This document shows positions 1-64,000 of a DNA stretch of 64,000 bases, one piece after another; position 1 is the first letter of the stretch; each line of letters opens with the position of its first letter. The stretch covers positions 186,001 through 250,000 of the forward strand of contig NZ_JAAVUP010000004.1 of NCBI RefSeq assembly GCF_012163135.1, given 5' to 3'. The translations under genes were made by a program, and so were the position numbers. Under the pieces are notes generated by a model. That model did not search any database. It saw only the letters and a list, made by a program, of their open reading frames with translations, and was not told the origin of the DNA. This DNA is from Neoroseomonas oryzicola (lineage in GTDB: Bacteria > Pseudomonadota > Alphaproteobacteria > Acetobacterales > Acetobacteraceae).

Positions 1-413
1 ATCGTGAAGCCGATCGCCGAGCAGCCGAGGCGCAGCGCGTCGGAGACGCTGCCGGTCACGGCCTGGTCCTTGGTGGTGGACAGGCTGTTGCTGCTATTGA
101 CCTTCAGGATGGTCGGGATGGAGCCGGCGAAGGTCGCCGCACCGGCCTCGATCATGCCGAGCGGTGCGGCATAGGCGTTCAGCCCCGCCTCGATCGCGAG
201 TTCGAAATGGTAGTGCGGGTCATAGGCGGCCGGGTTCGGCGCGAATGAACGGGCCGGGCCGTGCTCGAAGCCCTGGTCGACCGGCAGGATCACCATGCGG
301 CCGGTGCCGCCGAGCTTCCCCTCCATCAGGATGCGGGCGAGGTTCGCCTTCGTCCCGGGGTTGTCGCTCTCGTACCAGGAGAGGATTTCCTTCACGCGGC
401 GGGTCAGCTTCAT
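1..413 (-). CDS. fba: Class I fructose-bisphosphate aldolase (DhnA/FbaB type), 3' part outside window
   Basis: First 137 residues of a DhnA-type class I aldolase, which interconverts fructose 1,6-bisphosphate with glyceraldehyde 3-phosphate and dihydroxyacetone phosphate in glycolysis and gluconeogenesis. The N-terminus begins MKLTRRVKEILSWYESDNPG. Family blocks VILPVDQGFEHGP, then PAAYDPHYHFELAI, then TILKVNSSNSL are all readable in order. The Schiff-base lysine of this family lies further on and is not in the window. The ATG at 413 has an AAGGA Shine-Dalgarno sequence seven bases upstream. The gene at 480-938 points the same way and ends 66 bases before this start, so the two may be co-transcribed. 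The truncation is only the window edge, not a broken gene. Confidence 0.92.
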   Translation of the reverse strand, partial: MKLTRRVKEILSWYESDNPGTKANLARILMEGKLGGTGRMVILPVDQGFEHGPARSFAPNPAAYDPHYHFELAIEAGLNAYAAPLGMIEAGAATFAGSIPTILKVNSSNSLSTTKDQAVTGSVSDALRLGCSAIGFT

Positions 414-479
414 CGTGGCGTCCTTCCTTCGGGGCCTTAAGTCTAGCGCAGCGCGCGATACCGCAGGCGATGCGCCCTG

Positions 480-938
480 TCACGGGGCCGGCGGTGTCGG
501 CGATTCCTGTGGCGCTTCCATGGCGAGCCAGGCGGCCAGCCGCGCGGCATCCGCCCGGCGCCGCAGGTCGAGCCGCCCGAGGTCGAGGCTGTCCGGACGA
601 CCGTGCCGGAGATCCACCCCGGCCTCGGCCGCCGCGGCGGCGACCGCGGCGAAGCCCGGCGCGCCGCCGGCCAGGATGACGCTGCGCGCCCCGGCCCGGA
701 TCGCGGCGAGCGCCGTCCCCGCCGCATCGGCGCAGTCCAGCACCGCCCCCCATGCCGTGCCCGGATGCCGTCGCCCGGCCTCGGCCGTCATCGCCAGGAA
801 CCAGGACGGACCCAGGAAGCCCGCGGCGCCGGGGGCGGAGAGCAGCACCACCCCCGCCGGCCCGGCCGCCGCCAGCGCCGCCTCGGCCTGCGCCAGCGCA
901 TGGACCGTGACCGCCGGACTGCTGACACGCTGCGTCAC
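480..938 (-). CDS. Conserved-looking hypothetical protein upstream of the aldolase
   Basis: 152-residue alanine-rich soluble protein that I do not recognise. The frame has the third-position GC bias of its neighbours and a clean ATG start at 938. It alternates hydrophobic strands and helices (GVVLLSAPGAAGFLGPSW, AVLDCADAAGTALAAIRAG, SVILAGGAPGFAAVAAAAA). This pattern recalls the beta-alpha repeats of a TIM barrel or Rossmann half-domain: it reads like a protein that binds or mimics a sugar-phosphate ligand, but that is only a guess. There is no signal peptide or membrane segment. The tail is proline-rich. It lies just upstream of and on the same strand as the aldolase, and it is divergent from the zapA unit across 90 bases. 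Confidence 0.7.
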   Translation of the reverse strand: MTQRVSSPAVTVHALAQAEAALAAAGPAGVVLLSAPGAAGFLGPSWFLAMTAEAGRRHPGTAWGAVLDCADAAGTALAAIRAGARSVILAGGAPGFAAVAAAAAEAGVDLRHGRPDSLDLGRLDLRRRADAARLAAWLAMEAPQESPTPPAP

Positions 939-1028
939 CGTTGACCCCGAGGTCCCTCTCTGCCAAGGCTTTCCCTGTCATCCTGCGGCGTTGCGCGGGG
1001 CAAGGGAACGGTGGAACCCAGGGGTCGG

Positions 1029-1250
1029 ATGAACGAGGCGGTGGATCCGGTGGCCGAGGCCACGCTGCGGCTCGAAGCCGCCGTCGCGCGGCTCGGCCGT
1101 GCGATGACGGCCCGTCCCGCGCCGGTGCCCGCCGAGGCATCCGCCGCGGCACCGTCCGAGGGCGTTGATCCCGCCGCCGTGGCCGCCCTTGCCGCCCGCC
1201 TGGACGAGACCATCGCGCGGCTGCGCGGGGTTCTGGGCGAGGAGGTCTGA
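1029..1250 (+). CDS. Small coiled-coil protein translationally coupled to zapA
   Basis: 73-residue acidic, alanine-rich protein. Two heptad-like stretches (residues about 7-22 and 48-70, ending LDETIARLRGVLGEEV) predict a short coiled coil, separated by an Ala/Pro linker. The ATG at 1029 is preferred over the in-frame GTG at 1011, which would add six residues. Its TGA stop shares a base with the zapA ATG (TGATG at 1248-1252), so the two genes are almost certainly co-translated. The position resembles the small DUF4164-like genes found upstream of zapA in other Alphaproteobacteria. A role as a divisome partner of ZapA is inferred only from coupling and the coiled coil; I do not recognise the family firmly. 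Confidence 0.75.
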   Translation: MNEAVDPVAEATLRLEAAVARLGRAMTARPAPVPAEASAAAPSEGVDPAAVAALAARLDETIARLRGVLGEEV

Positions 1251-1594
1251 TGGCCCAGGTCACGGTCCGCGTCGGCGGATATTCCCACCCCGTCGCCTGC
1301 CAGGACGGGCAGGAACGCCACCTCACGAACATGGCCGCCGAGGTCGACAAGCGCATCGGCACGCTCAAGGCCATGGGCATGCAGTTCGGCGAGACGCGCA
1401 TGCTGCTCCTTGCCGCCCTGCAACTGGCCGACGAGACCGGCGACCTGCAGGCCGAGATCGCCGCGCTGAAGGCCGGCGGCGCCGTGGCCGCGCCGCCTCC
1501 GCCCGCGCCGGTGCCCGACACCGCGCTCGCCGAACGGCTCAACCGCGTCGCCGAGGCGATCGAGGCCATTGCGGCGACCCTGGAGCGCGCCTAG
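1250..1594 (+). CDS. zapA: Cell division protein ZapA
   Basis: 114-residue ZapA homologue. ZapA binds FtsZ at mid-cell and promotes bundling of its filaments. The N-terminal beta-hairpin domain is readable (AQVTVRVGGYSHPVACQDGQ), followed by LTNMAAEVDKRIGTLKAMG and the long helix GETRMLLLAALQLADE that forms the tetramer coiled coil. The C-terminal third has a Pro/Ala linker (residues about 83-92) and a last helix ERLNRVAEAIEAIAATLERA. The length is slightly over the usual 100 or so residues. The order zapA - 6S RNA - fau is conserved in many Proteobacteria and supports the call. Confidence 0.93.
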   Translation: MAQVTVRVGGYSHPVACQDGQERHLTNMAAEVDKRIGTLKAMGMQFGETRMLLLAALQLADETGDLQAEIAALKAGGAVAAPPPPAPVPDTALAERLNRVAEAIEAIAATLERA

Positions 1595-1596
1595 GT

Positions 1597-1767
1597 TCCT
1601 TGCGTGGGGCTGCCCGGCGCGCCAGGCACTTCATCCCCAGGGCCAATAAGCATCCTCCGGGAGCTGGCTCTGTCCGGGCCGTGGTCCGGGCACCCGGCGC
1701 CCACCTGCATTAGCAGGCCTTGGGAGGATGAGACGCCAGCGGCCAGGGCGGCTCCGCACTCGATTCC
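1597..1767 (+). ncRNA. ssrS: 6S RNA, global regulator of sigma-70 RNA polymerase
   Basis: Gene-free stretch between zapA and fau, the classical location of 6S RNA. It folds as 6S RNA should. A long closing stem pairs 1602-1615 with 1746-1759 (14 positions, one mismatch, several G-U). A large asymmetric internal bubble follows. A terminal arm pairs CATCCTCC at 1651-1658 with GGAGGATG at 1723-1730. A strong intrinsic terminator lies directly downstream. 6S RNA mimics an open promoter and sequesters the housekeeping holoenzyme in stationary phase. The exact 5' end is estimated from the zapA stop and the closing stem, so it may be off by several bases. Confidence 0.87.
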
Positions 1768-1811
1768 AACACGCCCCCCGAGGCCTGGCCTCGGGGGGCG
1801 TGTTGTTTTTT
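1768..1811 (+). terminator. Perfect Rho-independent terminator of 6S RNA
   Basis: A 17-bp stem without mismatches (left arm 1768-1784, right arm 1788-1804) closes on the three-base loop CTG and is followed by a T-rich tract at 1805-1811. It is the strongest terminator in the window. It separates the 6S RNA from fau. Confidence 0.93.
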
Positions 1812-1938
1812 GCCTCAGACGCCGGAGTCTTCTTGTGCCTCAGGCGCCGGCGCCGGCATCCGCCGGCTTGGCTTGCGCGCCGTGGACTGGCGCGACGAAG
1901 GCGGCTGGTGGTCTTGGCGCGGTCGCGCTTCGCGCTCC

Positions 1939-1963
1939 CGGCCCGAGGCAAGGCCTCGGGCCG
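1939..1963. other. Perfect hairpin in the 6S RNA-fau spacer
   Basis: Between the 6S terminator and fau (1812-2034) I see no gene. The only clear structure is an 11-bp perfect inverted repeat, arms CGGCCCGAGGC and GCCTCGGGCCG around the loop AAG. It is followed by GAAAGGG and no T-run, so it is not a standard terminator. It could be part of the fau leader. Confidence 0.5.
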
Positions 1964-2034
1964 AAAGGGTGATGCGGATGGGTAGGGCGGCCGGGCCCGT
2001 TGCGCCTGAGGCCGGAACGCGCTGACGTCCGCGC

Positions 2035-2634
2035 ATGAGCGACAGCGCGCCCTATTGCGACGTTCTCCTGGCGGAACTGAAGGCGGAGGCGCGGCGTGGC
2101 GCCCTCGCGCGCCGGGCGGCCGTCGATCCCGCGGGGAAGGGGAAGGCGCTTGCCGCCGTCGTCCTTCGGGACTGTCCGCCGCCGCCGGGAGCCGTCGTCG
2201 CCGCCTTCTGGCCAATGGGGCCCGAGATCGACGTGAGGCCGCTGCTGGAGGCCCTGCACGCGCGGGGCCAGAAGCTCTGCCTGCCGGTGACGCCCAGGCG
2301 CGGCCAGCCGCTGCGCTTCCGCCGCTGGCAGCCCGGCGACCCTCTCGCCGCCGGCCCGATGGGCACGCGACAGCCCGCTTCGGGCGAGGACGTCACGCCC
2401 GACTGGCTCTTTGTGCCGCTGCTCGCCTTCGACCGTGCCGGCCGGCGGCTCGGCTACGGGGGCGGATATTACGACCGGACGCTGGCGGCCTTGCCTCACG
2501 CGACCGCGATCGGGGTTGCCTACGCGGCGCAGGAAATGCATGACCCTCCCGGCGTGCCGGCGGGACCCACCGACGTCCGGCTCCGCAGGGTGGCGACCGA
2601 ACAGGGCGTGGTGGACTGCGCAGGGACCAGTTGA
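2035..2634 (+). CDS. fau: 5-formyltetrahydrofolate cyclo-ligase
   Basis: 199-residue enzyme of the MTHFS/YgfA family. It converts 5-formyl-THF to 5,10-methenyl-THF with ATP and so salvages folate in one-carbon metabolism. The substrate-binding signature PLLAFDRAGRRLGYGGGYYD sits at residues about 128-147. The basic N-terminal helix (LKAEARRGALARRAA) and the block VVAAFWPMGPEIDVRPLLEAL also fit the family. The length is normal. It is the first gene of an operon: the next gene starts inside its stop codon (TTGA at 2631-2634). The 6S RNA-fau arrangement matches the common bacterial one. Confidence 0.94.
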   Translation: MSDSAPYCDVLLAELKAEARRGALARRAAVDPAGKGKALAAVVLRDCPPPPGAVVAAFWPMGPEIDVRPLLEALHARGQKLCLPVTPRRGQPLRFRRWQPGDPLAAGPMGTRQPASGEDVTPDWLFVPLLAFDRAGRRLGYGGGYYDRTLAALPHATAIGVAYAAQEMHDPPGVPAGPTDVRLRRVATEQGVVDCAGTS

Positions 2635-3452
2635 GGATCCTCTTTCTCGGCGACGTGGTGGGACGATCCGGGCGTGACGCGGTGACCGCCGCGCTGCCCG
2701 GCCTGCGGCGCGACCTCGCCCTCGACCTGGTGGTGGTGAACGCCGAGAACGCCTCGCACGGCTTCGGCCTGGCGCCCGACATGGCGCGCGCGCTGTTCGC
2801 GGCCGGAGCGGACGCGATCACCCTCGGCAACCATGCCTGGGACCGCAAGGAAATCATCCCCTACATGGAGGAGGAGCCGCGGATCGTCCGCCCGCTCAAC
2901 TATCCGCCCGGCACGCCCGGGCGCGGGGCGGCGGTGATCGATCTGCGCGGCGGGCGCCGCGCGCTGGTCGTCCAGGCGATGGGCAGGTTGTTCATGGAAC
3001 TGCTCGACGACCCCTTCCGCGCGGTGCAGGCCGAACTCGCGAAGCACACGCTCGGCGCGCAGGGCAGCGTGCAGGCGGCCATCGTCGACATCCACGCCGA
3101 GGCGACGTCCGAGAAGCAGGCCATGGGCCATTCCTTCGACGGGCGGGCGAGCCTCGTCATCGGCACCCACACCCATGTGCCGACCGCCGATGCGCGCATC
3201 CTGCCTGGCGGCACCGCGTTCCAGAGCGATGCCGGCATGTGCGGCGACTACGACAGCGTCATCGGCATGCAGAAGGGCGGCGCCTCGATCCGCTTCTGGC
3301 GCAAGGTGCCGGCCGAGCGCCTCGCCCCGGCCGAGGGCGAGGCGACCGTCTGCGGCCTGTTCGTCGAGACCGACGACGCGACCGGCCTCGCGCGCCGCGT
3401 AGCACCGCTGCGCATGGGCGGCTGCCTCGCGCCCGAACGCCCGATCGCATGA
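2631..3452 (+). CDS. YmdB-family metallophosphoesterase (TIGR00282)
   Basis: 273-residue calcineurin-like phosphoesterase of the YmdB family, members of which hydrolyse 2',3'-cyclic nucleotides or act as cyclic-nucleotide phosphodiesterases. The N-terminus ILFLGDVVGRSGRDAV gives the first metal-binding Asp. VNAENASHGFGL supplies the conserved Asn/Glu ligands, and TLGNHAWDRKE and GTHTHVPTADARILPGGTA supply the histidines. The C-terminus reads DAGMCGDYDSVIGM as in the family. The start is TTG at 2631, overlapping the fau stop by four bases, so it depends on translational coupling. It overlaps the next gene by ATGA. The substrate in this organism is not shown by the sequence. Confidence 0.9.
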   Translation: MRILFLGDVVGRSGRDAVTAALPGLRRDLALDLVVVNAENASHGFGLAPDMARALFAAGADAITLGNHAWDRKEIIPYMEEEPRIVRPLNYPPGTPGRGAAVIDLRGGRRALVVQAMGRLFMELLDDPFRAVQAELAKHTLGAQGSVQAAIVDIHAEATSEKQAMGHSFDGRASLVIGTHTHVPTADARILPGGTAFQSDAGMCGDYDSVIGMQKGGASIRFWRKVPAERLAPAEGEATVCGLFVETDDATGLARRVAPLRMGGCLAPERPIA

Positions 3453-5212
3453 GGGCCATTCCCGAACGGCCCGGCCTGCTCGGGCGGATGGCGGCCGCGT
3501 TCGGTCGGTCGGGGGACCGCGTGCCCGGCCATGTGCCCGACGTCGTGCTCGGGCTCGAGGACCGGCCGCCGCCGGCGCAGACCCTCGCACTCGCGCTGCA
3601 GCAGATCGCCATCCAGTCGATCTACTTCCTGCTGCCCGGCATGGTCGCGACCGCCTTCGGCGCCGGGCCGCTCGAGGCGACGAACTTCCTCTGCCTGTCG
3701 CTGATCTCGGTCGCCGTGGCGACCGCGCTGCAGGTGCTGACGCGCGGGCCGGTCGGCTCGGGCTACCCGGTGCCGAGCATTCCCTCGATCGTCATGCTCG
3801 CGCCCATGCTGCTGGCCGCGCAGCTCGGGGCCAGCCTTGCCGAGGCCTCGACCATGGTGGTCATGGTCGGCATCGTGACCGTGGTGGTGGCGCCGGCGGT
3901 GCGCCGCCTCTCCGCGCTGCTGCCCACCGAGGTGATGGGCGTCATCGTCTTCCTGATCGGCGCCTCGGTGCTGCCGAGCGTGCTGGCCATGGCCGGCGCC
4001 GATGCCGAGCGGCCAGCGGAATCCCTGCCGCGCATGCTGGTGATGTTCGGCTGCTTCTTCGTCATGGTGGTGGTGGGCGTGCTGCGCTGGCGCTTCGCGC
4101 GATACGCCGTGCTGGCGGGCACGCTGGCCGGCGTCGCGGGCGCGCTCGCCGCGGGCATGGCGACCCCGGGCGCGGCCGAGCTGCTCGAGGCCGCGCCGTG
4201 GTTCGCGCTGCCGCGGCCCGGCGCGCATGGCGGCATCGCCTTCGACCCGACGCTCGTCGTCTCCTTCCTGCTGTGCACCGTCGCGGCGATCGCCGCCCTG
4301 CTCGGCTCTCTCGTCGCCTTCCAGCGCGCGGTGGATGGGGACTGGACGCGGCCGGACCCGGGGCCGCTGCGGCGCGGCCTGCTCGCGCATGGCTCGGCGG
4401 TCGCCGTTGCCGGGCTGATGGGCGGCATGCCGGCCGCGGTGTCCTCCGCCTCCGTGGGCCTCGCGATCGCGACGCGCACCTTCGCGCGGACCATCGCGCT
4501 CGCGGGGGCGGGGATCCTGTTCCTGCTCGCCTTCTCGCCCAAGCTGGTGGCGCTGTTCGTGCTGGTGCCGGCGCCGGTGCAGGCGGCGATGCTGCTCTAC
4601 GTCGCCTGCTTCATGATGGCGCAGGGCAGCGAGATGATCGTGATCCGCAAGCTCGATGCCCGACGCACGGTGGTGGCGGGGCTCGGCCTGTCGGCGGGGC
4701 TGTCGGCGCTGGTGGCGCCCGGCTTCTTCGCGGCGGCGATGCCTGCGCTCGCCGCGCCGCTCGCGGTGGGCGGGCTCGTGGCCTTCCTCGCGAACCTGGT
4801 GACGCTGCCGCTGGTCAAGCGCGTCGAGACCTTCCCCGTCCGCCTGGACGGCCGCGTGGGCGACCTGCTCGACGACCGCACCGCGCAGATGGGCGGCGCC
4901 TGGGGACTTCGGCCCGACACGGTGCGCAAGATGCACCACGCGCTGATGGAATTGTGCGACCTGCTTGCCGGGCGCGGCCTGGATGAGGCGGTGATCACGG
5001 CGACGCAGCTCGAGGAACGGGTGCGCATCGCCGTCGCCTTCACCGGGCCGCCGCTGCCCAAGCCGAAGCGCCGGCCGCGCGCGGAGGACATCGAGGCCGG
5101 CGGCGATGCGCTCGAGATGACCGCGCTCTGGCTCGCCCTGCGGGAGACCAGCGAGCATGGGATGCGGGCGACGACTTCGGGGCAGGAGCTCTGGATGGAC
5201 TTCCAGGACTAG
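3449..5212 (+). CDS. NCS2-family nucleobase (uracil/xanthine) permease with extra C-terminal domain
   Basis: 587-residue inner-membrane transporter of the NCS2/SLC23 family (uracil, xanthine or ascorbate type). The hydrophobic core runs from residue about 50 to 450. It has the family's amphipathic blocks: GYPVPSIPSIVMLAPM in the TM3 region, VMGVIVFLIGASVLPSVL, and a helix-10-like region GGMPAAVSSASVGLAIATRT. Residues about 455-587 form a soluble tail that ordinary NCS2 proteins (about 430-460 residues) lack. It contains LRPDTVRKMHHALMELCDLL and ends TTSGQELWMDFQD, resembling a degenerate GHKL/anti-sigma ATPase fold (my inference). The start is the ATG at 3449, overlapping the upstream stop as ATGA. 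Third gene of the fau operon. Confidence 0.87.
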   Translation: MRAIPERPGLLGRMAAAFGRSGDRVPGHVPDVVLGLEDRPPPAQTLALALQQIAIQSIYFLLPGMVATAFGAGPLEATNFLCLSLISVAVATALQVLTRGPVGSGYPVPSIPSIVMLAPMLLAAQLGASLAEASTMVVMVGIVTVVVAPAVRRLSALLPTEVMGVIVFLIGASVLPSVLAMAGADAERPAESLPRMLVMFGCFFVMVVVGVLRWRFARYAVLAGTLAGVAGALAAGMATPGAAELLEAAPWFALPRPGAHGGIAFDPTLVVSFLLCTVAAIAALLGSLVAFQRAVDGDWTRPDPGPLRRGLLAHGSAVAVAGLMGGMPAAVSSASVGLAIATRTFARTIALAGAGILFLLAFSPKLVALFVLVPAPVQAAMLLYVACFMMAQGSEMIVIRKLDARRTVVAGLGLSAGLSALVAPGFFAAAMPALAAPLAVGGLVAFLANLVTLPLVKRVETFPVRLDGRVGDLLDDRTAQMGGAWGLRPDTVRKMHHALMELCDLLAGRGLDEAVITATQLEERVRIAVAFTGPPLPKPKRRPRAEDIEAGGDALEMTALWLALRETSEHGMRATTSGQELWMDFQD

Positions 5213-5314
5213 GCCGGCGCCTTGCTCCGGGCCCCGTGCGTCACGATCTAAACGCCCACGTCGAAGCCATCTTCGCAGGCGCCGCCATGTCGCGCGCCTG
5301 ATCGGGAGCAACCC

Positions 5315-6658
5315 ATGCCCGCACCGCGTCGCCTGCATCTGGGCGCGTTCATGCGTCCCGTCTCCATCCATACCGGCGCGTGGCGCTATCCCGGCGCCTG
5401 GCCGGATGCGAACTTCTCCTTCCCGCGGCTCAGGACGCTGATCCAGAAGCTGGAAGCGGGGAAGTTCGACGCCTTCTTCATGGCCGACCACCTGGCGCTG
5501 CTGAACATGCCGATCGAGGCGCTGCGGCGGAGCCACACCGTCACCTCCTTCGACCCGCTGACGCTGCTGCCCGCGCTCGCCGCGGTGACCGAACGCATCG
5601 GGCTGATCGCGACCGCGTCGACCACCTACAACGACCCGTATCACGTCGCGCGGAAGTTCGCCTCGCTCGACCACATCTCGAACGGGCGGGCGGGGTGGAA
5701 CGTGGTGACCACCGCGAACCCCGACGCCGCGCTGAACTTCGGCCATGACGAGCACATGGCCCATGGCGAGCGCTACAAGCGCGCGCGCGAATTCTACGAC
5801 GTCGTCACCGGCCTGTGGGACAGCTTCGCCGACGACGCCTTCATCCGCGACGCGGAAAGTGGGATCTTCTGGGACCCCGCGAAGATGCACGTGCTGAACC
5901 ATGTGGGGGCGGAGCTGAAGGTGCGCGGGCCGCTCAACGTCGCGCGGCCGGTGCAGGGCTGGCCGCTGATCGTGCAGGCGGGTGCCTCCGATGCCGGGCG
6001 GCAGCTGGCGGCCGAGACGGCGGAGATGGTCTTCGCCGCCGGCGGGCCGATCGCCGATGCGCGCGCCTTCTATGCCGATGTGAAGGCCCGCGCGGCCGCG
6101 GCCGGGCGCAACCCCGACCACATCAAGATCCTGCCCGGCGCGCTCGTCGTCGTCGGCGACACTGTCGAGGCCGCGAAGGCCAAGCGCGCGAAGCTCGACA
6201 GCCTTGTGCACTACGAGAGCGCGATCGGCTCGCTGTCCATCGCGCTCGGCGTCGATGCCCGTGCCTTCGACCCGGACGGGCCGCTGCCCGACATCCCCGA
6301 GACCGAGCACAGCAAGAGCGGCCGCGAGCGCGCCATCGCCATCGCGCGGCGCGAGAACCTCACGGTGCGGCAATTGGCGCAGCGCCTCGGCGGCTATGGC
6401 GGCGCGGCGATCGTCGGCACGCCGCAGACGATCGCCGACGAGATGCAGGAATGGCTCGAGACCGGCGCCTGCGACGGCTTCAACGTCATGTTCCCCTATG
6501 TGCCGGGCGGGCTCGACGAATTCGTCGACCAGGTGGTGCCGGAACTGCAGCGGCGCGGCATCTTCCGCACCGAGTATGAGGGGACGACGCTGCGGGAGCA
6601 TCTCGGCCTGCCGCGGCCGGAGAACCGCTTCTTCGCCACGGCGCGGGCGGCGGAATAG
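5315..6658 (+). CDS. NtaA/SnaA/DszA-family FMN-dependent monooxygenase
   Basis: 447-residue luciferase-like (LLM) flavin monooxygenase of the group that includes nitrilotriacetate and dibenzothiophene-sulfone monooxygenases. These use reduced FMN and oxygen to oxidise xenobiotic or sulfur/nitrogen compounds, usually with a separate flavin reductase. Visible family blocks are WRYPGAWPDANFSFPRL, FFMADHL, ERIGLIATASTTYNDPYHVA and ISNGRAGWNVVTTANPDAAL. RYKRAREFYDVVTGLWDSF and the late GTPQTIADEMQEWLE also match. The length is typical. No flavin reductase gene is adjacent, so the substrate is unknown. About 100 bases separate it from the permease upstream; it may have its own promoter. Confidence 0.88.
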   Translation: MPAPRRLHLGAFMRPVSIHTGAWRYPGAWPDANFSFPRLRTLIQKLEAGKFDAFFMADHLALLNMPIEALRRSHTVTSFDPLTLLPALAAVTERIGLIATASTTYNDPYHVARKFASLDHISNGRAGWNVVTTANPDAALNFGHDEHMAHGERYKRAREFYDVVTGLWDSFADDAFIRDAESGIFWDPAKMHVLNHVGAELKVRGPLNVARPVQGWPLIVQAGASDAGRQLAAETAEMVFAAGGPIADARAFYADVKARAAAAGRNPDHIKILPGALVVVGDTVEAAKAKRAKLDSLVHYESAIGSLSIALGVDARAFDPDGPLPDIPETEHSKSGRERAIAIARRENLTVRQLAQRLGGYGGAAIVGTPQTIADEMQEWLETGACDGFNVMFPYVPGGLDEFVDQVVPELQRRGIFRTEYEGTTLREHLGLPRPENRFFATARAAE

Positions 6659-6712
6659 CCCGCGCCGGGGGATGTCCGACCGCGATACGGCCTCCGTCCG
6701 GGGCAGGGACCG

Positions 6713-7297
6713 ATGCAGGGACTGAAGACGTGGCTCGCGGGGCGCTGGGTGGCGGCGGCCGGTTTCATGGCGGCGGCGCTGCTCGCGATCCTGCCGCTGC
6801 TGCACGCGTCCTATGCGCTGCCGCTGGTGCTCCTGTTCCTCCATAGCCCCGGCTACATGGTCCACCAGGTCGAGGAGCATACGGGCGATCGCTTCCGCCG
6901 CTTCGTCAACCAGCGGATCTTCGGCGGCCGGGATGCCCTCAGCGTCACGGCGGTCCTCGTCATCAACCTGCCCGTCGTCTGGGGTCTCAACCTCGCGGCG
7001 CTGTATGCCGCCTTTCTCTGGGGCGCTGGGTTCGGGCTGGTGGCGCCCTATGCGATGCTGCTGAACGGCATCACCCATATCGCCGCCGCCCTGCGCTTCC
7101 GCGGCTACAATCCGGGTCTGGCGACCTCGGTGGTCGTGTTCCTGCCGCTGAGCCTCGCGACGATCGTCGCGATCGGGCCGGTCGGGATCGGCTTCCATCT
7201 CGCGGCGCTGGGACTGGCCGTCGTCCTGCATGGTCTCATCATCGCCGATGTTCTCCTGCGGTTGAGGCGGAACGCGGCCCAGGGTCTGACGCCATAG
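6713..7297 (+). CDS. HXXEE-domain integral membrane protein
   Basis: 194-residue membrane protein with about five hydrophobic segments. The name-giving HXXEE motif appears as HQVEEH at residues about 50-55, between the first two membrane segments. The second family block [19 protein letters not shown] is near residue 125. The family (PF13787) is thought to be a membrane enzyme or transporter-like protein of unknown function; the conserved His and Glu residues suggest metal or proton handling. It lies 54 bases after the monooxygenase and 77 before an SDR gene on the same strand, so it may belong to a small catabolic cluster. Confidence 0.8.
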
Positions 7298-7350
7298 CGC
7301 GAGGGCCGCGCCGCATGGCCCGGTCGCCCGGCGCCTGCTAGGGACGCGCG

Positions 7351-7362
7351 GGAACGCGTTCC
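7351..7362. promoter_or_regulatory. Perfect 12-bp palindrome just upstream of the SDR gene
   Basis: GGAACGCGTTCC is a perfect palindrome ending 12 bases before the SDR start codon, next to the Shine-Dalgarno region AGGGGGTAGGG. A repressor binding here would block transcription or initiation. No regulator gene is adjacent, so the operator role is a guess. Confidence 0.3.
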
Positions 7363-7374
7363 AAGGGGGTAGGG

Positions 7375-8166
7375 ATGGATCTGGGTTTCAGCGGGCGGCG
7401 GGTGCTGGTGGTCGGCGCCTCTGCGGGGATCGGCTTCGCGACGGCCGAGGCGCTGGCGGCGGAAGGGGCGGGGGTCGTGATGGCCTCCCGCGACGCGGCG
7501 GGCATCGCCGCGGCGGCGGATCGCATCGCGGCAGCGACGGGGCGCCGGCCCGCGACCGCGGTCGCCGACATCACGCAGGACGGTGCGGCCGAGGCGCTGC
7601 TGGCGGAGGTCGCGGCGCGCTGGGGTGCGGTCGATGCGGTGGTGGATGCGGTGGGTGGTTCGATCCGGTCGGGCTTCGAGGCGCTGAGCGACGCGGACTG
7701 GATCGGCAACTACACCTTCAACGTGCTTTCGGCCGTGCGGGTGGTGCGCGCGGCGCTGCCGCTGCTGCGCAAGGGGCATGCGCCGTCGGTGGTGCTGCTC
7801 GGCGCGGCGGCGTCGCGGATGCCCTATCCGAATCAGATCGTGTCGAACGTGCACAAGGCGGGCCTGCTCGGCCTGACCAAGACGCTGGCCGGCGAGTATG
7901 CGGCCGAGGGCATCCGGGTGAACTGCGTCGCGCCCGGGCGCACGCTGACCAGGCTGTGGACCGACCGCGCCGCGAAGCTGGCCGCGGAGCGCAACGTCAC
8001 CGCCGAGGACGTGATCGCGGAATTCGCGCACGAGATCCCGCTGGGCCGTTTCGGCAATCCGGAGGAGATCGCCGCGATGGTGGTGTGGCTCTCGAGCCCC
8101 CGTGCCTCCTACGTCACCGGCCAGACGGTGAATGTCGACGGCGGCATCGCGCGCGGCCTTTTGTAA
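7375..8166 (+). CDS. Divergent short-chain dehydrogenase/reductase
   Basis: 263-residue SDR with an intact nucleotide-binding glycine motif ([21 protein letters not shown], residues about 12-31) and the C-terminal [16 protein letters not shown] of classical SDRs. The catalytic region is unusual. At the usual YxxxK site the sequence reads SNVHKAGL, so the lysine is present but the tyrosine four residues before it is serine. The upstream catalytic serine region reads [16 protein letters not shown], with a tyrosine in a shifted position. A related FabG-like subgroup shows SNV/HK-type motifs, so this is probably a family trait rather than a dead copy. The substrate is unknown. The strong SD AGGGGGTAGGG supports the ATG at 7375. 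Confidence 0.87.
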
Positions 8167-8171
8167 GCCCC

Positions 8172-8226
8172 CCGGTTCCCAAAGAAGGGAGGGGGATTCG
8201 GGGGAGGTTCTCCTCCCCCGACCTTG
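8172..8226. repeat. Family B palindromic intergenic repeat, copy 1
   Basis: Fills the spacer between two convergent genes. The core is a 9-bp hairpin, left arm CGGGGGAGG at 8199-8207 and right arm CCTCCCCCG at 8212-8220, preceded by AGAAGGGAGGGGG and followed by ACCTTGCTTCA. Nearly the same string occurs at 49955-50001. It probably also acts as a two-way terminator here. Confidence 0.7.
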
Positions 8227-8228
8227 CT

Positions 8229-8861
8229 TCAGTACATCGTCTGCTTGAGCCGTTCCGGCGCGTCCCGGTCATAGGCCGAGGCGTCCACCTGCCCGTCCCC
8301 GCGATGGGACGCGATCAGCTGCCCCATGGTCGGCAGCCCTTCCGGGCGCGCCTTCCCGTCCCACAGGCGCGACCGCATGATGGACTTCGCGCATTGCATG
8401 AAGAGCTCGGTGACGGTCACGACCAGCACCGTCGTCGGCGTCTTGCCGCGTTCGACGAAGCGGGAGGTCAGCGCCGGGTCGGCCGTGATGCGGGCCGTGC
8501 CGTGCACGCGCAGCACCTCCGACGCGCCGGGGACGAAGAAGATCACCGAGACGCGGTTGTCCTCGAGGATGTCGCGCAGGGCATCGAGCCGGTTGTTGCC
8601 CCGCCGGTCGGGGATGACGAGCGACCCGTCCGGCTCGACCGCCACGAAGCCCGGCGCGTCCCCGCGCGGGGTGGCGTGCACGCCGCGGGACCCGACGGTC
8701 GAGATGATGCAGAAGGGGGAGGCCGCGATCCAGGCGCGGGCGGTCGCCTCCATCCGGTAGGCCACCTTCTTGAGAGGCCCTTCCAGCGGCTGGTCGTAGA
8801 GTTCCCGCAGGCGGGCCTCGGAGGTGACGGCGAAGGGGTCGGCGGGGGTCTGCGTGTCCAT
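8229..8861 (-). CDS. PPOX-class FMN-binding flavoprotein (DR_2398/MSMEG_1061-like)
   Basis: 210-residue pyridoxamine-5'-phosphate oxidase-fold protein, convergent with the SDR gene. It matches the PPOX subgroup described as 'probable FMN-dependent'. Blocks include [24 protein letters not shown] in two parts, then [19 protein letters not shown], the flavin-binding RRGNNR motif, [22 protein letters not shown] in two parts, and the late [12 protein letters not shown]. The N-terminus has [16 protein letters not shown] typical of the subgroup. The reaction is unknown; relatives reduce or oxidise small ligands or bind FMN. The start at 8861 is separated from yebC by 117 bases, giving a divergent promoter region. 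Confidence 0.87.
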
Positions 8862-8978
8862 GGGGCCAGTCTGGCCCGGTTGCGCACCGTCCGGCCAGCC
8901 CGCGCTTGCCCGGGGCGGCGGGCGGCGGGTAGAAGCGCGGCCGATCCGACATCACCGATTTTCGAGAGAGAGGCGGCC

Positions 8979-9731
8979 ATGGCCGGCCATTCGCACGCGA
9001 AGAACGTCATGCACCGCAAGGCGACCCAGGGCGCCAAGCGGGCCCAGGCCTTCGGCAAGCTGATCCGCGAGATCACGGTCTCCGCCAAGATGGGCATCCC
9101 GGACCCGGCGATGAACCCGCGGCTGCGCGCGGCGGTGAAGGCGGCTCTGGTCGCCAACATGACCCGCGACACCATCGACCGCGCCATCAAGCGGGCCAGC
9201 AGCGCCGGGCAGGGCGAGGACTACCAGGAGGTCCGGTACGAAGGCTACGGCCCCCACGGCATCGCCATCATCGTCGAGGCGCTGACCGACAACCGCAACC
9301 GCACCGGCGGCGACCTTCGGTCGATCTTCAACAAGAACGGCGGCGCGCTGGGGGAGACCAATTCGGTCGCCTTCCAGTTCGAACGCAAGGGCGTGCTGCG
9401 CTACAAGCCGGACGCGGCTTCCGCCGACGCCATGCTGGAAGCGGCCATCGAGGCCGGCGCCGAGGATGTGGAATCCGACGCGGAGGGGCATGAGGTGTCC
9501 TGCTCGGTCGAGGATTTCGCCGCGGTGCGCGATGCGCTCGAGGCGAAGTTCGGCCAGGCCGAGGCGGCGAAGCTGGAATGGTGGCCGTCCACGACCGTCG
9601 ACCTCGACGAGGAGAAGGCGCGCGAGGTGCTGAAGCTCGTCGATGCGCTCGACGACAATGACGACGTGCAGAACGTCTACGCCAATTTCGAGGTGGACGA
9701 GGCTGCGGCGGAACGGCTCTCGGCCGCCTGA
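8979..9731 (+). CDS. yebC: YebC/PmpR family regulator
   Basis: 250-residue YebC/TACO1-family protein, described as a transcriptional regulator and more recently linked to relief of ribosome stalling at proline stretches. It starts with the hallmark [56 protein letters not shown] and TDNRNRT follow in order. The C-terminus [15 protein letters not shown] is complete. The ATG at 8979 has GAGAGAGAGG upstream. In many bacteria yebC sits directly before ruvC; here three genes (two on the opposite strand) lie between them. Confidence 0.95.
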
Positions 9732-9741
9732 GCCGCCATGC

Positions 9742-10344
9742 TCAGGGCCCCTGGAGCAACAGGGGCCAGAGCGTCGCGGCGAGCAGCGCGCCCATCGACA
9801 GGTTGAAGAGGCGGAGCCGCCTGGCATCCGAGAGCAGGTCGCGAATCACGAGGCCGCAGCCGGTCCAGGCGGCGAGGCTCGGCAGGATGGCGAGCGCGAA
9901 GACCGCCGAGACCAGGATGACCGAGACGAAGGGCGCCGTCGCGCTGACATAGACGGCCATGGCGCTGACGGCCGCCACCCAGGCCTTCGGATTGACCCAT
10001 TGGAAGGCCGCGGCCTCGGCGAAGGTGAGCGGCTTCGGCACGGCCGCGCCAGCCCCGATGGCGCGGGCCGAGCCGATGCGCCAGGCGAGGACCAGCAGGT
10101 AGCCGGCACCGGCGAACTTCAGCGCCAGGTGCAGCGCCGGTATCGCCGTCAGAACGGCGCCGAGCCCCAGTCCGACGCCGAGCAGCAGCGAGCCGAATCC
10201 GGCCGAGATCCCGAGGATCTGCGGCACGGTGCGGCGGAAGCCGAAATTGGCGCCTGAGGCGAGGAGCATGAAGTTGCTCGGCCCCGGCGTGATGGAACTC
10301 ACCGCGGCGAAGACGAGCAGTGCGAGCAGGGTGTCGGTGGGCAT
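9742..10344 (-). CDS. LysE/RhtB-family translocator
   Basis: 200-residue inner-membrane exporter of the LysE family (amino acids or derivatives). About six hydrophobic segments are visible. The N-terminal signature SSITPGPSNFMLLASGANFG (residues about 16-35) and FQWVNPKAWVAAVSAM (about 113-128) are diagnostic. It converges with yebC, with only ten bases between the stops. The HxlR-type regulator lies 75 bases upstream in the same direction and is a possible local regulator of this exporter. The exported compound cannot be told from sequence. Confidence 0.9.
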   Translation of the reverse strand: MPTDTLLALLVFAAVSSITPGPSNFMLLASGANFGFRRTVPQILGISAGFGSLLLGVGLGLGAVLTAIPALHLALKFAGAGYLLVLAWRIGSARAIGAGAAVPKPLTFAEAAAFQWVNPKAWVAAVSAMAVYVSATAPFVSVILVSAVFALAILPSLAAWTGCGLVIRDLLSDARRLRLFNLSMGALLAATLWPLLLQGP

Positions 10345-10419
10345 CGGGCTCTCCCGTCAGGCGAGGAGCAGAGTGATGCCCGGCCCGCTGTCCGACGTGG
10401 GGTCCGGAATCCTGACCCG

Positions 10420-11082
10420 TCAGGATGCGGCACGGATCTCGGCGAACTGGTACCGGTCGAACCAGCCCGGGAAGGCGCGCGCCAGGTCGCGCGGGCCGTC
10501 CATGGCGAGGCCGAGGCGCCTGGCTTCCGGGAACTCGGCATCGCCACGCCACCAGGCGACGAGCGCCGGGAGCGGCCCATGCAGGCGCAGGCGCTCGGGG
10601 AAGCCGGGATTGTGCTCGCAGACCGATGCCTCGCCAGGGCGGAGCAGCATGAAGCGCGTGGCGTGGCCGCGCAGGTCGAAGCGCAGGACGGTCGGGGCGC
10701 GCGGGAGGGCCTCCGCCCGGGTGCGACGCGCCATGTCGGCCAGCACGGGCTCGAGGTCGAGGTCCTCCGCCGCCGCGCGCCGCGGCAGCCAGCGCTGGCC
10801 CCAGACGGCCAGGGCGCCGATGACGGCGGCCAGCTCGTGGCCCGCGGGCGTCAGCCGATATTCCGGCCCGTGCGGTCCTTCGCCGCGGATCACGGCGCCG
10901 AGATGCACCAGCCCCTGCAGACGTTCCGACAGCATCGTGCGCGAGATGCGCGGGATGCCCCGGCGGATGTCGTTGAAGCGATGGCTGCCGGAGAGCAGCT
11001 CGCGGACCACGAGCAGCGTCCAGCGCCCGCCGAGCGCCTCGTGGGCCCGCGCGACCGCGCAGAACTGACCGTATCCGCTCAT
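10420..11082 (-). CDS. HxlR-type winged-helix transcriptional regulator
   Basis: 220-residue regulator. The N-terminal HxlR winged helix is clear (residues 5-95): LGGRWTLLVVRELLSGSHRF, then DIRRGIPRISRTMLSERL as recognition helix, then the wing GPEYRLTPAGHELAAVI. The C-terminal 110 residues form an SCP2-like ligand-binding domain often found in longer HxlR proteins (RFDLRGHATRFMLLRPGEAS, CEHNPGFPERLRLHG). It may sense a small hydrophobic molecule. The probable target is the lysE-type gene downstream or the divergent ykvA-like gene at 11225; both are inferences from position. Confidence 0.88.
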   Translation of the reverse strand: MSGYGQFCAVARAHEALGGRWTLLVVRELLSGSHRFNDIRRGIPRISRTMLSERLQGLVHLGAVIRGEGPHGPEYRLTPAGHELAAVIGALAVWGQRWLPRRAAAEDLDLEPVLADMARRTRAEALPRAPTVLRFDLRGHATRFMLLRPGEASVCEHNPGFPERLRLHGPLPALVAWWRGDAEFPEARRLGLAMDGPRDLARAFPGWFDRYQFAEIRAAS

Positions 11083-11224
11083 GATCTCAGGCTACCATGA
11101 CGTGCCGGCCACGACCGGTCCGGAATCCGGACCGACCAACCGCCGCGCTGCCCCGGGCCGAGGCGCGCTATAAGCCGGCATGCTTTCCGTTCCCCTTCGC
11201 GGCCACACGGCCGCCTGAATCGGC

Positions 11225-11605
11225 ATGCTCGCGCGACTGAAAGGCTGGGCGCGTGTCATCAAGCGCGACGTGCTGGCCGTCTGGCTGGCGGCACGGGACC
11301 CGCGCACGCCCTGGTATGCGCGGGTGCTGGCGGTGGCCGTCGCGGCCTATGCGCTGTCGCCCATCGACCTGATCCCGGACGTCATTCCGGTGCTGGGCTA
11401 TCTGGACGACGTCATCCTGGTGCCGCTCGGCATCCTCGCGGTTGTCGCGCTGGTGCCGAGGGACGTCATGGCCGAGTGCCGGCTGCGGGCCGAGGCCGCC
11501 GTGGCGCGGCCGGTGAGCCGGGCGGGGGCGGCCTTCATCGTCGCGGTCTGGGTGCTGCTCGGTCTCGCCGCCGGATGGGCCGCTTGGCAGCACCTGGCCG
11601 GGTGA
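11225..11605 (+). CDS. YkvA/DUF1232 family membrane protein
   Basis: 126-residue small membrane protein. The DUF1232 signature AYALSPIDLIPDVIPVLGYL is at residues about 40-59, flanked by a hydrophobic stretch VLAVAVAAYAL and, near the C-terminus, a second segment AAFIVAVWVLLGLAAGWAAW. The function of the family is unknown. The gene ends 39 bases before ruvC on the same strand and could be co-transcribed with the ruv genes. Confidence 0.88.
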   Translation: MLARLKGWARVIKRDVLAVWLAARDPRTPWYARVLAVAVAAYALSPIDLIPDVIPVLGYLDDVILVPLGILAVVALVPRDVMAECRLRAEAAVARPVSRAGAAFIVAVWVLLGLAAGWAAWQHLAG

Positions 11606-11644
11606 GCGGGCAGGGCCGGCCGGCTTCTGGTAGAACCGCGCCGC

Positions 11645-12163
11645 ATGTCGCGCCGGCCGATTCGCATCCTGGGCCTCGATCCGGGCCTCCAGCACACCGG
11701 CTGGGGGCTGATCGAGCATGACGGCTTCCGGCTGCGCTTCCTGGCCGAGGGTGTGGTCTCCACCACGCCCGCCGAGGATCTGCCCGACCGCCTGCTCGCG
11801 CTGCACCGCGGCCTTGCCGCCGTGATCGACCTGCACGCGCCGGAGGAAGCCGCGGTCGAGAACACCTATGTCGCGCGGAACCCGGATTCCGCGCTGAAGC
11901 TCGGCCAGGCGCGCGGCGTCGTGGTGCTGGCGCCGGCGCTGGCGGGCCTCGCGGTCGCGCAATACGGCGCGATGGAAGTGAAGCGCGCGGTGGTGGGCAA
12001 CGGGCATGCGGCGAAGGAACAGGTGCAGGCGATGGTGAAGCACCTTCTGCCCGGCGTGACCTTCAAGCGCGCGGACGCTGCGGATGCGCTGGCGGTGGCG
12101 ATCTGCCACGCGCATCACCGGCAGTCGAAGCGGGCGCTGGCGCGGGGGTATCAGCCGGCATGA
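11645..12163 (+). CDS. ruvC: Holliday junction endonuclease RuvC
   Basis: 172-residue RuvC, which resolves Holliday junctions moved by RuvAB. The acidic active site is readable: the first Asp in ILGLDPGLQHTGWG (residue about 10), Glu in AAVENTYVARNPDSALKLGQ (about 73), and the C-terminal pair in KRADAADALAVAICHAHH (about 145). The length is typical. It starts with ATG 39 bases after the ykvA-like gene. A palindromic repeat (12181-12271) separates it from ruvA instead of the usual tight spacing. Confidence 0.96.
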   Translation: MSRRPIRILGLDPGLQHTGWGLIEHDGFRLRFLAEGVVSTTPAEDLPDRLLALHRGLAAVIDLHAPEEAAVENTYVARNPDSALKLGQARGVVVLAPALAGLAVAQYGAMEVKRAVVGNGHAAKEQVQAMVKHLLPGVTFKRADAADALAVAICHAHHRQSKRALARGYQPA

Positions 12164-12180
12164 TCGTGCGGCGCATCGTT

Positions 12181-12271
12181 GGAGGGGCGCCGCCCCTCCA
12201 AGCCACCCCGGCAAAGGCCGAAAGGCCTTTGCGAACCGGGTTCCAAAGGCCTTTCGGCCTTTGGTGGGGGC
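12181..12271. repeat. Family A palindromic repeat, composite copy between ruvC and ruvA
   Basis: Three hairpins in a row. The first has GC arms GGAGGGGC and GCCCCTCC (12181-12199). The second has arms GCAAAGGCC and GGCCTTTGC around GAAA (12211-12232). The third has arms CCAAAGGCC and GGCCTTTGG around TTTC (12243-12264). The third is the second in reverse orientation, so this locus holds two head-to-head units like a bacterial BIME. The same unit occurs at 23037 and 60114. Confidence 0.8.
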
Positions 12272-12278
12272 GGGCGCG

Positions 12279-12896
12279 ATGATCGGCGCGCTGAAGGGGC
12301 GCTTGGAGTCCACGCATGAGGGCGGCTGCGTCTTCGACGTGAACGGCGTGGGCTACCTGCTGTCGTGCTCTCGCAAGACGCTCGATGCGCTGGCGGGGCG
12401 CGAGGGCGCGCAGCGCCTGCTGGTCGAGACGCGCGTCAGCCAGGACGCGATCACGCTCTATGGCTTCGCCGATGCCGCCGAGCGCGAGGCTTTCCGCGCG
12501 CTCATCGAAGTGAAGACGGTCGGCCCGCAGAAGGCGCTGATCGTGCTGTCCTCGCTGACGCCCGATGGCCTGGCGCGCGCCATCGCGGGCAAGGAACGCA
12601 AGCGGCTGTCCGAGGTGAAGGGCCTGGGCGCGGCGACGGCGAACCGCATCGTCGACGAACCCGCGATGCAGAAATGGGCCGTGGGCCGCGCGACGCCCGA
12701 GGCGGACGGGGAGGGCGCGCTGCCCTCCGTCGCGCCTGAGCGGGGCGCGGAAGCCGATGCCGTCTCGGCCCTGGTGAACCTTGGCTGGAAGCAGCCCCAG
12801 GCCGTGACCGCCATCGCGCGCGTGGCGAAGCGCCTGGGTGAGGCCGCGACGCTCGACGCGCTGATCCGCGAGGGCCTGAAGGAGATGGCGCGATGA
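12279..12896 (+). CDS. ruvA: Holliday junction DNA helicase subunit RuvA
   Basis: 205-residue RuvA, which forms the tetrameric junction-binding core that loads RuvB. Domain I has [10 protein letters not shown] and the family's [11 protein letters not shown]. Helix-hairpin-helix motifs follow ([20 protein letters not shown], then [20 protein letters not shown]). The C-terminal domain III ([20 protein letters not shown]) contacts RuvB. The start at 12279 gives the canonical MIGALKGR; an in-frame extension to 12084 would read through the repeat and is rejected. It overlaps ruvB by ATGA. Confidence 0.96.
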
Positions 12897-13927
12897 GCGA
12901 GCGGCTCACCTCGCCCGACAAGCAGGACGACGATTACGGCGAGCACGCGCTGCGCCCGCAGACGCTGGCCGACTTCACCGGCCAGGCGAGCCTGCGGGAG
13001 AACCTCGCGGTCTTCATTGCGGCGGCGAAGGCGCGCCAGGAACCGATGGACCACGTGCTGTTCCACGGGCCGCCGGGCCTCGGCAAGACGACGCTGGCGC
13101 AGATCGTCGCGCGGGAACTGGGCGTCGGCTTCCGCGCGACCTCCGGGCCGGTGCTGCAGCGGTCCGGCGACCTTGCGGCGATCCTGACCAATCTGCAGCC
13201 GCGCGACGTGCTGTTCGTCGACGAGATCCATCGCCTGCAGCCGGCGATCGAGGAGACGCTCTATCCCGCGATGGAGGATTTCTGCCTCGACCTCATCATC
13301 GGGGAGGGGCCGGCGGCGCGGACCGTGCGTATCGACATCCCGCCCTTCACGCTGATCGGGGCGACGACGCGCGCGGGGCTGCTGGCCACGCCGCTGCGCG
13401 ACCGCTTCGGCATCCCCCTGCGCCTGGTGTTCTACACGGCCGAGGAACTGCACGGCATCGTCACGCGCGGGGCGCGGAAGCTCGGCTTCGCGCTGTCGGA
13501 CGACGGCGCGATGGAGATCGCGAAGCGGTCGCGTGGAACGCCGCGCATCGCCGGCCGCCTGCTGCGTCGCGTGCGCGACTTCGCGATGGTCGAGAACCGC
13601 GTCGCCGACCGCGCCATGGCCGATGCGGCGCTCAAGCGGCTCGAGGTCGACGAGCTCGGCCTCGATGCCATGGACCGCCGCTACCTCCGACGCATCGCGG
13701 AACACCATGGCGGCGGGCCGGTCGGGATCGAGACGCTGGCCGCGGCGCTGGCCGAGGGGCGCGACACGCTCGAGGAAGTGGTCGAGCCCTACCTGATCCA
13801 GGAAGGCCTGGTGCTGCGCACGCCGCGCGGCCGGATGCTCGGCGAACGCGGCTGGCGGCATCTCGGCCTCGCGCCGCCGGCGTCGATGGTCGCCCAGCTG
13901 GACCTCTTGCGGGACACAGATTCGTGA
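12893..13927 (+). CDS. ruvB: Holliday junction branch-migration ATPase RuvB
   Basis: 344-residue AAA+ motor. Walker [14 protein letters not shown] is near residue 60, Walker [10 protein letters not shown] near 110, and the sensor 1 region [19 protein letters not shown] near 160. The C-terminal winged helix ends at [17 protein letters not shown]. The length is normal. Overlaps of four bases at both ends (ATGA with ruvA, GTGA with ybgC) show a translationally coupled operon. Confidence 0.97.
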
Positions 13928-14391
13928 GCGCGACCGAACCGGATGCGGGGGATGGCATCCATCGATACAACCTCAGGGTGTATTTCGAGGATACGGATGC
14001 GGGCGGCATGGCCTATCACGCCCGGTATCTGCACTGGGCGGAGCGCGCCCGGACAGAATCCTTGCGTGCCATTGGGTTGCCACACAATCTGATGATAGAA
14101 CGTCATCGCGCCCTGCTCGTGGTGCGGCGCATCGAAGTGGAGTATTGGCGGCCCGCCCGCCTGGACGATGCCGTGGTCGTGGAGACGGCCGTCCGCCGGG
14201 TCACCGGCGCCCAGATCGTGCTTGACCAGACCGTCCGGGGGGCGGAAGGGCAGGGCGCACCGGGCGAACGGCTCGCTGGGCTGAAGGTCGGCCTCGTTTC
14301 GGTCGACCAGGACAGTCTGAAGCCCGTGCCGCTGCCCGAACCCTGGCGGACGGTGCTCAAGGGGCTGGTCCGCGCCGAGGCGCCGGGCTGA
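13924..14391 (+). CDS. ybgC: Tol-Pal system-associated acyl-CoA thioesterase YbgC
   Basis: 155-residue hot-dog-fold thioesterase. The YbgC signature [19 protein letters not shown] (residues about 18-36) holds the catalytic Asp. HLHWAERAR-like and LRAIGLPHN blocks follow, then [18 protein letters not shown]. The enzyme hydrolyses acyl-CoA or acyl-ACP and is linked to phospholipid metabolism at the envelope. The start is GTG at 13924 inside the ruvB stop. It precedes tolQ by 69 bases, as in the standard ybgC-tolQRAB-pal-cpoB order. Confidence 0.94.
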
Positions 14392-14460
14392 GCCCCCGTA
14401 TTCGTTGAAGGCGGCCGCGGCCGCGATCGCCCCCGGCGGGGGCGGGAAAGGAGACTCGGC

Positions 14461-15204
14461 GTGAACGGTAACGTCACCGCTCAGGCACTCGGGCAGGCAG
14501 CCCACGACATCTCGCTCTGGGGGCTTTTCCTCCAGGCCGACTGGATCGTGAAGCTGGTCATGATCGGCCTGCTGCTCGCCAGCATCTGGGTCTGGGCGAT
14601 CGTCTTCGACAAGGTGACGAGCATCCGCCGCGCCAACAAGGCGGCCGACGCCTTCGAGGACCGCTTCTGGTCGGGCGGCAGCCTGGACGACCTCTACGCC
14701 CGCGAAGGCGAGGAGCCGACCAACCCGATGGCCGCCGTCTTCGGCGCCGCGATGCGCGAATGGCGCCGCAGCGCGGGCAAGGCCGCGCTCCTCGGCGGCG
14801 CCAAGGAACGCGTCGAGCGCGCGATGTCGGTCACCATCGGGCGCGAGATGGAACGGCTCGAGCGCTGGATGGTCTTCCTCGCCTCGGTCGGCTCGGTCGC
14901 GCCCTTCATCGGCCTGTTCGGCACGGTGTGGGGCATCATGAATTCCTTCACCGCCATCGCGGGGATGCAGAACACCAACCTCGCGGTCGTCGCCCCCGGC
15001 ATCGCCGAGGCGCTGTTCGCCACCGCGATCGGCCTGGTCGCCGCCATCCCGGCGGTGCTCGCCTACAACAAGCTGAACACCGACCTCGCGCGGTTCGGCG
15101 GGCGGCTCGAATCCTTCGCCACCGAGTTCGGCGCGATCCTGTCCCGCCAGACCGAGACGGCGGCCAACGACACGGCGGCGCCTGCCGCCTCCGCGGCGGA
15201 ATAG
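14461..15204 (+). CDS. tolQ: Tol-Pal system protein TolQ
   Basis: 247-residue inner-membrane subunit of the TolQRA proton-driven motor that energises outer-membrane constriction during division. Three transmembrane segments are visible: [38 protein letters not shown] (TM2 with the conserved GxxGTVWG) and [19 protein letters not shown] (TM3). The start is GTG, supported by AAAGGAG eight bases upstream. The tail is Ala-rich. tolR starts eight bases after the stop. Confidence 0.95.
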
Positions 15205-15211
15205 ACCGACC

Positions 15212-15736
15212 ATGGCCGGGCCCATGATCGGCGGGCGCGACCGCAGGTCGCGCTACCGCCCGATGGCGGAGATCAACGTCACCCCGCTGGTCGACGTGAT
15301 GCTCGTGCTGCTGATCATCTTCATGGTCGCGGCGCCGCTGATGACGGTGGGCGTGCCGGTCGACCTGCCGCGCACGGCGGCGACGCCGCTCAACCAGGAA
15401 ACCGAGCCGCTGACCATCACGGTCAACCCGGAAGGCAAGATCTTCCTGCAGGAGACCGAGGTGACCGCGGACGACCTGGTGCCGCGGCTGCGCGCCATCG
15501 TCGGCCAGCAGCCCCAGGGCCAGCCGGAACGCCGCATCTTCGTCCGCGGCGACCGCGCCATCGCCTATGGCCGCGTCATGGAGGTGATGGGGATCATCTC
15601 GAGCGCCGGCTTCACCCGCGTCGCGCTCCTCGCCGAACAGCCCTCCGGCCAGCCAGCCGCCGCCCGCCCGTCCGGGTCGCCGCAGCGCCCGGCCGCCCCG
15701 CCGGCGCGCCCGCAGGCCGGCCAGCCGCGCGGCTGA
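15212..15736 (+). CDS. tolR: Tol-Pal system protein TolR
   Basis: 174-residue ExbD/TolR protein. A single transmembrane helix carries the essential proton-channel Asp ([20 protein letters not shown], residues about 21-40). The periplasmic domain follows with [19 protein letters not shown]. The C-terminal 30 residues are an unusual Pro/Ala/Gln-rich extension ([20 protein letters not shown]), longer than in E. coli TolR. Same strand and tight spacing with tolQ and tolA. Confidence 0.95.
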
Positions 15737-15752
15737 GGAAGGAGACGGAGGG

Positions 15753-16784
15753 GTGTACGAGCCCTCCCGCGACGATTCCCGCCTGAACCGGTGGGCCGGC
15801 ATTTCCGCCGGCCTGCATGCGCTGGTGCTCGGCATCGGGGCGCTGTTCGTGCTCGCGCGCCCGATCCCGGAGCCGGAGGAGCAGGGCATCGCGGTCGAAC
15901 TCGTCTCGCCCGGGCCGCCGCTGCTCGCGCAGGCGGACGTGCCCGCGCCGATCCCGGCGCCGCCGACCCCGCAGGCCGAACCGCGCCCGCCGACGCCGGA
16001 ACCCCCGGCGCCCGAGCCGCCGCGCAACACGCCGCCCGAGCCGCCCCCGCCGCCGCCCCCGCCGCCGCCGGCGCCCTCGCCCTCGCCCGCGCCGCCGAGC
16101 CCGACGCCGCCGACGCCCTCCCCGCCCACGCCGCCGCCGGCGCCGACGCCCGAACCCACGCCGGCGACGCGCCAGACGCAGCAGACCCCGCCGCCGCCAA
16201 CGCCGCAGCCGCCGCAGCAGCAGGCCGCCGCGCCGCCGCGCCCGACGCCGCCGCTGCCCCTGCCGCCGCCCCCGGTGCCGCCGCCGCCCGAACCGTCCGA
16301 ACAGGCCGGCACCGGCCAGACGCCGCCGGTGCAGCGGCCGCAGGACCGCAGCAATTCGGTGCTGAACACGCTCGAGCGGCTGCGCACCGCGCAGCAGCAG
16401 GACCGCGCGCCGACCGCGCGGCCGAACCCGTCCGGCAGCCCGCAGCAGGGCGGCGGCAGCCCGACCGGCGCCGCGGCGCTGACGCAGGGGGAGATCCGCG
16501 GCCTCGCCGAGCAGATCTCCGAATGCTGGAACGTCGACCGCGGGATGCTCGGGCTCGACCAGATCGTGGTGGAGCTGCGCGTGCAGCTCGACAGCCAGGG
16601 GGTGGTGCGCAACGTCGTGCCATCCGGGGCGCCGCCATCGGACCCGCGCGCGCGCTCGGTCTACGAATCCGCGCGCCGCGCCCTTATGTCGCCGCAGTGC
16701 AACCCGCTTCGCGTCCCACCCAGCAAGTACGGCACCGTCATGGCGTCGGTCTTCCGCTTCAATCCGAGGGGCCTCGTGAGATGA
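15753..16784 (+). CDS. tolA: TolA-like cell envelope protein with long proline-rich linker
   Basis: 343-residue TolA counterpart linking the TolQR motor to TolB-Pal. An N-terminal membrane anchor (WAGISAGLHALVLGIGALFV, residues about 11-30) is followed by VELVSPGPPLLAQAD. Residues about 65-185 are a low-complexity linker of mostly Pro, with Ala, Thr, Glu and Gln, replacing the alanine-rich helix of enterobacterial TolA. The C-terminal TolA domain (ISECWNVDRGMLGLDQIVVE to SKYGTVMASVFRFNP) contains two cysteines. The start is GTG at 15753 after AAGGAG. It overlaps tolB as ATGA. Confidence 0.9.
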   Translation: MYEPSRDDSRLNRWAGISAGLHALVLGIGALFVLARPIPEPEEQGIAVELVSPGPPLLAQADVPAPIPAPPTPQAEPRPPTPEPPAPEPPRNTPPEPPPPPPPPPPAPSPSPAPPSPTPPTPSPPTPPPAPTPEPTPATRQTQQTPPPPTPQPPQQQAAAPPRPTPPLPLPPPPVPPPPEPSEQAGTGQTPPVQRPQDRSNSVLNTLERLRTAQQQDRAPTARPNPSGSPQQGGGSPTGAAALTQGEIRGLAEQISECWNVDRGMLGLDQIVVELRVQLDSQGVVRNVVPSGAPPSDPRARSVYESARRALMSPQCNPLRVPPSKYGTVMASVFRFNPRGLVR

Positions 16785-18157
16785 ACCCTGATTCCCCCTT
16801 CGCGCCGACGCGGCGCCTGGTGCTGATGGGCGCAGGCGCCGGCCTGGTCGCGCCGGGCATCTTCGCGACGCCGCTGCCGGCTTCCGCCCAGCAGCCGCAG
16901 GGTGCCGTCATCGACATCACCCGCGCGCGGACGGATCCGATCCCGATCGCCATCCCCGACCTTGCCGGGGCGGGGGAAGGCGCGCGCGTGGGCCGCGACA
17001 TCGCCCGCGTCATCCAGGCCAACCTGCGCAATTCGGGCCTGTTCCGACCGGTCGACCGCCAGGCCTTCATCCAGACCGCCGAGGCCGCGGCCCAGACGCC
17101 GCGCTTCCAGGACTGGCGCGTGATCGGCGCCCAGGCGCTGGTTACGGGCCGCGTGCTGGAACAGGGCGGTGGCCTGCGCGTCGAGTTCCGCCTGTGGGAC
17201 GTGCTGCCCGAGACCCAGCTGCAGGGCACCGCCTTCACCGCCCCCGCGGCGCAGTGGCGGCGCATCGCGCACATGATCTCGGACGTGATCTACGAACGGC
17301 TGCTGGGCGAGAAGGGCTACTTCGACACCCAGGTCGTCTATGTCAGCGAGACCGGGCCGCGCGACCGGCGCACCCGGCGGCTCGCCATCATGGACCAGGA
17401 CGGGGAGAACAACCGCTTCCTGACCGATGGCCGCTTCGCCGCGCTGACGCCCCGCTTCCATCCGACGCAGCGGCGCATCGCCTTCATGTCCTACCAGGAC
17501 CGCGGCCAGCCGCGCGTCGTGCTGTTCGACCTCGATTCCGGCTCGCAGCAGGTGCTGGGCAACTTCCCGGGCATGACGCTTTCGCCGCGTTTCTCGCCGG
17601 ACGGGCGGTCGGTGGTGCTGTCGGCCACGCGCGGGGGCGATGCGAACATCTACATCGTCGACCTCGGTTCGCGGCGGGAACGGCAGCTGACCTCGGGCGG
17701 CGGGCTCGACGTCTCGCCCTGCTTCTCCCCGGACGGGTCGCAGATCGTCTTCAACTCGGACCGAGGCGGCGACCAACAACTTTACGTGATGGATGCGGGC
17801 GGCGGGAATGTCCGGCGCATCTCCTTCGGCCGGGGCCGCTACGCGACGCCGGTCTGGTCGCCGCGCGGGGACCTGATCGCCTTCACCCGCTTCGGCGGCG
17901 GCGGCGGCTTCGCCATCGGCGTCATGCGCCCCGATGGTTCGGGCGAGCGCATCCTGTCCGAGGGCTGGCAGATGGAAGGCCCGACCTTCGCGCCCAACGG
18001 CCGCGTGCTGATGTTCTACCGCGAGACCCGCTCGGATTCCCGCGGCGGCGGCTATTCCTCCCGCATCGTGTCGATCGACATCGCCGGCTTCAACGAACGG
18101 CCGATCCCGACGCCGACCGATGCAACCGATCCGGCCTGGTCGCCGTTGTTGTCCTGA
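16781..18157 (+). CDS. tolB: Tol-Pal system beta-propeller protein TolB
   Basis: 458-residue periplasmic TolB. The signal sequence is Tat-like (TRRLVLMGAGAGLVAPG, cleaved near PASAQQ), not the usual Sec type. The amino-terminal domain is at residues about 38-165. A beta-propeller follows, with repeated units such as FHPTQRRIAFMSYQDRG, FSPDGRSVVLSATRGGD, FSPDGSQIVFNSDRGGD and WSPRGDLIAFTRFGG. The start at 16781 overlaps tolA by four bases and gives the signal peptide in register. Confidence 0.95.
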   Translation: MNPDSPFAPTRRLVLMGAGAGLVAPGIFATPLPASAQQPQGAVIDITRARTDPIPIAIPDLAGAGEGARVGRDIARVIQANLRNSGLFRPVDRQAFIQTAEAAAQTPRFQDWRVIGAQALVTGRVLEQGGGLRVEFRLWDVLPETQLQGTAFTAPAAQWRRIAHMISDVIYERLLGEKGYFDTQVVYVSETGPRDRRTRRLAIMDQDGENNRFLTDGRFAALTPRFHPTQRRIAFMSYQDRGQPRVVLFDLDSGSQQVLGNFPGMTLSPRFSPDGRSVVLSATRGGDANIYIVDLGSRRERQLTSGGGLDVSPCFSPDGSQIVFNSDRGGDQQLYVMDAGGGNVRRISFGRGRYATPVWSPRGDLIAFTRFGGGGGFAIGVMRPDGSGERILSEGWQMEGPTFAPNGRVLMFYRETRSDSRGGGYSSRIVSIDIAGFNERPIPTPTDATDPAWSPLLS

Positions 18158-18376
18158 GATGCGGTTCGAGACTGCGGCGCCGGCCCGCGCCCCGACCCGA
18201 CCGCCCATGCGGGCATCCTGGATGGGGTTGTCGCGTGGGAGGCCGGGCCGGCGCTGCGTCCGAGAAGGTGCCGGATGGCGCAGTCCCGAACCCGCTCCGA
18301 GGCGTTCTGCCTTGACCCTGCCATCCGCCGGTGCTTTGCCGGCCCCGTTCCGTCCGACTTCCAGGAGATCCCCCCG

Positions 18377-18841
18377 ATGAAGACCCGTCTTCTTGGCGTC
18401 GCCGCCCTCGCGCTGCTCGCCGCCTGCTCCAACACCGACCAGAACGCGTCGGCGACGGGTGGCGGCGGGGCCGGCACGATCCGCCCGGGCAGCCAGGAGG
18501 ACCTGGTGGCCAATGTCGGCGACCGCGTCTTCTTCGACTTCGACAGCTCGGTGATCCGCGCCGATCAGCGCCCGGTGCTGCAGCGCCAGGCCGAGTGGAT
18601 GGGCCGCTATTCGGACGTCCGGGTGCAGGTCGAAGGCCACACCGACGAGCGCGGCACGCGCGAGTACAACCTCGCCCTGGGGCAGCGCCGCGCGAATTCC
18701 GCGCGCGACGTGCTGGTCGCCTCGGGCGTGAACGGCGCGCGCATCTCGACCATCTCCTACGGCAAGGACCGCCCGGCCGCGCTCGGCTCGGACGAGGCCG
18801 CCTGGGCGCAGAACCGCCGCGCCGTCACCGTCGTCCAGTAA
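18377..18841 (+). CDS. pal: Peptidoglycan-associated lipoprotein Pal
   Basis: 154-residue outer-membrane lipoprotein. The lipobox LLAAC ends at residue about 17 after a short Sec signal (MKTRLLGVAALA). The OmpA-like domain has the peptidoglycan-binding signature VEGHTDERGTREYNLALGQR at residues about 87-106, and it begins FFDFDSSVIRADQR. The start at 18377 has AGGAGA upstream. The 219-base gap after tolB contains no gene I can support and may carry a separate pal promoter. Confidence 0.95.
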   Translation: MKTRLLGVAALALLAACSNTDQNASATGGGGAGTIRPGSQEDLVANVGDRVFFDFDSSVIRADQRPVLQRQAEWMGRYSDVRVQVEGHTDERGTREYNLALGQRRANSARDVLVASGVNGARISTISYGKDRPAALGSDEAAWAQNRRAVTVVQ

Positions 18842-18884
18842 TCGGAAGGGGCGGCCCGGACCCGCGCCGGGCCGTCGCGATCGC

Positions 18885-19754
18885 ATGATGCCTCGCCTGA
18901 CCATCCTCGCCGCCGTGGCGGCCCTGCCGTTGCTCGCAGCCACCCCGGCGGCGGCGCAGATGGACAGCCGCGAGGGCATCGCGCTGCAGAACCAGATCCT
19001 CGAGCTGCGACGGGACCTCGACGCGCTGCGGCGCGGCGGGGTGTCCTCGGCCCCCGTGCCGGTGGCCCCGCCGCGCGGTGGCCCGGCCCCCTCGGGGGAT
19101 CTGGTGCAGCAGCTGCTCGCCCGCGTCGGCGAGCTCGAGGAACAGGTCCGCCGCCTGCGCGGCCAGCTCGACGTCGCCGAGAACGCCAATCGCCGCCTCT
19201 CCGAGGATGTGGAGAAGCTGCGCGGCGACATGGATTTCCGCCTCCAGCAGCTGGAAGGGGGTGGCCGGGCGGCTGCCCCGCGCCCTCCGCAGGGGCCGGC
19301 GGCCGCTCAGGCCCCGGCCCCGCAGCCTCAGGCGCCCGCTCCGGCCAGCCCTCCTCCGGCAACCGGGCCGCGACCCGCTGAACGGGCGATCGCCGACGGC
19401 CAGGCCGCGCTCGCCCGCGGCGACTTCGCCGGTGCCGAGGCCGCGGCGCGCGAGGTGACGACGGCCCGCCCCGGTCCGCGCACCCAGGATGCCAACATCC
19501 TGCTGGGCGAGGCGCTGCTCGGCCGCCGCCAATACCAGAACGCGGCCCTCGCCTTCGACGAGGCCTATCGGCGCAACCGGCAGTCCACCCGCGCGCCGGA
19601 GGCGCTGCTCGGTCTGTCCAATTCCTTCCTGGGCTTCGGGGCGCGGCGTGAGGCCTGCGACACGCTCGACCAGCTCGCATCGGAATTCCCCCGCGTGTCG
19701 CCGCAGCTGGCCCAGCGCGTCTCGGATGCGCGGCGGCGCGGCCAGTGCCGCTGA
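18885..19754 (+). CDS. cpoB: Cell division coordinator CpoB (YbgF)
   Basis: 289-residue periplasmic protein that links peptidoglycan synthesis to Tol-driven outer-membrane constriction. It has a Sec signal peptide cleaved near AATPAAAQM. A coiled-coil trimerisation region spans residues about 28-125 (LQNQILELRRDLDALRRGG, then ARVGELEEQVRRLRGQLDV). A Pro/Ala/Gln linker spans about 128-165. TPR-like repeats end the protein (ADGQAALARGDFAGAEAAAR, ANILLGEALLGRRQYQNAAL, APEALLGLSNSFLGFG). It completes the tol-pal operon. Confidence 0.92.
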   Translation: MMPRLTILAAVAALPLLAATPAAAQMDSREGIALQNQILELRRDLDALRRGGVSSAPVPVAPPRGGPAPSGDLVQQLLARVGELEEQVRRLRGQLDVAENANRRLSEDVEKLRGDMDFRLQQLEGGGRAAAPRPPQGPAAAQAPAPQPQAPAPASPPPATGPRPAERAIADGQAALARGDFAGAEAAAREVTTARPGPRTQDANILLGEALLGRRQYQNAALAFDEAYRRNRQSTRAPEALLGLSNSFLGFGARREACDTLDQLASEFPRVSPQLAQRVSDARRRGQCR

Positions 19755-19805
19755 CCGCCCGATGGGGATAGCGGGGGGCTGAGCCCGGCCGAATTCGCGG
19801 CGCTG

Positions 19806-21017
19806 ATGGCGCCGCTCGGGCCGTTCGGGGCGGCGCCGCGGATCGCGGCGGGGGTTTCCGGGGGGCCGCACAGCCTGGCCCTGGCGCTGCTGGCCGATGG
19901 CTGGGCGCGGGCGCGAGGCGGGGATCTGCTCGCCCTGGTTGCCGATCATGGATTGCGCCCGGACAGCGGGGCCGAGGCCGAGGGCGTGGCCGCGCTGCTG
20001 GCCGCGCGCGGCATCGCGGCGCGGGTGCTGCGGCTGGGGCTGCCCGGTGGGCCGGGGCTGCAGGCGCGGGCGCGGGCGGCGCGGTTCGCGGCCCTGGCGG
20101 AAGCGGCGGCGGAGGACGGGCGGCCGTGGCTGCTGCTTGGCCATCACCGGGCGGACCAGGCGGAAACCGTCCTGTTCCGGGCGCTGCGGGGCAGCGGGCC
20201 GGAGGGGCTGGCCGGCATGGCGGCGGTGCGGGATGCCGGGCGGGTGCTGGTGCTGCGCCCGCTGCTTGGCGTCGCGCCGGCGCGGCTCGAGGCGGTGCTG
20301 GTCGCGGCCGGGGTGCCGCCGGTGCGGGATCCGAGCAACTGCGACCCCCGCTTCACCCGCGTCCGCCTGCGGCAGGCGCTGGGCGACCCCGAGGGGGAGG
20401 GGCCGGGGATCGCCGCCGTGGCGAAAGCGGCCGGGGCCTTCGCGGCGCGGCGGGCGCGGATCGACGCGGCGGTCGCGGAGCGGCTGGCCCTGGCCGCCGA
20501 GATCAGGCCCGAGGGCTTCGCGGCGATCGATCCGGCGCTTCTCGGCACCGATGCGGTGGCGCGGGCCGCGCTCGGGCGGCTGATCGCAATGGTGGGGGGC
20601 GGCGGCTTCCGGCCGGCGGCGGACGCGGTGGCGGCGCTGATGGCGCGCGGCGGCGGGACGCTCGGGGGCGCCTGGCTGCGGGACGGGGCCGGCGGGCGGT
20701 GGCTGCTGCTTCGCGACCCCGGAACGATCGGCCCGGAGGTCCCGGCGGTCCGCGGTGCGGCGTGGGACGGGCGGTACCGGATGACCGGGCCGGGACGGGC
20801 GGGATGGCGGCTCGGGGCGCTCGGGACGGTGCCGGCCGGCCTGCGCGGGGCCCATGGACTGCCCGACGCGGTCCTGCGGGCACTGCCCGCGGTGCGGGAC
20901 CCGCACGGCGCGCTGGCCGCCGTGCCTTTGCTGGACTATCCTTCATTTGCCGACTGTGTGCCCTTCGCCGTGGCCTTCGCCCCGGGGGCGGGTGCTGGCG
21001 CCGCATTTTCCGGCTGA
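19806..21017 (+). CDS. tilS: tRNA(Ile)-lysidine synthetase TilS
   Basis: About 403-residue N-type ATP pyrophosphatase that modifies C34 of tRNA-Ile(CAU) to lysidine so that it reads AUA. The PP-loop reads GVSGGPHSLALALL; the canonical motif is SGGxDS, so the aspartate is replaced by histidine. HHRADQAETVLFRALRGSGPEGL and VRDPSNCDPRFTRVRLR are typical TilS blocks and argue for a working member. The start is uncertain. The frame is open upstream to the cpoB stop and encodes a plausible N-terminus (SPAEFAALMAPLGPFG), but contains no ATG, GTG or TTG before 19806; a CTG at 19779 follows a GGGGGG run. Confidence 0.88.
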   Translation: MAPLGPFGAAPRIAAGVSGGPHSLALALLADGWARARGGDLLALVADHGLRPDSGAEAEGVAALLAARGIAARVLRLGLPGGPGLQARARAARFAALAEAAAEDGRPWLLLGHHRADQAETVLFRALRGSGPEGLAGMAAVRDAGRVLVLRPLLGVAPARLEAVLVAAGVPPVRDPSNCDPRFTRVRLRQALGDPEGEGPGIAAVAKAAGAFAARRARIDAAVAERLALAAEIRPEGFAAIDPALLGTDAVARAALGRLIAMVGGGGFRPAADAVAALMARGGGTLGGAWLRDGAGGRWLLLRDPGTIGPEVPAVRGAAWDGRYRMTGPGRAGWRLGALGTVPAGLRGAHGLPDAVLRALPAVRDPHGALAAVPLLDYPSFADCVPFAVAFAPGAGAGAAFSG

Positions 21018-21102
21018 CCATTCAAGCGTGGTCAACCGAACCTATGTTTAGTGCAGAACGCCGGCGGGACTTTCCGACCGGCACGGAGACGGACAACCGC
21101 AC

Positions 21103-23025
21103 GTGAACAATTTCGGCCGGAACCTGGCGCTCTGGGTCATCGTCGCCCTGCTGCTCGTGGCGCTGTTCAACCTCTTCCAGCCTTCGGGCGGCGGGCGGGT
21201 GAGCGCGCAGCAGGTCGCCTACTCGGACTTCCTCAACGAGGTGAACGCCGGCCATGTGCGGGAGGTGTCGATCCAGGGTCGCACCCTGTCGGGCACGCTG
21301 AGCGACGGCCGCACCTTCCAGACCTACACGCCGGAAGACCCGCAGCTGGTCAGCCGCCTGACCGACAAGAACGTGCGCGTCGTGGCGCGGCCGGAGGAGA
21401 GCGACGTCAATCCGCTCATCCACTATCTGATGTCCTGGTTCCCGATGCTGCTGCTGATCGGCGTCTGGATCTTCTTCATGCGCCAGATGCAGGGCGGCGG
21501 CGGGCGCGCCATGGGCTTCGGCAAGTCCAAGGCGAAGCTGCTGACCGAGAAGCAGGGCCGCGTCACCTTCGACGACGTCGCTGGCATCGACGAGGCCAAG
21601 GCCGAGCTCGAGGAGATCGTGGATTTCCTGCGCGACCCGCAGAAGTTCCAGCGCCTCGGCGGCAAGATCCCGAAGGGCGTGCTGCTGGTGGGCCCGCCCG
21701 GCACCGGCAAGACGCTGCTCGCCCGGTCCATCGCCGGCGAGGCGAATGTGCCGTTCTTCACCATCTCGGGCTCCGACTTCGTCGAGATGTTCGTGGGCGT
21801 CGGCGCCTCGCGCGTGCGCGACATGTTCGAGCAGGGCAAGAAGAACGCGCCCTGCATCATCTTCATCGACGAGATCGACGCGGTCGGCCGGCATCGCGGC
21901 GCCGGCCTCGGCGGCGGCAACGACGAGCGCGAGCAGACGCTGAACCAGATGCTCGTCGAGATGGACGGCTTCGAATCCAACGAGGGCGTCATCATCATCG
22001 CCGCGACCAACCGTCCGGACGTGCTCGACCCCGCGCTGCTGCGCCCGGGCCGCTTCGACCGTCAGGTCGTGGTGCCGAACCCGGACGTGCAGGGGCGCGA
22101 GAAGATCCTGCGCGTGCACATGCGCAAGGTGCCGCTGGCCTCCGACGTCGATCCGAAGGTGATCGCGCGCGGCACGCCGGGCTTCTCCGGTGCGGACCTC
22201 GCGAACCTGGTGAACGAGGCGGCGCTGCTCGCCGCGCGCACCGGCCGGCGCACCGTCGGCATGCACGAGTTCGAGGCGGCGAAGGACAAGGTGCTGATGG
22301 GCAGCGAGCGGCGCTCGCTGGTCATGTCCGACGCCGAGAAGCGCATGACCGCCTACCACGAGGCCGGCCACGCGCTGGTCGCGATGCATGAGCCCGAGTG
22401 CGACCCGGTCCACAAGGCGACCATCATCCCGCGCGGCCGTGCGCTGGGCCTGGTGATGTCGCTGCCGGAAGGCGACCGCTATTCCAAGCACAAGTCGAAG
22501 CTGAAGTCGGAACTCGCCATGGCGATGGGCGGGCGCGTCGCCGAGGAACTGATCTTCGGGCCGGACAAGGTGTCGAACGGCGCGTCCGGCGACATCAAGA
22601 TGGCGACCAACCAGGCGCGCATGATGGTCACCGAATGGGGCATGTCCGACGTGATCGGCATGATCGCCTACGGCGACAACAGCCAGGAGGTCTTCCTCGG
22701 CCATTCCGTGACGCAGACGAAGAACCTCTCGGAAGCCACGGCCCAGAAGATCGACGCGGAGATCCGCGCCATCATCGACGGCGCCTATGCCCGGGCGAAG
22801 CACATCCTGTCCGAGCACATGGACGAGCTGCATCTGCTCGCGAAGGGCTTGCTCGAGCACGAGACGCTGTCGGGCGACGAGATCAAGCAGGTGATCCGCG
22901 GCGAGCCGGTGGTGCGGAACCGGCCGGACGAGCCGGTGAACACCGGGCGCGGCAGCGTGCCCTCGGCCGGGCGGGCGACGCCGCGGCCGCCGGGGCTGAA
23001 CCCGGGGCCGGCGCCGGCGACCTGA
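21103..23025 (+). CDS. ftsH: ATP-dependent zinc metalloprotease FtsH
   Basis: 640-residue membrane-anchored AAA+ protease that degrades misfolded membrane proteins and regulators such as RpoH and LpxC. Two membrane helices (residues about 8-25, 108-124) flank a periplasmic domain. Walker [13 protein letters not shown] is near residue 197, Walker [16 protein letters not shown] near 255, and the second region of homology [18 protein letters not shown] near 305. The zinc site HEAGH is at 419-423, with the third ligand Asp in [16 protein letters not shown]. The start is GTG at 21103. A possible promoter -10 CCTATGT lies at 21041-21047, matching the alphaproteobacterial RpoH type, but no CTTG -35 is visible. 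Confidence 0.97.
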
Positions 23026-23036
23026 CCGGTCCCGGA

Positions 23037-23095
23037 AGGGGCGCTGCCCCTCCGGACCACCCCGCCAGAGGCCGAAAGGCCTCTGGACACCGATA
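23037..23095. repeat. Family A palindromic repeat, copy between ftsH and folP
   Basis: Two hairpins. AGGGGC/GCCCCT is at 23037-23051. CCAGAGGCC/GGCCTCTGG around GAAA is at 23065-23086. ACACCGATACG follows. Compared with the copies at 12243 and 60147, the stem changes from CCAAAGG/CCTTTGG to CCAGAGG/CCTCTGG, so base pairing is kept by matched changes on both arms. A third GC hairpin (GGGGC/GCCCC around GGA, near 23169-23181) lies just before folP. Confidence 0.8.
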
Positions 23096-23185
23096 CGGGG
23101 CGCGCTATGCCGGGCGCGCCCTTTTCTGTTGGTCCCGTCCGGGATGCCCCGCGCCGGGGCGGTCCGGAGGGGCGGAGCCCCTTCG

Positions 23186-24226
23186 ATGCCCCGCTACGTC
23201 GAACCTCTCGGCCTCATCACCGGCCCCGTTGCGTTCCACGCGCTGCGCGAGGGCTTCGCCCTCCCGTTGCAGGGCGGCGACATCGCCTTCGCCTTCGTCC
23301 GCCTGATCGAGGATGGCGAGGATCTTGGCGTCGGGCCGATCCGCGAGGTGCCGGAGGATTGGCATGAGGCGATGCACGCCATCACCCAGCGCCCCGCGCC
23401 CTTCGCGGGCCTGACCGCCGACGGGCCGCTGGTGATGGGCGTGGTGAACGTCACGCCCGACAGTTTCTCGGATGGCGGCGTGCATTTCGACGCCAAGGTC
23501 GCGATCGATGCGGGCCACGCCATGCTGGAAGCGGGTGCGGACATCCTCGACATCGGCGGTGAATCGACGCGCCCCGGGGCGACCACCATCACGCCCAAGG
23601 AGGAGATCGCCCGCGTCATCCCGGTGGTGCGCGAACTCGCCAAGGCGGCGCCGGTCAGCATCGACACGCGCAACGCCGCGACGATGCGCGCGGCCCTCGA
23701 GGCCGGGGCGGAGGTTATCAACGACGTCTCCGCCCTGCGCCACGATGTCGAGGCGCTCGCCGTCGTCCGCGGATCGCACGCCCCCGTCATCCTGATGCAC
23801 ATGCCGGGGGACGATCCGGCGACGATGCAGTCGCTCGCGACCTATGACGATGTGGCCGTGCAGGTGACGGATTTCCTCGCCGAGCGCATCGCCGCCTGCG
23901 AGGCCGCGGGCATCCAACGCGGACGCATCGCGGTCGATCCTGGCATCGGCTTCGGCAAGACGATCGACCACAACCTGGCGCTGATCGACCGGCTGCCGCT
24001 GATCGCCTCCCTCGGCTGCAGGGTGGTGCTGGGGGCCTCGCGCAAGCGCTTCATCGGCACGCTCTCGGGCGTCGAGGAAGCGGGGAAGCGCGGGCCGGGC
24101 AGCGTGGCTGCCGCACTCGCCGGCGCGGCGCGCGGGGCTTCCGTGCTGCGGGTGCACGATGTCGCGGAGACCGTGCAGGCGCTCGCCGTCTGGCGCGCCT
24201 GCGCGGTCGGCCGCGCGCCGGCGTAG
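23186..24226 (+). CDS. folP: Dihydropteroate synthase
   Basis: 346-residue enzyme joining p-aminobenzoate to the pterin diphosphate in folate synthesis, the target of sulfonamides. The first signature VMGVVNVTPDSFSDGG starts near residue 83, DIGGESTRPGA near 123, DPGIGFGKTIDHNL near 251, and GASRKRFIGTLSG near 283. About 75 residues precede the catalytic domain (MPRYVEPLGLITGP...); this extension is longer than in E. coli FolP. The start at 23186 is chosen because the residues further upstream would be encoded by the repeat. ftsH-folP-glmM is a common order; here a metallo-hydrolase gene is inserted on the opposite strand before glmM. Confidence 0.95.
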   Translation: MPRYVEPLGLITGPVAFHALREGFALPLQGGDIAFAFVRLIEDGEDLGVGPIREVPEDWHEAMHAITQRPAPFAGLTADGPLVMGVVNVTPDSFSDGGVHFDAKVAIDAGHAMLEAGADILDIGGESTRPGATTITPKEEIARVIPVVRELAKAAPVSIDTRNAATMRAALEAGAEVINDVSALRHDVEALAVVRGSHAPVILMHMPGDDPATMQSLATYDDVAVQVTDFLAERIAACEAAGIQRGRIAVDPGIGFGKTIDHNLALIDRLPLIASLGCRVVLGASRKRFIGTLSGVEEAGKRGPGSVAAALAGAARGASVLRVHDVAETVQALAVWRACAVGRAPA

Positions 24227-24238
24227 AGCCGATCCCGG

Positions 24239-24256
24239 TCAGGTGGGATCACCTGA
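24239..24256. terminator. Symmetric hairpin between convergent folP and MBL genes
   Basis: Perfect inverted repeat TCAGGTG - GGAT - CACCTGA, 13 bases after the folP stop. There is no T-run on the plus strand, so termination would be weak. Its position between convergent genes favours a two-way terminator over an operator. Confidence 0.4.
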
Positions 24257-24334
24257 TGGGTTGAAGACGCTCGCAAAAGCAGAAGCCCGGAGACGTTGCC
24301 CGTGAGCCGTGGCGAACGGGAACGGCTCTGGCGC

Positions 24335-25234
24335 CTACAGCACCTGCGTCCAGGCCTCCGGGTAGAGCCGGTAGGTCCCGCCTTCCCGCGCCAGGTGCGC
24401 GGTGGCCGGGAAGTGCAGGTGCATGCCCGCGATATGGGTCTTCTCGGTCGCGACCATGTCGAAGACGCGCCGGCGCGTCGCCGCAGCCTGGTGCGGGTCG
24501 ACGTCGAACAGGATCGTCACCTCGGGGCGCGGCACCTGCACCTCGGGCAGGTGGACGATGTCGCCCCAGATCAGAAGGGACTGCCCGCCCGAGGCGATCA
24601 GGAAGCCGCAATGCCCGGGCGTATGGCCGGGGAAGTGCATCGCCGTGACGCCGGGGAAGACCTCCTGCCCATGGGCGAAGAAGCGCATGCGGTCGGCGTA
24701 GGGGGCCATCTGGCGCTTCGCCATCGGGAAATAGGCCCCGCCGGTCGGCACCCCCTGGCCGGATCGGGCGACCTCGGCCTCGGCGTCCGCGCTGGTCCAG
24801 TAGGCGTGCTCGGCCGCGTGCATGGCGAGCTCGGCCTTGGGGAAGGCGGCATTCCAGTCGGCGGTCGCGAGGCCGTTCGAATGGTCCGGGTGCATGTGCG
24901 TCAGCAGGATGGTGTCGACATCCCCCGGCGCGATCCCCGCGGCGGCCAGGTTCTTCGGCAGTTGCCCGGAGGTCTTCTGCATATGCGTCCCGGCGCCGGT
25001 GTCGATCAGCGCCACCCGCCCGTCGGGCCCGTGGATGATGAAGCAGTTGAGCGAGGTCCGCCGCGGCACCGGGCGGAAGACGGCGCGGAGCATCTCCGAC
25101 GATTCCTCGACCGTGATGTTCTGCAGCACCGCCATCGAGCCCTCGAGGAAGCCGTCGCTCACCACGGTCAGGGTGACGTCCCCCACGCGGCGGTGGTGGA
25201 TGGCGGGGACCTGGGCGGTGGGCGGGCTGGCCAT
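24335..25234 (-). CDS. MBL-fold metallo-hydrolase
   Basis: 299-residue metallo-beta-lactamase-fold hydrolase. The zinc motif [13 protein letters not shown] is near residue 100, [13 protein letters not shown] near 190 supplies the next histidine, and [15 protein letters not shown] and [13 protein letters not shown] follow. The pattern fits the broad family of lactonases and other hydrolases related to AHL lactonase, but the substrate cannot be named. There is no signal peptide. The ATG at 25234 is preferred; an in-frame GTG at 25246 would add four residues. It is convergent with folP and divergent from glmM across 120 bases. Confidence 0.88.
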
Positions 25235-25354
25235 GGGCGCGTTCACTCCATCTTTCCTTGGCCGGAAGCAGAGCATGGGCAGCGCGCCGCGCCAAACCGG
25301 CACATGGACGCGGCCCTCCCGCGCGCTGTAGGGATGGGTCAGAGGATGCACGCC

Positions 25355-26734
25355 ATGCCCAAGGACTCCCCGACGCCGCCTGCCCCCGCCCGTCGCCTGT
25401 TCGGCACGGACGGGATCCGCGGCACCGCCAACAAGGCGCCGATGGACGCCGTGACGGCGCTGCGCCTCGGCCAGGCCGCCGGGCGCTACTTCAACCGCGG
25501 CACGCACCGGCACCGCGTGGTGATCGGCAAGGATACGCGGCTGTCGGGCTACATGCTGGAACCCGCGCTGACCGCGGGCTTCGTCGGCGCGGGGATGGAC
25601 GTGGTGCTGGTAGGTCCGCTGCCGACGCCGGCGATCGCGTTGCTGACGCGCTCGCTGCGCGCCGATCTCGGTGTGATGATCAGCGCGTCGCACAACCCCT
25701 ATGAGGACAACGGCATCAAGCTGTTCGGGCCGGACGGCCTCAAGCTGACCGACGAGCAGGAGATGGAGATCGAGGCGCTGATGGCCGGCGACCTCGGGGC
25801 CGCGCTGGTGCCGCCGTCGCGGCTCGGCCGCGCCAGCCGGCTCGAGGACGCGCCTGGCCGATACATCGAGGCCGCGAAGCAGTCCTTCCATCGCGGCCTG
25901 ACGCTCGAGGGCCTGCGCATCGTCGTCGATTGCGCGAATGGCGCCGCCTACAAGGTCGCGCCGACCGTGCTGTGGGAACTGGGCGCCGAGGTGGTGCCGA
26001 TCGGCGTCGCGCCGGATGGCTTCAACATCAACAAGGGCGTAGGTTCGACCGCGCCGGGGCAGCTCGCGGCGCTGGTGCAGGAACGGCGGGCGGATCTCGG
26101 CATCGCGCTGGATGGCGACGCGGACCGCCTGGTGCTGGTGGACGAGGCCGGCCAGGTGATCGACGGGGACCAGATCCTCGCGCTGGTGGCGCGGTCCTGG
26201 CACGCGCAGGGCACGCTGCGCGGCGGTGCGGTGGTCGCGACGGTGATGTCGAACATGGGGCTCGAGCGCTTCCTCGGGCAGCGCGGGCTGAAGCTGCTGC
26301 GGACGGCGGTCGGCGATCGCTATGTCGGCGAGAGGATGCGCGAGGAAGGCTGCAACCTCGGCGGCGAGCAGTCGGGCCACATGATCATGCCGGATTTCGG
26401 CACGACGGGTGACGGGCTGATCGCGGCGCTGCAGGTGCTCGCCGTGCTGGTCGAGGAGAAGCGCCCGGCGAGCGAGGCGCTGCGCTGCTTCACGCCGCTT
26501 CCGCAGCGCCTGGTGAATGTGCGCTACGCGGGCCCGTCGCCGCTGCACGACGAGGGCGTGAAGGCGGCGATCGCGGCGGAGGAGGCGGCGCTTGGCGCGC
26601 GCGGGCGCGTGCTGATCCGCGCCAGCGGGACGGAACCGGTGATCCGCGTGATGGCGGAAGCCGAGGAGGAGGCGCTGGTCGAGGCGACGGTGGCGCGGCT
26701 GGCGGAGACGATCCGGGCGAAGGCCAGGGCGTGA
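25355..26734 (+). CDS. glmM: Phosphoglucosamine mutase
   Basis: 459-residue enzyme converting glucosamine 6-phosphate to glucosamine 1-phosphate for UDP-GlcNAc and peptidoglycan synthesis. It starts [18 protein letters not shown]. The phosphoserine loop [20 protein letters not shown] (active Ser near residue 112), the magnesium loop [26 protein letters not shown] and the C-terminal phosphate-binding [12 protein letters not shown] are all intact. In-frame ATGs at 25334 and 25346 are alternative starts. No second cyclase-type gene is nearby. Confidence 0.96.
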
Positions 26735-26737
26735 AGG

Positions 26738-26843
26738 TCGGGGGAGGGGAACCTCCTCAAGGCACCGCCCACCGCTGTCAGTCTCCAGCTGTCAAAGAAG
26801 GTTGAGGGGGGGTACGGGGGGAGAAGTTCCCTTCTCCCCCCGA
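26738..26843. repeat. Family B palindromic repeat, copy 2 between glmM and thiD
   Basis: Begins with AGGTCGGGGGAGGGG and ends with a strong hairpin, 12-bp arms CGGGGGGAGAAG (26815-26826) and CTTCTCCCCCCG (26831-26842) around TTCC. The end hairpin plus the GGTTGAGGGGGG before it is the exact reverse orientation of the hairpin at 49864-49891 with its flank. As it lies 15 bases before thiD, it would be transcribed into the thiD leader. Confidence 0.75.
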
Positions 26844-26857
26844 CTTACGGAGCGACC

Positions 26858-27667
26858 ATGAAGGGACGAGTCCTCATCATCGCCGGCAGTGATTCCGGCG
26901 GCGGCGCCGGCATCCAGGCCGACATCAAGGCGGTGACCGCGCTGGGTGGCTTCGCCATGACGGCGATCACCGCGCTGACGGCGCAGAACACGCTCGGCGT
27001 GCATGGCGTGGCGGGCGTGCCGATCGACTTCATCCGCCAGCAGATCGCGGTGGTACTGGACGACCTCGGCGCCGACGCGCTGAAGACGGGGATGTTGCAC
27101 GACGTCCCGGTGATCGAGGCGGTGTGCGAGGAGATCGCCGCGCGCGCCAAGGGCGTGCCGCTGGTGGCCGACCCGGTGATGGTCGCCAAGGGCGGGCATC
27201 CGCTGCTGGCGCCGGATGCGGTGGACACGCTGAAGGCGCGGTTGCTGCCGCTGGCGACGGTGATCACGCCGAACCTCCCTGAGGCCGAGGTGCTGGTCGG
27301 CCGCCCGATCCGCGACGTGCCTGGGATGCGGGAGGCGGCGGCGGCGCTGCGCGGCCTCGGCGTGCCGGCGGTCCTGCTGAAGGGCGGGCATCTCGAGGGC
27401 GATGTCGTGACCGACCTGCTGGTGACGGCGGACGGGGCGGAGGAGTTCGTCTCCCCGCGCATCCCGACGCGGCACACGCATGGCACGGGCTGCACGCTGG
27501 CATCCGCGATCGCGACGGGTCTGGCGCAGGGGATGTCGCTGCGGGACGCCGTAGTGCGGGCACGGGCCTATGTGCGGGCGGCGATCGCGGCGGCGCCGGG
27601 CTATGGCGCGGGGCACGGGCCGCTCGACCACGGGGTGACGGTCGACCCCTCGCGCATCGCGGGTTAA
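26858..27667 (+). CDS. thiD: Hydroxymethylpyrimidine/phosphomethylpyrimidine kinase
   Basis: 269-residue ribokinase-fold kinase that phosphorylates HMP and HMP-P for thiamine synthesis. AGSDSGGGAGIQADIKAVTA (residues about 8-27) is the hallmark N-terminus. VADPVMVAKGGHPLL, TPNLPEAEVL, LLKGGHLEG and the anion-hole/catalytic GTGCTLASAIA (near residue 210) follow. The length is typical. No other thiamine genes are in the window. It may be read from the glmM promoter or from its own. Confidence 0.95.
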   Translation: MKGRVLIIAGSDSGGGAGIQADIKAVTALGGFAMTAITALTAQNTLGVHGVAGVPIDFIRQQIAVVLDDLGADALKTGMLHDVPVIEAVCEEIAARAKGVPLVADPVMVAKGGHPLLAPDAVDTLKARLLPLATVITPNLPEAEVLVGRPIRDVPGMREAAAALRGLGVPAVLLKGGHLEGDVVTDLLVTADGAEEFVSPRIPTRHTHGTGCTLASAIATGLAQGMSLRDAVVRARAYVRAAIAAAPGYGAGHGPLDHGVTVDPSRIAG

Positions 27668-27701
27668 CCGCGGTTTCACCCCGGCGGCGGCAGGGTGGGG
27701 C

Positions 27702-28514
27702 ATGGTCCTGTCGCTCGCCCAGGTGCAGTCGCTGTTCGGCGTGTCGGCGTCCGCGACCGCCTCGGGCGGTGCGGCGCAGGCCATTCCTGCGCTGCGGCGG
27801 GCGACGGCCGACGGCGCCGAGGCCAAGGGCATCGCGCAGGAGAAGAAAGACCCGGTCACGCTGTCCGCGCTGGCGCAGTTCCGCAGCGCGCTCGACAAGG
27901 CCGGCAGCATCGAGAAGGCGCTGCAGGACCCGCGCATCCTGAAGGTTATCCTGCCGGCGCTGGGCCTGGCGGGGCAGGAGGGCAACGCCGGCATGGTGCG
28001 CCGCGCGCTGCTGTCGGACCCGTCCGATGAGAAGGGCCTCGCCGCGGCGCTCGGCAGCACCTGGCAGGCGGCGGCGGAGACGCTCGGGGTCTACAGGACG
28101 GGGCTCGACGGCCTGCGCGATCCCGCGATGGTCGACCGGCTGACCAATGCCTACCTGAAGTACCAGTATCGCTCCGGTCTGGACGACCAGCAGGCCGGCT
28201 TGTCGGACGCGCTGTTTTTCCTGGAATCGGCGAAGACCGCCTCGGACGTCTACGACGTGCTGGGGGATCCGGTGCTGCGGCGGGTGGTGACCGGGGCGCT
28301 TGGGTTGCCCGACCAGATCGCGATCCAGTCGGTGGAAGCGCAGGGGCGCGCGGTGTCGTCCCGGCTGAAGTTCGACAGCCTGCAGGACGGCCGGGCGGTG
28401 CGGAAACTGGCCGAACGCTACCTGATCGCGGCGGCAGACAAGGCCGCGGCGGCGTCCGCCGCGCAATCCACCGATCCGATGGCCTCGATCATCGCCCTGT
28501 CGATCAAGGCTTGA
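27702..28514 (+). CDS. DUF1217 domain protein (flagellar-associated family)
   Basis: 270-residue alpha-helical protein. The fold is built of repeated short helices: FRSALDKAGSIEKALQDPRI, LKVILPALGLAGQEGN, then FFLESAKTASDVYDVLGDPV and RRVVTGALGLPDQIAIQSVE, each pair repeating the D-P-x-L/V-x-x-x-x-x-x-A-L-G-L pattern. That tandem pattern is the DUF1217 (PF06748) mark. In related bacteria such genes lie in flagellar clusters and may act at the rod or export stage. Here no flagellar gene is nearby, so the gene is isolated. A signal peptide is absent. Confidence 0.8.
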   Translation: MVLSLAQVQSLFGVSASATASGGAAQAIPALRRATADGAEAKGIAQEKKDPVTLSALAQFRSALDKAGSIEKALQDPRILKVILPALGLAGQEGNAGMVRRALLSDPSDEKGLAAALGSTWQAAAETLGVYRTGLDGLRDPAMVDRLTNAYLKYQYRSGLDDQQAGLSDALFFLESAKTASDVYDVLGDPVLRRVVTGALGLPDQIAIQSVEAQGRAVSSRLKFDSLQDGRAVRKLAERYLIAAADKAAAASAAQSTDPMASIIALSIKA

Positions 28515-28598
28515 TCGGACACGGCCACCGGGCGTAACCCTCCGCCCGGGCCACGCCCCCCCACCGGGGCGCATTCGCTTCTGAGAGGGAGCTGCATC

Positions 28599-29774
28599 AT
28601 GGCGATCGCCACCCCCAAGCCGGAGGTCCGTCCGGCCAACCCCGCATTTTCATCCGGTCCCTGTGCGAAGCGTCCTGGCTGGACGCTGGCCGCGCTGGAC
28701 GCCGCTCTGCTCGGGCGCAGCCATCGCGCGAAGGATCCGAAGGCGCGCCTCAACGAGGTGATCGAGCGGTCCAAGGCCGTGCTCGGCATGCCGGCGGACT
28801 GGAAGCTCGGCATCGTGCCGGCGTCGGACACCGGCGCGGTGGAGATGGCGCTGTGGTCGATGCTCGGCGCGCGCGGCGTCGACGTGCTGGTGTGGGAATC
28901 CTTCTCGAAGGAATGGGCGACGGACGTCGCCAAGCAGCTGAAGCTGAAGGACGCACGCGTCATCGAGGCGCCCTATGGCCGCCTGCCGGACGTGACTCAG
29001 GTCGATCCGGCGCGCGACGTGGTCTTCGTGTGGAACGGCACGACCTCTGGCGTGCGGCTGCCGAATGCGGACTTCATCAGCGATGCGCGGGAAGGGCTCG
29101 CGATCTGCGATGCGACCTCCGCGGCCTTCGCGATGGACCTGCCGTGGAACAAGCTCGATGTGGTGACCTGGTCCTGGCAGAAGGTGCTGGGCGGGGAAGC
29201 CGCGCACGGCATGCTCGCGCTGTCCCCGCGCGCGGTGGCGCGGCTGGAATCCTTCACCCCCGATCGCCCGCTGCCGAAGATCTTCCGCATGACCAAGGGC
29301 GGGAAGCTGATCGACGGCATCTTCAAGGGCGAGACGATCAACACGCCATCGATGCTCTGCGTCGAGGACGCGATCGACGGGCTGAAATGGGCCGAAAGCA
29401 TCGGCGGGCTGAAGGGCCTGGTCGCGCGGTCGGAGGCGAACCTCGCCGCCATCGCGCGCTGGGTCGCGACGAAGCCGGGCTACGATTTCCTCGCGGAAGA
29501 CGCGGCGACGCGGTCCTGCACTTCGATCTGCCTCAAGATCACCGCGCCGTGGTTCACCGTCATGGGCGCGGATGCCCAGGCGGCCGCGGCGAAGAAGATC
29601 GCGAGCCTGCTCGAGAAGGAAGGCGTCGCACTCGACGCCGGCGCCTATCGCGACGCGCCTCCGGGCCTGCGCATCTGGGGCGGCGCGACCGTCGAGACCT
29701 CCGACATCGAGGCGCTGCTGCCCTGGCTCGACTGGGCGCTCGCCACCGTTGAATCCGACGTGGTGGTGGCCTGA
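28599..29774 (+). CDS. serC: Phosphoserine aminotransferase
   Basis: 391-residue class V aminotransferase of the Alphaproteobacteria/Methanosarcina type, second step of serine synthesis (3-phosphohydroxypyruvate plus glutamate). It starts [18 protein letters not shown] as this subgroup does. The PLP-lysine is in [19 protein letters not shown] near residue 197, and [15 protein letters not shown] supplies the PLP-contacting Asp. [20 protein letters not shown] ends the protein. The gap to serA is only three bases, so the two form an operon. Confidence 0.95.
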
Positions 29775-29777
29775 CCG

Positions 29778-31364
29778 ATGCCGAAGGTTCTGATTTCCGA
29801 CAAGCTGTCGCCCGCCGCCGTCCAGATCTTCAAGGACCGCGGCATCGAGGTGGACTTCAAGCCGGGCCTCAAGCCCGCCGAGATCCGCGAGATCATCGGC
29901 GCCTATGACGGGCTCGCGGTGCGGTCCGCCACCAAGGTCACGCGCGAGCTGATGGAAGCCGCGCCGAACCTCAAGGTGGTCGGCCGTGCCGGCATCGGCG
30001 TGGACAATGTGGACGTCACCTCCGCGACCGCGCGCGGCGTCGTGGTGATGAACACGCCCTTCGGCAACGCCATCACCACGGCCGAGCACGCCATCGCGAT
30101 GATGTTCGCGCTCGCCCGGCAGATCCCGGAGGCGTCGGCTTCCACCAAGGCCGGGAAGTGGGAGAAGAACCGCTTCATGGGCGTCGAGCTGTTCGGCAAG
30201 ACGCTCGGCCTGATCGGCTGCGGCAACATCGGTTCCATCGTCGCCGACCGCGCGATCGGGCTGAAGATGCGCGTCGTCGCCTTCGACCCCTTCCTGTCGG
30301 AGAAGCGCGCGCTGGAACTGGGCGTGGAGAAGGTCGAACTGCACGACCTGCTGCACCGCGCCGACTTCGTCACGCTGCACACGCCGCTGACGGAGCAGAC
30401 CAAGAACATCCTCTCGCGCGAGAACATCGCGCGCATGAAGTCCGGCGCACGGCTGATCAACTGCGCGCGCGGCGGGCTGGTGGATGAGGCCGCGCTGTTC
30501 GATGCGCTGAAGTCCGGGCACCTCGCCGGCGCCGCGCTCGACGTGTTCGAGACGGAGCCCGCGACCGACAGCCCGCTCTTCGGCCTCGAGAACGTCGTCT
30601 GCACCCCGCATCTGGGGGCCGCGACGGCCGAGGCGCAGGAGAACGTCGCCCTGCAGGTCGCCGACCAGATGGCCGACTTCCTGCTGACCGGCGCCGTGTC
30701 CAACGCCATCAACATGCCCTCCGTAACGGCGGAGGAGGCCCCGCGCCTCAAGCCCTACATGGAACTCGCGCGGCTGCTCGGCGGCATGGCGGGGCAGCTG
30801 ACCGCGGCGCAGGAGGGTGCGATCAAGGCCATCCGCGTCGAATACGAAGGCCATGCGGCGGAACTGAACCGCCGGCCGCTGACGGCCGCCGCACTTGCCG
30901 GCGTGCTGACGCCGCTGATGGGCGCGGTGAACATGGTCAACGCGCCGGTGCTCGCGAAGCAGCGCGGCATCGACGTGGCCGAGACGACCGTCGAGCGCAG
31001 CGGCGAATACCAGACGCTGGTGCGCCTGACGGTGGTGACCGACCGCTACGAGAAGTCGATCGCCGGCACGCTGCTCGCCGAGAACAAGGCGCGCCTGGTC
31101 GAGATCAAGGGCATCTCGGTCGAGGCCGACTTCGCCCCGCACATGCTCTACGTGACCAACCAGGACAAGCCGGGCTTCATCGGCCGTTTCGGCATGGCGC
31201 TCGCCGATGCCGGGATCAACATCGCGACCTTCCACCTCGGCCGTTCGGCGCCGGGGGGCGATGCGATCTGCCTGGTCGGGCTCGACGGGCCGATCCCGGA
31301 CGCGGTGCTGTCCGGGATCCGGGGGCTGCCGCTGGTGGTGCAGGCGACGCCGCTGGCGTTCTGA
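29778..31364 (+). CDS. serA: D-3-phosphoglycerate dehydrogenase
   Basis: 528-residue long-form PGDH, first step of serine synthesis. The substrate/NAD domains show VGRAGIGVDNVDV, LGLIGCGNIGSIVADRA (NAD fold, near residue 145), INCARGGLVDEAAL and the catalytic His in TPHLGAATAEAQENVA. Residues about 320-450 are the intervening (allosteric substrate-binding) domain of the long type. The C-terminal ACT domain LYVTNQDKPGFIGRFGMALA is present, so feedback inhibition by serine is likely. Confidence 0.96.
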   Translation: MPKVLISDKLSPAAVQIFKDRGIEVDFKPGLKPAEIREIIGAYDGLAVRSATKVTRELMEAAPNLKVVGRAGIGVDNVDVTSATARGVVVMNTPFGNAITTAEHAIAMMFALARQIPEASASTKAGKWEKNRFMGVELFGKTLGLIGCGNIGSIVADRAIGLKMRVVAFDPFLSEKRALELGVEKVELHDLLHRADFVTLHTPLTEQTKNILSRENIARMKSGARLINCARGGLVDEAALFDALKSGHLAGAALDVFETEPATDSPLFGLENVVCTPHLGAATAEAQENVALQVADQMADFLLTGAVSNAINMPSVTAEEAPRLKPYMELARLLGGMAGQLTAAQEGAIKAIRVEYEGHAAELNRRPLTAAALAGVLTPLMGAVNMVNAPVLAKQRGIDVAETTVERSGEYQTLVRLTVVTDRYEKSIAGTLLAENKARLVEIKGISVEADFAPHMLYVTNQDKPGFIGRFGMALADAGINIATFHLGRSAPGGDAICLVGLDGPIPDAVLSGIRGLPLVVQATPLAF

Positions 31365-31415
31365 ACCGGGGCCGGGCCCGGGGCTGCGCCCGTCGGCGCG
31401 GCCCCTGACCCATTC

Positions 31416-31991
31416 TCAGCGCCGGTGGGGCACCATGAAGCTCCCGCCGGGGTTCCACTCGCTGGCGGCCGACGTCGTCAGCAGCGGGGCGACGGATTCC
31501 AGTTCCGGCATCGGCGGCAGGTTCGACAGGCGCGCGAGCGTCTCCGCCGGCCCGAAGGTGAAGATGTGGTTCGACAGGGCGGCCTGGATCGCCCCCTGGT
31601 CGCCCGAGACCAGCGGCGGCACGGCATTGGCCAGCGCCGCCGCGACCTCCCCCGGCGGGATCGCGAGCGGGATGCCGAGCGCCTCGCGCTCGGTCCGGAT
31701 CGCCTTGGCGATCAGCTCCGCCTCGACCTGCGTCACCGTGATGTTGTTGCCCGGGTTGCGCATCCCGCTGACCGCGGCTTCGAACTGGGCGAGCGCGGCG
31801 GCGGCCTCGGCCGGCTTGCCGCGGAAGCGGCTCATGTCGCCGAGGTTGCGCTCGGCATAGGCGAGGTTCAGCCGCGTGTTGTCGATCTGGAAGCCCTGGC
31901 CGCCGAAGGAGAAGTCGGGCGGGCCCGCGACCTGCGCGCACGCCGCCAGGGCCAGCATGGCGCAGCCCGCCAGAATGATTCGCCGCCGCAT
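31416..31991 (-). CDS. Putative lipoprotein of unknown function
   Basis: 191-residue exported protein. A short basic signal with the lipobox LALAAC (residues about 14-19) predicts lipidation at Cys19. The mature part is helical with repeats of small residues: LNLAYAERNLGDMSRFRGK, then AELIAKAIRTEREALGIPLA. It has features of helical scaffolds, but I do not recognise a family. The ATG at 31991 has AAGGAGA eight bases upstream; an upstream in-frame ATG at 32075 would put 28 hydrophilic residues before the signal and is rejected. It ends 51 bases after serA, convergent. Confidence 0.8.
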   Translation of the reverse strand: MRRRIILAGCAMLALAACAQVAGPPDFSFGGQGFQIDNTRLNLAYAERNLGDMSRFRGKPAEAAAALAQFEAAVSGMRNPGNNITVTQVEAELIAKAIRTEREALGIPLAIPPGEVAAALANAVPPLVSGDQGAIQAALSNHIFTFGPAETLARLSNLPPMPELESVAPLLTTSAASEWNPGGSFMVPHRR

Positions 31992-32138
31992 GATCGCATC
32001 TCCTTCCGTCAGCGGGCCTATTGTGTCGGGCCGCAGGGCGGTCGGGAAGCCCGTCGCATTGTCCGGATTTGGCATGCGCCCCCCGCCATGGGCGGGGGTT
32101 GCCCCGGCCCGCCGCGCCTGTCACACCCTCCGCCGGCC

Positions 32139-33278
32139 ATGACCGACGACCTGCCCAACCCGGCCCTGCTGCCCGCGGGGCTTGCCGACCTGCTGCCGCC
32201 CGAGGCCGAGCGCGAGGCCGCGCTGGTCGAGGCGATGATGGGCGTCTTCGCCGCCCACGGCTACGAACGGGTGAAGCCCCCGCTGCTCGAGTTCGAGGAC
32301 AGCCTGCTGGCGGGGTCCGGCGCCGCGGTGGCCGAGCAGACCTTCCGTCTGATGGACCCGGTCAGCCAGCGCATGATGGGCCTGCGCGCCGACACCACGC
32401 CGCAGGTCGCGCGCATCGCCGCAACGCGCCTGTCCGCCCAGGCGCGGCCATTGCGGCTCTGCTACGCTGGCCAGGTGCTGCGCGTGCGCGGGACGCAGCT
32501 GGCCCCGTCGCGGCAGTTGCCACAGGTCGGCGTGGAACTGATCGGCGGCGCCGCCCCGGCCGCGGACGGGGAGATCGCGATCGTCGCCGTCGAGGCGCTG
32601 GCCGCGGTCGGCGTGCCGGGCGTCAGCCTCGACGTGACGCTGCCGACCATGGTGCCGGCGCTGCTCGATGCCGCGCAGGTCGACCCGGCGCTGCGGGCGC
32701 GGCTCGCCCGCGCGCTGGACCGCAAGGACAGCGCGGCCGTCGCCGCGCTGGTGCAGGGGCAGGATGCCGCGCTCGCGGTGCTGCCGGGGCTGATGGCCGC
32801 GACCGGCCCGGCCGACGGCGCGCTCGCCGCGCTCGAGGCCGCGGCGCTGCCCGAAGCGGCCCAGGCCATCGCCGAGAACGCGGCGGCCGTGCTGGCCGCG
32901 ATCGCCGCGCGAGCGCCGGGGCTGCGCATCACCCTCGACCCCGTGGAGTTCCGCGGCTTCCGCTACCACACCGGCGTCGCCTTCACGATCTATGGGCCCG
33001 GCATGTCGGGCGAGCTCGCGCGCGGCGGGCGCTACGTCTCGCAGAACGACGAGCCGGCGACCGGGATGTCGCTCTATCCGGATGCGGTGCTGCGCGCGGC
33101 GCCGCCGGCGGCGCCGAAGCCGCGGCTTTTCCTTCCGGTCGGCGCCGATGGCGCGACCTACCGCGCCCAGGGCTACGCGACGGTCGCCGCGCTGGCGCCC
33201 GATGACACGCCGCAGCGCCTGCGCTGCACCCATGAACTGAGGGACGGCGCACCCGTCCCCGTCGTGACGAAGGACTGA
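32139..33278 (+). CDS. hisZ: ATP phosphoribosyltransferase regulatory subunit HisZ
   Basis: 379-residue catalytically inactive paralogue of class II histidyl-tRNA synthetase that forms an octamer with short-form HisG, first step of histidine synthesis. It starts [20 protein letters not shown]. The HisRS-like motif [20 protein letters not shown] is near residue 67, [11 protein letters not shown] near 108, [12 protein letters not shown] near 127, and [18 protein letters not shown] late. The anticodon-binding domain of HisRS is lacking, as expected. hisG itself is not in the window. It ends four bases before purA. Confidence 0.93.
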
Positions 33279-33282
33279 CCTC

Positions 33283-34572
<1,290 letters not shown>

Positions 34573-34580
34573 GGCGGATC

Positions 34581-34600
34581 GTGGCGGCCTGACCCGCCAC
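34581..34600 (+). terminator. Possible terminator hairpin after purA
   Basis: GTGGCGG and CCGCCAC form a perfect 7-bp stem around CCTGAC, nine bases after the purA stop. Only a short GGATTTCC follows, so any termination is probably partial or Rho-assisted. Confidence 0.4.
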
Positions 34601-34666
34601 GGATTTCCGCAAGACTCGCAGCGCCTTCGGGCGGAGGATCGGCGGGCCAGGAACCTGAGGCCCGCC

Positions 34667-35077
34667 ATGCCCGACACGCCCGACATCTTCCCCTGCTTCC
34701 GCTACGCGGATGCGCCGGCGGCGCTCGACTGGCTGGAACGCGCCTTCGGCTTCGCCCGTGGCCTGGTCGTGCCGGACGGCGCTGGCGGCATCGCCCATGC
34801 CCAGATGAGCGTCGGGCGCGGCATGATCATGCTCGGATCGCGCCGCGGCGCGTCGGACGATGCGCTCGAGCGCGCGCTGGAGGCCGGGGCGCAGGTGACC
34901 TACCTGGTCGTCGCCGACATCGACGCCCACCACGCCCGCGCCACTGCGGCGGGCGCCGAGATCATCCGCGCGCCCTTCGACACGGACTACGGATCCCGCG
35001 ACTACATTGCACGGGACCCGGGCGGGCATGTCTGGTGCTTCGGCACCTACGACCCCTACGCGCCCTCGCCGGGTTGA
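34667..35077 (+). CDS. VOC-fold (glyoxalase/PhnB-like) protein
   Basis: 136-residue vicinal-oxygen-chelate protein. It begins IFPCFRYADAPAALDWLERA, the usual PhnB-like opening, with repeated beta-alpha-beta-beta-beta halves. AQMSVGRGMIMLGSRRG, then YGSRDYIARDPGGHVWCFG close the fold. Metal-binding residues are not all evident, so it may bind rather than chemically change a ligand. Common uses of the family are antibiotic binding and glyoxalase-like chemistry. It is 33 bases upstream of the ABC-F gene and may share its transcript. Confidence 0.85.
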   Translation: MPDTPDIFPCFRYADAPAALDWLERAFGFARGLVVPDGAGGIAHAQMSVGRGMIMLGSRRGASDDALERALEAGAQVTYLVVADIDAHHARATAAGAEIIRAPFDTDYGSRDYIARDPGGHVWCFGTYDPYAPSPG

Positions 35078-35109
35078 CCCGGGCGGGCGGAGCGGCGAGG
35101 TAGCGGCCC

Positions 35110-36921
35110 ATGGCCGCGCCGCCGCTTCTCCTCCTCACCGACATCCGCCACGGCTTCGGCAACACCCGCCTGCTGGAGGGCGCGTCGCTGTCCGTCGCGC
35201 CGGGGGAACGGCTCGCCCTCGTCGGGCGGAACGGGTCCGGCAAGTCCACCCTGCTGAAGGTCGCAGCCGGGATCATCGAGGCCGAGGGCGGCACCCGCTT
35301 CGTCCAGCCGGGCGCGACGATGCGCTACCTGGAACAGGAACCCGACCTTTCGGCGTTTCCGGACGTCATGGCCTATGTGCAGGCGGGACTCGGGCCGGCG
35401 GACGATCCGTATCGCGCGCGCTACCTGCTGGAACAGCTCGGCATGACGGGGGGCGAGAAGCCGGCCGCGCTGTCGGGGGGCGAGACGCGCCGCGCCGCGC
35501 TGGCACGCGCCCTGGCGCCATCCCCGGACATCCTGCTGCTGGACGAGCCGACCAACCACCTCGACCTGCCGGCCATCGAGTGGCTGGAGAGCGAGTTGGC
35601 CTCGCTCGACTCCGCGCTGGTGCTGATCAGCCACGACCGGCGGTTCCTCGAGCGCCTGTCGCGCGCGATGGTCTGGTTGGATCGCGGCACGACGCGGCGG
35701 CTGGAACGCGGCTTCGCGCATTTCGAGGAATGGCGCGACCAGGTGCTGGAGGACGAGGAGCGCGAGGCGCACAAGCTCGCGCGCAAGATCGTCCGCGAGG
35801 AGCACTGGCTGCGCTACGGCGTCACCGCGCGGCGCAAGCGCAACGTCCGGCGGCTCGAGAACCTGCACACGCTGCGCGCCAAGCGGCGGGAACGCGTCAC
35901 CGCGCCGGGGCGCGTGACGATGGCGGCGGCCGAGGCGGCGGGGTCGGGCAATCTCGTCATCGCCGCGGACGGGATCTCCAAGGCCTTCGGCGAGCGTTTC
36001 GTGGTGCGGGATTTCTCCACGCGCATCATCCGCGGCGATCGCATCGGCATCGTCGGGCCGAATGGCGCGGGCAAGACGACGCTGCTCAACATGCTGACCG
36101 GCGTGCTGGCGCCGGATGCGGGGGAGGTGCGGCTCGGCACCGGGCTCGAGATGGTCGGGCTCGACCAGCGGCGCGCGAGCCTCGATCCCACCATCACGCT
36201 GTCCGAGGCGCTGACCGAGGGCCGCGGCGACCAGGTGCACGTCAACGGCCTGCCGCGCCACGTCATCGGCTACATGAAGGACTTCCTCTTCACGCCCGAG
36301 CAGGCGCGCACGCCGCTCCTGGCCCTGTCCGGCGGCGAACGCGGGCGACTGATGCTCGCGCGCGCCTTCGCCAGGCCCTCGAACCTGCTGGTGCTGGACG
36401 AACCCACCAACGACCTCGACCTCGAGACGCTGGACCTGCTGCAGGAACTCGTCGCGGAATATGCGGGCACGGTCATCCTGGTCAGCCACGACCGCGACTT
36501 CCTCGACCGCGCGGTCACCAGCGTCATCGCCTGGGAAGGGGAGGGGCGCTGGCAGGAATATGCCGGCGGCTATTCCGACATGGTCGCGCAGCGCGGCCAT
36601 GGCGTGCAGGCCCGCGCGGCCGAGGCCGCCGCGAAGCCCGCCGCCGCGCCGAAGGCCGAGCGCGCCGCGCCGCCGCCGCCGAAGCGGGTGCGCATGAACG
36701 CGAAGGAGCAGCACGAGCTCAAGACGCTGCCGGCGCGCATGGAGGCGCTGGGCAAGGAGATCGCGACGCTCGACGCCAAGGTCGCGGATGGCGGCTTCTA
36801 TGCGCGCGATCCCGCGGGCTTCGCCAAGGCGACCGAGGCGCTGGCGGCCGCGCAGGCGGCGCTCGCCGCGGCCGAGGAACGCTGGCTTGAACTCGAGATG
36901 CTGCGCGAGGAGGCCGGCTAG
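35110..36921 (+). CDS. ABC-F family ATPase (Uup-like)
   Basis: 603-residue soluble protein with two ABC domains and no membrane part; the ABC-F family acts on ribosomes or in DNA repair. Walker A motifs GRNGSGKST (residue about 38) and GPNGAGKTT (about 316), signatures LSGGETRRAALARALA and LSGGERGRLMLARAFA, and Walker B DEPTNHLDL and DEPTNDLDL are present. The linker between the domains (RKIVREEHWLRYGVTARRKR) and a C-terminal coiled-coil domain (residues about 520-600) fit Uup, which binds DNA with its tail. It overlaps the next, opposite gene by CTAG. Confidence 0.93.
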   Translation: MAAPPLLLLTDIRHGFGNTRLLEGASLSVAPGERLALVGRNGSGKSTLLKVAAGIIEAEGGTRFVQPGATMRYLEQEPDLSAFPDVMAYVQAGLGPADDPYRARYLLEQLGMTGGEKPAALSGGETRRAALARALAPSPDILLLDEPTNHLDLPAIEWLESELASLDSALVLISHDRRFLERLSRAMVWLDRGTTRRLERGFAHFEEWRDQVLEDEEREAHKLARKIVREEHWLRYGVTARRKRNVRRLENLHTLRAKRRERVTAPGRVTMAAAEAAGSGNLVIAADGISKAFGERFVVRDFSTRIIRGDRIGIVGPNGAGKTTLLNMLTGVLAPDAGEVRLGTGLEMVGLDQRRASLDPTITLSEALTEGRGDQVHVNGLPRHVIGYMKDFLFTPEQARTPLLALSGGERGRLMLARAFARPSNLLVLDEPTNDLDLETLDLLQELVAEYAGTVILVSHDRDFLDRAVTSVIAWEGEGRWQEYAGGYSDMVAQRGHGVQARAAEAAAKPAAAPKAERAAPPPPKRVRMNAKEQHELKTLPARMEALGKEIATLDAKVADGGFYARDPAGFAKATEALAAAQAALAAAEERWLELEMLREEAG

Positions 36922-37526
36922 GCCCGCCGCAGCGCGTTGATCCGGTCGACGATGTCGTGCTGGATCCGCGCGCTCGCATCCATGTTGAAATGGCCGAGGC
37001 TCGGGACCTCCGCGAGGTTGATGTTCTCGATCGCGCCGTCAAAGCCCGGTCGCGGCGCCAGTGGCCGGCCGAAGCCGTTGCCCGCCTGGTAGAAATTCGT
37101 CACCCGCCGCGGCCCGGGCGGCACCGTGCCGACCAGCACGGGGTCGAGGGTGAAGAGGCCGTCCGTCACCAGCCGCGCGGCGTAGAGCTCCCCGCAAAGA
37201 TCGATCGCGGTATCCGCGCCGAGCGAATGCCCGCCGATGCACAGCGGCCGCGGGAGCCGGTTCTGCCGTGCGAGCGTCAGCAGCCGCTCGGCCACTTGTT
37301 CCCCGGCGAGGTGGCTGTGGACCGAGGCGCTGTAGCCGGCCTCCCGCAGGTGCCGGGCGAAATCGTCGAGGCCGGTCGAGATCTCGGCGATGCCGCGGAA
37401 CAGCACCACGCGGGCGCGCGGCGGGCCGGGCAGGGGTTCGCCGATGCCGGTGGCGCAGCCCGCAAGGACGAGCGGCGCGGCCAGGAGGGAACGGCGCCCC
37501 ACCGGGGGCGGAGGCAGGCACGGCAT
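36918..37526 (-). CDS. Lipid-anchored alpha/beta hydrolase-like protein
   Basis: 202-residue protein with a Tat-like or Sec signal (GRRSLLAAPLVLAGC) ending in a lipobox, LAGC at residues about 21-24. The hydrolase nucleophile elbow GGHSLGAD is near residue 98, and a distal His occurs in VPSLGHFNMD. The core VVLFRGIAEISTGLDDFARH fits a lipase-like or PHB-type fold. The substrate is unknown; related small cell-envelope hydrolases are esterases. Its stop overlaps that of the ABC-F gene on the other strand by four bases. Confidence 0.8.
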   Translation of the reverse strand: MPCLPPPPVGRRSLLAAPLVLAGCATGIGEPLPGPPRARVVLFRGIAEISTGLDDFARHLREAGYSASVHSHLAGEQVAERLLTLARQNRLPRPLCIGGHSLGADTAIDLCGELYAARLVTDGLFTLDPVLVGTVPPGPRRVTNFYQAGNGFGRPLAPRPGFDGAIENINLAEVPSLGHFNMDASARIQHDIVDRINALRRA

Positions 37527-37604
37527 GGGTGTCGTGGCGGAGCTGATGGAAACCTTGCCACGATCATAACGGCCCCGCCGCCCTCCTGGCGAGGGCGATG
37601 CGCG

Positions 37605-38120
37605 TCAGTTCGCCTCGGCCAGCAGGGCGTTGAGGTCGAGCCGGCGCGTCACCATCGCGAGCTTCCCTTCCGCATCGCGCGGCCACTCGGCCTCGGGGCG
37701 GTCCCGGTAGAGCTCGACGCCGTTGCCGTCGGGGTCGCGCAGGTAGAGCGCTTCCGACACGCCGTGGTCGGAGGCGCCTTCGAGCGGCCAGCCGGCCTCG
37801 AGCAGGCGCAGCAGCGCCTGGGCCAGCGCCTTGCGGTCGGGATAGAGCAGGGCGACGTGGAACAGCCCCGTCGTGCCTGGCGGCGGCCAGGCGCCGCCCT
37901 TGCTCTCCCAGGTGTTGAGCGCGATGTGGTGGTGGTAGCCGCCGGCCGAGAGGAAGACGGCCTGGTCCCCGTAGCGCTGCTGTTCCTCGAGGCCAATGAC
38001 GTCGCGCCAGAAGGCGAGGGCGCGATCGATGTCGGCAACCTTGAGGTGGACATGGCCGATGCGCGTCCCGGGATGGATCGCGGGGCGGGTGGCGGCGGGC
38101 TGGGGCATCGTGTCGGGCAT
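37605..38120 (-). CDS. VOC-family dioxygenase-like protein (CatE type)
   Basis: 171-residue VOC protein. It starts TRIGHVHLKVADIDRALAFW with the metal-type His, then FLSAGGYHHHIALNTWESK, TGLFHVALLYPDRKAL, and the metal Glu in YLRDPDGNGVELYRDRP. These blocks match the N-terminal half of CatE-like catechol 2,3-dioxygenases, and the protein is the size of stand-alone members. The substrate is unknown. It is divergent from the FAD dehydrogenase gene at 38210, so a joint degradative role is possible but not shown. Confidence 0.87.
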   Translation of the reverse strand: MPDTMPQPAATRPAIHPGTRIGHVHLKVADIDRALAFWRDVIGLEEQQRYGDQAVFLSAGGYHHHIALNTWESKGGAWPPPGTTGLFHVALLYPDRKALAQALLRLLEAGWPLEGASDHGVSEALYLRDPDGNGVELYRDRPEAEWPRDAEGKLAMVTRRLDLNALLAEAN

Positions 38121-38209
38121 GGCTGGGGTGTCCTTCCGTGCTGCCTATCTGGCGCCGCGCCCGATCAAGTGCCAATGGAATGGCCGGATCATCACCATCG
38201 GCGGGGGCA

Positions 38210-39838
38210 ATGGCGGAATTCGCGACGGATGTGCTCGTTCTCGGCTCAGGCTCGGCGGGGCTGGTCGCGGCGCTGACGGCGGCGGCGCAGGGGCTGTCGG
38301 TCGCGGTGCTGGAGAAGACCGACCGGCTCGGCGGCACCACGGCGATGTCCGGCGCGGGCACCTGGATCCCGGCGAACCATCTCGCGGCCGCCGCCGGCAT
38401 CGAGGACAGCGTCGAGGAGGCGCTGACCTATATCCGCGCCGGCGCGCCGGAAGGCTGGGCCGAGACCGAGGCAGCGCTGTGGGAGGCCTTCGTGCGCGCC
38501 GCCCCCGACATGCTGCGCTTCGTGGAGGCCCGCACGCCGCTGAAGTTCGCGCTGACGCCGGAACCCGACCCGCTGCGGACGCTGCCCGGGGCCAAGGCGC
38601 GGGGGCGGATGATGTCGCCGCTGCCGCTCAGCCGCTGGCGGGCGGGGCGCTTCGCCTTCCGCATCCGCAAATCCACCATCCCGGAGATCTTCACCTACCA
38701 CGAGGCGGTAACGACCGACCTGTATCACAAGCCCTACCGCACGGCGCTGTCGCTCTGGCCGCAGCTGGTCTGGCGTTTCCTGACCAATGCGCGGGGGAAG
38801 GGGACGGCGCTGGTGACGGGGTTGCTGCGCGGCTGCCTCGATGCGGGGGTGCACGTCGTGCTCGGCGCGCGGGCTGTGGCGCTGACGCAGGACGCGACGG
38901 GTGCCGTCACCGGCGCGACGGTAGAACGGAAGGGGCGGCGGGAGAGCTGGACGGCCCGGCGCGGCGTGGTGATCGCGACCGGCGGCTTCGAATGGGATTC
39001 GGGGCTGATGGCGCGGCACTTCCCCGGGCCGGTCGACTACCTCGGCAGCCCGGACGCCCATGACGGCGACGGGCAGCGCATGGCCGAGGCGGCGGGGGCC
39101 GCACTCGCGCACATGGACCAGGCGACCATTACGCCGTCGATCCCCGTGCGCTACCAGGGCAAGGTGCTGGCCCAGCCGGTGCCCTTCCACACCGAGCCCA
39201 ACGCCATGCTGGTGAACCGGCATGGCCGGCGCTTCGTGAACGAACTCACCTTCAACATCGGCGAGCAGATCGACCGCCGCGACCCCGCGACCGGCGCGCC
39301 GGTGCATCTACCCTGCTGGGTGATCAGCGATTCGGTGCTGCTCGACCGGCTGCCGCCGGCGCGCTGGGCTGCGCGGGCCGATCCGGGCTGGCTGCGCCAG
39401 GCGGAGGACCTTGCGGGACTCGCCGCGCAGATCGACGTGCCGGAGGAGGCGCTGGCGGACAGCGTCGCGCGCTTCAACGCCGCCGCCATCGCCGGCGCGG
39501 ACGAGGATTTCGGCCGCCCCGCGCGCCCCGACCCGGCCGCGGCCGGCGACAAGCGCCGCCGCGCGGGGATCGAGCCGATCGCGCGGCCGCCCTTCCTCGC
39601 CATGCCGTTCAACCGCTCGATCCTCGGCACCAAGGGCGGTGCGCGGACCAATGAGCACGCCGAGGTGCTGCGCCCCGACGGCAGCGTCATCCCCGGCCTG
39701 TTCGCGGCCGGGGTCGCCATGGCGAACCCGATCGGCACGCGCAACGTCGGCACCGGCACGACCATCGGGCCGAACATGGCCTGGGGCTACATCGCGGGGA
39801 TGCGGCTCGCGCGGCGGAACCTCGGGCCTACTCCCTGA
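38210..39838 (+). CDS. FAD-dependent dehydrogenase (3-ketosteroid dehydrogenase/fumarate reductase-like)
   Basis: 542-residue flavoprotein. The N-terminal dinucleotide-binding motif TDVLVLGSGSAGLVAALTAA and EKTDRLGGTTAMSGAGTWIP bind FAD. GVVIATGGFEWDSGLMARHF, the C-terminal GGARTNEHAEVLRPDGSVIP and LFAAGVAMANPIGTRNVG complete the fold. The family oxidises or reduces C-C bonds of steroids or other ring substrates. The chosen ATG at 38210 gives MAEFATDVLVLG; a longer frame from 38138 would add 24 residues without family support. It ends 11 bases inside the convergent Bug gene. Confidence 0.88.
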   Translation: MAEFATDVLVLGSGSAGLVAALTAAAQGLSVAVLEKTDRLGGTTAMSGAGTWIPANHLAAAAGIEDSVEEALTYIRAGAPEGWAETEAALWEAFVRAAPDMLRFVEARTPLKFALTPEPDPLRTLPGAKARGRMMSPLPLSRWRAGRFAFRIRKSTIPEIFTYHEAVTTDLYHKPYRTALSLWPQLVWRFLTNARGKGTALVTGLLRGCLDAGVHVVLGARAVALTQDATGAVTGATVERKGRRESWTARRGVVIATGGFEWDSGLMARHFPGPVDYLGSPDAHDGDGQRMAEAAGAALAHMDQATITPSIPVRYQGKVLAQPVPFHTEPNAMLVNRHGRRFVNELTFNIGEQIDRRDPATGAPVHLPCWVISDSVLLDRLPPARWAARADPGWLRQAEDLAGLAAQIDVPEEALADSVARFNAAAIAGADEDFGRPARPDPAAAGDKRRRAGIEPIARPPFLAMPFNRSILGTKGGARTNEHAEVLRPDGSVIPGLFAAGVAMANPIGTRNVGTGTTIGPNMAWGYIAGMRLARRNLGPTP

Positions 39839-40805
39839 TGCCGAGTCCGCGGACCTCGGGTTCCCAGAAGGCGATCTCGTCGCGGACGTATTGGGCGAAG
39901 CGGGCGGGCGTGTAGCCGCGCATCGCGGGGGTGCCCATCTCCTCGAAGCGGCCGGCGATGGTGGGGTCGGACAACGCCTGCTCGGTCGCCGCGGCCATGC
40001 GGTCGACGATCGGCTGCGGCGTGCCGGCGGGGGCGAAGAAGCCGTACCAGGAATAGGCCTTGTAGCCGGTGATGCCTGCCTCGACCGCGGTCGGCACCTC
40101 GGGCAGCAGGGAGGAGCGCTGCTCGGTCGCGACGAAGAGGACGCGGGCCTGGCCGCCCTCGTGCATGCCCTTCAGCAGGGAGGGGATGTCGCAGCAGAAC
40201 TGGATCTCGCCCGAGGTCAGGGCGGCGAAGACCTGGCCACCGCCACGATAGGGGACGTGCACGGCCTCGGTTCCGGTGCGGATGCAGAAGGAGGCCGCGG
40301 CGATGTGCCCCGAGGTCCCGATTCCCGAGGAGCCGTACTGGTAGCGGTTCGGCGCCGCCTTCATGGCCGCCACGAACTCGGCCGCCGTGCGCGGGGCGAA
40401 GTTGCGCGTGGTCACCGCGAGCGCGATGGGCACGAAGACGGTCGGCGCCACCGCCACCAGGTCCCGCCGCGCGTCGAAGGGCACCGGGGCCGGCAGGCCG
40501 CGGGCGAGCGCGATGGGCGAAAGGGTCGAGAGGACGAAGGCCTCCCCGTTCGGGGGCAGCTTCGCGACGTAGTCGGTGCCCACCACGCCGCCGGCGCCGG
40601 GCCGGTTCTCGATCACCACGGGCTGGCCGAGGATCTCGGCCAGCTTGGGCGCGAGGAGGCGGGTGGTGACATCCGTTCCGCCGCCGGTCCCGAAGGGCAC
40701 GACGATCCGCACCGGCCGGGTCGGCCAGGGCGACTGGGCCAGCGCCGGGGCAGCGAGGCCGGCAAATGGGGTGGCGAGGAGGCTGCGGCGGGGCAGGCGG
40801 ATCAT
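39828..40805 (-). CDS. Bug-family (TTT) periplasmic solute-binding protein
   Basis: 325-residue binding protein of the tripartite tricarboxylate transporter type. It has a Tat/Sec signal (RRSLLATPFAGLAAPALAQ). The family opening WPTRPVRIVVPFGTGGGTDV and the IENRPGAGGVVGTDYVA block (residues about 68-84) are clear, along with YQYGSSGIGTSGHIAA and VPYRGGGQVFAALTSGEI. No membrane subunits (TctA/TctB) are in the window; such 'orphan' Bug proteins are common in this group of bacteria. The start at 40805 is chosen for the signal peptide. Confidence 0.92.
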   Translation of the reverse strand: MIRLPRRSLLATPFAGLAAPALAQSPWPTRPVRIVVPFGTGGGTDVTTRLLAPKLAEILGQPVVIENRPGAGGVVGTDYVAKLPPNGEAFVLSTLSPIALARGLPAPVPFDARRDLVAVAPTVFVPIALAVTTRNFAPRTAAEFVAAMKAAPNRYQYGSSGIGTSGHIAAASFCIRTGTEAVHVPYRGGGQVFAALTSGEIQFCCDIPSLLKGMHEGGQARVLFVATEQRSSLLPEVPTAVEAGITGYKAYSWYGFFAPAGTPQPIVDRMAAATEQALSDPTIAGRFEEMGTPAMRGYTPARFAQYVRDEIAFWEPEVRGLGIRE

Positions 40806-40967
40806 GGTCGGGGCTCCGGCGGGCGGCGTCGGGCCCCAGAGTGCGGCGCTTCGAAGCTGTGGAAAAGTCTGGACTTGCGCCCCGCGGCCTTGCGCGGAAT
40901 CATGAACGAAACGGGAACATGTTTCGTCCTGTGACAAAGTCGGGACTCTTGGCAAGGGGTCTCTTTG

Positions 40968-41015
40968 CCACCCCATGTGGTGGTGGCAGGACTGTGGCAA
41001 GACTACATCTTGTGT
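40968..41015 (+). promoter_or_regulatory. Pair of NrdR-like operators upstream of nrdA
   Basis: Two imperfect 16-bp palindromes, CCACCCCATGTGGTGG at 40968-40983 and AGACTACATCTTGTGT at 41000-41015. Compared with the E. coli type consensus ACACTATATATAGTGT they match 9 and 12 of 16. Their centres lie 32 bases apart, three helical turns, the spacing typical of NrdR box pairs. NrdR represses ribonucleotide reductase genes when dNTP pools are high. The spacing supports the call more than the sequence. Confidence 0.65.
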
Positions 41016-41052
41016 CTGGTGGCCCCTGGGCGGCAGGATGCCGGTCCAGGGG

Positions 41053-42945
41053 ATGAGTTATCCGGGGGGTTCTTCAGTGTTCGACGCAGTACAGCTCGAG
41101 GGCCATGGCCAGGTCCGCATCGATCGTTCGCGCGACGCGCTGCTGACCGATTTCGGCAAGGCGACGCTAGATGACCGCTATCTGCTGCCGGGCGAGTCCT
41201 ACCAGGACCTGTTCGCCCGCGTGGCTTCGGCCTACGGCGACGACGCGGCCCATGCGCAGCGGATCTACGACTACATCTCGCGCCTGTGGTTCATGCCGGC
41301 GACGCCGGTTCTGTCGAATGGCGGCACGACTCGCGGCCTGCCGATCTCCTGCTTCCTGAACGAGGCCTCGGACAGCCTCGATGGCATCGTCGGGCTGTGG
41401 AACGAGAATGTCTGGCTCGCGGCCAAGGGCGGGGGCATCGGGTCCTACTGGGGCAACCTGCGCGGCATCGGCGAGAAGGTCGGCAAGAACGGCAAGACCT
41501 CGGGCGTCATCCCCTTCATTCGGGTGATGGACAGCCTGACGCTGGCGATTTCCCAGGGGTCGCTGCGGCGCGGCTCGGCGGCCTGCTACCTGCCGGTGCA
41601 CCACCCCGAGATCGAGGAATTCCTCGAGATGCGCCGCCCGACCGGCGGCGATCCGAACCGCAAGGCGCTGAACCTGCACCACGGCGTGCTGCTGTCCGAC
41701 GCCTTCATGCGCGCGGTCGAGAATGACGAGGAATGGGCGCTTCTCTCGCCGAAGGACCAGGCGGTGATGCGCAAGGTCTCGGCGCGCGCGCTGTGGATCC
41801 GCATCCTCACCGCCCGCATCGAGACGGGCGAGCCCTACATCATCTACTCGGACCACGTGCACCGCGCGCAGCCGGCGCACCACAAGCTGGCGGGGCTCGA
41901 GGTCAAGACCTCGAACCTCTGCTCCGAGATCACGCTGCCGACCGGGCTCGACCAGCATGGCCAGGAGCGCACGGCGGTGTGCTGCCTGTCGTCCCTGAAC
42001 TGCGAGACCTGGTTCGAGTGGAAGGACGATCCGGACTTCATCCCGGACGTCATGCGCTTCCTCGACAACGTGCTGCAGTCCTTCATCGACACCGCGCCGG
42101 ATTCGATGGCGCGGGCGAAGTACAGCGCGATGCGGGAACGTTCCGTCGGCCTCGGCGTGATGGGCTTCCACAGCTTCCTGCAGAAGATGAACGTGCCCTT
42201 CGAGTCCGTCGTCGCGAAGGTGTGGAACAAGAAGATGTTCAAGCACATCCGCGCCCAGGCGGATGTCGCGTCCCGCGTGCTGGCGGAGGAGCGGGGCCCG
42301 TGCCCCGACGCCGCCGAATACGGCATCATGGAGCGCTTCTCCCACAAGATCGCGATCGCGCCGACGGCCTCGATCTCGATCATCTGCGGCGGCGCATCCC
42401 CGGGCATCGAGCCGATCGCGGCGAACGTCTACAACCACAAGACGCTGTCGGGCTCCTTCATCGTCCGCAACCCGTACCTGCAGAAGGCGCTGGCGAAGCA
42501 CGGGCGCGACGACGAGGAGACCTGGACATCGATCACCGTGACCAAGGGTTCGGTGCAGCATCTCGACTTCCTGACCGAGCAGGAGAAGGCGGTGTTCAAG
42601 ACCGCCTTCGAACTCGACCAGCGCTGGGTGATCGAGCATGCGGCCGACCGCACGCCGTATATCTGCCAGTCGCAGTCGGTGAACCTCTTCCTGCCGGCCA
42701 ACGTGCACAAGCGCGACCTGCACCAGATCCACATGAGCGCGTGGAAGAAGGGCGTGAAGTCGCTCTACTACTGCCGTTCGCTGTCGATCCAGCGCGCCGA
42801 TACCATCAGCGAGAAGGTGGCGCCGCAGGCGGCCCTCGGCGCCAAGGCGGCGAACGACGTCGCGCCGGTGCAGATGCCGCTGGTCGCGGCGGCGCAGCCG
42901 GCGGGGAATTCGAACAACTACGAGGAATGCCTGGCCTGCCAGTGA
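41053..42945 (+). CDS. nrdA: Class I ribonucleoside-diphosphate reductase alpha subunit
   Basis: About 630-residue large subunit that reduces NDPs to dNDPs with NrdB. Blocks ATPVLSNGGTTRGLPISCF, GSLRRGSAACYLPVHHPEIE, LKTSNLCSEI-like VKTSNLCSEITLP, and APTASISIICGGASPGIEPI are readable. The C-terminal redox pair is ECLACQ. It is shorter than E. coli NrdA (761 residues) and I see no N-terminal ATP-cone. Three in-frame starts are possible: ATG 41038, ATG 41053, and GTG 41077, which has the best Shine-Dalgarno (GGGGGG at 41064-41069). It is divergent from a Bug gene over 247 bases holding the NrdR-like boxes. Confidence 0.93.
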   Translation: MSYPGGSSVFDAVQLEGHGQVRIDRSRDALLTDFGKATLDDRYLLPGESYQDLFARVASAYGDDAAHAQRIYDYISRLWFMPATPVLSNGGTTRGLPISCFLNEASDSLDGIVGLWNENVWLAAKGGGIGSYWGNLRGIGEKVGKNGKTSGVIPFIRVMDSLTLAISQGSLRRGSAACYLPVHHPEIEEFLEMRRPTGGDPNRKALNLHHGVLLSDAFMRAVENDEEWALLSPKDQAVMRKVSARALWIRILTARIETGEPYIIYSDHVHRAQPAHHKLAGLEVKTSNLCSEITLPTGLDQHGQERTAVCCLSSLNCETWFEWKDDPDFIPDVMRFLDNVLQSFIDTAPDSMARAKYSAMRERSVGLGVMGFHSFLQKMNVPFESVVAKVWNKKMFKHIRAQADVASRVLAEERGPCPDAAEYGIMERFSHKIAIAPTASISIICGGASPGIEPIAANVYNHKTLSGSFIVRNPYLQKALAKHGRDDEETWTSITVTKGSVQHLDFLTEQEKAVFKTAFELDQRWVIEHAADRTPYICQSQSVNLFLPANVHKRDLHQIHMSAWKKGVKSLYYCRSLSIQRADTISEKVAPQAALGAKAANDVAPVQMPLVAAAQPAGNSNNYEECLACQ

Positions 42946-42985
42946 TCGGCAGGCAAGGGTCCGCCTGACGGGCGGATGAGTATGC

Positions 42986-43015
42986 GCGGCCGCCAGGGGT
43001 GACCCTGGCGGCCGC
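42986..43015 (+). terminator. Strong hairpin after nrdA
   Basis: Perfect 13-bp stem GCGGCCGCCAGGG / CCCTGGCGGCCGC closing on GTGA, 40 bases after the nrdA stop. Only GGTGCGTTTC follows, so the U-tract is poor, but the stem is very stable. It separates nrdA from the gene at 43182. Confidence 0.7.
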
Positions 43016-43050
43016 GGTGCGTTTCGAGGGTATCCGGGTAGCGCGGATTA

Positions 43051-43167
43051 TCACGGATTCGTGCGGTTTGGCCCTGAATTTGCTGTCTAAATCACCCGAG
43101 TCTCGTGGCGTGATGCGATTTTGTCCGAGGTATGAATACTTCTGGTTGTAGTCCTCACGGATTCGTG
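43051..43167. promoter_or_regulatory. Direct repeat and GANTC cluster in lower-GC region upstream of the PAP2 gene
   Basis: The 13-mer TCACGGATTCGTG occurs twice, at 43051-43063 and 43155-43167, 104 bases apart. Its core CACG-GATT-CGTG is an inverted repeat. Each copy contains a GANTC site (43056 and 43160), with a third GANTC at 43098. The local sequence is markedly lower in GC than the genes around it. The second copy ends 14 bases before the start codon, consistent with an operator or a cell-cycle methylation-sensitive promoter; this is inference. Confidence 0.45.
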
Positions 43168-43181
43168 TCTACGATGAACGC

Positions 43182-44336
43182 ATGCTCGGGCAATCGGTCC
43201 ACCGGGGGGGTGGTGCCGGCTCGTGGCCAGGGGGTGCGTCCGTGGATTCCGGGGCCGTGTCCGGATCCTTCGCGCAGCGCCTGCTGGCCGAGCTGCGTGC
43301 CGACATCCCCCTGCATCTCATTGTCGCCGCCTATGCGGGCGCGGTCTTCCTGGTCGCCCAGACATTGGGCCGTCCCGAGAAGTTCGAGCTGCTGATGTAT
43401 GCGGAACGATGGATCATCGTCCTGCCGGGCCTGGTCTTGCCTGGGATTGCCTGCATCGGGGTGGTCTGCGCCGTCATCACGCATCCGAGAGCCCCCTTCA
43501 CCGGGCTCGTGAGATTTCTCTGCCACCCCCGCGGTCCCAGGCTCGCCGCGGGTCTGGTGCTCTTCACCTCCGTCACGCTGTTCTATGGCGCCTTCACCTC
43601 GGCCAAGAACCTCCTGCCCGAGGTGTCGCATTTCGACTGGGACGTCGCTCTGGCGGATCTGGGCGAGTGGATGCACGGCGGGACGCCGCTGTGGCGCCAC
43701 CTGCATCCGGTTCTGACGCCCTACACGCGGTATATTGATATTTTTTACAATGTCTTCTGGCAGGTCGCGATGCTGACCATGGTCCTCGCCATGGCATTCG
43801 CGAACCAGAGGCGTCGGCGCTTCTTCATCATATTCTTCCTGTGCTGGATCGTCCTCGGCAACGTCCTGGCCGGCATGTTCTACTCGGCGGGGCCGATATT
43901 CTACGATCGCGTGGTTGGCGACGCGCAGAGGTTCCGGTTTCTCCTCGACTACATCGGCGGCTACCAGGATCCGCCGCTCGCGGTCAGCGTCTACCAATCC
44001 TACCTCTGGACCCTGCATCGGTTGGGCGCGCCTGAATTCGGCAGCGGCATTTCCGCCTTCCCCAGCATGCACGTGTCCATGGCGACGCTGATCGCCCTCT
44101 GGCTGACGCGGATGCACCGCCGCCTGGCCATTCCAGCCGTGCTCATGGTGCTGCTGACCCAGGCGGGATCGGTGCATCTGGGCTGGCACTACGCGGTCGA
44201 CGGCTATGCCTCGATCGTCCTGACCTACCTCATCTGGCGCACGGTCGATCAGGCTGCGTCGCGGCAGCCCGTGCGCCGCACGGCCCCGCCGGCGGCCCTC
44301 GACGGGGCGATGGCACCGGCGGGCGCGGGCGGCTAG
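43182..44336 (+). CDS. PAP2-superfamily membrane phosphatase/transferase
   Basis: 384-residue membrane protein with about six hydrophobic segments. The PAP2 catalytic region is in the last third: SGISAFPSMHVSMATLIALW (motif 2, residues about 287-306) and GSVHLGWHYAVDGYASIVLT (motif 3, with His and Asp). The first motif KxxxxxxRP is not obvious. Members release phosphate from lipid phosphates such as undecaprenyl pyrophosphate, or transfer head groups as in inositolphosphorylceramide synthases, which this length and layout resemble. Lower GC stretches inside the gene (near 43730-43750) suggest horizontal origin. The ATG at 43182 gives a hydrophilic N-terminus; a GTG near 43241 is an alternative. 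Confidence 0.82.
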   Translation: MLGQSVHRGGGAGSWPGGASVDSGAVSGSFAQRLLAELRADIPLHLIVAAYAGAVFLVAQTLGRPEKFELLMYAERWIIVLPGLVLPGIACIGVVCAVITHPRAPFTGLVRFLCHPRGPRLAAGLVLFTSVTLFYGAFTSAKNLLPEVSHFDWDVALADLGEWMHGGTPLWRHLHPVLTPYTRYIDIFYNVFWQVAMLTMVLAMAFANQRRRRFFIIFFLCWIVLGNVLAGMFYSAGPIFYDRVVGDAQRFRFLLDYIGGYQDPPLAVSVYQSYLWTLHRLGAPEFGSGISAFPSMHVSMATLIALWLTRMHRRLAIPAVLMVLLTQAGSVHLGWHYAVDGYASIVLTYLIWRTVDQAASRQPVRRTAPPAALDGAMAPAGAGG

Positions 44337-44383
44337 GCTGCCCGAAACGCGGTCGTCCCGCCGGGGCGGTCGCTGCGGGAGGA

Positions 44384-45361
44384 ATGACACGCATGATGCC
44401 ACGCCGGACCCTCGGCCTTGCCGGGGCCGCCCTCGCCATCGTGCCCGCTGCGCGCGCCCAGGCTGCCTGGCCCGACAAGCCCGTCCGGCTCATCATCGGC
44501 TATCCTGCCGGCGGCCCGACCGATTTCGGCGGGCGATTGCTGCAGGACCCGCTCGGGCGGCTCTGGGGGCAGCCCATCGTCATCGAGAACCGCCCCGGCG
44601 CCAGCCAGGTCATCGCCAGCGAGGCGGTCGCGCGGTCCCCGGCCGATGGCTACACGCTGTTCCTCTCGGCCAGCACCCATGCGAGCAACGCCGCGGTCTA
44701 TGCCCGGCTGCCCTACGACACGCTCGCGGACTTCACCCCGATCGTGAACATCTACGCCTCGCCGACCGTGCTCTTCGTCGGGCGGGATTCCCCGCTGCGC
44801 AGCGTCGCCGACCTCGTCGCCGCCGCGCGGCGCGATCCGGGCGGCATGGCCTTCGCTTCCTCGGGCAATGGATCCTCGGGGCATTTCGCGCTCGAGATGT
44901 TCCGCCGCAAGGCGGGGATCGAGGTCACCCATGTCGCCTTCCGGGGCGCCGCCCCCGCCCTGCAGGAGGTGATGGCCGGCCGCGTGCCGGCCACTTTCAG
45001 CACCCTGTCGGGCGCGATCGGCCTCGCACGGGACGGTGGCCTCCGGCCGCTTGCCATCGGCGGTCCGCAGCGGGTCGAGGTGCTGCCAGGCGTTCCCACC
45101 CTCGAGGAGGCCGGCTTCGGCATCCCCGACACCAGCCCCTGGTATGGCTTCATCGGCCCGAAGGGCCTGCCGCGGCCGATCGTCGATCGCGTCGCCAACG
45201 ACACGCTCGGCCTGCTGCGCGACATCACGATCCAGCGCCGCATCGTCGACGCCGGCGGCGTCGTCATCGGCGAGGGGCCAGAGGCTTTCGACGCCCGCAT
45301 CCGGCGCGAACTGGCAGAGAACGCGGTCATCGCGCGCGAGGCCGGGATCAGGGTCGAGTAG
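44384..45361 (+). CDS. Bug-family (TTT) periplasmic solute-binding protein
   Basis: 325-residue paralogue of the protein at 39828-40805. It has a Tat-like signal (PRRTLGLAGAALAIVPAARA). The family blocks are WPDKPVRLIIGYPAGGPTDF, VIENRPGASQVIASEAVARS, MAFASSGNGSSGHFALEMF and THVAFRGAAPALQEVMAGRV. No transport membrane subunit is adjacent. It lies 48 bases after the PAP2 gene on the same strand and splits nrdA from nrdB. The ligand (a carboxylate in known members) is unknown. Confidence 0.92.
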   Translation: MTRMMPRRTLGLAGAALAIVPAARAQAAWPDKPVRLIIGYPAGGPTDFGGRLLQDPLGRLWGQPIVIENRPGASQVIASEAVARSPADGYTLFLSASTHASNAAVYARLPYDTLADFTPIVNIYASPTVLFVGRDSPLRSVADLVAAARRDPGGMAFASSGNGSSGHFALEMFRRKAGIEVTHVAFRGAAPALQEVMAGRVPATFSTLSGAIGLARDGGLRPLAIGGPQRVEVLPGVPTLEEAGFGIPDTSPWYGFIGPKGLPRPIVDRVANDTLGLLRDITIQRRIVDAGGVVIGEGPEAFDARIRRELAENAVIAREAGIRVE

Positions 45362-45405
45362 GGATTGCCGCGAGTCGCGCTTCGTCCTCTTGCCAACCCG
45401 GCCAA

Positions 45406-45453
45406 CCACAACATGTAGCGGTCGGACATTGCCGCGACCACCAATCGTGGTAG
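45406..45453 (+). promoter_or_regulatory. NrdR-like operator pair upstream of nrdB
   Basis: CCACAACATGTAGCGG at 45406-45421 matches the NrdR consensus at 10 of 16 and shares ACAANATGTAG with the reverse complement of the second box at nrdA. A second, weaker inverted repeat CCAC-N5-GTGG lies at 45438-45450, about 31 bases downstream centre to centre, the same three-turn spacing as at nrdA. This suggests that both separated reductase genes answer to one regulator. Confidence 0.55.
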
Positions 45454-45489
45454 GAATCAGCGCGACGCACCGTTCCTGGGGGATGGCTC

Positions 45490-46542
45490 ATGGCCGATGG
45501 CATTTCGACCGACGAACTTCCGGTGAAGTTCGACCTGCTGACCGCGAACCCGGTCTACAAGCCGTTCCGCTACCCCTGGGCCTATGACGCCTGGCTGACC
45601 CAGCAGCGCATCCATTGGCTGCCGGAGGAAGTGCCGCTCGCCGACGACGTGAAGGACTGGCAGAAGAACCTGACCGAGTCCGAGCGGAACCTGCTGACGC
45701 AGATCTTCCGCTTTTTCACCCAGGCCGATGTCGAGGTGAACAACTGCTACATGAAGCACTACTCCCAGGTGTTCAAGCCGACGGAAGTGCTCATGATGCT
45801 GTCGGCCTTCTCGAACATCGAGACGGTGCACATCGCGGCCTATTCCCATCTCCTCGACACCATCGGCATGCCGGAAATCGAGTACACGGCGTTCCTGAAG
45901 TACAAGGAGATGAAGGACAAGTACGACTACATGCAGGCCTTCTCGGTCGCCAACAAGGTCGAGATCGCCAAGACGCTCGCCGCCTTCGGCGCCTTCACCG
46001 AAGGGCTGCAGCTCTTCGCCTCCTTCGCGATCCTCATGAACTTCCCGCGCTTCAACAAGATGAAGGGCATGGGGCAGATCGTGTCCTGGTCGGTGCGCGA
46101 CGAGACGCTGCACTGCCTGTCCGTCATCCGGCTGTTCCGCACCTTCGTGCAGGAGAACCCGGAGATCTGGACGAAGGAGCTGCAGCGCGACATCGCCCTG
46201 ATCTGCGCGACCATCGTCGACCACGAGGACGCCTTCATCGACCTCGCCTTCGAGCTCGGCGGCGTGCAGGGCCTCGATGCCGCGGCGACCAAGCAGTACA
46301 TCCGCTTCATCGCCGACCGGCGCCTGCAGCAGCTCGGCCTCGATCCGCTCTACAACATCGAGAAGAACCCGCTGCCCTGGCTCGACGAGATGCTGAACGC
46401 CGTCGAGCACACCAACTTCTTCGAGAACCGCGCGACGGAATACTCGAAGGCCAGCACGGCCGGCACCTGGGAGGAGGCCTTCGCGGATTCCGTCTTCTCC
46501 TCGCCGCAGCCCGACGGTGCGATCGAGGGCGTGCGCCACTGA
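45490..46542 (+). CDS. nrdB: Class I ribonucleoside-diphosphate reductase beta subunit
   Basis: 350-residue ferritin-like radical-generating subunit. The first iron ligand is in FFTQADVEVNNCYMKHY (residues about 77-93). The second cluster with the radical tyrosine is NIETVHIAAYSHLLDTIGMP, where the E, H and Y-x-H pattern fits. SWSVRDETLHCLSVIRLFRT and EDAFIDLAFELGG supply the remaining ligands. The C-terminal tail ends VFSSPQPDGAIEGVRH. No ATP-cone is seen in it either. The start at 45490 is 128 bases downstream of the Bug gene. Confidence 0.94.
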   Translation: MADGISTDELPVKFDLLTANPVYKPFRYPWAYDAWLTQQRIHWLPEEVPLADDVKDWQKNLTESERNLLTQIFRFFTQADVEVNNCYMKHYSQVFKPTEVLMMLSAFSNIETVHIAAYSHLLDTIGMPEIEYTAFLKYKEMKDKYDYMQAFSVANKVEIAKTLAAFGAFTEGLQLFASFAILMNFPRFNKMKGMGQIVSWSVRDETLHCLSVIRLFRTFVQENPEIWTKELQRDIALICATIVDHEDAFIDLAFELGGVQGLDAAATKQYIRFIADRRLQQLGLDPLYNIEKNPLPWLDEMLNAVEHTNFFENRATEYSKASTAGTWEEAFADSVFSSPQPDGAIEGVRH

Positions 46543-46610
46543 TGCGCGACTGAACGTGACGCGGGGTGCCCTTGCGCGCCCCGCATCGCGGCGCCTATGT
46601 GCGCCGCATC

Positions 46611-47285
46611 ATGCTGCGCACCGTTCGCCTCATCTCCGTTGTCCTCGTGGTCCTGCTGGGCGCCGTCTGGGGCGTTGCCTGGTTCGGGCGCGCGCCGGGT
46701 GAATCGATCGCCGACGCCTTCCTCCGCCAGGTCGCCGCGCTGACCGGCGGCGACATGCCGGCGCCATCGGCCGGCGGCGTGCAACTCGCGCAGGGTGTCT
46801 CGCTCGGCGGGCCCTTCACGCTCGTGGACCAAACCGGCCGCACCGTGACCGAGCGCGACTTCGCCGGGCGGATGCTGCTCGTTTACTTCGGCTTCACCTA
46901 TTGCCCGGATGTCTGCCCGACCGAGCTTGGCACCATCGCCTCGGCGCTCGATGCGATGGGCCCGGCGGGCGAGCGCGTGACGCCGGTCTTCATCTCTATC
47001 GACCCGGAGCGCGATACGCCGGCGGCCATGGCGGACTACGTCTCGCGTTTCCATCCGCGCCTGGTCGGCCTGACAGGCAGCGCGGAGCAGGTCGCGCAGG
47101 CTGCGCGCGCCTATCGCGTCTACTACGCGAAGGCCCGGCAGCGCGACACGACCGAGTACACGATGGACCACTCCTCCTTCATCTACCTCGTCGGGCCCGA
47201 CGGGCGCGTGCGCAGCCTGTTCCGCCCCGAGACGACTCCCGAGGCGATTGCCGCCGCCGTGAGTGCACAGCTTCGCGCGCTCTGA
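46611..47285 (+). CDS. SCO1/SenC-family copper chaperone-like protein
   Basis: 224-residue membrane-anchored thioredoxin-fold protein. An N-terminal helix LISVVLVVLLGAVWGVAWFG anchors it facing the periplasm. The copper/redox CxxxC is in VYFGFTYCPDVCPTELGT and the third copper ligand His in TEYTMDHSSFIYLVGPDG. Members deliver copper to the CuA site of cytochrome oxidase or reduce it. The ATG at 46611 gives the anchor immediately; an in-frame ATG at 46566 would add 15 basic residues. No oxidase genes are in the window. Confidence 0.92.
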   Translation: MLRTVRLISVVLVVLLGAVWGVAWFGRAPGESIADAFLRQVAALTGGDMPAPSAGGVQLAQGVSLGGPFTLVDQTGRTVTERDFAGRMLLVYFGFTYCPDVCPTELGTIASALDAMGPAGERVTPVFISIDPERDTPAAMADYVSRFHPRLVGLTGSAEQVAQAARAYRVYYAKARQRDTTEYTMDHSSFIYLVGPDGRVRSLFRPETTPEAIAAAVSAQLRAL

Positions 47286-47386
47286 CGCGCGGGGTTCCGA
47301 AAAGTTTTGGCAATCGGTATGGTCGTCGCGCCGGAATCGTGGGACGCGTAGGACTGAACAGGCCCGTTAGCGGCTTCGGGGGGCGG

Positions 47387-47674
47387 ATGAGTCTGGACGA
47401 CGATGAGGGCGGATCTGGCGCCGAATCGGGACGTGGTGCCGCACCGGCGCCGCGCCACACGCGCCGGTTGTCCGACAAGATCCTGATCGCCTTCCACCAC
47501 GCCTGCGACCAGGGCGATTTCGAGGTCGCGGAGGAACTGCTCCGCGTGCTCGAGATGATGCTGACGCGCCGTCCGTCCTCGCCCGACACCAACCGCCGCA
47601 AGAACCTCGAAAGCCTGGTGGCCGCGCATGAGCGCCTTTGGCTGCTGCGCCACCCCGAGGTGAAGGACCAGTAG
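47387..47674 (+). CDS. Small conserved hypothetical protein
   Basis: 95-residue soluble protein. An acidic Gly/Ala-rich N-terminal tail (residues 1-25) precedes a compact helical domain: LSDKILIAFHHACDQGDFEV, then AEELLRVLEMMLTRRP, and NRRKNLESLVAAHERLWLLR. The layout looks like a TPR-like or four-helix domain. Similar small proteins occur in other Alphaproteobacteria without known function, to my knowledge. The ATG at 47387 follows GGGGGGCGG. It is 101 bases downstream of the SCO gene and convergent with the methyltransferase. Confidence 0.75.
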   Translation: MSLDDDEGGSGAESGRGAAPAPRHTRRLSDKILIAFHHACDQGDFEVAEELLRVLEMMLTRRPSSPDTNRRKNLESLVAAHERLWLLRHPEVKDQ

Positions 47675-47810
47675 AGGGTCGTTGGCTGCGCACGCAGGTC
47701 CCGCCTTCGTGCCCCTCAGACGCCGGGCGGGACGCATCCGTCTCCCTTGGCTTCGCGGCATCCACCGGGGCGCCCCTTCGGACCGCAAGGCGATGCTGTC
47801 TTGCCTCTCC

Positions 47811-48533
47811 TCAGATCGGCGCGGCGTCCCGCAGCACCGATTCCGCCGCCGCGGTGAAGCGGCCATCCGCTTCATGCAGCACGAAGGGCGGTAGCAGCGT
47901 CGCCGGGCCGCGCCCGCCGCGTCGTGCGCGGATCAGCACGCGCTTCGCCGCCTGACCCGCCCGCGGTGCGAGCGGCAGCAGCGTTGTTGCGCCGCAACCG
48001 GCATCGCGCAGCGCGGCGACGCCCGCGTCGAAGCGCGCGGCGGGCAGCACCAGGCTCGCCGTGCCGCCATCCTTCAGCGCGGCGGCGAGGAAGCGCGCCC
48101 AGGCGTCGAGTCCCGACGCGCCTTCATGCGTCGCCGCGCGGCGGATCGCGCCCGGTGGTGGCGTGCCGCCAGGCCAGTAGGGTGGGTTGGCGAAGGCGTG
48201 CTCGACGGGACCGAGCCGCCGCGCGAGCGCGACATCGGCGACGTCGCCGTCCTCGACCGTCGCGGCCACGCCGTTCGCCGCGGCGTTCTCCCGCGCCAGC
48301 GCAGCCATCGCGGGCTCGCGCTCCACCGCCGTCACCTCGAGCCCCGGCACCCGCGCGGCGAGGCACAGGAAGGCCGCGCCGCTGCCGCAGCCGGCCTCCA
48401 GCACGCGATCCCCGGGCCGGGCCGGCACGAAGGCGGCCAGCAGCACCGCGTCGAGCCCGGCCCGGAAGCCCTGCGCCGGCTGGCGCAGCCGCACCCGGCC
48501 GCCGAGCAGCAGGTCGTCCGTCGTGCCGCTCAC
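47811..48533 (-). CDS. tRNA1(Val) A37 N6-methyltransferase TrmN6-like
   Basis: 240-residue class I SAM-dependent methyltransferase. It starts RLRQPAQGFRAGLDAVLLAA, the typical TrmN6/YfiC opening. The SAM loop is VLEAGCGSGAAFLCLAARVP and the catalytic NPPY is in HAFANPPYWPGGTPP (residues about 118-132). The DNA/RNA base-N6 type is clear. The exact target, A37 of tRNA-Val, is inferred from E. coli. The start is GTG at 48533, overlapping the upstream DUF2007 gene by GTGA, so they are coupled. Confidence 0.88.
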   Translation of the reverse strand: MSGTTDDLLLGGRVRLRQPAQGFRAGLDAVLLAAFVPARPGDRVLEAGCGSGAAFLCLAARVPGLEVTAVEREPAMAALARENAAANGVAATVEDGDVADVALARRLGPVEHAFANPPYWPGGTPPPGAIRRAATHEGASGLDAWARFLAAALKDGGTASLVLPAARFDAGVAALRDAGCGATTLLPLAPRAGQAAKRVLIRARRGGRGPATLLPPFVLHEADGRFTAAAESVLRDAAPI

Positions 48534-48742
48534 ACCGTCTCCTCGCCGGCCTCCTGCATCACGGCGCGGGCGCGGCGTTCGTCGTCCTCCGCGACCGCGA
48601 GGCGGCGGGGGAAGGCGCCGATCCCGCCCTCGATCGCGCTGATATGCGCATCCAGCACCACCGTCCCGATGCCCGCATCGGCCAGCAGCGCGCGCAGGAA
48701 GGACAGCCGGACCGGGTCCGTGGTGGTCGCGATCACCCGCAT
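48530..48742 (-). CDS. DUF2007 domain protein
   Basis: 70-residue protein of the DUF2007 ('putative signal transducing protein') family. The sequence MRVIATTTDPVRLSFLRALL then AGIGTVVLDAHISAIEGGIG shows the single beta-alpha-beta domain, with FPRRLAVAEDDERRARAVMQ ending it. In many Alphaproteobacteria this small gene directly precedes the tRNA methyltransferase gene, as here. It starts at 48742, divergent from the polyprenyl synthase gene across 87 bases. Confidence 0.88.
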   Translation of the reverse strand: MRVIATTTDPVRLSFLRALLADAGIGTVVLDAHISAIEGGIGAFPRRLAVAEDDERRARAVMQEAGEETV

Positions 48743-48829
48743 ATCACGAGAGAATCCCTTGTTTTTCCGGCGCTTGCCGCACCGCCGGGGCATGACTATG
48801 GTGCCCGCCGCACCAGGAGTAGAGCAAGG

Positions 48830-49855
48830 GTGAGCGCAACCGCATCGCCGCTCGTCGCCCCGCCGGCGCCGCGGGGGGAGGACGCGCTGACCGCGCTGAT
48901 GGCGCTGCTGAAGGACGACATGGCGGCCTGCAACCGCCTGATCCTCGACCGGATGCAGTCCGACGTGGCGCTGATCCCGCAGGTCGCCGCGCATATCGTG
49001 GCCGCCGGCGGCAAGCGCATCCGCCCGCTGCTGACCATCGCCGCCGCGCGGCTCTGCGGCTATCGCGGCGATCGCCATGTTGGCCTCGCGGCCTGCGTCG
49101 AGTTCATCCACACCGCGACGCTGCTGCACGACGACGTGGTGGACGAGAGCGCGCTGCGGCGCGGCCAGGCCTCCGCCAACGCGATGTTCGGCAACCAGGC
49201 CTCGGTGCTGGTGGGCGACTTCCTGTTCTCCCGCGCCTTCCAGGTGATGGTCGCCGACGGCTCGCTCGAGGTGCTGCGCATCCTCTCCGACGCTTCCGCG
49301 ATCATCGCGGAAGGCGAGGTGCTGCAGCTGATGACGCAGAACGACACCGCGACGACCGAAGCGCAGTACCTCGCGGTGATCGAGGGCAAGACCGCCGCGT
49401 TGTTCGCCGCAGCGACCGAGGTCGGCGCCGTCGTCGCCGGCGAGCCCGCCGATCGCCAGAAGGCGCTGCGCGACTTCGGCATGTCGCTCGGCGTCGCGTT
49501 CCAGCTGGTCGACGACGCGCTCGACTACAGCGCGGACCAGGAAGCGCTCGGCAAGACGGTCGGCGACGATTTCCGCGAGGGGAAGATCACGCTTCCGGTG
49601 CTGCTCGCCTTCGCGCGCGGCAGCGAGGAAGAACGGACCTTCTGGCGGCGCACGCTGGAAGACCGCGACCAGGGGGATGCCGACCTGGCCCGCGCCCTGG
49701 CGCTGATGACGAAGCACGGCGCGCTGAAGGACACGATCGGGCGCGCGCGGAGCTACGCCGACCAGGCGATCGCACTGCTGGAGCCGTTCCCGGACGGGGC
49801 GGAGAAGCGCGCGCTGGCAGCGGCGGCGGATTTCGTCGTGGAACGGGCGCGCTGA
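48830..49855 (+). CDS. Polyprenyl (octaprenyl/decaprenyl) diphosphate synthase
   Basis: 341-residue trans-prenyltransferase that makes the isoprenoid side chain of ubiquinone. First Asp-rich motif TATLLHDDVVDESALRRG (DDxxD, residues about 97-114), second VAFQLVDDALDYSAD (DDxxD, about 222-236), plus GGKRIRPLLTIAAARLCGY. The region before the first DDxxD (chain-length determinant) has ACVEFIHTA, small-residue rich as in long-chain synthases. Chain length cannot be set from this alone; Q-10 is usual in Alphaproteobacteria. The start is GTG at 48830 after CAAGG; no in-frame ATG is nearby. Confidence 0.93.
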   Translation: MSATASPLVAPPAPRGEDALTALMALLKDDMAACNRLILDRMQSDVALIPQVAAHIVAAGGKRIRPLLTIAAARLCGYRGDRHVGLAACVEFIHTATLLHDDVVDESALRRGQASANAMFGNQASVLVGDFLFSRAFQVMVADGSLEVLRILSDASAIIAEGEVLQLMTQNDTATTEAQYLAVIEGKTAALFAAATEVGAVVAGEPADRQKALRDFGMSLGVAFQLVDDALDYSADQEALGKTVGDDFREGKITLPVLLAFARGSEEERTFWRRTLEDRDQGDADLARALALMTKHGALKDTIGRARSYADQAIALLEPFPDGAEKRALAAAADFVVERAR

Positions 49856-49863
49856 AAAAGAAG

Positions 49864-49998
49864 CGGGGGGAGAAGGGAACTTCTCCCCCCGTCCCCCCCT
49901 CAACCTTTTTTGGAACCTGGGGACTGACTTCGGACGTCAGTTCCCAACAGACAGAGAAGGGAGGGGGCTCGGGGGAGGTTCACCTCCCCCGCCCTTGC
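49864..49998. repeat. Family B palindromic repeat, composite copy 3
   Basis: Three elements between convergent genes. A 12-bp hairpin CGGGGGGAGAAG/CTTCTCCCCCCG around GGAA (49864-49891) is the exact reverse complement of the one at 26815. The middle hairpin is ACTGAC/GTCAGT (core 49923-49941). The end hairpin GGGGGAGG/CCTCCCCC closely copies the repeat at 8191-8220, with the same AGAAGGGAGGGGG before it. This locus joins the 26738 and 8172 types in one composite. Confidence 0.8.
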
Positions 49999-49999
49999 C

Positions 50000-51403
50000 T
50001 CACACCGCCGCGATGCTCTCGCGCCGCAGTTCCACCGCCAGCGCGTCGAGCGACTTGCCCACGCGGTCCAGCATCTCGTTCACCTCCTGCTTGGTGATCA
50101 CGAGCGGCGGCGAGAAGCCCATGCTGTCGTTGATCATGGCGCGCAGGATCACCCCGTTCTCCTCGCCCAGCTTGCACAGCCGCGCGCCGGCCTTCTTCGC
50201 CGGGTCGATCGGCTTGCGCGCCGCCTTGTCCGAGGACAGCTCGATCGCGCCGATCAGGCCGACGCCGCGCACCTCGCCCACGATCGGATGATCGGTGAAG
50301 CGCTTGCGGAGTTCCGCCTGCATGTGCGCGCCGACCTCCGCCGCATGGGCAATCAGGTTGGTCTCGTCGTAGATCTTCAGCGTCTCGATCGCGACGGCGG
50401 CGGCGACGGGGTGACCCGAATAGGTGAAGCCATGGCCCCAGGTGCCGACGGTGTGGCTGCCCTCGGCGATGCCCTGGAACACCTTCTCGTTCACCATCAC
50501 CGCCGAGATCGGCAGGTAGGAGGACGACAGCGCCTTGGCGCAGACCAGGATGTCCGGCTGGATGTTGAAGGTCAGGCTGCCCCAGTAGTTGCCGGTGCGC
50601 CCGAAGCCGCAGATCACCTCGTCCGCGACGAAGAGCATGTCGTACTTCTTCAGCACCGCCTGGACCTTCTCGAAGTAGGTCTTCGGCGGGACGATGACGC
50701 CACCAGCGCCCATCACGGGCTCGGCCCAGAAGGCGGCGCATTCCTCGGCGCCACCTTCCTCGATGATGCGGGCCTCGAGTTCCTCGGCGAGGCGCGTCGC
50801 GAAGGCTTCCTCGGTCTCGCCCGGCTTCGCCTCGTGGTAGTGGTGCGGCGTGCCGACATGGCAGAAGCGCCCGCCGGCGATCGGCGCGTCGAACAGCTTG
50901 TGGTTGGCCGGCAGGCCGGTCAGCGACGCGGCGGCGAGCGTGATGCCGTGATACGCCTTCAGCCGCGCGAAGACCTTCTTCTTCTTCGGCCGGCCAAGCG
51001 CGTTGTTCATGTACCAGATCATCTTCAGCGCCGAGTCATTCGCCTCGGAGCCGGAGTTGCCGAAGAACACCTTGCTCATCGGCGCGGGCGCGCGCTCGAT
51101 CAGCATCTCGGCCAGGTCGATCATCGGTTCGTGCGACTTCGCCGTGAACGAATGGTAGAAGGGCAGCTTGCGCATCTGGTCGGTCGCGGCCTTGACCAGG
51201 CGCTCGTTGTCGAAGCCGAGGCTGGCGCACCACAGGCCGGCCAGCGCCTCGATGTATTCCTTCCCCTGCTCGTCGTAGATCTTCACGCCCTTGCCGCGGG
51301 TGATCACCAGCGGACCGTTCTGCAGGTGCGCCTTGGCGTCGGTGTAGGGGTGCAGCACGTTCGCGATGTCGCGAGCGGCATTGGAATTGCGCGGCGGTGT
51401 CAT
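50000..51403 (-). CDS. Class III aminotransferase (omega-amino acid:pyruvate type)
   Basis: 467-residue PLP-dependent class III aminotransferase. The PLP-phosphate/Lys region DEVICGFGRTGNYWGSL and CAKALSSSYLPISAVMVN (Schiff-base Lys near residue 287) is intact. SKVFFGNSGSEANDSALKMI and KAYHGITLAAASLTGLP also match. The opening DIANVLHPYTDAKAHLQNGP fits the group acting on beta-alanine, omega-amino acids, amines or diamines. The substrate is not decided by sequence. It is divergent from the molybdopterin gene across 124 bases. Confidence 0.93.
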   Translation of the reverse strand: MTPPRNSNAARDIANVLHPYTDAKAHLQNGPLVITRGKGVKIYDEQGKEYIEALAGLWCASLGFDNERLVKAATDQMRKLPFYHSFTAKSHEPMIDLAEMLIERAPAPMSKVFFGNSGSEANDSALKMIWYMNNALGRPKKKKVFARLKAYHGITLAAASLTGLPANHKLFDAPIAGGRFCHVGTPHHYHEAKPGETEEAFATRLAEELEARIIEEGGAEECAAFWAEPVMGAGGVIVPPKTYFEKVQAVLKKYDMLFVADEVICGFGRTGNYWGSLTFNIQPDILVCAKALSSSYLPISAVMVNEKVFQGIAEGSHTVGTWGHGFTYSGHPVAAAVAIETLKIYDETNLIAHAAEVGAHMQAELRKRFTDHPIVGEVRGVGLIGAIELSSDKAARKPIDPAKKAGARLCKLGEENGVILRAMINDSMGFSPPLVITKQEVNEMLDRVGKSLDALAVELRRESIAAV

Positions 51404-51527
51404 GCTTCTGGGCCTTCCTCGGCAAAGCGAGGACCGCACTCTAGGCCCGGACCCGCCCGGCGCCCAAGGGGGCAAGGTTGCGATGCAGCCATGCCCGCGC
51501 CACCTTTCCGCGCGAAGGAGCGCCCCC

Positions 51528-53843
51528 ATGACCGAACTCAAGCCACATGCCGCCCACTGGGGCAGCTTCGAAGCGGTGGTGCGCGACGGCCGCGTGGTGG
51601 GCGTGCAGCCCTTCGCGCGCGATCCCTTCCCCGGCAGCCTGATCGACGCGGTGCCGGACATCGTCCATGCCGCCTGCCGCGTGGACCGGCCGTATGTGCG
51701 CAAGGGCTGGCTCGAGGGCCGGCGCAAGGGCGCGCTGCGCGGCGGCGATGCCTTCGTCCCGGTCTCCTGGGACCGCGCGGTGCGGCTGGTGGCGGAGGAG
51801 ACGCGCCGCGTGCGCGCCGAGCACGGCCCGACCAGCATCTTCGGCGGCTCCTATGGCTGGTCCTCGGCGGGTCGCTTCCACCATGCGCGGTCGCAGCTGC
51901 AGCGCTTCCTCGGCCTCGGCGGCGGCTATACCGGGCAGGTCAACGCCTATTCCTACGCGGCGGCGCAGGCGCTGCTGCCGCACATCCTCGGCACCAACGA
52001 GGTCCTGCTCGGCCGCACCACCGACTGGGCGGCGATCACGCGTCACGCGAAGGTGATGCTCTGCCTGGGCGGGCTGCCGCTGCGCAACGGGCTCGTCACC
52101 TCGGGCGGGGCGGGGGACCATTCCAACGAGATCAACCTGCGCCGCGCCGCCGCGGCGGGGCTGCGCTTCGTGCAGGTCTCGCCCAATCGCGCCGACGTGC
52201 CCGACTGGTGCCAGGCCGAGTGGATCCCGATCCGCCCGGGCACGGACACCGCGCTGCTGCTCGCCATGGCGCATGTCGTCGTGACCGAGGGGAAGGAGGA
52301 CCGCGCCTTCCTCGCCTCGCATTGCGTCGGCTGGGATCGCTTGCGCGCCTACATCCTGGGCGAGAGCGACGGCACGCCGAAGACGCCCGCCTGGGCCGCG
52401 CCGATCACCACCATCCCGGCGGATCGCATCCGCGCGCTGGCGCTGGAACTGGCCGCGGCGCCGGCGATGCTGACCGCGACCTGGTCGCTGCAGCGCGCCG
52501 ATTTCGGGGAGCAGCCCTACTGGATGCTCGCGGCGCTCGCCGCGATCCTGGGGAAGATCGGCAAGCCCGGCGAGGGCGTCGCCTATGGCTACGGCTCGGT
52601 GAACGGCATGGGCAATCCACGGCAGGAAGTGCCCTCCTTCTCCATGCCCGCCACCCGCAACCCGACCGGCACCTTCATCCCGGTCGCGCGCGTGACGGAG
52701 ATGCTCGAGAACCCGAACGGCACCTACGCCTTCAACGGGCGCGAGCACCGCTACCCCGATACGCGCATCATCTGGTGGGCCGGCGGCAACCCGTTCCATC
52801 ACCACCAGGACCTCAACCGCATGCTGCGCGCCTGGGCGAATGCGGAGACGATCATCGCGCAGGAGCAGCACTGGAACGCGCTCGCGCGGCACGCCGACAT
52901 CGTGCTGCCGGCGACCACCACGCTCGAGCGCAACGACATCGCGTCCAGCGGCCGCGACCGCTTCCTGCGCGCGATGCACAAGGCGATCGAGCCCGTCGGC
53001 CAGGCGCGCAACGACCACGACATGCTGGCCGACATCGCCGAGGAACTGGGCTACCGCGACCGCTTCACCGAGCAGCGCAACGAGGACGCCTGGCTGCGCC
53101 ACCTGTTCGAGCAGTGGCGCCAGAATTCCGCGCGCCTCGGCTTCGAGACGCCGGACTTCGACAGCTTCTGGGCCAAGGGATACTGGGAGGCCGAGCCGCC
53201 CGCGCCCGGCCAGGAATACACCCAGTTCGCCGAGTTCCGCGCCGACCCGGCGGAGAACCCGCTGGACACCGCGACCGGCAGGGTGGAGCTGTTCAGCGAG
53301 ACCGTCGCGTCCTTCGGCTATGACGACGCCCCCGGCCATCCGGTGTGGATCGAACCGCGCGAATGGCTCGGCGCGCAGCAGGCGGACCGCTTCCCGCTGC
53401 ATCTCCTGTCCTACCAGCCGGCCACGCGCCTGCACGGGCAGCTCGATCCCGGCCGCGTCGCCGCCACCAACAAGATCGGCGGCCGCGAGCCGATCACCCT
53501 GAACCCCGAGGACGCCGCGGCGCGCGGGTTGAAGGAGGGCGATATCGTGCGCGTCTTCAACGCGCGCGGCGCCTGCCTCGGCGGCCTGCGCACCGATGCC
53601 GGGCTGATGCGCGGCGTGGCGATGATGGCGACCGGCGCCTGGTTCGATCCGCTGGAACCGGGCGTGCCCGGCAGCCTCTGCGTGCACGGCAATCCGAACG
53701 TGCTGACGCCCGATGTCGGCACCTCGCGCCTGGGGCAGGGGCCCTCGGCGCAATCCTGCCTGGTGCAGGTGGAGAAGTGGACCGAGGCGCTGCCGCCCGT
53801 CCGCGCCCACCTGCCACCCCGGATCGAGGAGGTCCCCGCATGA
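51528..53843 (+). CDS. Molybdopterin oxidoreductase, biotin/S-oxide reductase (BisC/TorA-like) type
   Basis: 771-residue molybdenum enzyme binding bis-MGD. The serine Mo-ligand region reads GGSYGWSSAGRFHHARSQLQ (residues about 103-122), which is the BisC/TorA/DMSO-reductase pattern with no 4Fe-4S cysteines. WGGGNPFHHHQDLN-like WWAGGNPFHHHQDLN, VLPATTTLERNDIA and the C-terminal GDIVRVFNARGACLGGL follow. There is no Tat signal, so it is probably cytoplasmic like BisC, reducing N- or S-oxides. Its stop overlaps the start of the next gene (ATGA), coupling it to a PhoX-like protein, which is an odd pairing. Confidence 0.92.
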   Translation: MTELKPHAAHWGSFEAVVRDGRVVGVQPFARDPFPGSLIDAVPDIVHAACRVDRPYVRKGWLEGRRKGALRGGDAFVPVSWDRAVRLVAEETRRVRAEHGPTSIFGGSYGWSSAGRFHHARSQLQRFLGLGGGYTGQVNAYSYAAAQALLPHILGTNEVLLGRTTDWAAITRHAKVMLCLGGLPLRNGLVTSGGAGDHSNEINLRRAAAAGLRFVQVSPNRADVPDWCQAEWIPIRPGTDTALLLAMAHVVVTEGKEDRAFLASHCVGWDRLRAYILGESDGTPKTPAWAAPITTIPADRIRALALELAAAPAMLTATWSLQRADFGEQPYWMLAALAAILGKIGKPGEGVAYGYGSVNGMGNPRQEVPSFSMPATRNPTGTFIPVARVTEMLENPNGTYAFNGREHRYPDTRIIWWAGGNPFHHHQDLNRMLRAWANAETIIAQEQHWNALARHADIVLPATTTLERNDIASSGRDRFLRAMHKAIEPVGQARNDHDMLADIAEELGYRDRFTEQRNEDAWLRHLFEQWRQNSARLGFETPDFDSFWAKGYWEAEPPAPGQEYTQFAEFRADPAENPLDTATGRVELFSETVASFGYDDAPGHPVWIEPREWLGAQQADRFPLHLLSYQPATRLHGQLDPGRVAATNKIGGREPITLNPEDAAARGLKEGDIVRVFNARGACLGGLRTDAGLMRGVAMMATGAWFDPLEPGVPGSLCVHGNPNVLTPDVGTSRLGQGPSAQSCLVQVEKWTEALPPVRAHLPPRIEEVPA

Positions 53844-55279
53844 CCCGTCGCCGCGCGCTGCTGCTCGCGACCCCGGCGCTGCTCGCTGCGCCTGGCGTGC
53901 TTCGCGCGCAGTCCCTGACGATCCGCCAGGACGACTTCGTCGCGCCGGGCTGGACGCGCGGCGTGCTGATCCGCTGGGGCGATCGCGTCACCTTCGACGC
54001 GCCGCCCTGGACCCCGCAGCAGCCGACCGCCGAGGCCGCCGGCGCCCAGTTCGGCTGGGATGCGCGGATGGTCGCCGTCGTGACGCCGGGCCCGCAATCG
54101 GATGGCGTGCCGCGCGCGCTGCTCGTCGTCGCGCATCCGACGGTCAACGCCGCCATGGCCTTCCCCGGCGGGCGGGACGTGCCGGCGATCGCGGGGGCGA
54201 TGCAGGGTGTTTCCATCGTCAACCTCGAGCGGCGCGGCCGGAACTGGGAGGTCGTGGATGGCGGCTTCCAGAACCGGCGCCTGACCGCGACGACGCTGTG
54301 CCGCATGGGCGCCGATGGTGGTCCCGTGGCGGGCATCGCCGGCGTGACCGGCGGCTGCGCGACGCCTTGGGGCACGCTGCTGCTCGCCGAGGGCGGAGCT
54401 GCCGAGTGGCGGCAGCGCCTGCCGGGCCTCGACGCGAACGCGGTCGGGATGCTGGTGGAGGTCGATCCCTCCGACCCGTCCTTCGTGCCGGTGAAGCATG
54501 CCGCGACGGGCCGCTTCGGGCCGGTGGACGCCGCGGCCGCACTGTCCGAGGACGGGCGCGCGGTGGTCTGGATGACCGACGGCCGGCCGGGTGGTTACCT
54601 CTATCGCTTCGTCTCGGATGGGACGGCGGGGATCGGGGCGCTCGACGCCGGACGCATGGCCGCGGCGCGGATCGAGGGCGGCAACCTCCGCTGGGTGACG
54701 CTGCCGCAGGGCAATCCCATGGCCGCGGCGCGCGACGCCGGGGCCACCGCCTTCGACGGCGCGGCGGGCCTTGCCTATGAGGCGCGGCGCAAGCGCTTGT
54801 GTGTTGCGATCCGGGGCGGGGCTGGCCGCGTGCTCGACATCCGCATGGCCGCGGGCAATGCGGCGGCCGATACCGCCATCGCGGAGGTCCTGGTCGAGGG
54901 CCGCGAGGCGCCGGTCCAGCCGACCCGCCGCAACGAGGCGCCGGCGGCGGTGCCCGCCTGGCCCTGGGCGCCGGCGACGCTCGGCTTCGATGGCGACGGC
55001 GCGCTGCTGATCGGCACCGATCGTGGCGCCCGTCCCGGCGCGCTGCCCGAGGCCTTCTACCGCGTGCCGGCCGAAGGCGGTGCCCCGGCGCTGGTGGTCG
55101 CGACACCGGTCGGCGCGGCGGCGGGCGGGGCGGCGGTCGCGCCCGATGGCACCGTGCTCGCCGCCATCGCGCATCCCGGCGCGACGCCCGGTGCCAACTG
55201 GGCGCAGCCCGCGACGCGCTGGCCGAACATGCAGCCCGACGAACCGCCGCGCAGCACCATCGTCACCCTGGCGCGCTGA
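53840..55279 (+). CDS. Short PhoX-family protein with degenerate active site
   Basis: 479-residue exported PhoX-like protein. It has a Tat-like signal (TRRRALLLATPALLAAPGVL). The fold parallels the downstream PhoX: VLIRWGDRVTFDAPPW, then LLVVAHPTVNAAMAF, GGCATPWGTLLLAEGGAAEW and GGYLYRFVSDG. At each metal-site motif of the neighbour it differs: NHEYTN becomes AHPTVN, EEN becomes EGG, KHEGA becomes GPVDA and PDNCAF becomes PATLGF. The Cys of NCAGG remains as GGCATPW. It is therefore likely inactive as a phosphatase and may bind ligand or serve as a scaffold. Coupled by ATGA to the molybdenum enzyme. Confidence 0.88.
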   Translation: MTRRRALLLATPALLAAPGVLRAQSLTIRQDDFVAPGWTRGVLIRWGDRVTFDAPPWTPQQPTAEAAGAQFGWDARMVAVVTPGPQSDGVPRALLVVAHPTVNAAMAFPGGRDVPAIAGAMQGVSIVNLERRGRNWEVVDGGFQNRRLTATTLCRMGADGGPVAGIAGVTGGCATPWGTLLLAEGGAAEWRQRLPGLDANAVGMLVEVDPSDPSFVPVKHAATGRFGPVDAAAALSEDGRAVVWMTDGRPGGYLYRFVSDGTAGIGALDAGRMAAARIEGGNLRWVTLPQGNPMAAARDAGATAFDGAAGLAYEARRKRLCVAIRGGAGRVLDIRMAAGNAAADTAIAEVLVEGREAPVQPTRRNEAPAAVPAWPWAPATLGFDGDGALLIGTDRGARPGALPEAFYRVPAEGGAPALVVATPVGAAAGGAAVAPDGTVLAAIAHPGATPGANWAQPATRWPNMQPDEPPRSTIVTLAR

Positions 55280-55368
55280 CCGGCGACCGTCGCCAAGGCT
55301 TCACGGATTTCCCCGTTTCCCTGGGCGCGGGGCATGGCCACACTTGCCGCATAGGCGGGGAGCGATGC

Positions 55369-57330
55369 ATGCCGGACGCGCAGCGGACCGAGGAGATCGA
55401 TATCGAGGCGCTGGAGGATGTCGGGGCCAACCCCGATCCCCGGCGCCCGATCGGCGAGGTGATCGCCGCGCGCTACGGCCGCCGCAGCCTGCTGGCCGCG
55501 GGTGCCGCCGCCGCCGCGATCGCCGCGCTGCCGGGGGACGTGCCGGCGCAGACCGTGGCGCCGCGCGAGGGCGGGCCCTCGACCCTGACCTTCCCGGAGC
55601 TGCGCCATCGCCTGGCGCAGACCGACGCGGTGGCCGAGGGCTATGAGCGCCAGGTCGTCATCCGCTGGGGCGATCCCGTGCTGCCCGGCGCTCCGCCCTT
55701 CGACCCGCGCGCCGTGACCGAGGCCAGCCAGGCGAAGCAGTTCGGCTACAATTGCGACTACCTCGACTACTTCCCGCTGCCGATGGGCAGCCGGACGGCG
55801 GACCACGGGCTGCTCGTGGTCAACCACGAATACACCAACACCAATCTGATCTTCCCCGGCATGGGATCGGGGCGGGAGGCGCGCACGCGATCGAGCGGCC
55901 CGCAGACGCGCGCCGAGCTCATGGCCCATGGCCTGTCGGTCGTGGAGGTGAAGCGCGAGGGCAATGCCTGGTCCTATGTGAAGGACAGCCCGCGCAACCG
56001 CCGCATCACCGGGGAGACGCCGATGCGCGTCGCCGGCCCCGCGGCGGGTGCGGAGCGCATGAAGACCAAGGACGACCCGACGGGGATGCGCGTGCTCGGC
56101 ACGCTCAACAACTGCGCCGGCGGCAACACGCCCTGGGGCACCGTCCTGACCGGGGAGGAGAACACCAACTACTATTTCGGCGGCGACCCTGCGAAGACGC
56201 CGCACCAGGCGATCATGCGCCGCTACGGCATCGTCAATGCCAGCCTGTACAACTGGTGGCGCCACCAGGACCGCTTCGACGTCGAGAAGGAGCCGAACGA
56301 ATCCTTCCGCTTCGGCTGGGTGGTGGAATTCGATCCCTACGACCCCGAGAGCGTGCCGGTGAAGCGCACGGCACTCGGCCGCTTCAAGCATGAAGGTGCG
56401 ACGCATGCGGTCAGCGCCGATGGCCGCGTGGTGATCTATTCGGGCGACGATGAGCGCTTCGAATACGTCTACAAGTTCGTCACCGCGCGCCCCTGGAACC
56501 CCAACGACCGCGCGGCGAACCGGGACCTGCTGGACGAGGGCACGCTCTACGCCGGCAAGTTCCTCGAGGACGGCAAGGTGGAGTGGCTGCCGCTGGTCTT
56601 CGGCCAGGGCCCGCTGACCGCCGCGAACGGTTTCGCCAGCCAGGCCGACGTGCTGATCGAGACGCGGCGCGCGGCAGACCTGCTGGGGGCAACGCCGATG
56701 GACCGGCCGGAGGATGTCGAGACCAACCCGGTCAATGGCCGCGTCTACGTCATGCTGACCAACAACAGCCGCCGCACGGCGCAGCAGGCCGGCGGCGCCA
56801 ATCCGCGGCCGCGGAACATCCACGGCCATGTCCTCGAGATCATCCCGCCCGGCGCGGGCACCGACCGCGTCGACCATGCGGCGACCGAGGCGCGCTGGGC
56901 GCTGTTCATCGCCGCCGGCAAGCCAGGCATCGATGCGGGCGCGCAGTACCATCGCGCGACCTCGGACGATGGTTGGTTATCCTGTCCGGATAATTGCGCC
57001 TTCGACAGCAAGGGCCGGATCTGGATCGCGACGGATGGTGCACCGGCGAATGCCGGCGTGGCGGACGGTCTCTATGCGGCCGATACGGCGGGGTTCGGGC
57101 GGGCGCTGACGCGGCTGTTCTACCAGGCGCCGACGGGGGCGGAGGTCTGCGGCCCGCGCTTCACGCCGGACGACCGCACCATCTTCCTCGCGATCCAGCA
57201 CCCCGGCGAGGATGCGGGGTCGACCTTCGAGCGGCCGTCCACGCGCTGGCCCGACTTCGCCGAGGGCATGCCGCCCCGGCCATCCGTGATCGCGATCGTC
57301 AGGAAGGATGGCGGCCCCATCGGGGACTGA
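55369..57330 (+). CDS. PhoX-family alkaline phosphatase
   Basis: 653-residue exported PhoX phosphatase that releases phosphate from organic esters using iron and calcium. The Tat signal is GRRSLLAAGAAAAAIAALPG (residues about 37-56). The family motifs LLVVNHEYTNTNLIFPGM, LNNCAGGNTPWGTVLTGEEN, FKHEGATHAVSADG and DDGWLSCPDNCAFDSKGRIW are intact, as are late RPSTRWPDF blocks. The length matches full PhoX. A typical Pho-box promoter is not evident. It follows the degenerate paralogue by 89 bases, so it could be transcribed from there or from its own promoter. Confidence 0.93.
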   Translation: MPDAQRTEEIDIEALEDVGANPDPRRPIGEVIAARYGRRSLLAAGAAAAAIAALPGDVPAQTVAPREGGPSTLTFPELRHRLAQTDAVAEGYERQVVIRWGDPVLPGAPPFDPRAVTEASQAKQFGYNCDYLDYFPLPMGSRTADHGLLVVNHEYTNTNLIFPGMGSGREARTRSSGPQTRAELMAHGLSVVEVKREGNAWSYVKDSPRNRRITGETPMRVAGPAAGAERMKTKDDPTGMRVLGTLNNCAGGNTPWGTVLTGEENTNYYFGGDPAKTPHQAIMRRYGIVNASLYNWWRHQDRFDVEKEPNESFRFGWVVEFDPYDPESVPVKRTALGRFKHEGATHAVSADGRVVIYSGDDERFEYVYKFVTARPWNPNDRAANRDLLDEGTLYAGKFLEDGKVEWLPLVFGQGPLTAANGFASQADVLIETRRAADLLGATPMDRPEDVETNPVNGRVYVMLTNNSRRTAQQAGGANPRPRNIHGHVLEIIPPGAGTDRVDHAATEARWALFIAAGKPGIDAGAQYHRATSDDGWLSCPDNCAFDSKGRIWIATDGAPANAGVADGLYAADTAGFGRALTRLFYQAPTGAEVCGPRFTPDDRTIFLAIQHPGEDAGSTFERPSTRWPDFAEGMPPRPSVIAIVRKDGGPIGD

Positions 57331-57354
57331 CCCCGGCCGTCCGCGGAAAAGGGA

Positions 57355-57374
57355 AGGGGGCCTTTCGGCCCCCT
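57355..57374. terminator. Two-way terminator hairpin after phoX
   Basis: Stem AGGGGGCC / GGCCCCCT closing on TTTC, 24 bases after the PhoX stop. It lies between two convergent genes and would work in both directions, with CCCTTTTCC following on the minus strand. Confidence 0.7.
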
Positions 57375-57388
57375 CGTGTCGTCGTCGC

Positions 57389-57685
57389 TTACTGCGTCTC
57401 GGTGGTGCGCGGCGTGCTGCGGCGCGCCGAGGCCTGCTGCGACCCGCGGCGGCGGGAGGACGCCTCGCCGCGGCTGCGGCGGGAGGTCGACGCCTCGTTG
57501 CGGTGGCGGCGCTGCTGGGAGGCCGAGGAGCGGTGGCGGCGCGAATTGGTGGCGCGCGGCGCCTCGCCGGAGGCGGAGGTCGCCTCGGTGGTGCTGGCGC
57601 GGGTGCGGCTGCGGGCGGCGTCGGCGGGGCTGAGCGTGCCGATGGCCAGCAGCAGGCCGGCGGCGATCAGGATGGCGCGGAACAT
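57389..57685 (-). CDS. Small secreted Ser/Arg-rich protein
   Basis: 98-residue protein. A signal peptide MFRAILIAAGLLLAIGTLSP, cleaved near PADAA, is followed by a mature part of about 74 residues dominated by Arg, Ser, Thr and Ala with no hydrophobic core (SRRHRSSASQQRRHRNEAST, RRGSQQASARRSTPRTTE). It is highly basic and probably disordered. Plausible roles are binding acidic envelope polymers (LPS, nucleic acid, polyphosphate), but I recognise no family. The GC-rich Arg codons alone could produce such a sequence by chance; the well-formed signal and upstream AAGGATCC argue for a real gene. It ends 15 bases from the terminator. Confidence 0.6.
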   Translation of the reverse strand: MFRAILIAAGLLLAIGTLSPADAARSRTRASTTEATSASGEAPRATNSRRHRSSASQQRRHRNEASTSRRSRGEASSRRRGSQQASARRSTPRTTETQ

Positions 57686-57715
57686 GGACGAAGGATCCTT
57701 TCGACCTGGTAGACC

Positions 57716-57816
57716 GAATCACGAATCGGCACGGTCGGGGGGCCGCTGCCTCGGGCCCTCCTACACCTCTCGTCCTATCCGAAGAGTCACCGCAAAGTGA
57801 CTGATTCGTAAGATTC
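57716..57816. promoter_or_regulatory. GANTC cluster and inverted repeat upstream of the Ser/Arg-rich gene
   Basis: Five GANTC sites in 101 bases (57716, 57723, 57784, 57803, 57812). An inverted repeat AGTCAC - N6 - GTGACT lies at 57785-57802. At this GC content one GANTC every 350 bases or so is expected. GANTC is the methylation site of the cell-cycle methylase CcrM in many Alphaproteobacteria, and clusters mark methylation-sensitive promoters. The region lies upstream of the minus-strand gene at 57389-57685. The regulatory role is inference. Confidence 0.5.
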
Positions 57817-57830
57817 GTTACCGGCAGATG

Positions 57831-58220
57831 TCACGGGCGCAATGCGAGGCGCGCCCGGCGCACCGACGGCAGCGCCTTGCCGGGCAAGCCGTCGGCCAGC
57901 GCCTGATGGGCGTTGCGCAGATGCGCCGCGAGCCACTCGACATGCTTGGGCGGGGTCGTGCCGCGCGCCGCGTCCAGGCTGATGCGCGTCGCGGCGAGGC
58001 CGAGCGCGGTCGCGGCGGCTTCCTTGCGGCCAACGCGCAGGTCTTCCTCGACCTCGGCGAGCAGGTGGTCGACCACCGCGTGCGGGCCGGTCAGCGTCTC
58101 GGCCAGCGGGGTCATCGGGTCCGTGAGGCCCGGGTCCTTCTCCGACGGGGCGTCGGCGGCCGGCAGGCTGATGTGGGAGAGCAGGTCCATCATGGACTTC
58201 GTAAGCGGCGTGTTCGGCAT
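57831..58220 (-). CDS. Conserved-looking hypothetical helical protein
   Basis: 129-residue soluble, helical protein. A 50-residue N-terminal part (MPNTPLTKSMMDLLSHISLP, then PLAETLTGPHAVVDHLLAEV) precedes a two-helix repeat: EDLRVGRKEAAATALGLAAT, and HVEWLAAHLRNAHQALADGL. The latter looks like a TPR or four-helix domain. No signal, no membrane segment. The ATG at 58220 gives MPNTPLTKS; an extension to 58283 would read into the intergenic region. I do not recognise the family. Confidence 0.65.
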   Translation of the reverse strand: MPNTPLTKSMMDLLSHISLPAADAPSEKDPGLTDPMTPLAETLTGPHAVVDHLLAEVEEDLRVGRKEAAATALGLAATRISLDAARGTTPPKHVEWLAAHLRNAHQALADGLPGKALPSVRRARLALRP

Positions 58221-58346
58221 GGTCTGACCGGCGTCCCTCTCGATAGGTCGCGGCCCCCCGCCGGGGGCCGGGCTGGATGGCAAATTCAGCGCACTGGCTA
58301 GGGCCTGCCTTGATCCGGGGCAAGCCTCGATGATGCGGCGCGGAAT

Positions 58347-59183
58347 CTATCGCGTGCCGGGGCGGCGGCGGACCCCGTCGGCCACCAGGGTGCAGCCGGC
58401 GACCGTCAGCATGATGGCGAGGCCCGGCCAGACCGCGGCCCAGGGGGCGCTGAACACCAGTTCCTGGGCGTTCGCGAGCATGTTCCCCCAGGACGGCGCC
58501 GGCGGGCTGATGCCGAGGCCGAGGAAGGACAGCGTCGATTCGGCGAGGATCGCGCCGGCCACGGCCAGCGCCGTCGCCACCGCCACCGGCGCGGCGAGGG
58601 CGGGCAGGACGTGGCGCAGCAGGATCCGCGCCTCGCTGGCGCCAAGCGCGCGTGCCGCCCGCACATGGTCCCGCGCGAAGGTCGAGAGTGCTGCCGCGCG
58701 CGCCAGCCGCGCCACCCCGATCCAGCCGAACAGTGCGAGGATGACGACGATCCGCAGCACGTCGCCCGCCGCCTCCCCGCGCGCCGGCAGGCCGATGCGC
58801 GACGGATCCGCCGCCGCCAGCAGGACCAGCAGCGGCAGGGCCGGCAAGGCGAGCATGAAGTCCGCGATGCGCATCACCAGCGCATCCGCCACCCCGCCGC
58901 GCCAGGCCGCGAAGAGCCCCGCCGCCGTGCCGATCACCGTCGCCGCCAGCGCCGCCGCCAACCCCACCGCGAGCGACACCCGCGCCCCGTGCAGCAGCCG
59001 CAGCAGGATGTCGCGCCCGAGGTCGTCCGTGCCGAGCGGATGCGTGGCCGAAGGCGGCTCGAACCGCGCCAGCAGGTCGGGCGCGAAGGGATCATGCCCG
59101 AGCATCGCCGCGACGAGCGGCGCGGCCGCCGCCGCCAGCGCGAGCGCGCCCAGGATCGCGAGCCCCGCGGCGAGCCGCGTCAT
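58347..59183 (-). CDS. Opp/Dpp-type ABC transporter permease (DppC-like)
   Basis: 278-residue inner-membrane permease of the peptide/nickel uptake type. It opens PLGTDDLGRDILLRLLHGAR, the DppC hallmark. About six helices follow. The EAA-type loop that contacts the ATPase is ARALGASEARILLRHVLPAL (residues about 170-189). Its start at 59183 overlaps the end of the other permease gene (ATGA), so they are coupled. The ATP-binding subunits are not next to it. Confidence 0.92.
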   Translation of the reverse strand: MTRLAAGLAILGALALAAAAAPLVAAMLGHDPFAPDLLARFEPPSATHPLGTDDLGRDILLRLLHGARVSLAVGLAAALAATVIGTAAGLFAAWRGGVADALVMRIADFMLALPALPLLVLLAAADPSRIGLPARGEAAGDVLRIVVILALFGWIGVARLARAAALSTFARDHVRAARALGASEARILLRHVLPALAAPVAVATALAVAGAILAESTLSFLGLGISPPAPSWGNMLANAQELVFSAPWAAVWPGLAIMLTVAGCTLVADGVRRRPGTR

Positions 59184-60103
59184 CGTTCCGCGAGCCTCGG
59201 GTCGAGCAGCCGCTGCGCGACATCAGCCGCGAGCGTCGCGAGCATCGTCACCAGGGCCACCAGCAGCAGCGCGACCAGCGCGAGATTGGTGTCGTTGCCC
59301 ATCACCGCGTCATACAGCAGCTTGCCCATGCCGGGCCGCGCGAAGACCGTCTCGGTCACCAGCGCGCCGCCCGCCAGCGCCCCGGCATCGAGCGCCGCGA
59401 TCTGCAGCACCGGCAGCGCCGCGTTCGGGAAGGCATGCCGCCACAGCACCACGCGTTCCGGCGCGCCGCGCGCCCGCGCGGTGCGGATCCAGGGTTCGGT
59501 CAGCGTCGCCTCGAGGCTCGCCGCCGAATGCCGCGCATAGGCGGCGAGATGCGCGACCGCGAGCGTCGCCAACGGCAGCACCAGGTAGGCGAGGCCGAGA
59601 CCGTGTTCCGCACTGCCGCCCGCCGGCAGCCAGCCCAGCGTCACGGCGAAGGCGATGATCAGCAGGATGCCGAGCCAGAAGGTCGGCATCGCCTGGCCCA
59701 TCACCGCCACGGCATCGACGGCCGGCGCCGTCCGCGGCCGCGACGCCGCCAGCGCGCCCAGCGCGACGCCCAAGACCAGCGCGATCAGCAGCGCCGTCCC
59801 CGCCAGCACCAGCGTCGATCGCAACGCCGGCAGCAGCAGCGACGCCACCGGCTGGGCAAAGAGGCGCGAATAGCCGAACTCCCCGCGCACCAGCCCCGAC
59901 GCCCAGGCGAGGTAGCGCTCGAGGAAGGGACGGTCGAGGCCATGCAGCGCGCGCAGCCGCGCGGCGTCCTCCGCCGTCAGCCGCGGGTCGCCGGCGATTG
60001 CGACCTCGATCGGGTCACCGGGCATGAGCGCGATCAGGGCGAAGGCGCAGAAGGAAAGGATCGCCAGCGTGAGTGCGATCTGGAGGAGACGGCGAGCGAT
60101 CAT
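59180..60103 (-). CDS. Opp/Dpp-type ABC transporter permease (DppB-like)
   Basis: 307-residue permease. It starts MIARRLLQIALTLAILSFCA, then ALMPGDPIEVAIAGDPRLTA, and RLRALHGLDRPFLERYLAWA, the DppB N-terminus. The coupling loop is RTARARGAPERVVLWRHAFP near residue 200, and VFARPGMGKLLYDAVMGND is conserved. The upstream frame to 60349 would read through the repeat and is rejected. It follows the VOC gene, with 85 bases including a repeat in between. Confidence 0.93.
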   Translation of the reverse strand: MIARRLLQIALTLAILSFCAFALIALMPGDPIEVAIAGDPRLTAEDAARLRALHGLDRPFLERYLAWASGLVRGEFGYSRLFAQPVASLLLPALRSTLVLAGTALLIALVLGVALGALAASRPRTAPAVDAVAVMGQAMPTFWLGILLIIAFAVTLGWLPAGGSAEHGLGLAYLVLPLATLAVAHLAAYARHSAASLEATLTEPWIRTARARGAPERVVLWRHAFPNAALPVLQIAALDAGALAGGALVTETVFARPGMGKLLYDAVMGNDTNLALVALLLVALVTMLATLAADVAQRLLDPRLAER

Positions 60104-60113
60104 GCGCGGTGAC

Positions 60114-60178
60114 GGGAGGGGCGCCGCCCCTCCCGAACCCACCCCGCCAAAGGCCGAAAGGCCTTTGGAAACCGATAC
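60114..60178. repeat. Family A palindromic repeat, copy inside the transporter operon
   Basis: GC hairpin GGGAGGGGC/GCCCCTCCC (60114-60134) followed by CCAAAGGCC/GGCCTTTGG around GAAA (60147-60168), then AAACCGATACG as in the copy at 23037. It lies between the VOC gene and the permease gene, so it would be inside the polycistronic mRNA, where such hairpins can stabilise upstream segments. Confidence 0.8.
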
Positions 60179-60188
60179 GCAGGGCGTG

Positions 60189-60578
60189 TCACGGGGGGCG
60201 GTGGCACACCGCTTCGACGCGGTTGCCGTCCGGGTCCAGCAGGAAGGCGGCGTAGTAGTGCGCGTGGTAGTGCGGGCGCAGGCCGGGCGGGCCGTCATCC
60301 GTGCCGCCGTGTGCCACGCCCGCGGCGTGGAAGGCGTCGACGGCGCCACGATCGGGCGCGCGGAAGCACCAGTGCCGGCGGTCCGCCTGGATCACGGCGC
60401 CGGTCGCGCGGATGGTCAGGTAGGTGTGGCCGTCATCCTCGGCGCTGCTGCGCAGGCCGTAGCCGATGGCATCCGCCTCGCGCCACACGCACGGCACGCC
60501 GAGCGCCGCCATCACTGCGTCGTAGAACCGCGCCGCGCGCGGCAGGTCGGCCACGGTGATGGAGACGTGGTCCAGCAT
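60189..60578 (-). CDS. VOC-family protein
   Basis: 129-residue vicinal-oxygen-chelate protein. It begins MLDHVSITVADLPRAARFYD with a metal His, and contains YLTIRATGAVIQADRRHWCF, then HYHAHYYAAFLLDPDGNRVE. The His and final Glu of the metal site are in place. It is encoded between the transporter's binding protein and permease genes, sharing one base with the binding-protein stop. A role in processing the imported compound is an inference from position. Confidence 0.87.
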   Translation of the reverse strand: MLDHVSITVADLPRAARFYDAVMAALGVPCVWREADAIGYGLRSSAEDDGHTYLTIRATGAVIQADRRHWCFRAPDRGAVDAFHAAGVAHGGTDDGPPGLRPHYHAHYYAAFLLDPDGNRVEAVCHRPP

Positions 60579-62242
60579 CAGCGCGCCCGCCACTCCTCCG
60601 CCCACAAGGTCGAGACGTTCAGATGCCCCGTCGGCCGCACCCCCTCCAGCCATTGCGGCCAGACATGCGCGTCCGCGCGGAACCAGAGCGGGATGGCCGG
60701 CAGATCCTCGGCATAGATCGCCTGCAGCCGACGCCACATCACGCGGCGCTCGGCGGGGTCGAGCTGCTCGGGGATGGTCTGCGTCAGCACGTCCATCTCC
60801 GGGTTGCGGTAGCCGCCGTAATTCTGGCCGGACCAGTTGGTCGCCTCGCGCGGGATGTCGTCGGAGTTCAGCGCGGATCGCGGCACGCTCTCCGGCGCGC
60901 TGATCCAGGCGAAGAGCGCCAGCCCCTGGAAGCGCCGGCGCGACAGCGTCTCGGCGAAGAGCACGCGCGGCGGCTCGTTCCTGATCCGGGCATCGATGCC
61001 CGCCTGCCGCCACATGCCCTGCAGCACCTGCTGCACCGCCTCGCGCGAGCGGTTGCCGGCGGTGGTCATGAACTCGATGGACAGGCGGTCTCCGGACGCG
61101 TTGCGGCGGATGCCGTCGGGGCCCGGCGTCCAGCCGGCCTCATCCAGCAGCGCCCGCGCGCGGGCGAGGTCGAAGGGCCATTGCCGCACGTCCGGATCGT
61201 GCATCGGGTCGAGCGGATTGACCGAGCTATGCGCGACCGGCTGCCGTCCGGCGAAGAGCCGTTCGGTGATCTGCGCACGATCGGTGGCGAGCAGCAGCGC
61301 CTGGCGCACGCGCCGGTCCGACAGCGCCGGATGGTCGTGCCGCACGTCCATGTGCTCGTAGATCAGCCCCGGCTGGTAGAGGAAGCGGAAGCGGTTGCCG
61401 GTGCGGCGTTCCAGCGCGATGGCCTGCTCGATCGGCAGGCCGAGCTCACCCGCGACCATGTCCACCTGACCGGCGAGCAGCTGCGCCTCCAGCGCCGGCG
61501 TGTTCTCCACCGTGCGGATGGTGATGCGGCGGAACTGCGGCGTAGCGCCGTTCCAGGTCGGGTTGCGTTCCAGCGTGACGGAGGCGCCCGGCTGTACCGC
61601 GGTGATGCGGAAGGGGCCGTTCCACAGCGCGGGGTTGGTCGTCTCGGTGTCGTAGGCGGTGCGCGTGCGGTAGGCGCGCGGATCGGCCTGCCAGCGGGTG
61701 CGCTCGATGTGTGCGGGCAAGGGCTGGAAGTCGCCGGCCGAGGCGTATTCGAAAGTGACGCGGTCGAAGCGGATGGTGACGGTGCGTGGGTCCTCGACGA
61801 TCAGCTCATAGGCGCTGCGGTAGTATTCCGCGGGACCGAAGCCGGTGGCGGCGTCGCGGCCGGCTTCCCAGGCGAAACGCAGATCTTCCGCCGAGACCGG
61901 CGTGCCGTCGCCCCAGCGCAGGCCCTCCCGAAGGCGATAGGTGACGCGGATGCCGGGCTTCCCGTCCGGCGTCGTCTCCCGCACCGCGAGGCCGTTTTCG
62001 AGCGAGGGCAGCGTCTCGCAGGTCAGGCAGGTGAGCCGCCAGTCCGCGCCATAGGCCGTGAGCGGACGTCGCGCGAAGCCCAGCACGTAGGACTTCGCGG
62101 CCATGTTCTCGATGTTGGGGTGGAAGGTCGACGGATACTGGGTGATGCCGATGGTGAGCGCGTCGCGCGGCTGGGCGGCGGCGGGCGCCGCAGCAGCCAG
62201 TAAGAGTGCCGCATAGCAAAGGACCTGATGTCGCATGCTCAT
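60578..62242 (-). CDS. ABC transporter substrate-binding protein, family 5 (peptide/opine type)
   Basis: 554-residue periplasmic binding protein. The Sec signal ends at PAAAQPRD (residue about 25). SBP_bac_5 motifs: TIGITQYPSTFHPNIENMAA, then YRLREGLRWGDGTPVSAEDL (the family hallmark, residues about 107-126), RFAWEAGRDA, and late LDEAGWTPGPDGIRRNASG. It is the receptor of the permeases at 58347-60103. The substrate could be a peptide, opine or glycoside. Its start overlaps the stop of the gene before it (ATGA); two ATGs (62242, 62236) are possible. Confidence 0.93.
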   Translation of the reverse strand: MSMRHQVLCYAALLLAAAAPAAAQPRDALTIGITQYPSTFHPNIENMAAKSYVLGFARRPLTAYGADWRLTCLTCETLPSLENGLAVRETTPDGKPGIRVTYRLREGLRWGDGTPVSAEDLRFAWEAGRDAATGFGPAEYYRSAYELIVEDPRTVTIRFDRVTFEYASAGDFQPLPAHIERTRWQADPRAYRTRTAYDTETTNPALWNGPFRITAVQPGASVTLERNPTWNGATPQFRRITIRTVENTPALEAQLLAGQVDMVAGELGLPIEQAIALERRTGNRFRFLYQPGLIYEHMDVRHDHPALSDRRVRQALLLATDRAQITERLFAGRQPVAHSSVNPLDPMHDPDVRQWPFDLARARALLDEAGWTPGPDGIRRNASGDRLSIEFMTTAGNRSREAVQQVLQGMWRQAGIDARIRNEPPRVLFAETLSRRRFQGLALFAWISAPESVPRSALNSDDIPREATNWSGQNYGGYRNPEMDVLTQTIPEQLDPAERRVMWRRLQAIYAEDLPAIPLWFRADAHVWPQWLEGVRPTGHLNVSTLWAEEWRAR

Positions 62243-62916
62243 GAGGTGCTCTTCTGCTGACGCCAGCCGAGCACGATTTCCTGGCTGCGAACCAGATAGA
62301 TCCGATCGTATGGCCAGTTCGCGCCGCCCTTATCCTGTGCGGCGCATCGTAGGAACCCCGCTGCAGCACTGTTGCTGAGGTAGATGCTAGTATTGGTTTG
62401 ATCGTAGATTAGGAGCCAGCGTTCAGCTGAAGCGGGTGCATTTCGCCACGTCTGTTCGGCGGACTTGCGCAAGAAGGACGCTCTCAGGGCCTCGATGAAA
62501 GTCCGCTCAGGAGCGTCCCCGATCCAACCGTCCCCGCCCGGACTGGGGATGGAGACAACCTCAGTGGGACCCACAGTCTCTGAGCGCGCATGCTCGATCT
62601 CTGACAAGAAACGCTGGTAGTGAGGCTCCCCCGCGTCGGTGTGCTCTATCGCGATGGCTGCGCCGCAGGGACGATGGATGAGGAAGTCGGGAGCCTCGTT
62701 GCGAAAGATGGTCGCCGGAAAGAGGCTGGGCTCCGTCAGGAGCAGGTGCCGTAGCAAGGCAACCAAGCAGAAGCGCTCGCGATGGGCCGGGGTGCGTCCT
62801 TCGCTTCGACTCGGAGCATCAAATGTCAATTCTTCAACGAGGTCGCGACCCTCCACACCGCCAGGAACGGTGAACGCACCGCCCGTCAGCAAAAGCGTGG
62901 AGGGATCGGTGTTCAT
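62239..62916 (-). CDS. Unrecognised protein between pyrE and the transporter; possible nuclease-like fold
   Basis: 225-residue protein of noticeably lower GC than its neighbours. It lacks a signal peptide and membrane segments. I recognise no family. The segment APDFLIHRPCGAAIAIEHTD (residues about 75-94) has the form P-D-hydrophobic-x(9)-hydrophobic-E-H-T. That recalls small PD-(D/E)xK-like proteins with an E-V-T/E-x-T ending, but the Lys is absent. The last third reads WLLIYDQTNTSIYLSNSAAA and YDRIYLVRSQEIVLGWRQQ, a beta-rich end. It is 12 bases downstream of pyrE and overlaps the SBP gene by ATGA, so it sits in their operon. Confidence 0.7.
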   Translation of the reverse strand: MNTDPSTLLLTGGAFTVPGGVEGRDLVEELTFDAPSRSEGRTPAHRERFCLVALLRHLLLTEPSLFPATIFRNEAPDFLIHRPCGAAIAIEHTDAGEPHYQRFLSEIEHARSETVGPTEVVSIPSPGGDGWIGDAPERTFIEALRASFLRKSAEQTWRNAPASAERWLLIYDQTNTSIYLSNSAAAGFLRCAAQDKGGANWPYDRIYLVRSQEIVLGWRQQKSTS

Positions 62917-62928
62917 GCTGCTGTCCGA

Positions 62929-63651
62929 TTACTCCACCGCATCCTTCAGCTTCGCTTCCTCCACGCTCCCCACGCCCCCATGCGCCTTCGACCAGGACAC
63001 CGGGTCCTCGAGGAACTTCCGCACTTCCTTCAGCGCGGCCTCGCTGAAATACGGCTTCTCGCGGCAGACCTCGAGCACGTCCCACCAGGTGCAGAGGTGG
63101 TGCAGGTTAAGCCCCATCGCCTGCATCTTGTCGAAGGCGCCGGGGAAGACGCCGTAGAAGAAGACGACGAAGGTGTGCTCGCAGACCGCGCCGGCCTCGC
63201 GCAGCGCGTTCGCGAAGCGGATCTTGGACCCGCCGTCGGTGGTCAGGTCCTCGACCAGCAGGGTGCGCTGGCCGACCGGCACTTCGCCCTCGATCTGGGC
63301 GTTGCGGCCGAATCCCTTCGGCTTCTTCCGGACATAGGCCATGGGCGCCATCATCCGGTCGGCGATCCAGGCGCCGAAGGGGATGCCGGCGGTCTCGCCA
63401 CCCACCACCACGTCGATCGATTCATAGCCGACATGGCGGCCGATCTTCTCGACGCCCAGTTCCATGATGCGGTTGCGCGCCCGGGGGAAGGAGATGATCT
63501 TCCGGCAGTCGATGTAGACGGGGCTCTTCCAGCCGCTGGTGAAGGTGTAGGGCTCCTCGGGGCGGAAATTCACCGCCTTGATCTCGAGCAGGATGCGCGC
63601 CGTGGTCAGGGCGGCATCGCGGTCCCATTCGGAGGCGTGCAGCGCGGTCAT
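62929..63651 (-). CDS. pyrE: Orotate phosphoribosyltransferase
   Basis: 240-residue type I phosphoribosyltransferase in UMP synthesis. The PRPP-binding motif is [20 protein letters not shown] (residues about 120-139), with [20 protein letters not shown] and [20 protein letters not shown] upstream. [18 protein letters not shown] is the flexible loop. It is longer at the C-terminus than E. coli PyrE, as in Alphaproteobacteria. It is divergent from the ELM1-family gene across 63 bases. Confidence 0.95.
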
Positions 63652-63714
63652 GGTTCTTCGTCCTGGTGGTGGTCCGGTTCCCCCCTCTGGTAGTCGGCGG
63701 AAGGGGCGCCGTCC

Positions 63715-64000
63715 ATGACGCAGGCGGAGGCGGGGCGCATCTGGGTGCTGGCCGACCCCCGCGCGGGCACCGCGGCCCAGGCCATCGGCATCGCCGAACG
63801 GCTCGGCCGGCCCTTCCGGACCGTGCCGCTGGAATGGGGGATGATGGCCCGGCTGCCCCTGCGCTGGGCGACGACCATGGGGCTGACGGCGGCCGCGCGG
63901 CGGGAACTGGACGGGCCGCTGCCGGACCTCGCGATCTCGGCCGGGCGGCGCAGCGCCGCGGTGGCGCTGTGGCTGGGGCGGCAGGGGGTCCGGACGGTCC
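63715..64000 (+). CDS. ELM1/GtrOC1-family protein (N-terminal part)
   Basis: First 95 residues of a protein cut by the window edge. It opens [23 protein letters not shown], then [20 protein letters not shown] and [18 protein letters not shown]. That matches the family of bacterial relatives of plant mitochondrial fission protein ELM1, predicted to be GT-B glycosyltransferases and often found near lipid-A or murein genes. The ATG at 63715 has AAGGGGCG upstream. No function is known. Confidence 0.85.

Follow-up and report, generated by a model that had tools for sequence, protein, structure and literature searches.

The PD-(D/E)XK nucleases form a superfamily in which the aspartate of motif II and the acidic residue (D/E) of motif III are carried by the second and third core strands, and a glutamate in helix 1 often supplies motif I. 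The lysine of motif III can move, and according to a passage in PMC1913061 DUF1626 often carries a threonine in that motif, its lysine having moved to a helix. A small protein comparable to the one described here is PA4535 (1y0k), which we confirmed to be DUF1780 (PF08682), a 'putative endonuclease'. An assignment to DUF1853 found no support: none of 20 relatives carries DUF1853, and the 285-position model of that family does not fit the 209-residue chain. Here we describe a gene from Neoroseomonas oryzicola that is best read as encoding a PD-(D/E)XK nuclease, probably of a defence type and passed on by horizontal exchange.

The gene lies within the window, by which we mean the whole 64,000-nucleotide stretch analyzed. 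The open reading frame at 62239-62916 on the minus strand starts with ATG, encodes 225 amino acids and is a real gene. Upstream, pyrE (orotate phosphoribosyltransferase; 62929-63651, minus strand; Pfam Pribosyltran, PF00156) ends 12 bp before it, and downstream the gene for an ABC-transporter solute-binding protein (SBP_bac_5; 60578-62242, minus strand; PF00496) overlaps its stop by 4 bp (ATGA), so that the three are co-directional and the outer two border what we call the pyrE-SBP slot. Neither a promoter nor a terminator was detected when 58000-64000 was scanned (shuffled sequences gave 0.3 and 1.5), and no methylase partner, immunity gene or sensor gene was seen beside this copy. The GC content of the gene is 0.608, compared with 0.660 for pyrE, 0.705 for the SBP gene and 0.714 for the window; at third codon positions it is 0.686 versus 0.925 for pyrE and 0.903 for SBP. 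When 678-bp windows were taken in 50-bp steps across the 64 kb, 0.63% of them were as low in GC. The composition of the gene is foreign. A first-pass annotation of this DNA had already remarked on the low GC and on the overlap with the transporter gene, and both observations held.

That annotation had also stated that the protein matches nothing, which our searches bore out: Pfam, NCBIfam, PADLOC and PHROGs models gave 0 families, and nothing significant came from searching the PDB by sequence and by profile. Single-sequence scans of our genome-contig and viral-contig collections returned no relative, nor did a profile scan of the viral contigs or a tblastn search of phages; a profile scan of the genome contigs returned four relatives. 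Two candidates with E about 7e-4 were dropped as chance matches: in each, just a portion of the query aligned within a longer frame, and the E47, PD and E-H-T motifs fell outside the match. The final family alignment comprises the window protein and 12 further homologues (n=13), 13-50% identical. It leaves out two sequences: a contig-end fragment, which lies outside the pyrE slot and has PD and E-I-A at the motifs, and the remnant of a homologue on a Cupriavidus plasmid, split over more than one reading frame. Among the papers listed by searches of the open-licence literature, none dealt with either the family or the slot.

Six residues or residue pairs, R41, E47, P67, P76-D77, E91 and K151, are invariant in all 13 aligned members and, judged from this alignment, their invariance is more than chance. 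E47 (codon 62776-62778, minus strand) is a candidate for motif I and falls in predicted helix 43-61. P76-D77 (62686-62691, minus strand), our motif II, is at the start of predicted strand 78-81, and E91-H92-T93 (62638-62646, minus strand), our motif III with E-x-T in place of E-x-K, is in predicted strand 87-95. The last two lie within residues 75-94, APDFLIHRPCGAAIAIEHTD, a segment that the first-pass annotation had likened to a nuclease motif lacking its lysine. This is correct for motif III itself, where the lysine position holds T in 11/13 members, S in one and V in one, but not for the protein as a whole, since K151 (62464-62466, minus strand) is invariant further downstream. K151 follows directly on predicted helix 135-150; both of the models described below place it at, or inside, a later helix. 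By analogy with the precedent in a passage of PMC1913061, we regard it as a candidate migrated catalytic lysine that may substitute for the one missing from motif III.

We next consider the predicted fold. AlphaFold models were built from the same ten sequences for the window protein (pLDDT 82.1, pTM 0.80) and for a homologue 22% identical to it (pLDDT 73.7, pTM 0.71). The window model runs H43-61, E68-72, E78-81, E87-95, H97-113, H135-150, E165-172, and the element order is the same in the homologue. This order is like that of restriction endonucleases. E47 falls in helix 1, D77 on strand 2 and E91 on strand 3, so that the three acidic residues, invariant in 13/13, are placed in the model as they are in the superfamily. 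The first-pass annotation had proposed structure prediction followed by Foldseek; the prediction gave the expected order, but neither model matched the PDB at E <= 0.001. Foldseek against predicted viral structures gave none at that threshold either (best 2.7e-3, a phage minor capsid protein). VIA-align placed the homologue model on PA4535/1y0k with Z 9.4 (144 aligned, 3.7 A), which, going by the predicted model, makes DUF1780 the best small-protein structural match that we found for the family. For the window model the best Z was 8.1, within the range of models without a clear match, and 1y0k was not among its best 50 matches. Lower matches of the two models included PaqCI (Z 6.3 and 6.1) and a CdiA-CT toxin chain (Z 7.8 and 6.7), and further ones XisH, BsmI, YaeQ, MunI, SfsA, FokI, HamA and Card1, all of them restriction-endonuclease-like; many chains of superfamily members matched with Z 4-8. 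None of the matches to these models is decisive for one fold family. The order of elements, the placement of the acidic residues and the homologue's match to DUF1780 nevertheless support the PD-(D/E)XK-like guess made in the first pass.

The distribution of the gene is patchy. It is carried by 3 of 35 genomes of the genus, and on a tree of pyrE and SBP each carrier is sister to a non-carrier; the three sister pairs are supported at 100, 99 and 89, with several inner nodes weak (49-70). A contradiction between gene tree and host tree was considered and rejected, with gene-tree supports of 54, 31 and 22 at the key nodes, and the argument from patchiness rests on the pyrE-SBP tree. The pyrE-SBP pair occurs in 16 genomes of the genus. 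In 13 of them it lacks the 225-aa gene, the slot being empty in 10 of the 16, and each of the two other carriers has nothing but this gene there. Six full-length copies were found in Acetobacteraceae; all are between pyrE and SBP and in the same direction, and the 4-bp overlap with SBP is shown in four of them. Other cargo in this slot in relatives consists of ParE-type toxin-antitoxin pairs and GIY-YIG proteins. Distant relatives are at unrelated sites and on plasmids, and in one pair of close relatives the C-terminal (3') half of the gene has been replaced. In this co-directional slot the gene is an accessory passenger. Its patchy presence and foreign composition, the relatives on plasmids and the several kinds of cargo together support the earlier suggestion of a transferred accessory gene. 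Wide conservation beside pyrE, named there as a point against it, applies to the full-length Acetobacteraceae copies but not to the genus, with its empty slots; overall, the first-pass annotation of the gene was largely right.

On the sequence and the predicted models, our moderately confident reading is that the protein is a single-domain PD-(D/E)XK nuclease of an unnamed family, an accessory in the pyrE-SBP slot with a putative defence-type role. E47, D77 and E91 would hold metal ions and K151 would take the place of the motif III lysine, in an enzyme that would cut a nucleic acid. Expression of the gene would go together with that of pyrE, and SBP translation would be coupled to it. The role would be of a defence type, directed either at the nucleic acid of an invader or at that of the infected cell itself, and the fast turnover, including the half-gene replacement, may reflect that conflict. 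A more specific version is tentative: a family of nucleases that act against invaders as single, stand-alone genes, with the catalytic lysine relocated and diversity kept up by exchange of alleles and half-genes. In it, the first half (to E-H-T) is conserved between close strains, and the C-terminal half, which contains K151 and may recognize the target or trigger, is swapped at the pyrE-SBP slot.

The surroundings of the homologues bear on the defence-type role. Two of the three intact plasmid homologues are near PADLOC defence genes, with one ORF between in each case: in Shewanella near AbiD, along with SieB (Pfam), and in Massilia near PDC-S39. Around the P. nitroreducens copy, three neighbours were scanned with PADLOC and gave no match; PADLOC also found 0 families in the window protein and 8 homologues, and the neighbours of four class relatives read as housekeeping, with no defence gene recognized by eye. 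The AbiD neighbour is also consistent with a toxin-like RNase or DNase directed against the cell that makes it (abortive infection or addiction) and not, in restriction-type fashion, against an invader. The CdiA-CT chain among the better structural matches and the use of the same slot by ParE-type toxin pairs point the same way. We consider this unlikely, however, as neither an antitoxin gene nor an immunity gene adjoins the window copy, and in the two other carriers of the genus the gene is likewise alone in the slot.

The chains that top both VIA-align lists come from the central (CDC) region of eukaryotic acetyl-CoA carboxylase (Z 6.1-8.1 with the window model and 8.0-10.2 with the homologue model). 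A passage of PMC4833862 describes this central domain as non-catalytic, with six-stranded sheets and long helices between strands 3/4 and 4/5, and the window protein could share its fold and have no catalytic role, serving for instance in binding or as a scaffold. This is clearly unlikely: three acidic residues and a lysine, invariant at nuclease-motif positions at 13-50% identity, would be hard to explain in a scaffold, and PA4535, from a putative endonuclease family, is within 1 Z of the best carboxylase match.

A solitary nuclease-like gene in a precise slot, occupied in separate lineages and with GIY-YIG proteins as alternative cargo, might also encode a homing-type nuclease of the selfish kind, which would carry copies of its gene into the pyrE-SBP junction. 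We find this very unlikely, since relatives are at many other sites and the unrelated toxin-antitoxin pairs imply that the slot is independent of the 225-aa enzyme. An accessory role in housekeeping within the pyrE-transporter operon, either in pyrimidine salvage or in the uptake of oligopeptides, would fit the constant position and the overlap in Acetobacteraceae, yet is highly improbable for a gene of foreign composition. No copy was found in 32 of the 35 genomes of the genus, 13 of which have the pair; the slot also takes other cargo, and distant relatives are on plasmids and at unrelated sites.

The putative nuclease would add an unnamed family with a variant active site to a large superfamily whose members are hard to detect. 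In Acetobacteraceae the pyrE-SBP junction is a compact slot in which toxin-antitoxin pairs, GIY-YIG proteins and the 225-aa family alternate, and is therefore a place to seek further uncharacterized defence-type genes. The ParE-type pairs and GIY-YIG proteins resemble the 225-aa gene in slot, direction and patchy presence but are unrelated to its product. Two homologues offer a functional hint for DUF29 (PF01724), a domain of unknown function. In a Pfam scan of 8 homologues, 6 had no family and 2, both from the class sample, matched DUF29 (one also GH114_assoc, below the cut-off). These two are fusions of the family domain to a C-terminal DUF29, which the window protein lacks. The matches for DUF29 seen in PMC3710099 were to DUF294.

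DUF1780 resembles the family in size and, over 144 residues, in the predicted structure of a distant member, and in the global hhalign alignment the E, PD, E-x-(no Lys) and RK elements are in register (E47/E29, PD/PD, E91/E67, K151/K123). The profile similarity is marginal, however: with a DUF1780 template of two near-identical rows, the global E was 0.0029 (probability 4%) versus 0.83 for the reversed control and the local E 0.015 versus 0.15, all probabilities being 3-4%. Another alignment of the family aligned elsewhere (E 0.045), and MAFFT with five sequences kept E, PD and E in register with the lysine out of register. The DUF1780 Pfam model matched neither the window protein nor the 8 homologues scanned; DUF1780 itself occurs in 2 of 120 genomes of the phylum sample, both of one genus. 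The migrated-lysine families DUF1626, DUF506 and DUF790 differ from the window protein, which matches no Pfam family and whose K151 comes after a second helix, 60 residues beyond E91. As a passage of PMC1913061 describes them, they are alike in that the motif III lysine is replaced and a basic residue is found in the following helix.

The gene at 62239-62916 (minus strand) encodes a 225-residue PD-(D/E)XK-like protein, present as one copy in the source genome, that matched no model in Pfam, NCBIfam, PADLOC or PHROGs. The ORF starts 12 bp downstream of the pyrE stop, and its TGA shares 4 bp with the ATG of the following SBP_bac_5 gene, which encodes an ABC-transporter solute-binding protein (SBP). 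It is more AT-rich than its neighbours, chiefly at third positions, where the GC fraction is 0.686 (pyrE, 0.925; SBP, 0.903); for the other five full-length Acetobacteraceae copies this value, measured on the copies alone, is 0.64-0.72. Elsewhere in the window, a low-GC dip at 45251-46428 corresponds to a ribonucleotide-reductase-like small-subunit gene (45490-46542), which is separated from the large-subunit gene (40975-42945) by two others, named from reading their translations as a PAP2-like membrane protein (43182-44336) and a Bug/TctC-like binding protein (44384-45361).

Searching 397 genomes of the family, we found true homologues in four besides the source genome, with 34-44% identity by that search; two additional weak rows were judged to be chance. 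Profile searches of 35 genus genomes recovered the gene in three (the source genome, G313 and G417); in the order sample it was present in 6 of 299, counting the source genome and a contig-end fragment in G205. Outside the source genome, relatives occurred in 4 of 385 genomes of the class sample, and the phylum sample of 398 held no carrier. The gene is carried by the named organisms Neoroseomonas eburnea LMG 31228, Roseomonas sp. AR75 and Falsiroseomonas bella, and by one Acetobacteraceae MAG. Plasmids of Massilia sp. H6, Shewanella baltica OS117 and Pseudomonas nitroreducens bear remote homologues, and a remnant occurs in Cupriavidus necator. The patchy carriers, foreign composition and plasmid homologues support the suggestion of the first-pass annotation that this is a transferred accessory gene.

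Every full-length Acetobacteraceae copy found, six in all (window, N. eburnea, G417, AR75, F. bella and the MAG), sits between pyrE and SBP, co-directionally; in the first four, the end of the gene and the beginning of SBP share 4 bp. The G205 fragment is located away from the pyrE slot, which in that genome is occupied by a different, larger gene. We inspected 74 pyrE loci, a non-random set consisting mostly of loci among the strongest of 281 pyrE matches from the family sample, with nine (L064-L072) picked via an SBP match and five as carriers of the gene. SBP lies downstream on the same strand in 65 of the 74, with a gap below 250 bp in 36 and a larger one in 29; in the other nine no SBP follows within the stretch examined. 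A strong SBP match occurs in 16 of the 35 genus genomes, each time paired with pyrE. Ten of these slots are empty (gap -19 to 124 bp), three hold this gene, and one each holds a ParE toxin with a partner resembling RHH proteins below the Pfam cut-off, a MUG113/T5orf172 (GIY-YIG-like) protein, and a 377-aa protein with no Pfam family. Beyond the genus the cargo is a ParE-type toxin-antitoxin pair, in some cases decayed, or else a GIY_YIG_2 protein or larger genes, the classes being assigned by Pfam for nine cargo proteins and by similarity to those nine for the remainder. A toxin-antitoxin pair precedes the gene in AR75, F. bella and the MAG. Small cargo alternates (ParE-type pairs at varied stages of decay, GIY-YIG, the 377-aa protein) at Acetobacteraceae pyrE-SBP junctions such as L070, L072, L038, L067, L029-L032, L048, L080, L091 and L095, and in G795 a small ORF read as GIY-YIG-like (L057 2203-2532, minus strand), directly downstream of the homologue, echoes this alternative cargo.

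In a DNA tree of pyrE and SBP, the source genome is sister to G104 (slot empty, support 100), G313 to G347 (slot empty, support 99) and G417 to G404 (GIY-YIG-like cargo, support 89). Since each genus carrier is sister to a non-carrier, the gene must have been gained, or else lost, more than once, and we favour repeated gain because the composition is foreign. AR75 and F. bella, two close relatives, share 86-96% protein identity in pyrE, antitoxin, toxin and SBP, versus 50% in the gene itself. Their DNA identity within the gene is about 78-85% until just beyond the E-H-T motif, drops 3' of it to about 35-55%, and is back to 95% at the SBP leader (tract L015 6261-6652 versus L017 6228-6636, ending near the leader). 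In one of the two, therefore, the 3' half of the gene and the SBP leader were replaced or else diverged exceptionally; the C-terminal half of the F. bella copy can still be aligned with the family. SBP leaders differ among genus members too, as between the source genome and G104, whose mature SBPs are 96% identical.

Thirteen distinct proteins, the window protein among them, were covered by two alignments of 9 and 10 rows that overlap. Pairwise identity was only 13-50%, and R41, E47, P67, P76, D77, E91 and K151 were invariant in all 13. Residue 93, at the position of the lysine in PD-(D/E)XK enzymes, is T in 11, S in one and V in one. A structure model built from the 10-row alignment (pLDDT 82.1, pTM 0.80) gave the order helix 43-61, strands 68-72, 78-81 and 87-95, helices 97-113 and 135-150, strand 165-172, helix 182-196 and strand 205-210. 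In it E47 falls within core helix 1, D77 marks the start of strand 2, strand 3 carries E91 and T93, and K151 comes directly after the second helix that follows. For the homologue from G657 (22% identical), a model based on those ten sequences (pLDDT 73.7, pTM 0.71) had the same arrangement; its counterpart of K151 lies within helix 140-161.

Two of the three intact plasmid copies are near PADLOC-set genes, with one intervening ORF each: AbiD (PADLOC), then SieB (Pfam), in Shewanella, and PDC-S39 (PADLOC) in Massilia; three neighbours scanned for the P. nitroreducens copy gave no PADLOC match. Chromosomal class relatives lie amid genes that read, by eye from translations, as housekeeping. In two class-sample genomes DUF29 (PF01724) is fused to the family's nuclease-like domain (L058 997-1998 and L059 949-2040, both minus strand), which hints at DUF29 function; by similar reading, the fusion is flanked by glutamate-synthase-like genes in G767 and in G523 has undecaprenyl-diphosphatase-like and mechanosensitive-channel-like genes nearby. 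We regard a defence-type role as an evenly balanced proposition. The protein itself is quite probably a nuclease, and the combined reading, an exchanged accessory PD-(D/E)XK nuclease of an unnamed family with a defence-type job, joins observation to inference and is one that we lean towards.

Foldseek against the PDB returned nothing at E <= 0.001 for either model. With VIA-align, the window model matched the central region of acetyl-CoA carboxylase (Z up to 8.1), CdiA-CT (4g6v, Z 7.8) and, at Z 4-6.3, PaqCI, AF2093, XisH, Card1, BsmI, SfsA, MunI, HamA and others; the G657 model matched the carboxylase region (Z up to 10.2), PA4535 (1y0k, Z 9.4, 144 aligned, 3.7 Å), CdiA-CT (6.7), PaqCI (6.1), then XisH, YaeQ, BsmI and FokI. 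Many of these are restriction-endonuclease-like. Among the 50 matches listed for the window model 1y0k was absent. The invariant E47, D77 and E91 and the order of elements in the model largely bear out the fold and motif first proposed, but the carboxylase domain, described as non-catalytic (PMC4833862), matches equally well in shape, and the predicted PD-(D/E)XK assignment, though a good one, therefore falls short of proof.

1y0k belongs to DUF1780, as one DUF1780 protein matches both the chain (1.7e-115) and the Pfam model (6.7e-123), and Pfam describes the family as a putative endonuclease. Against a template of two near-identical DUF1780 sequences, global hhalign (E 0.0029; reversed control 0.83) brought E47 into register with E29, PD with PD, E91 with E67 and K151 with K123. 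The local alignment (E 0.015, reversed 0.15, probability 3%) ended past PD, and another family alignment gave a local match at a different place (E 0.045); MAFFT with five sequences kept E, PD and E in register with Lys out of register. According to a 2007 survey (PMC1913061), the motif III lysine has shifted to motif IV in several families of the superfamily and is often threonine in DUF1626. The proteins described here form a new family without a name, of an already known kind, with putative catalysis and role.
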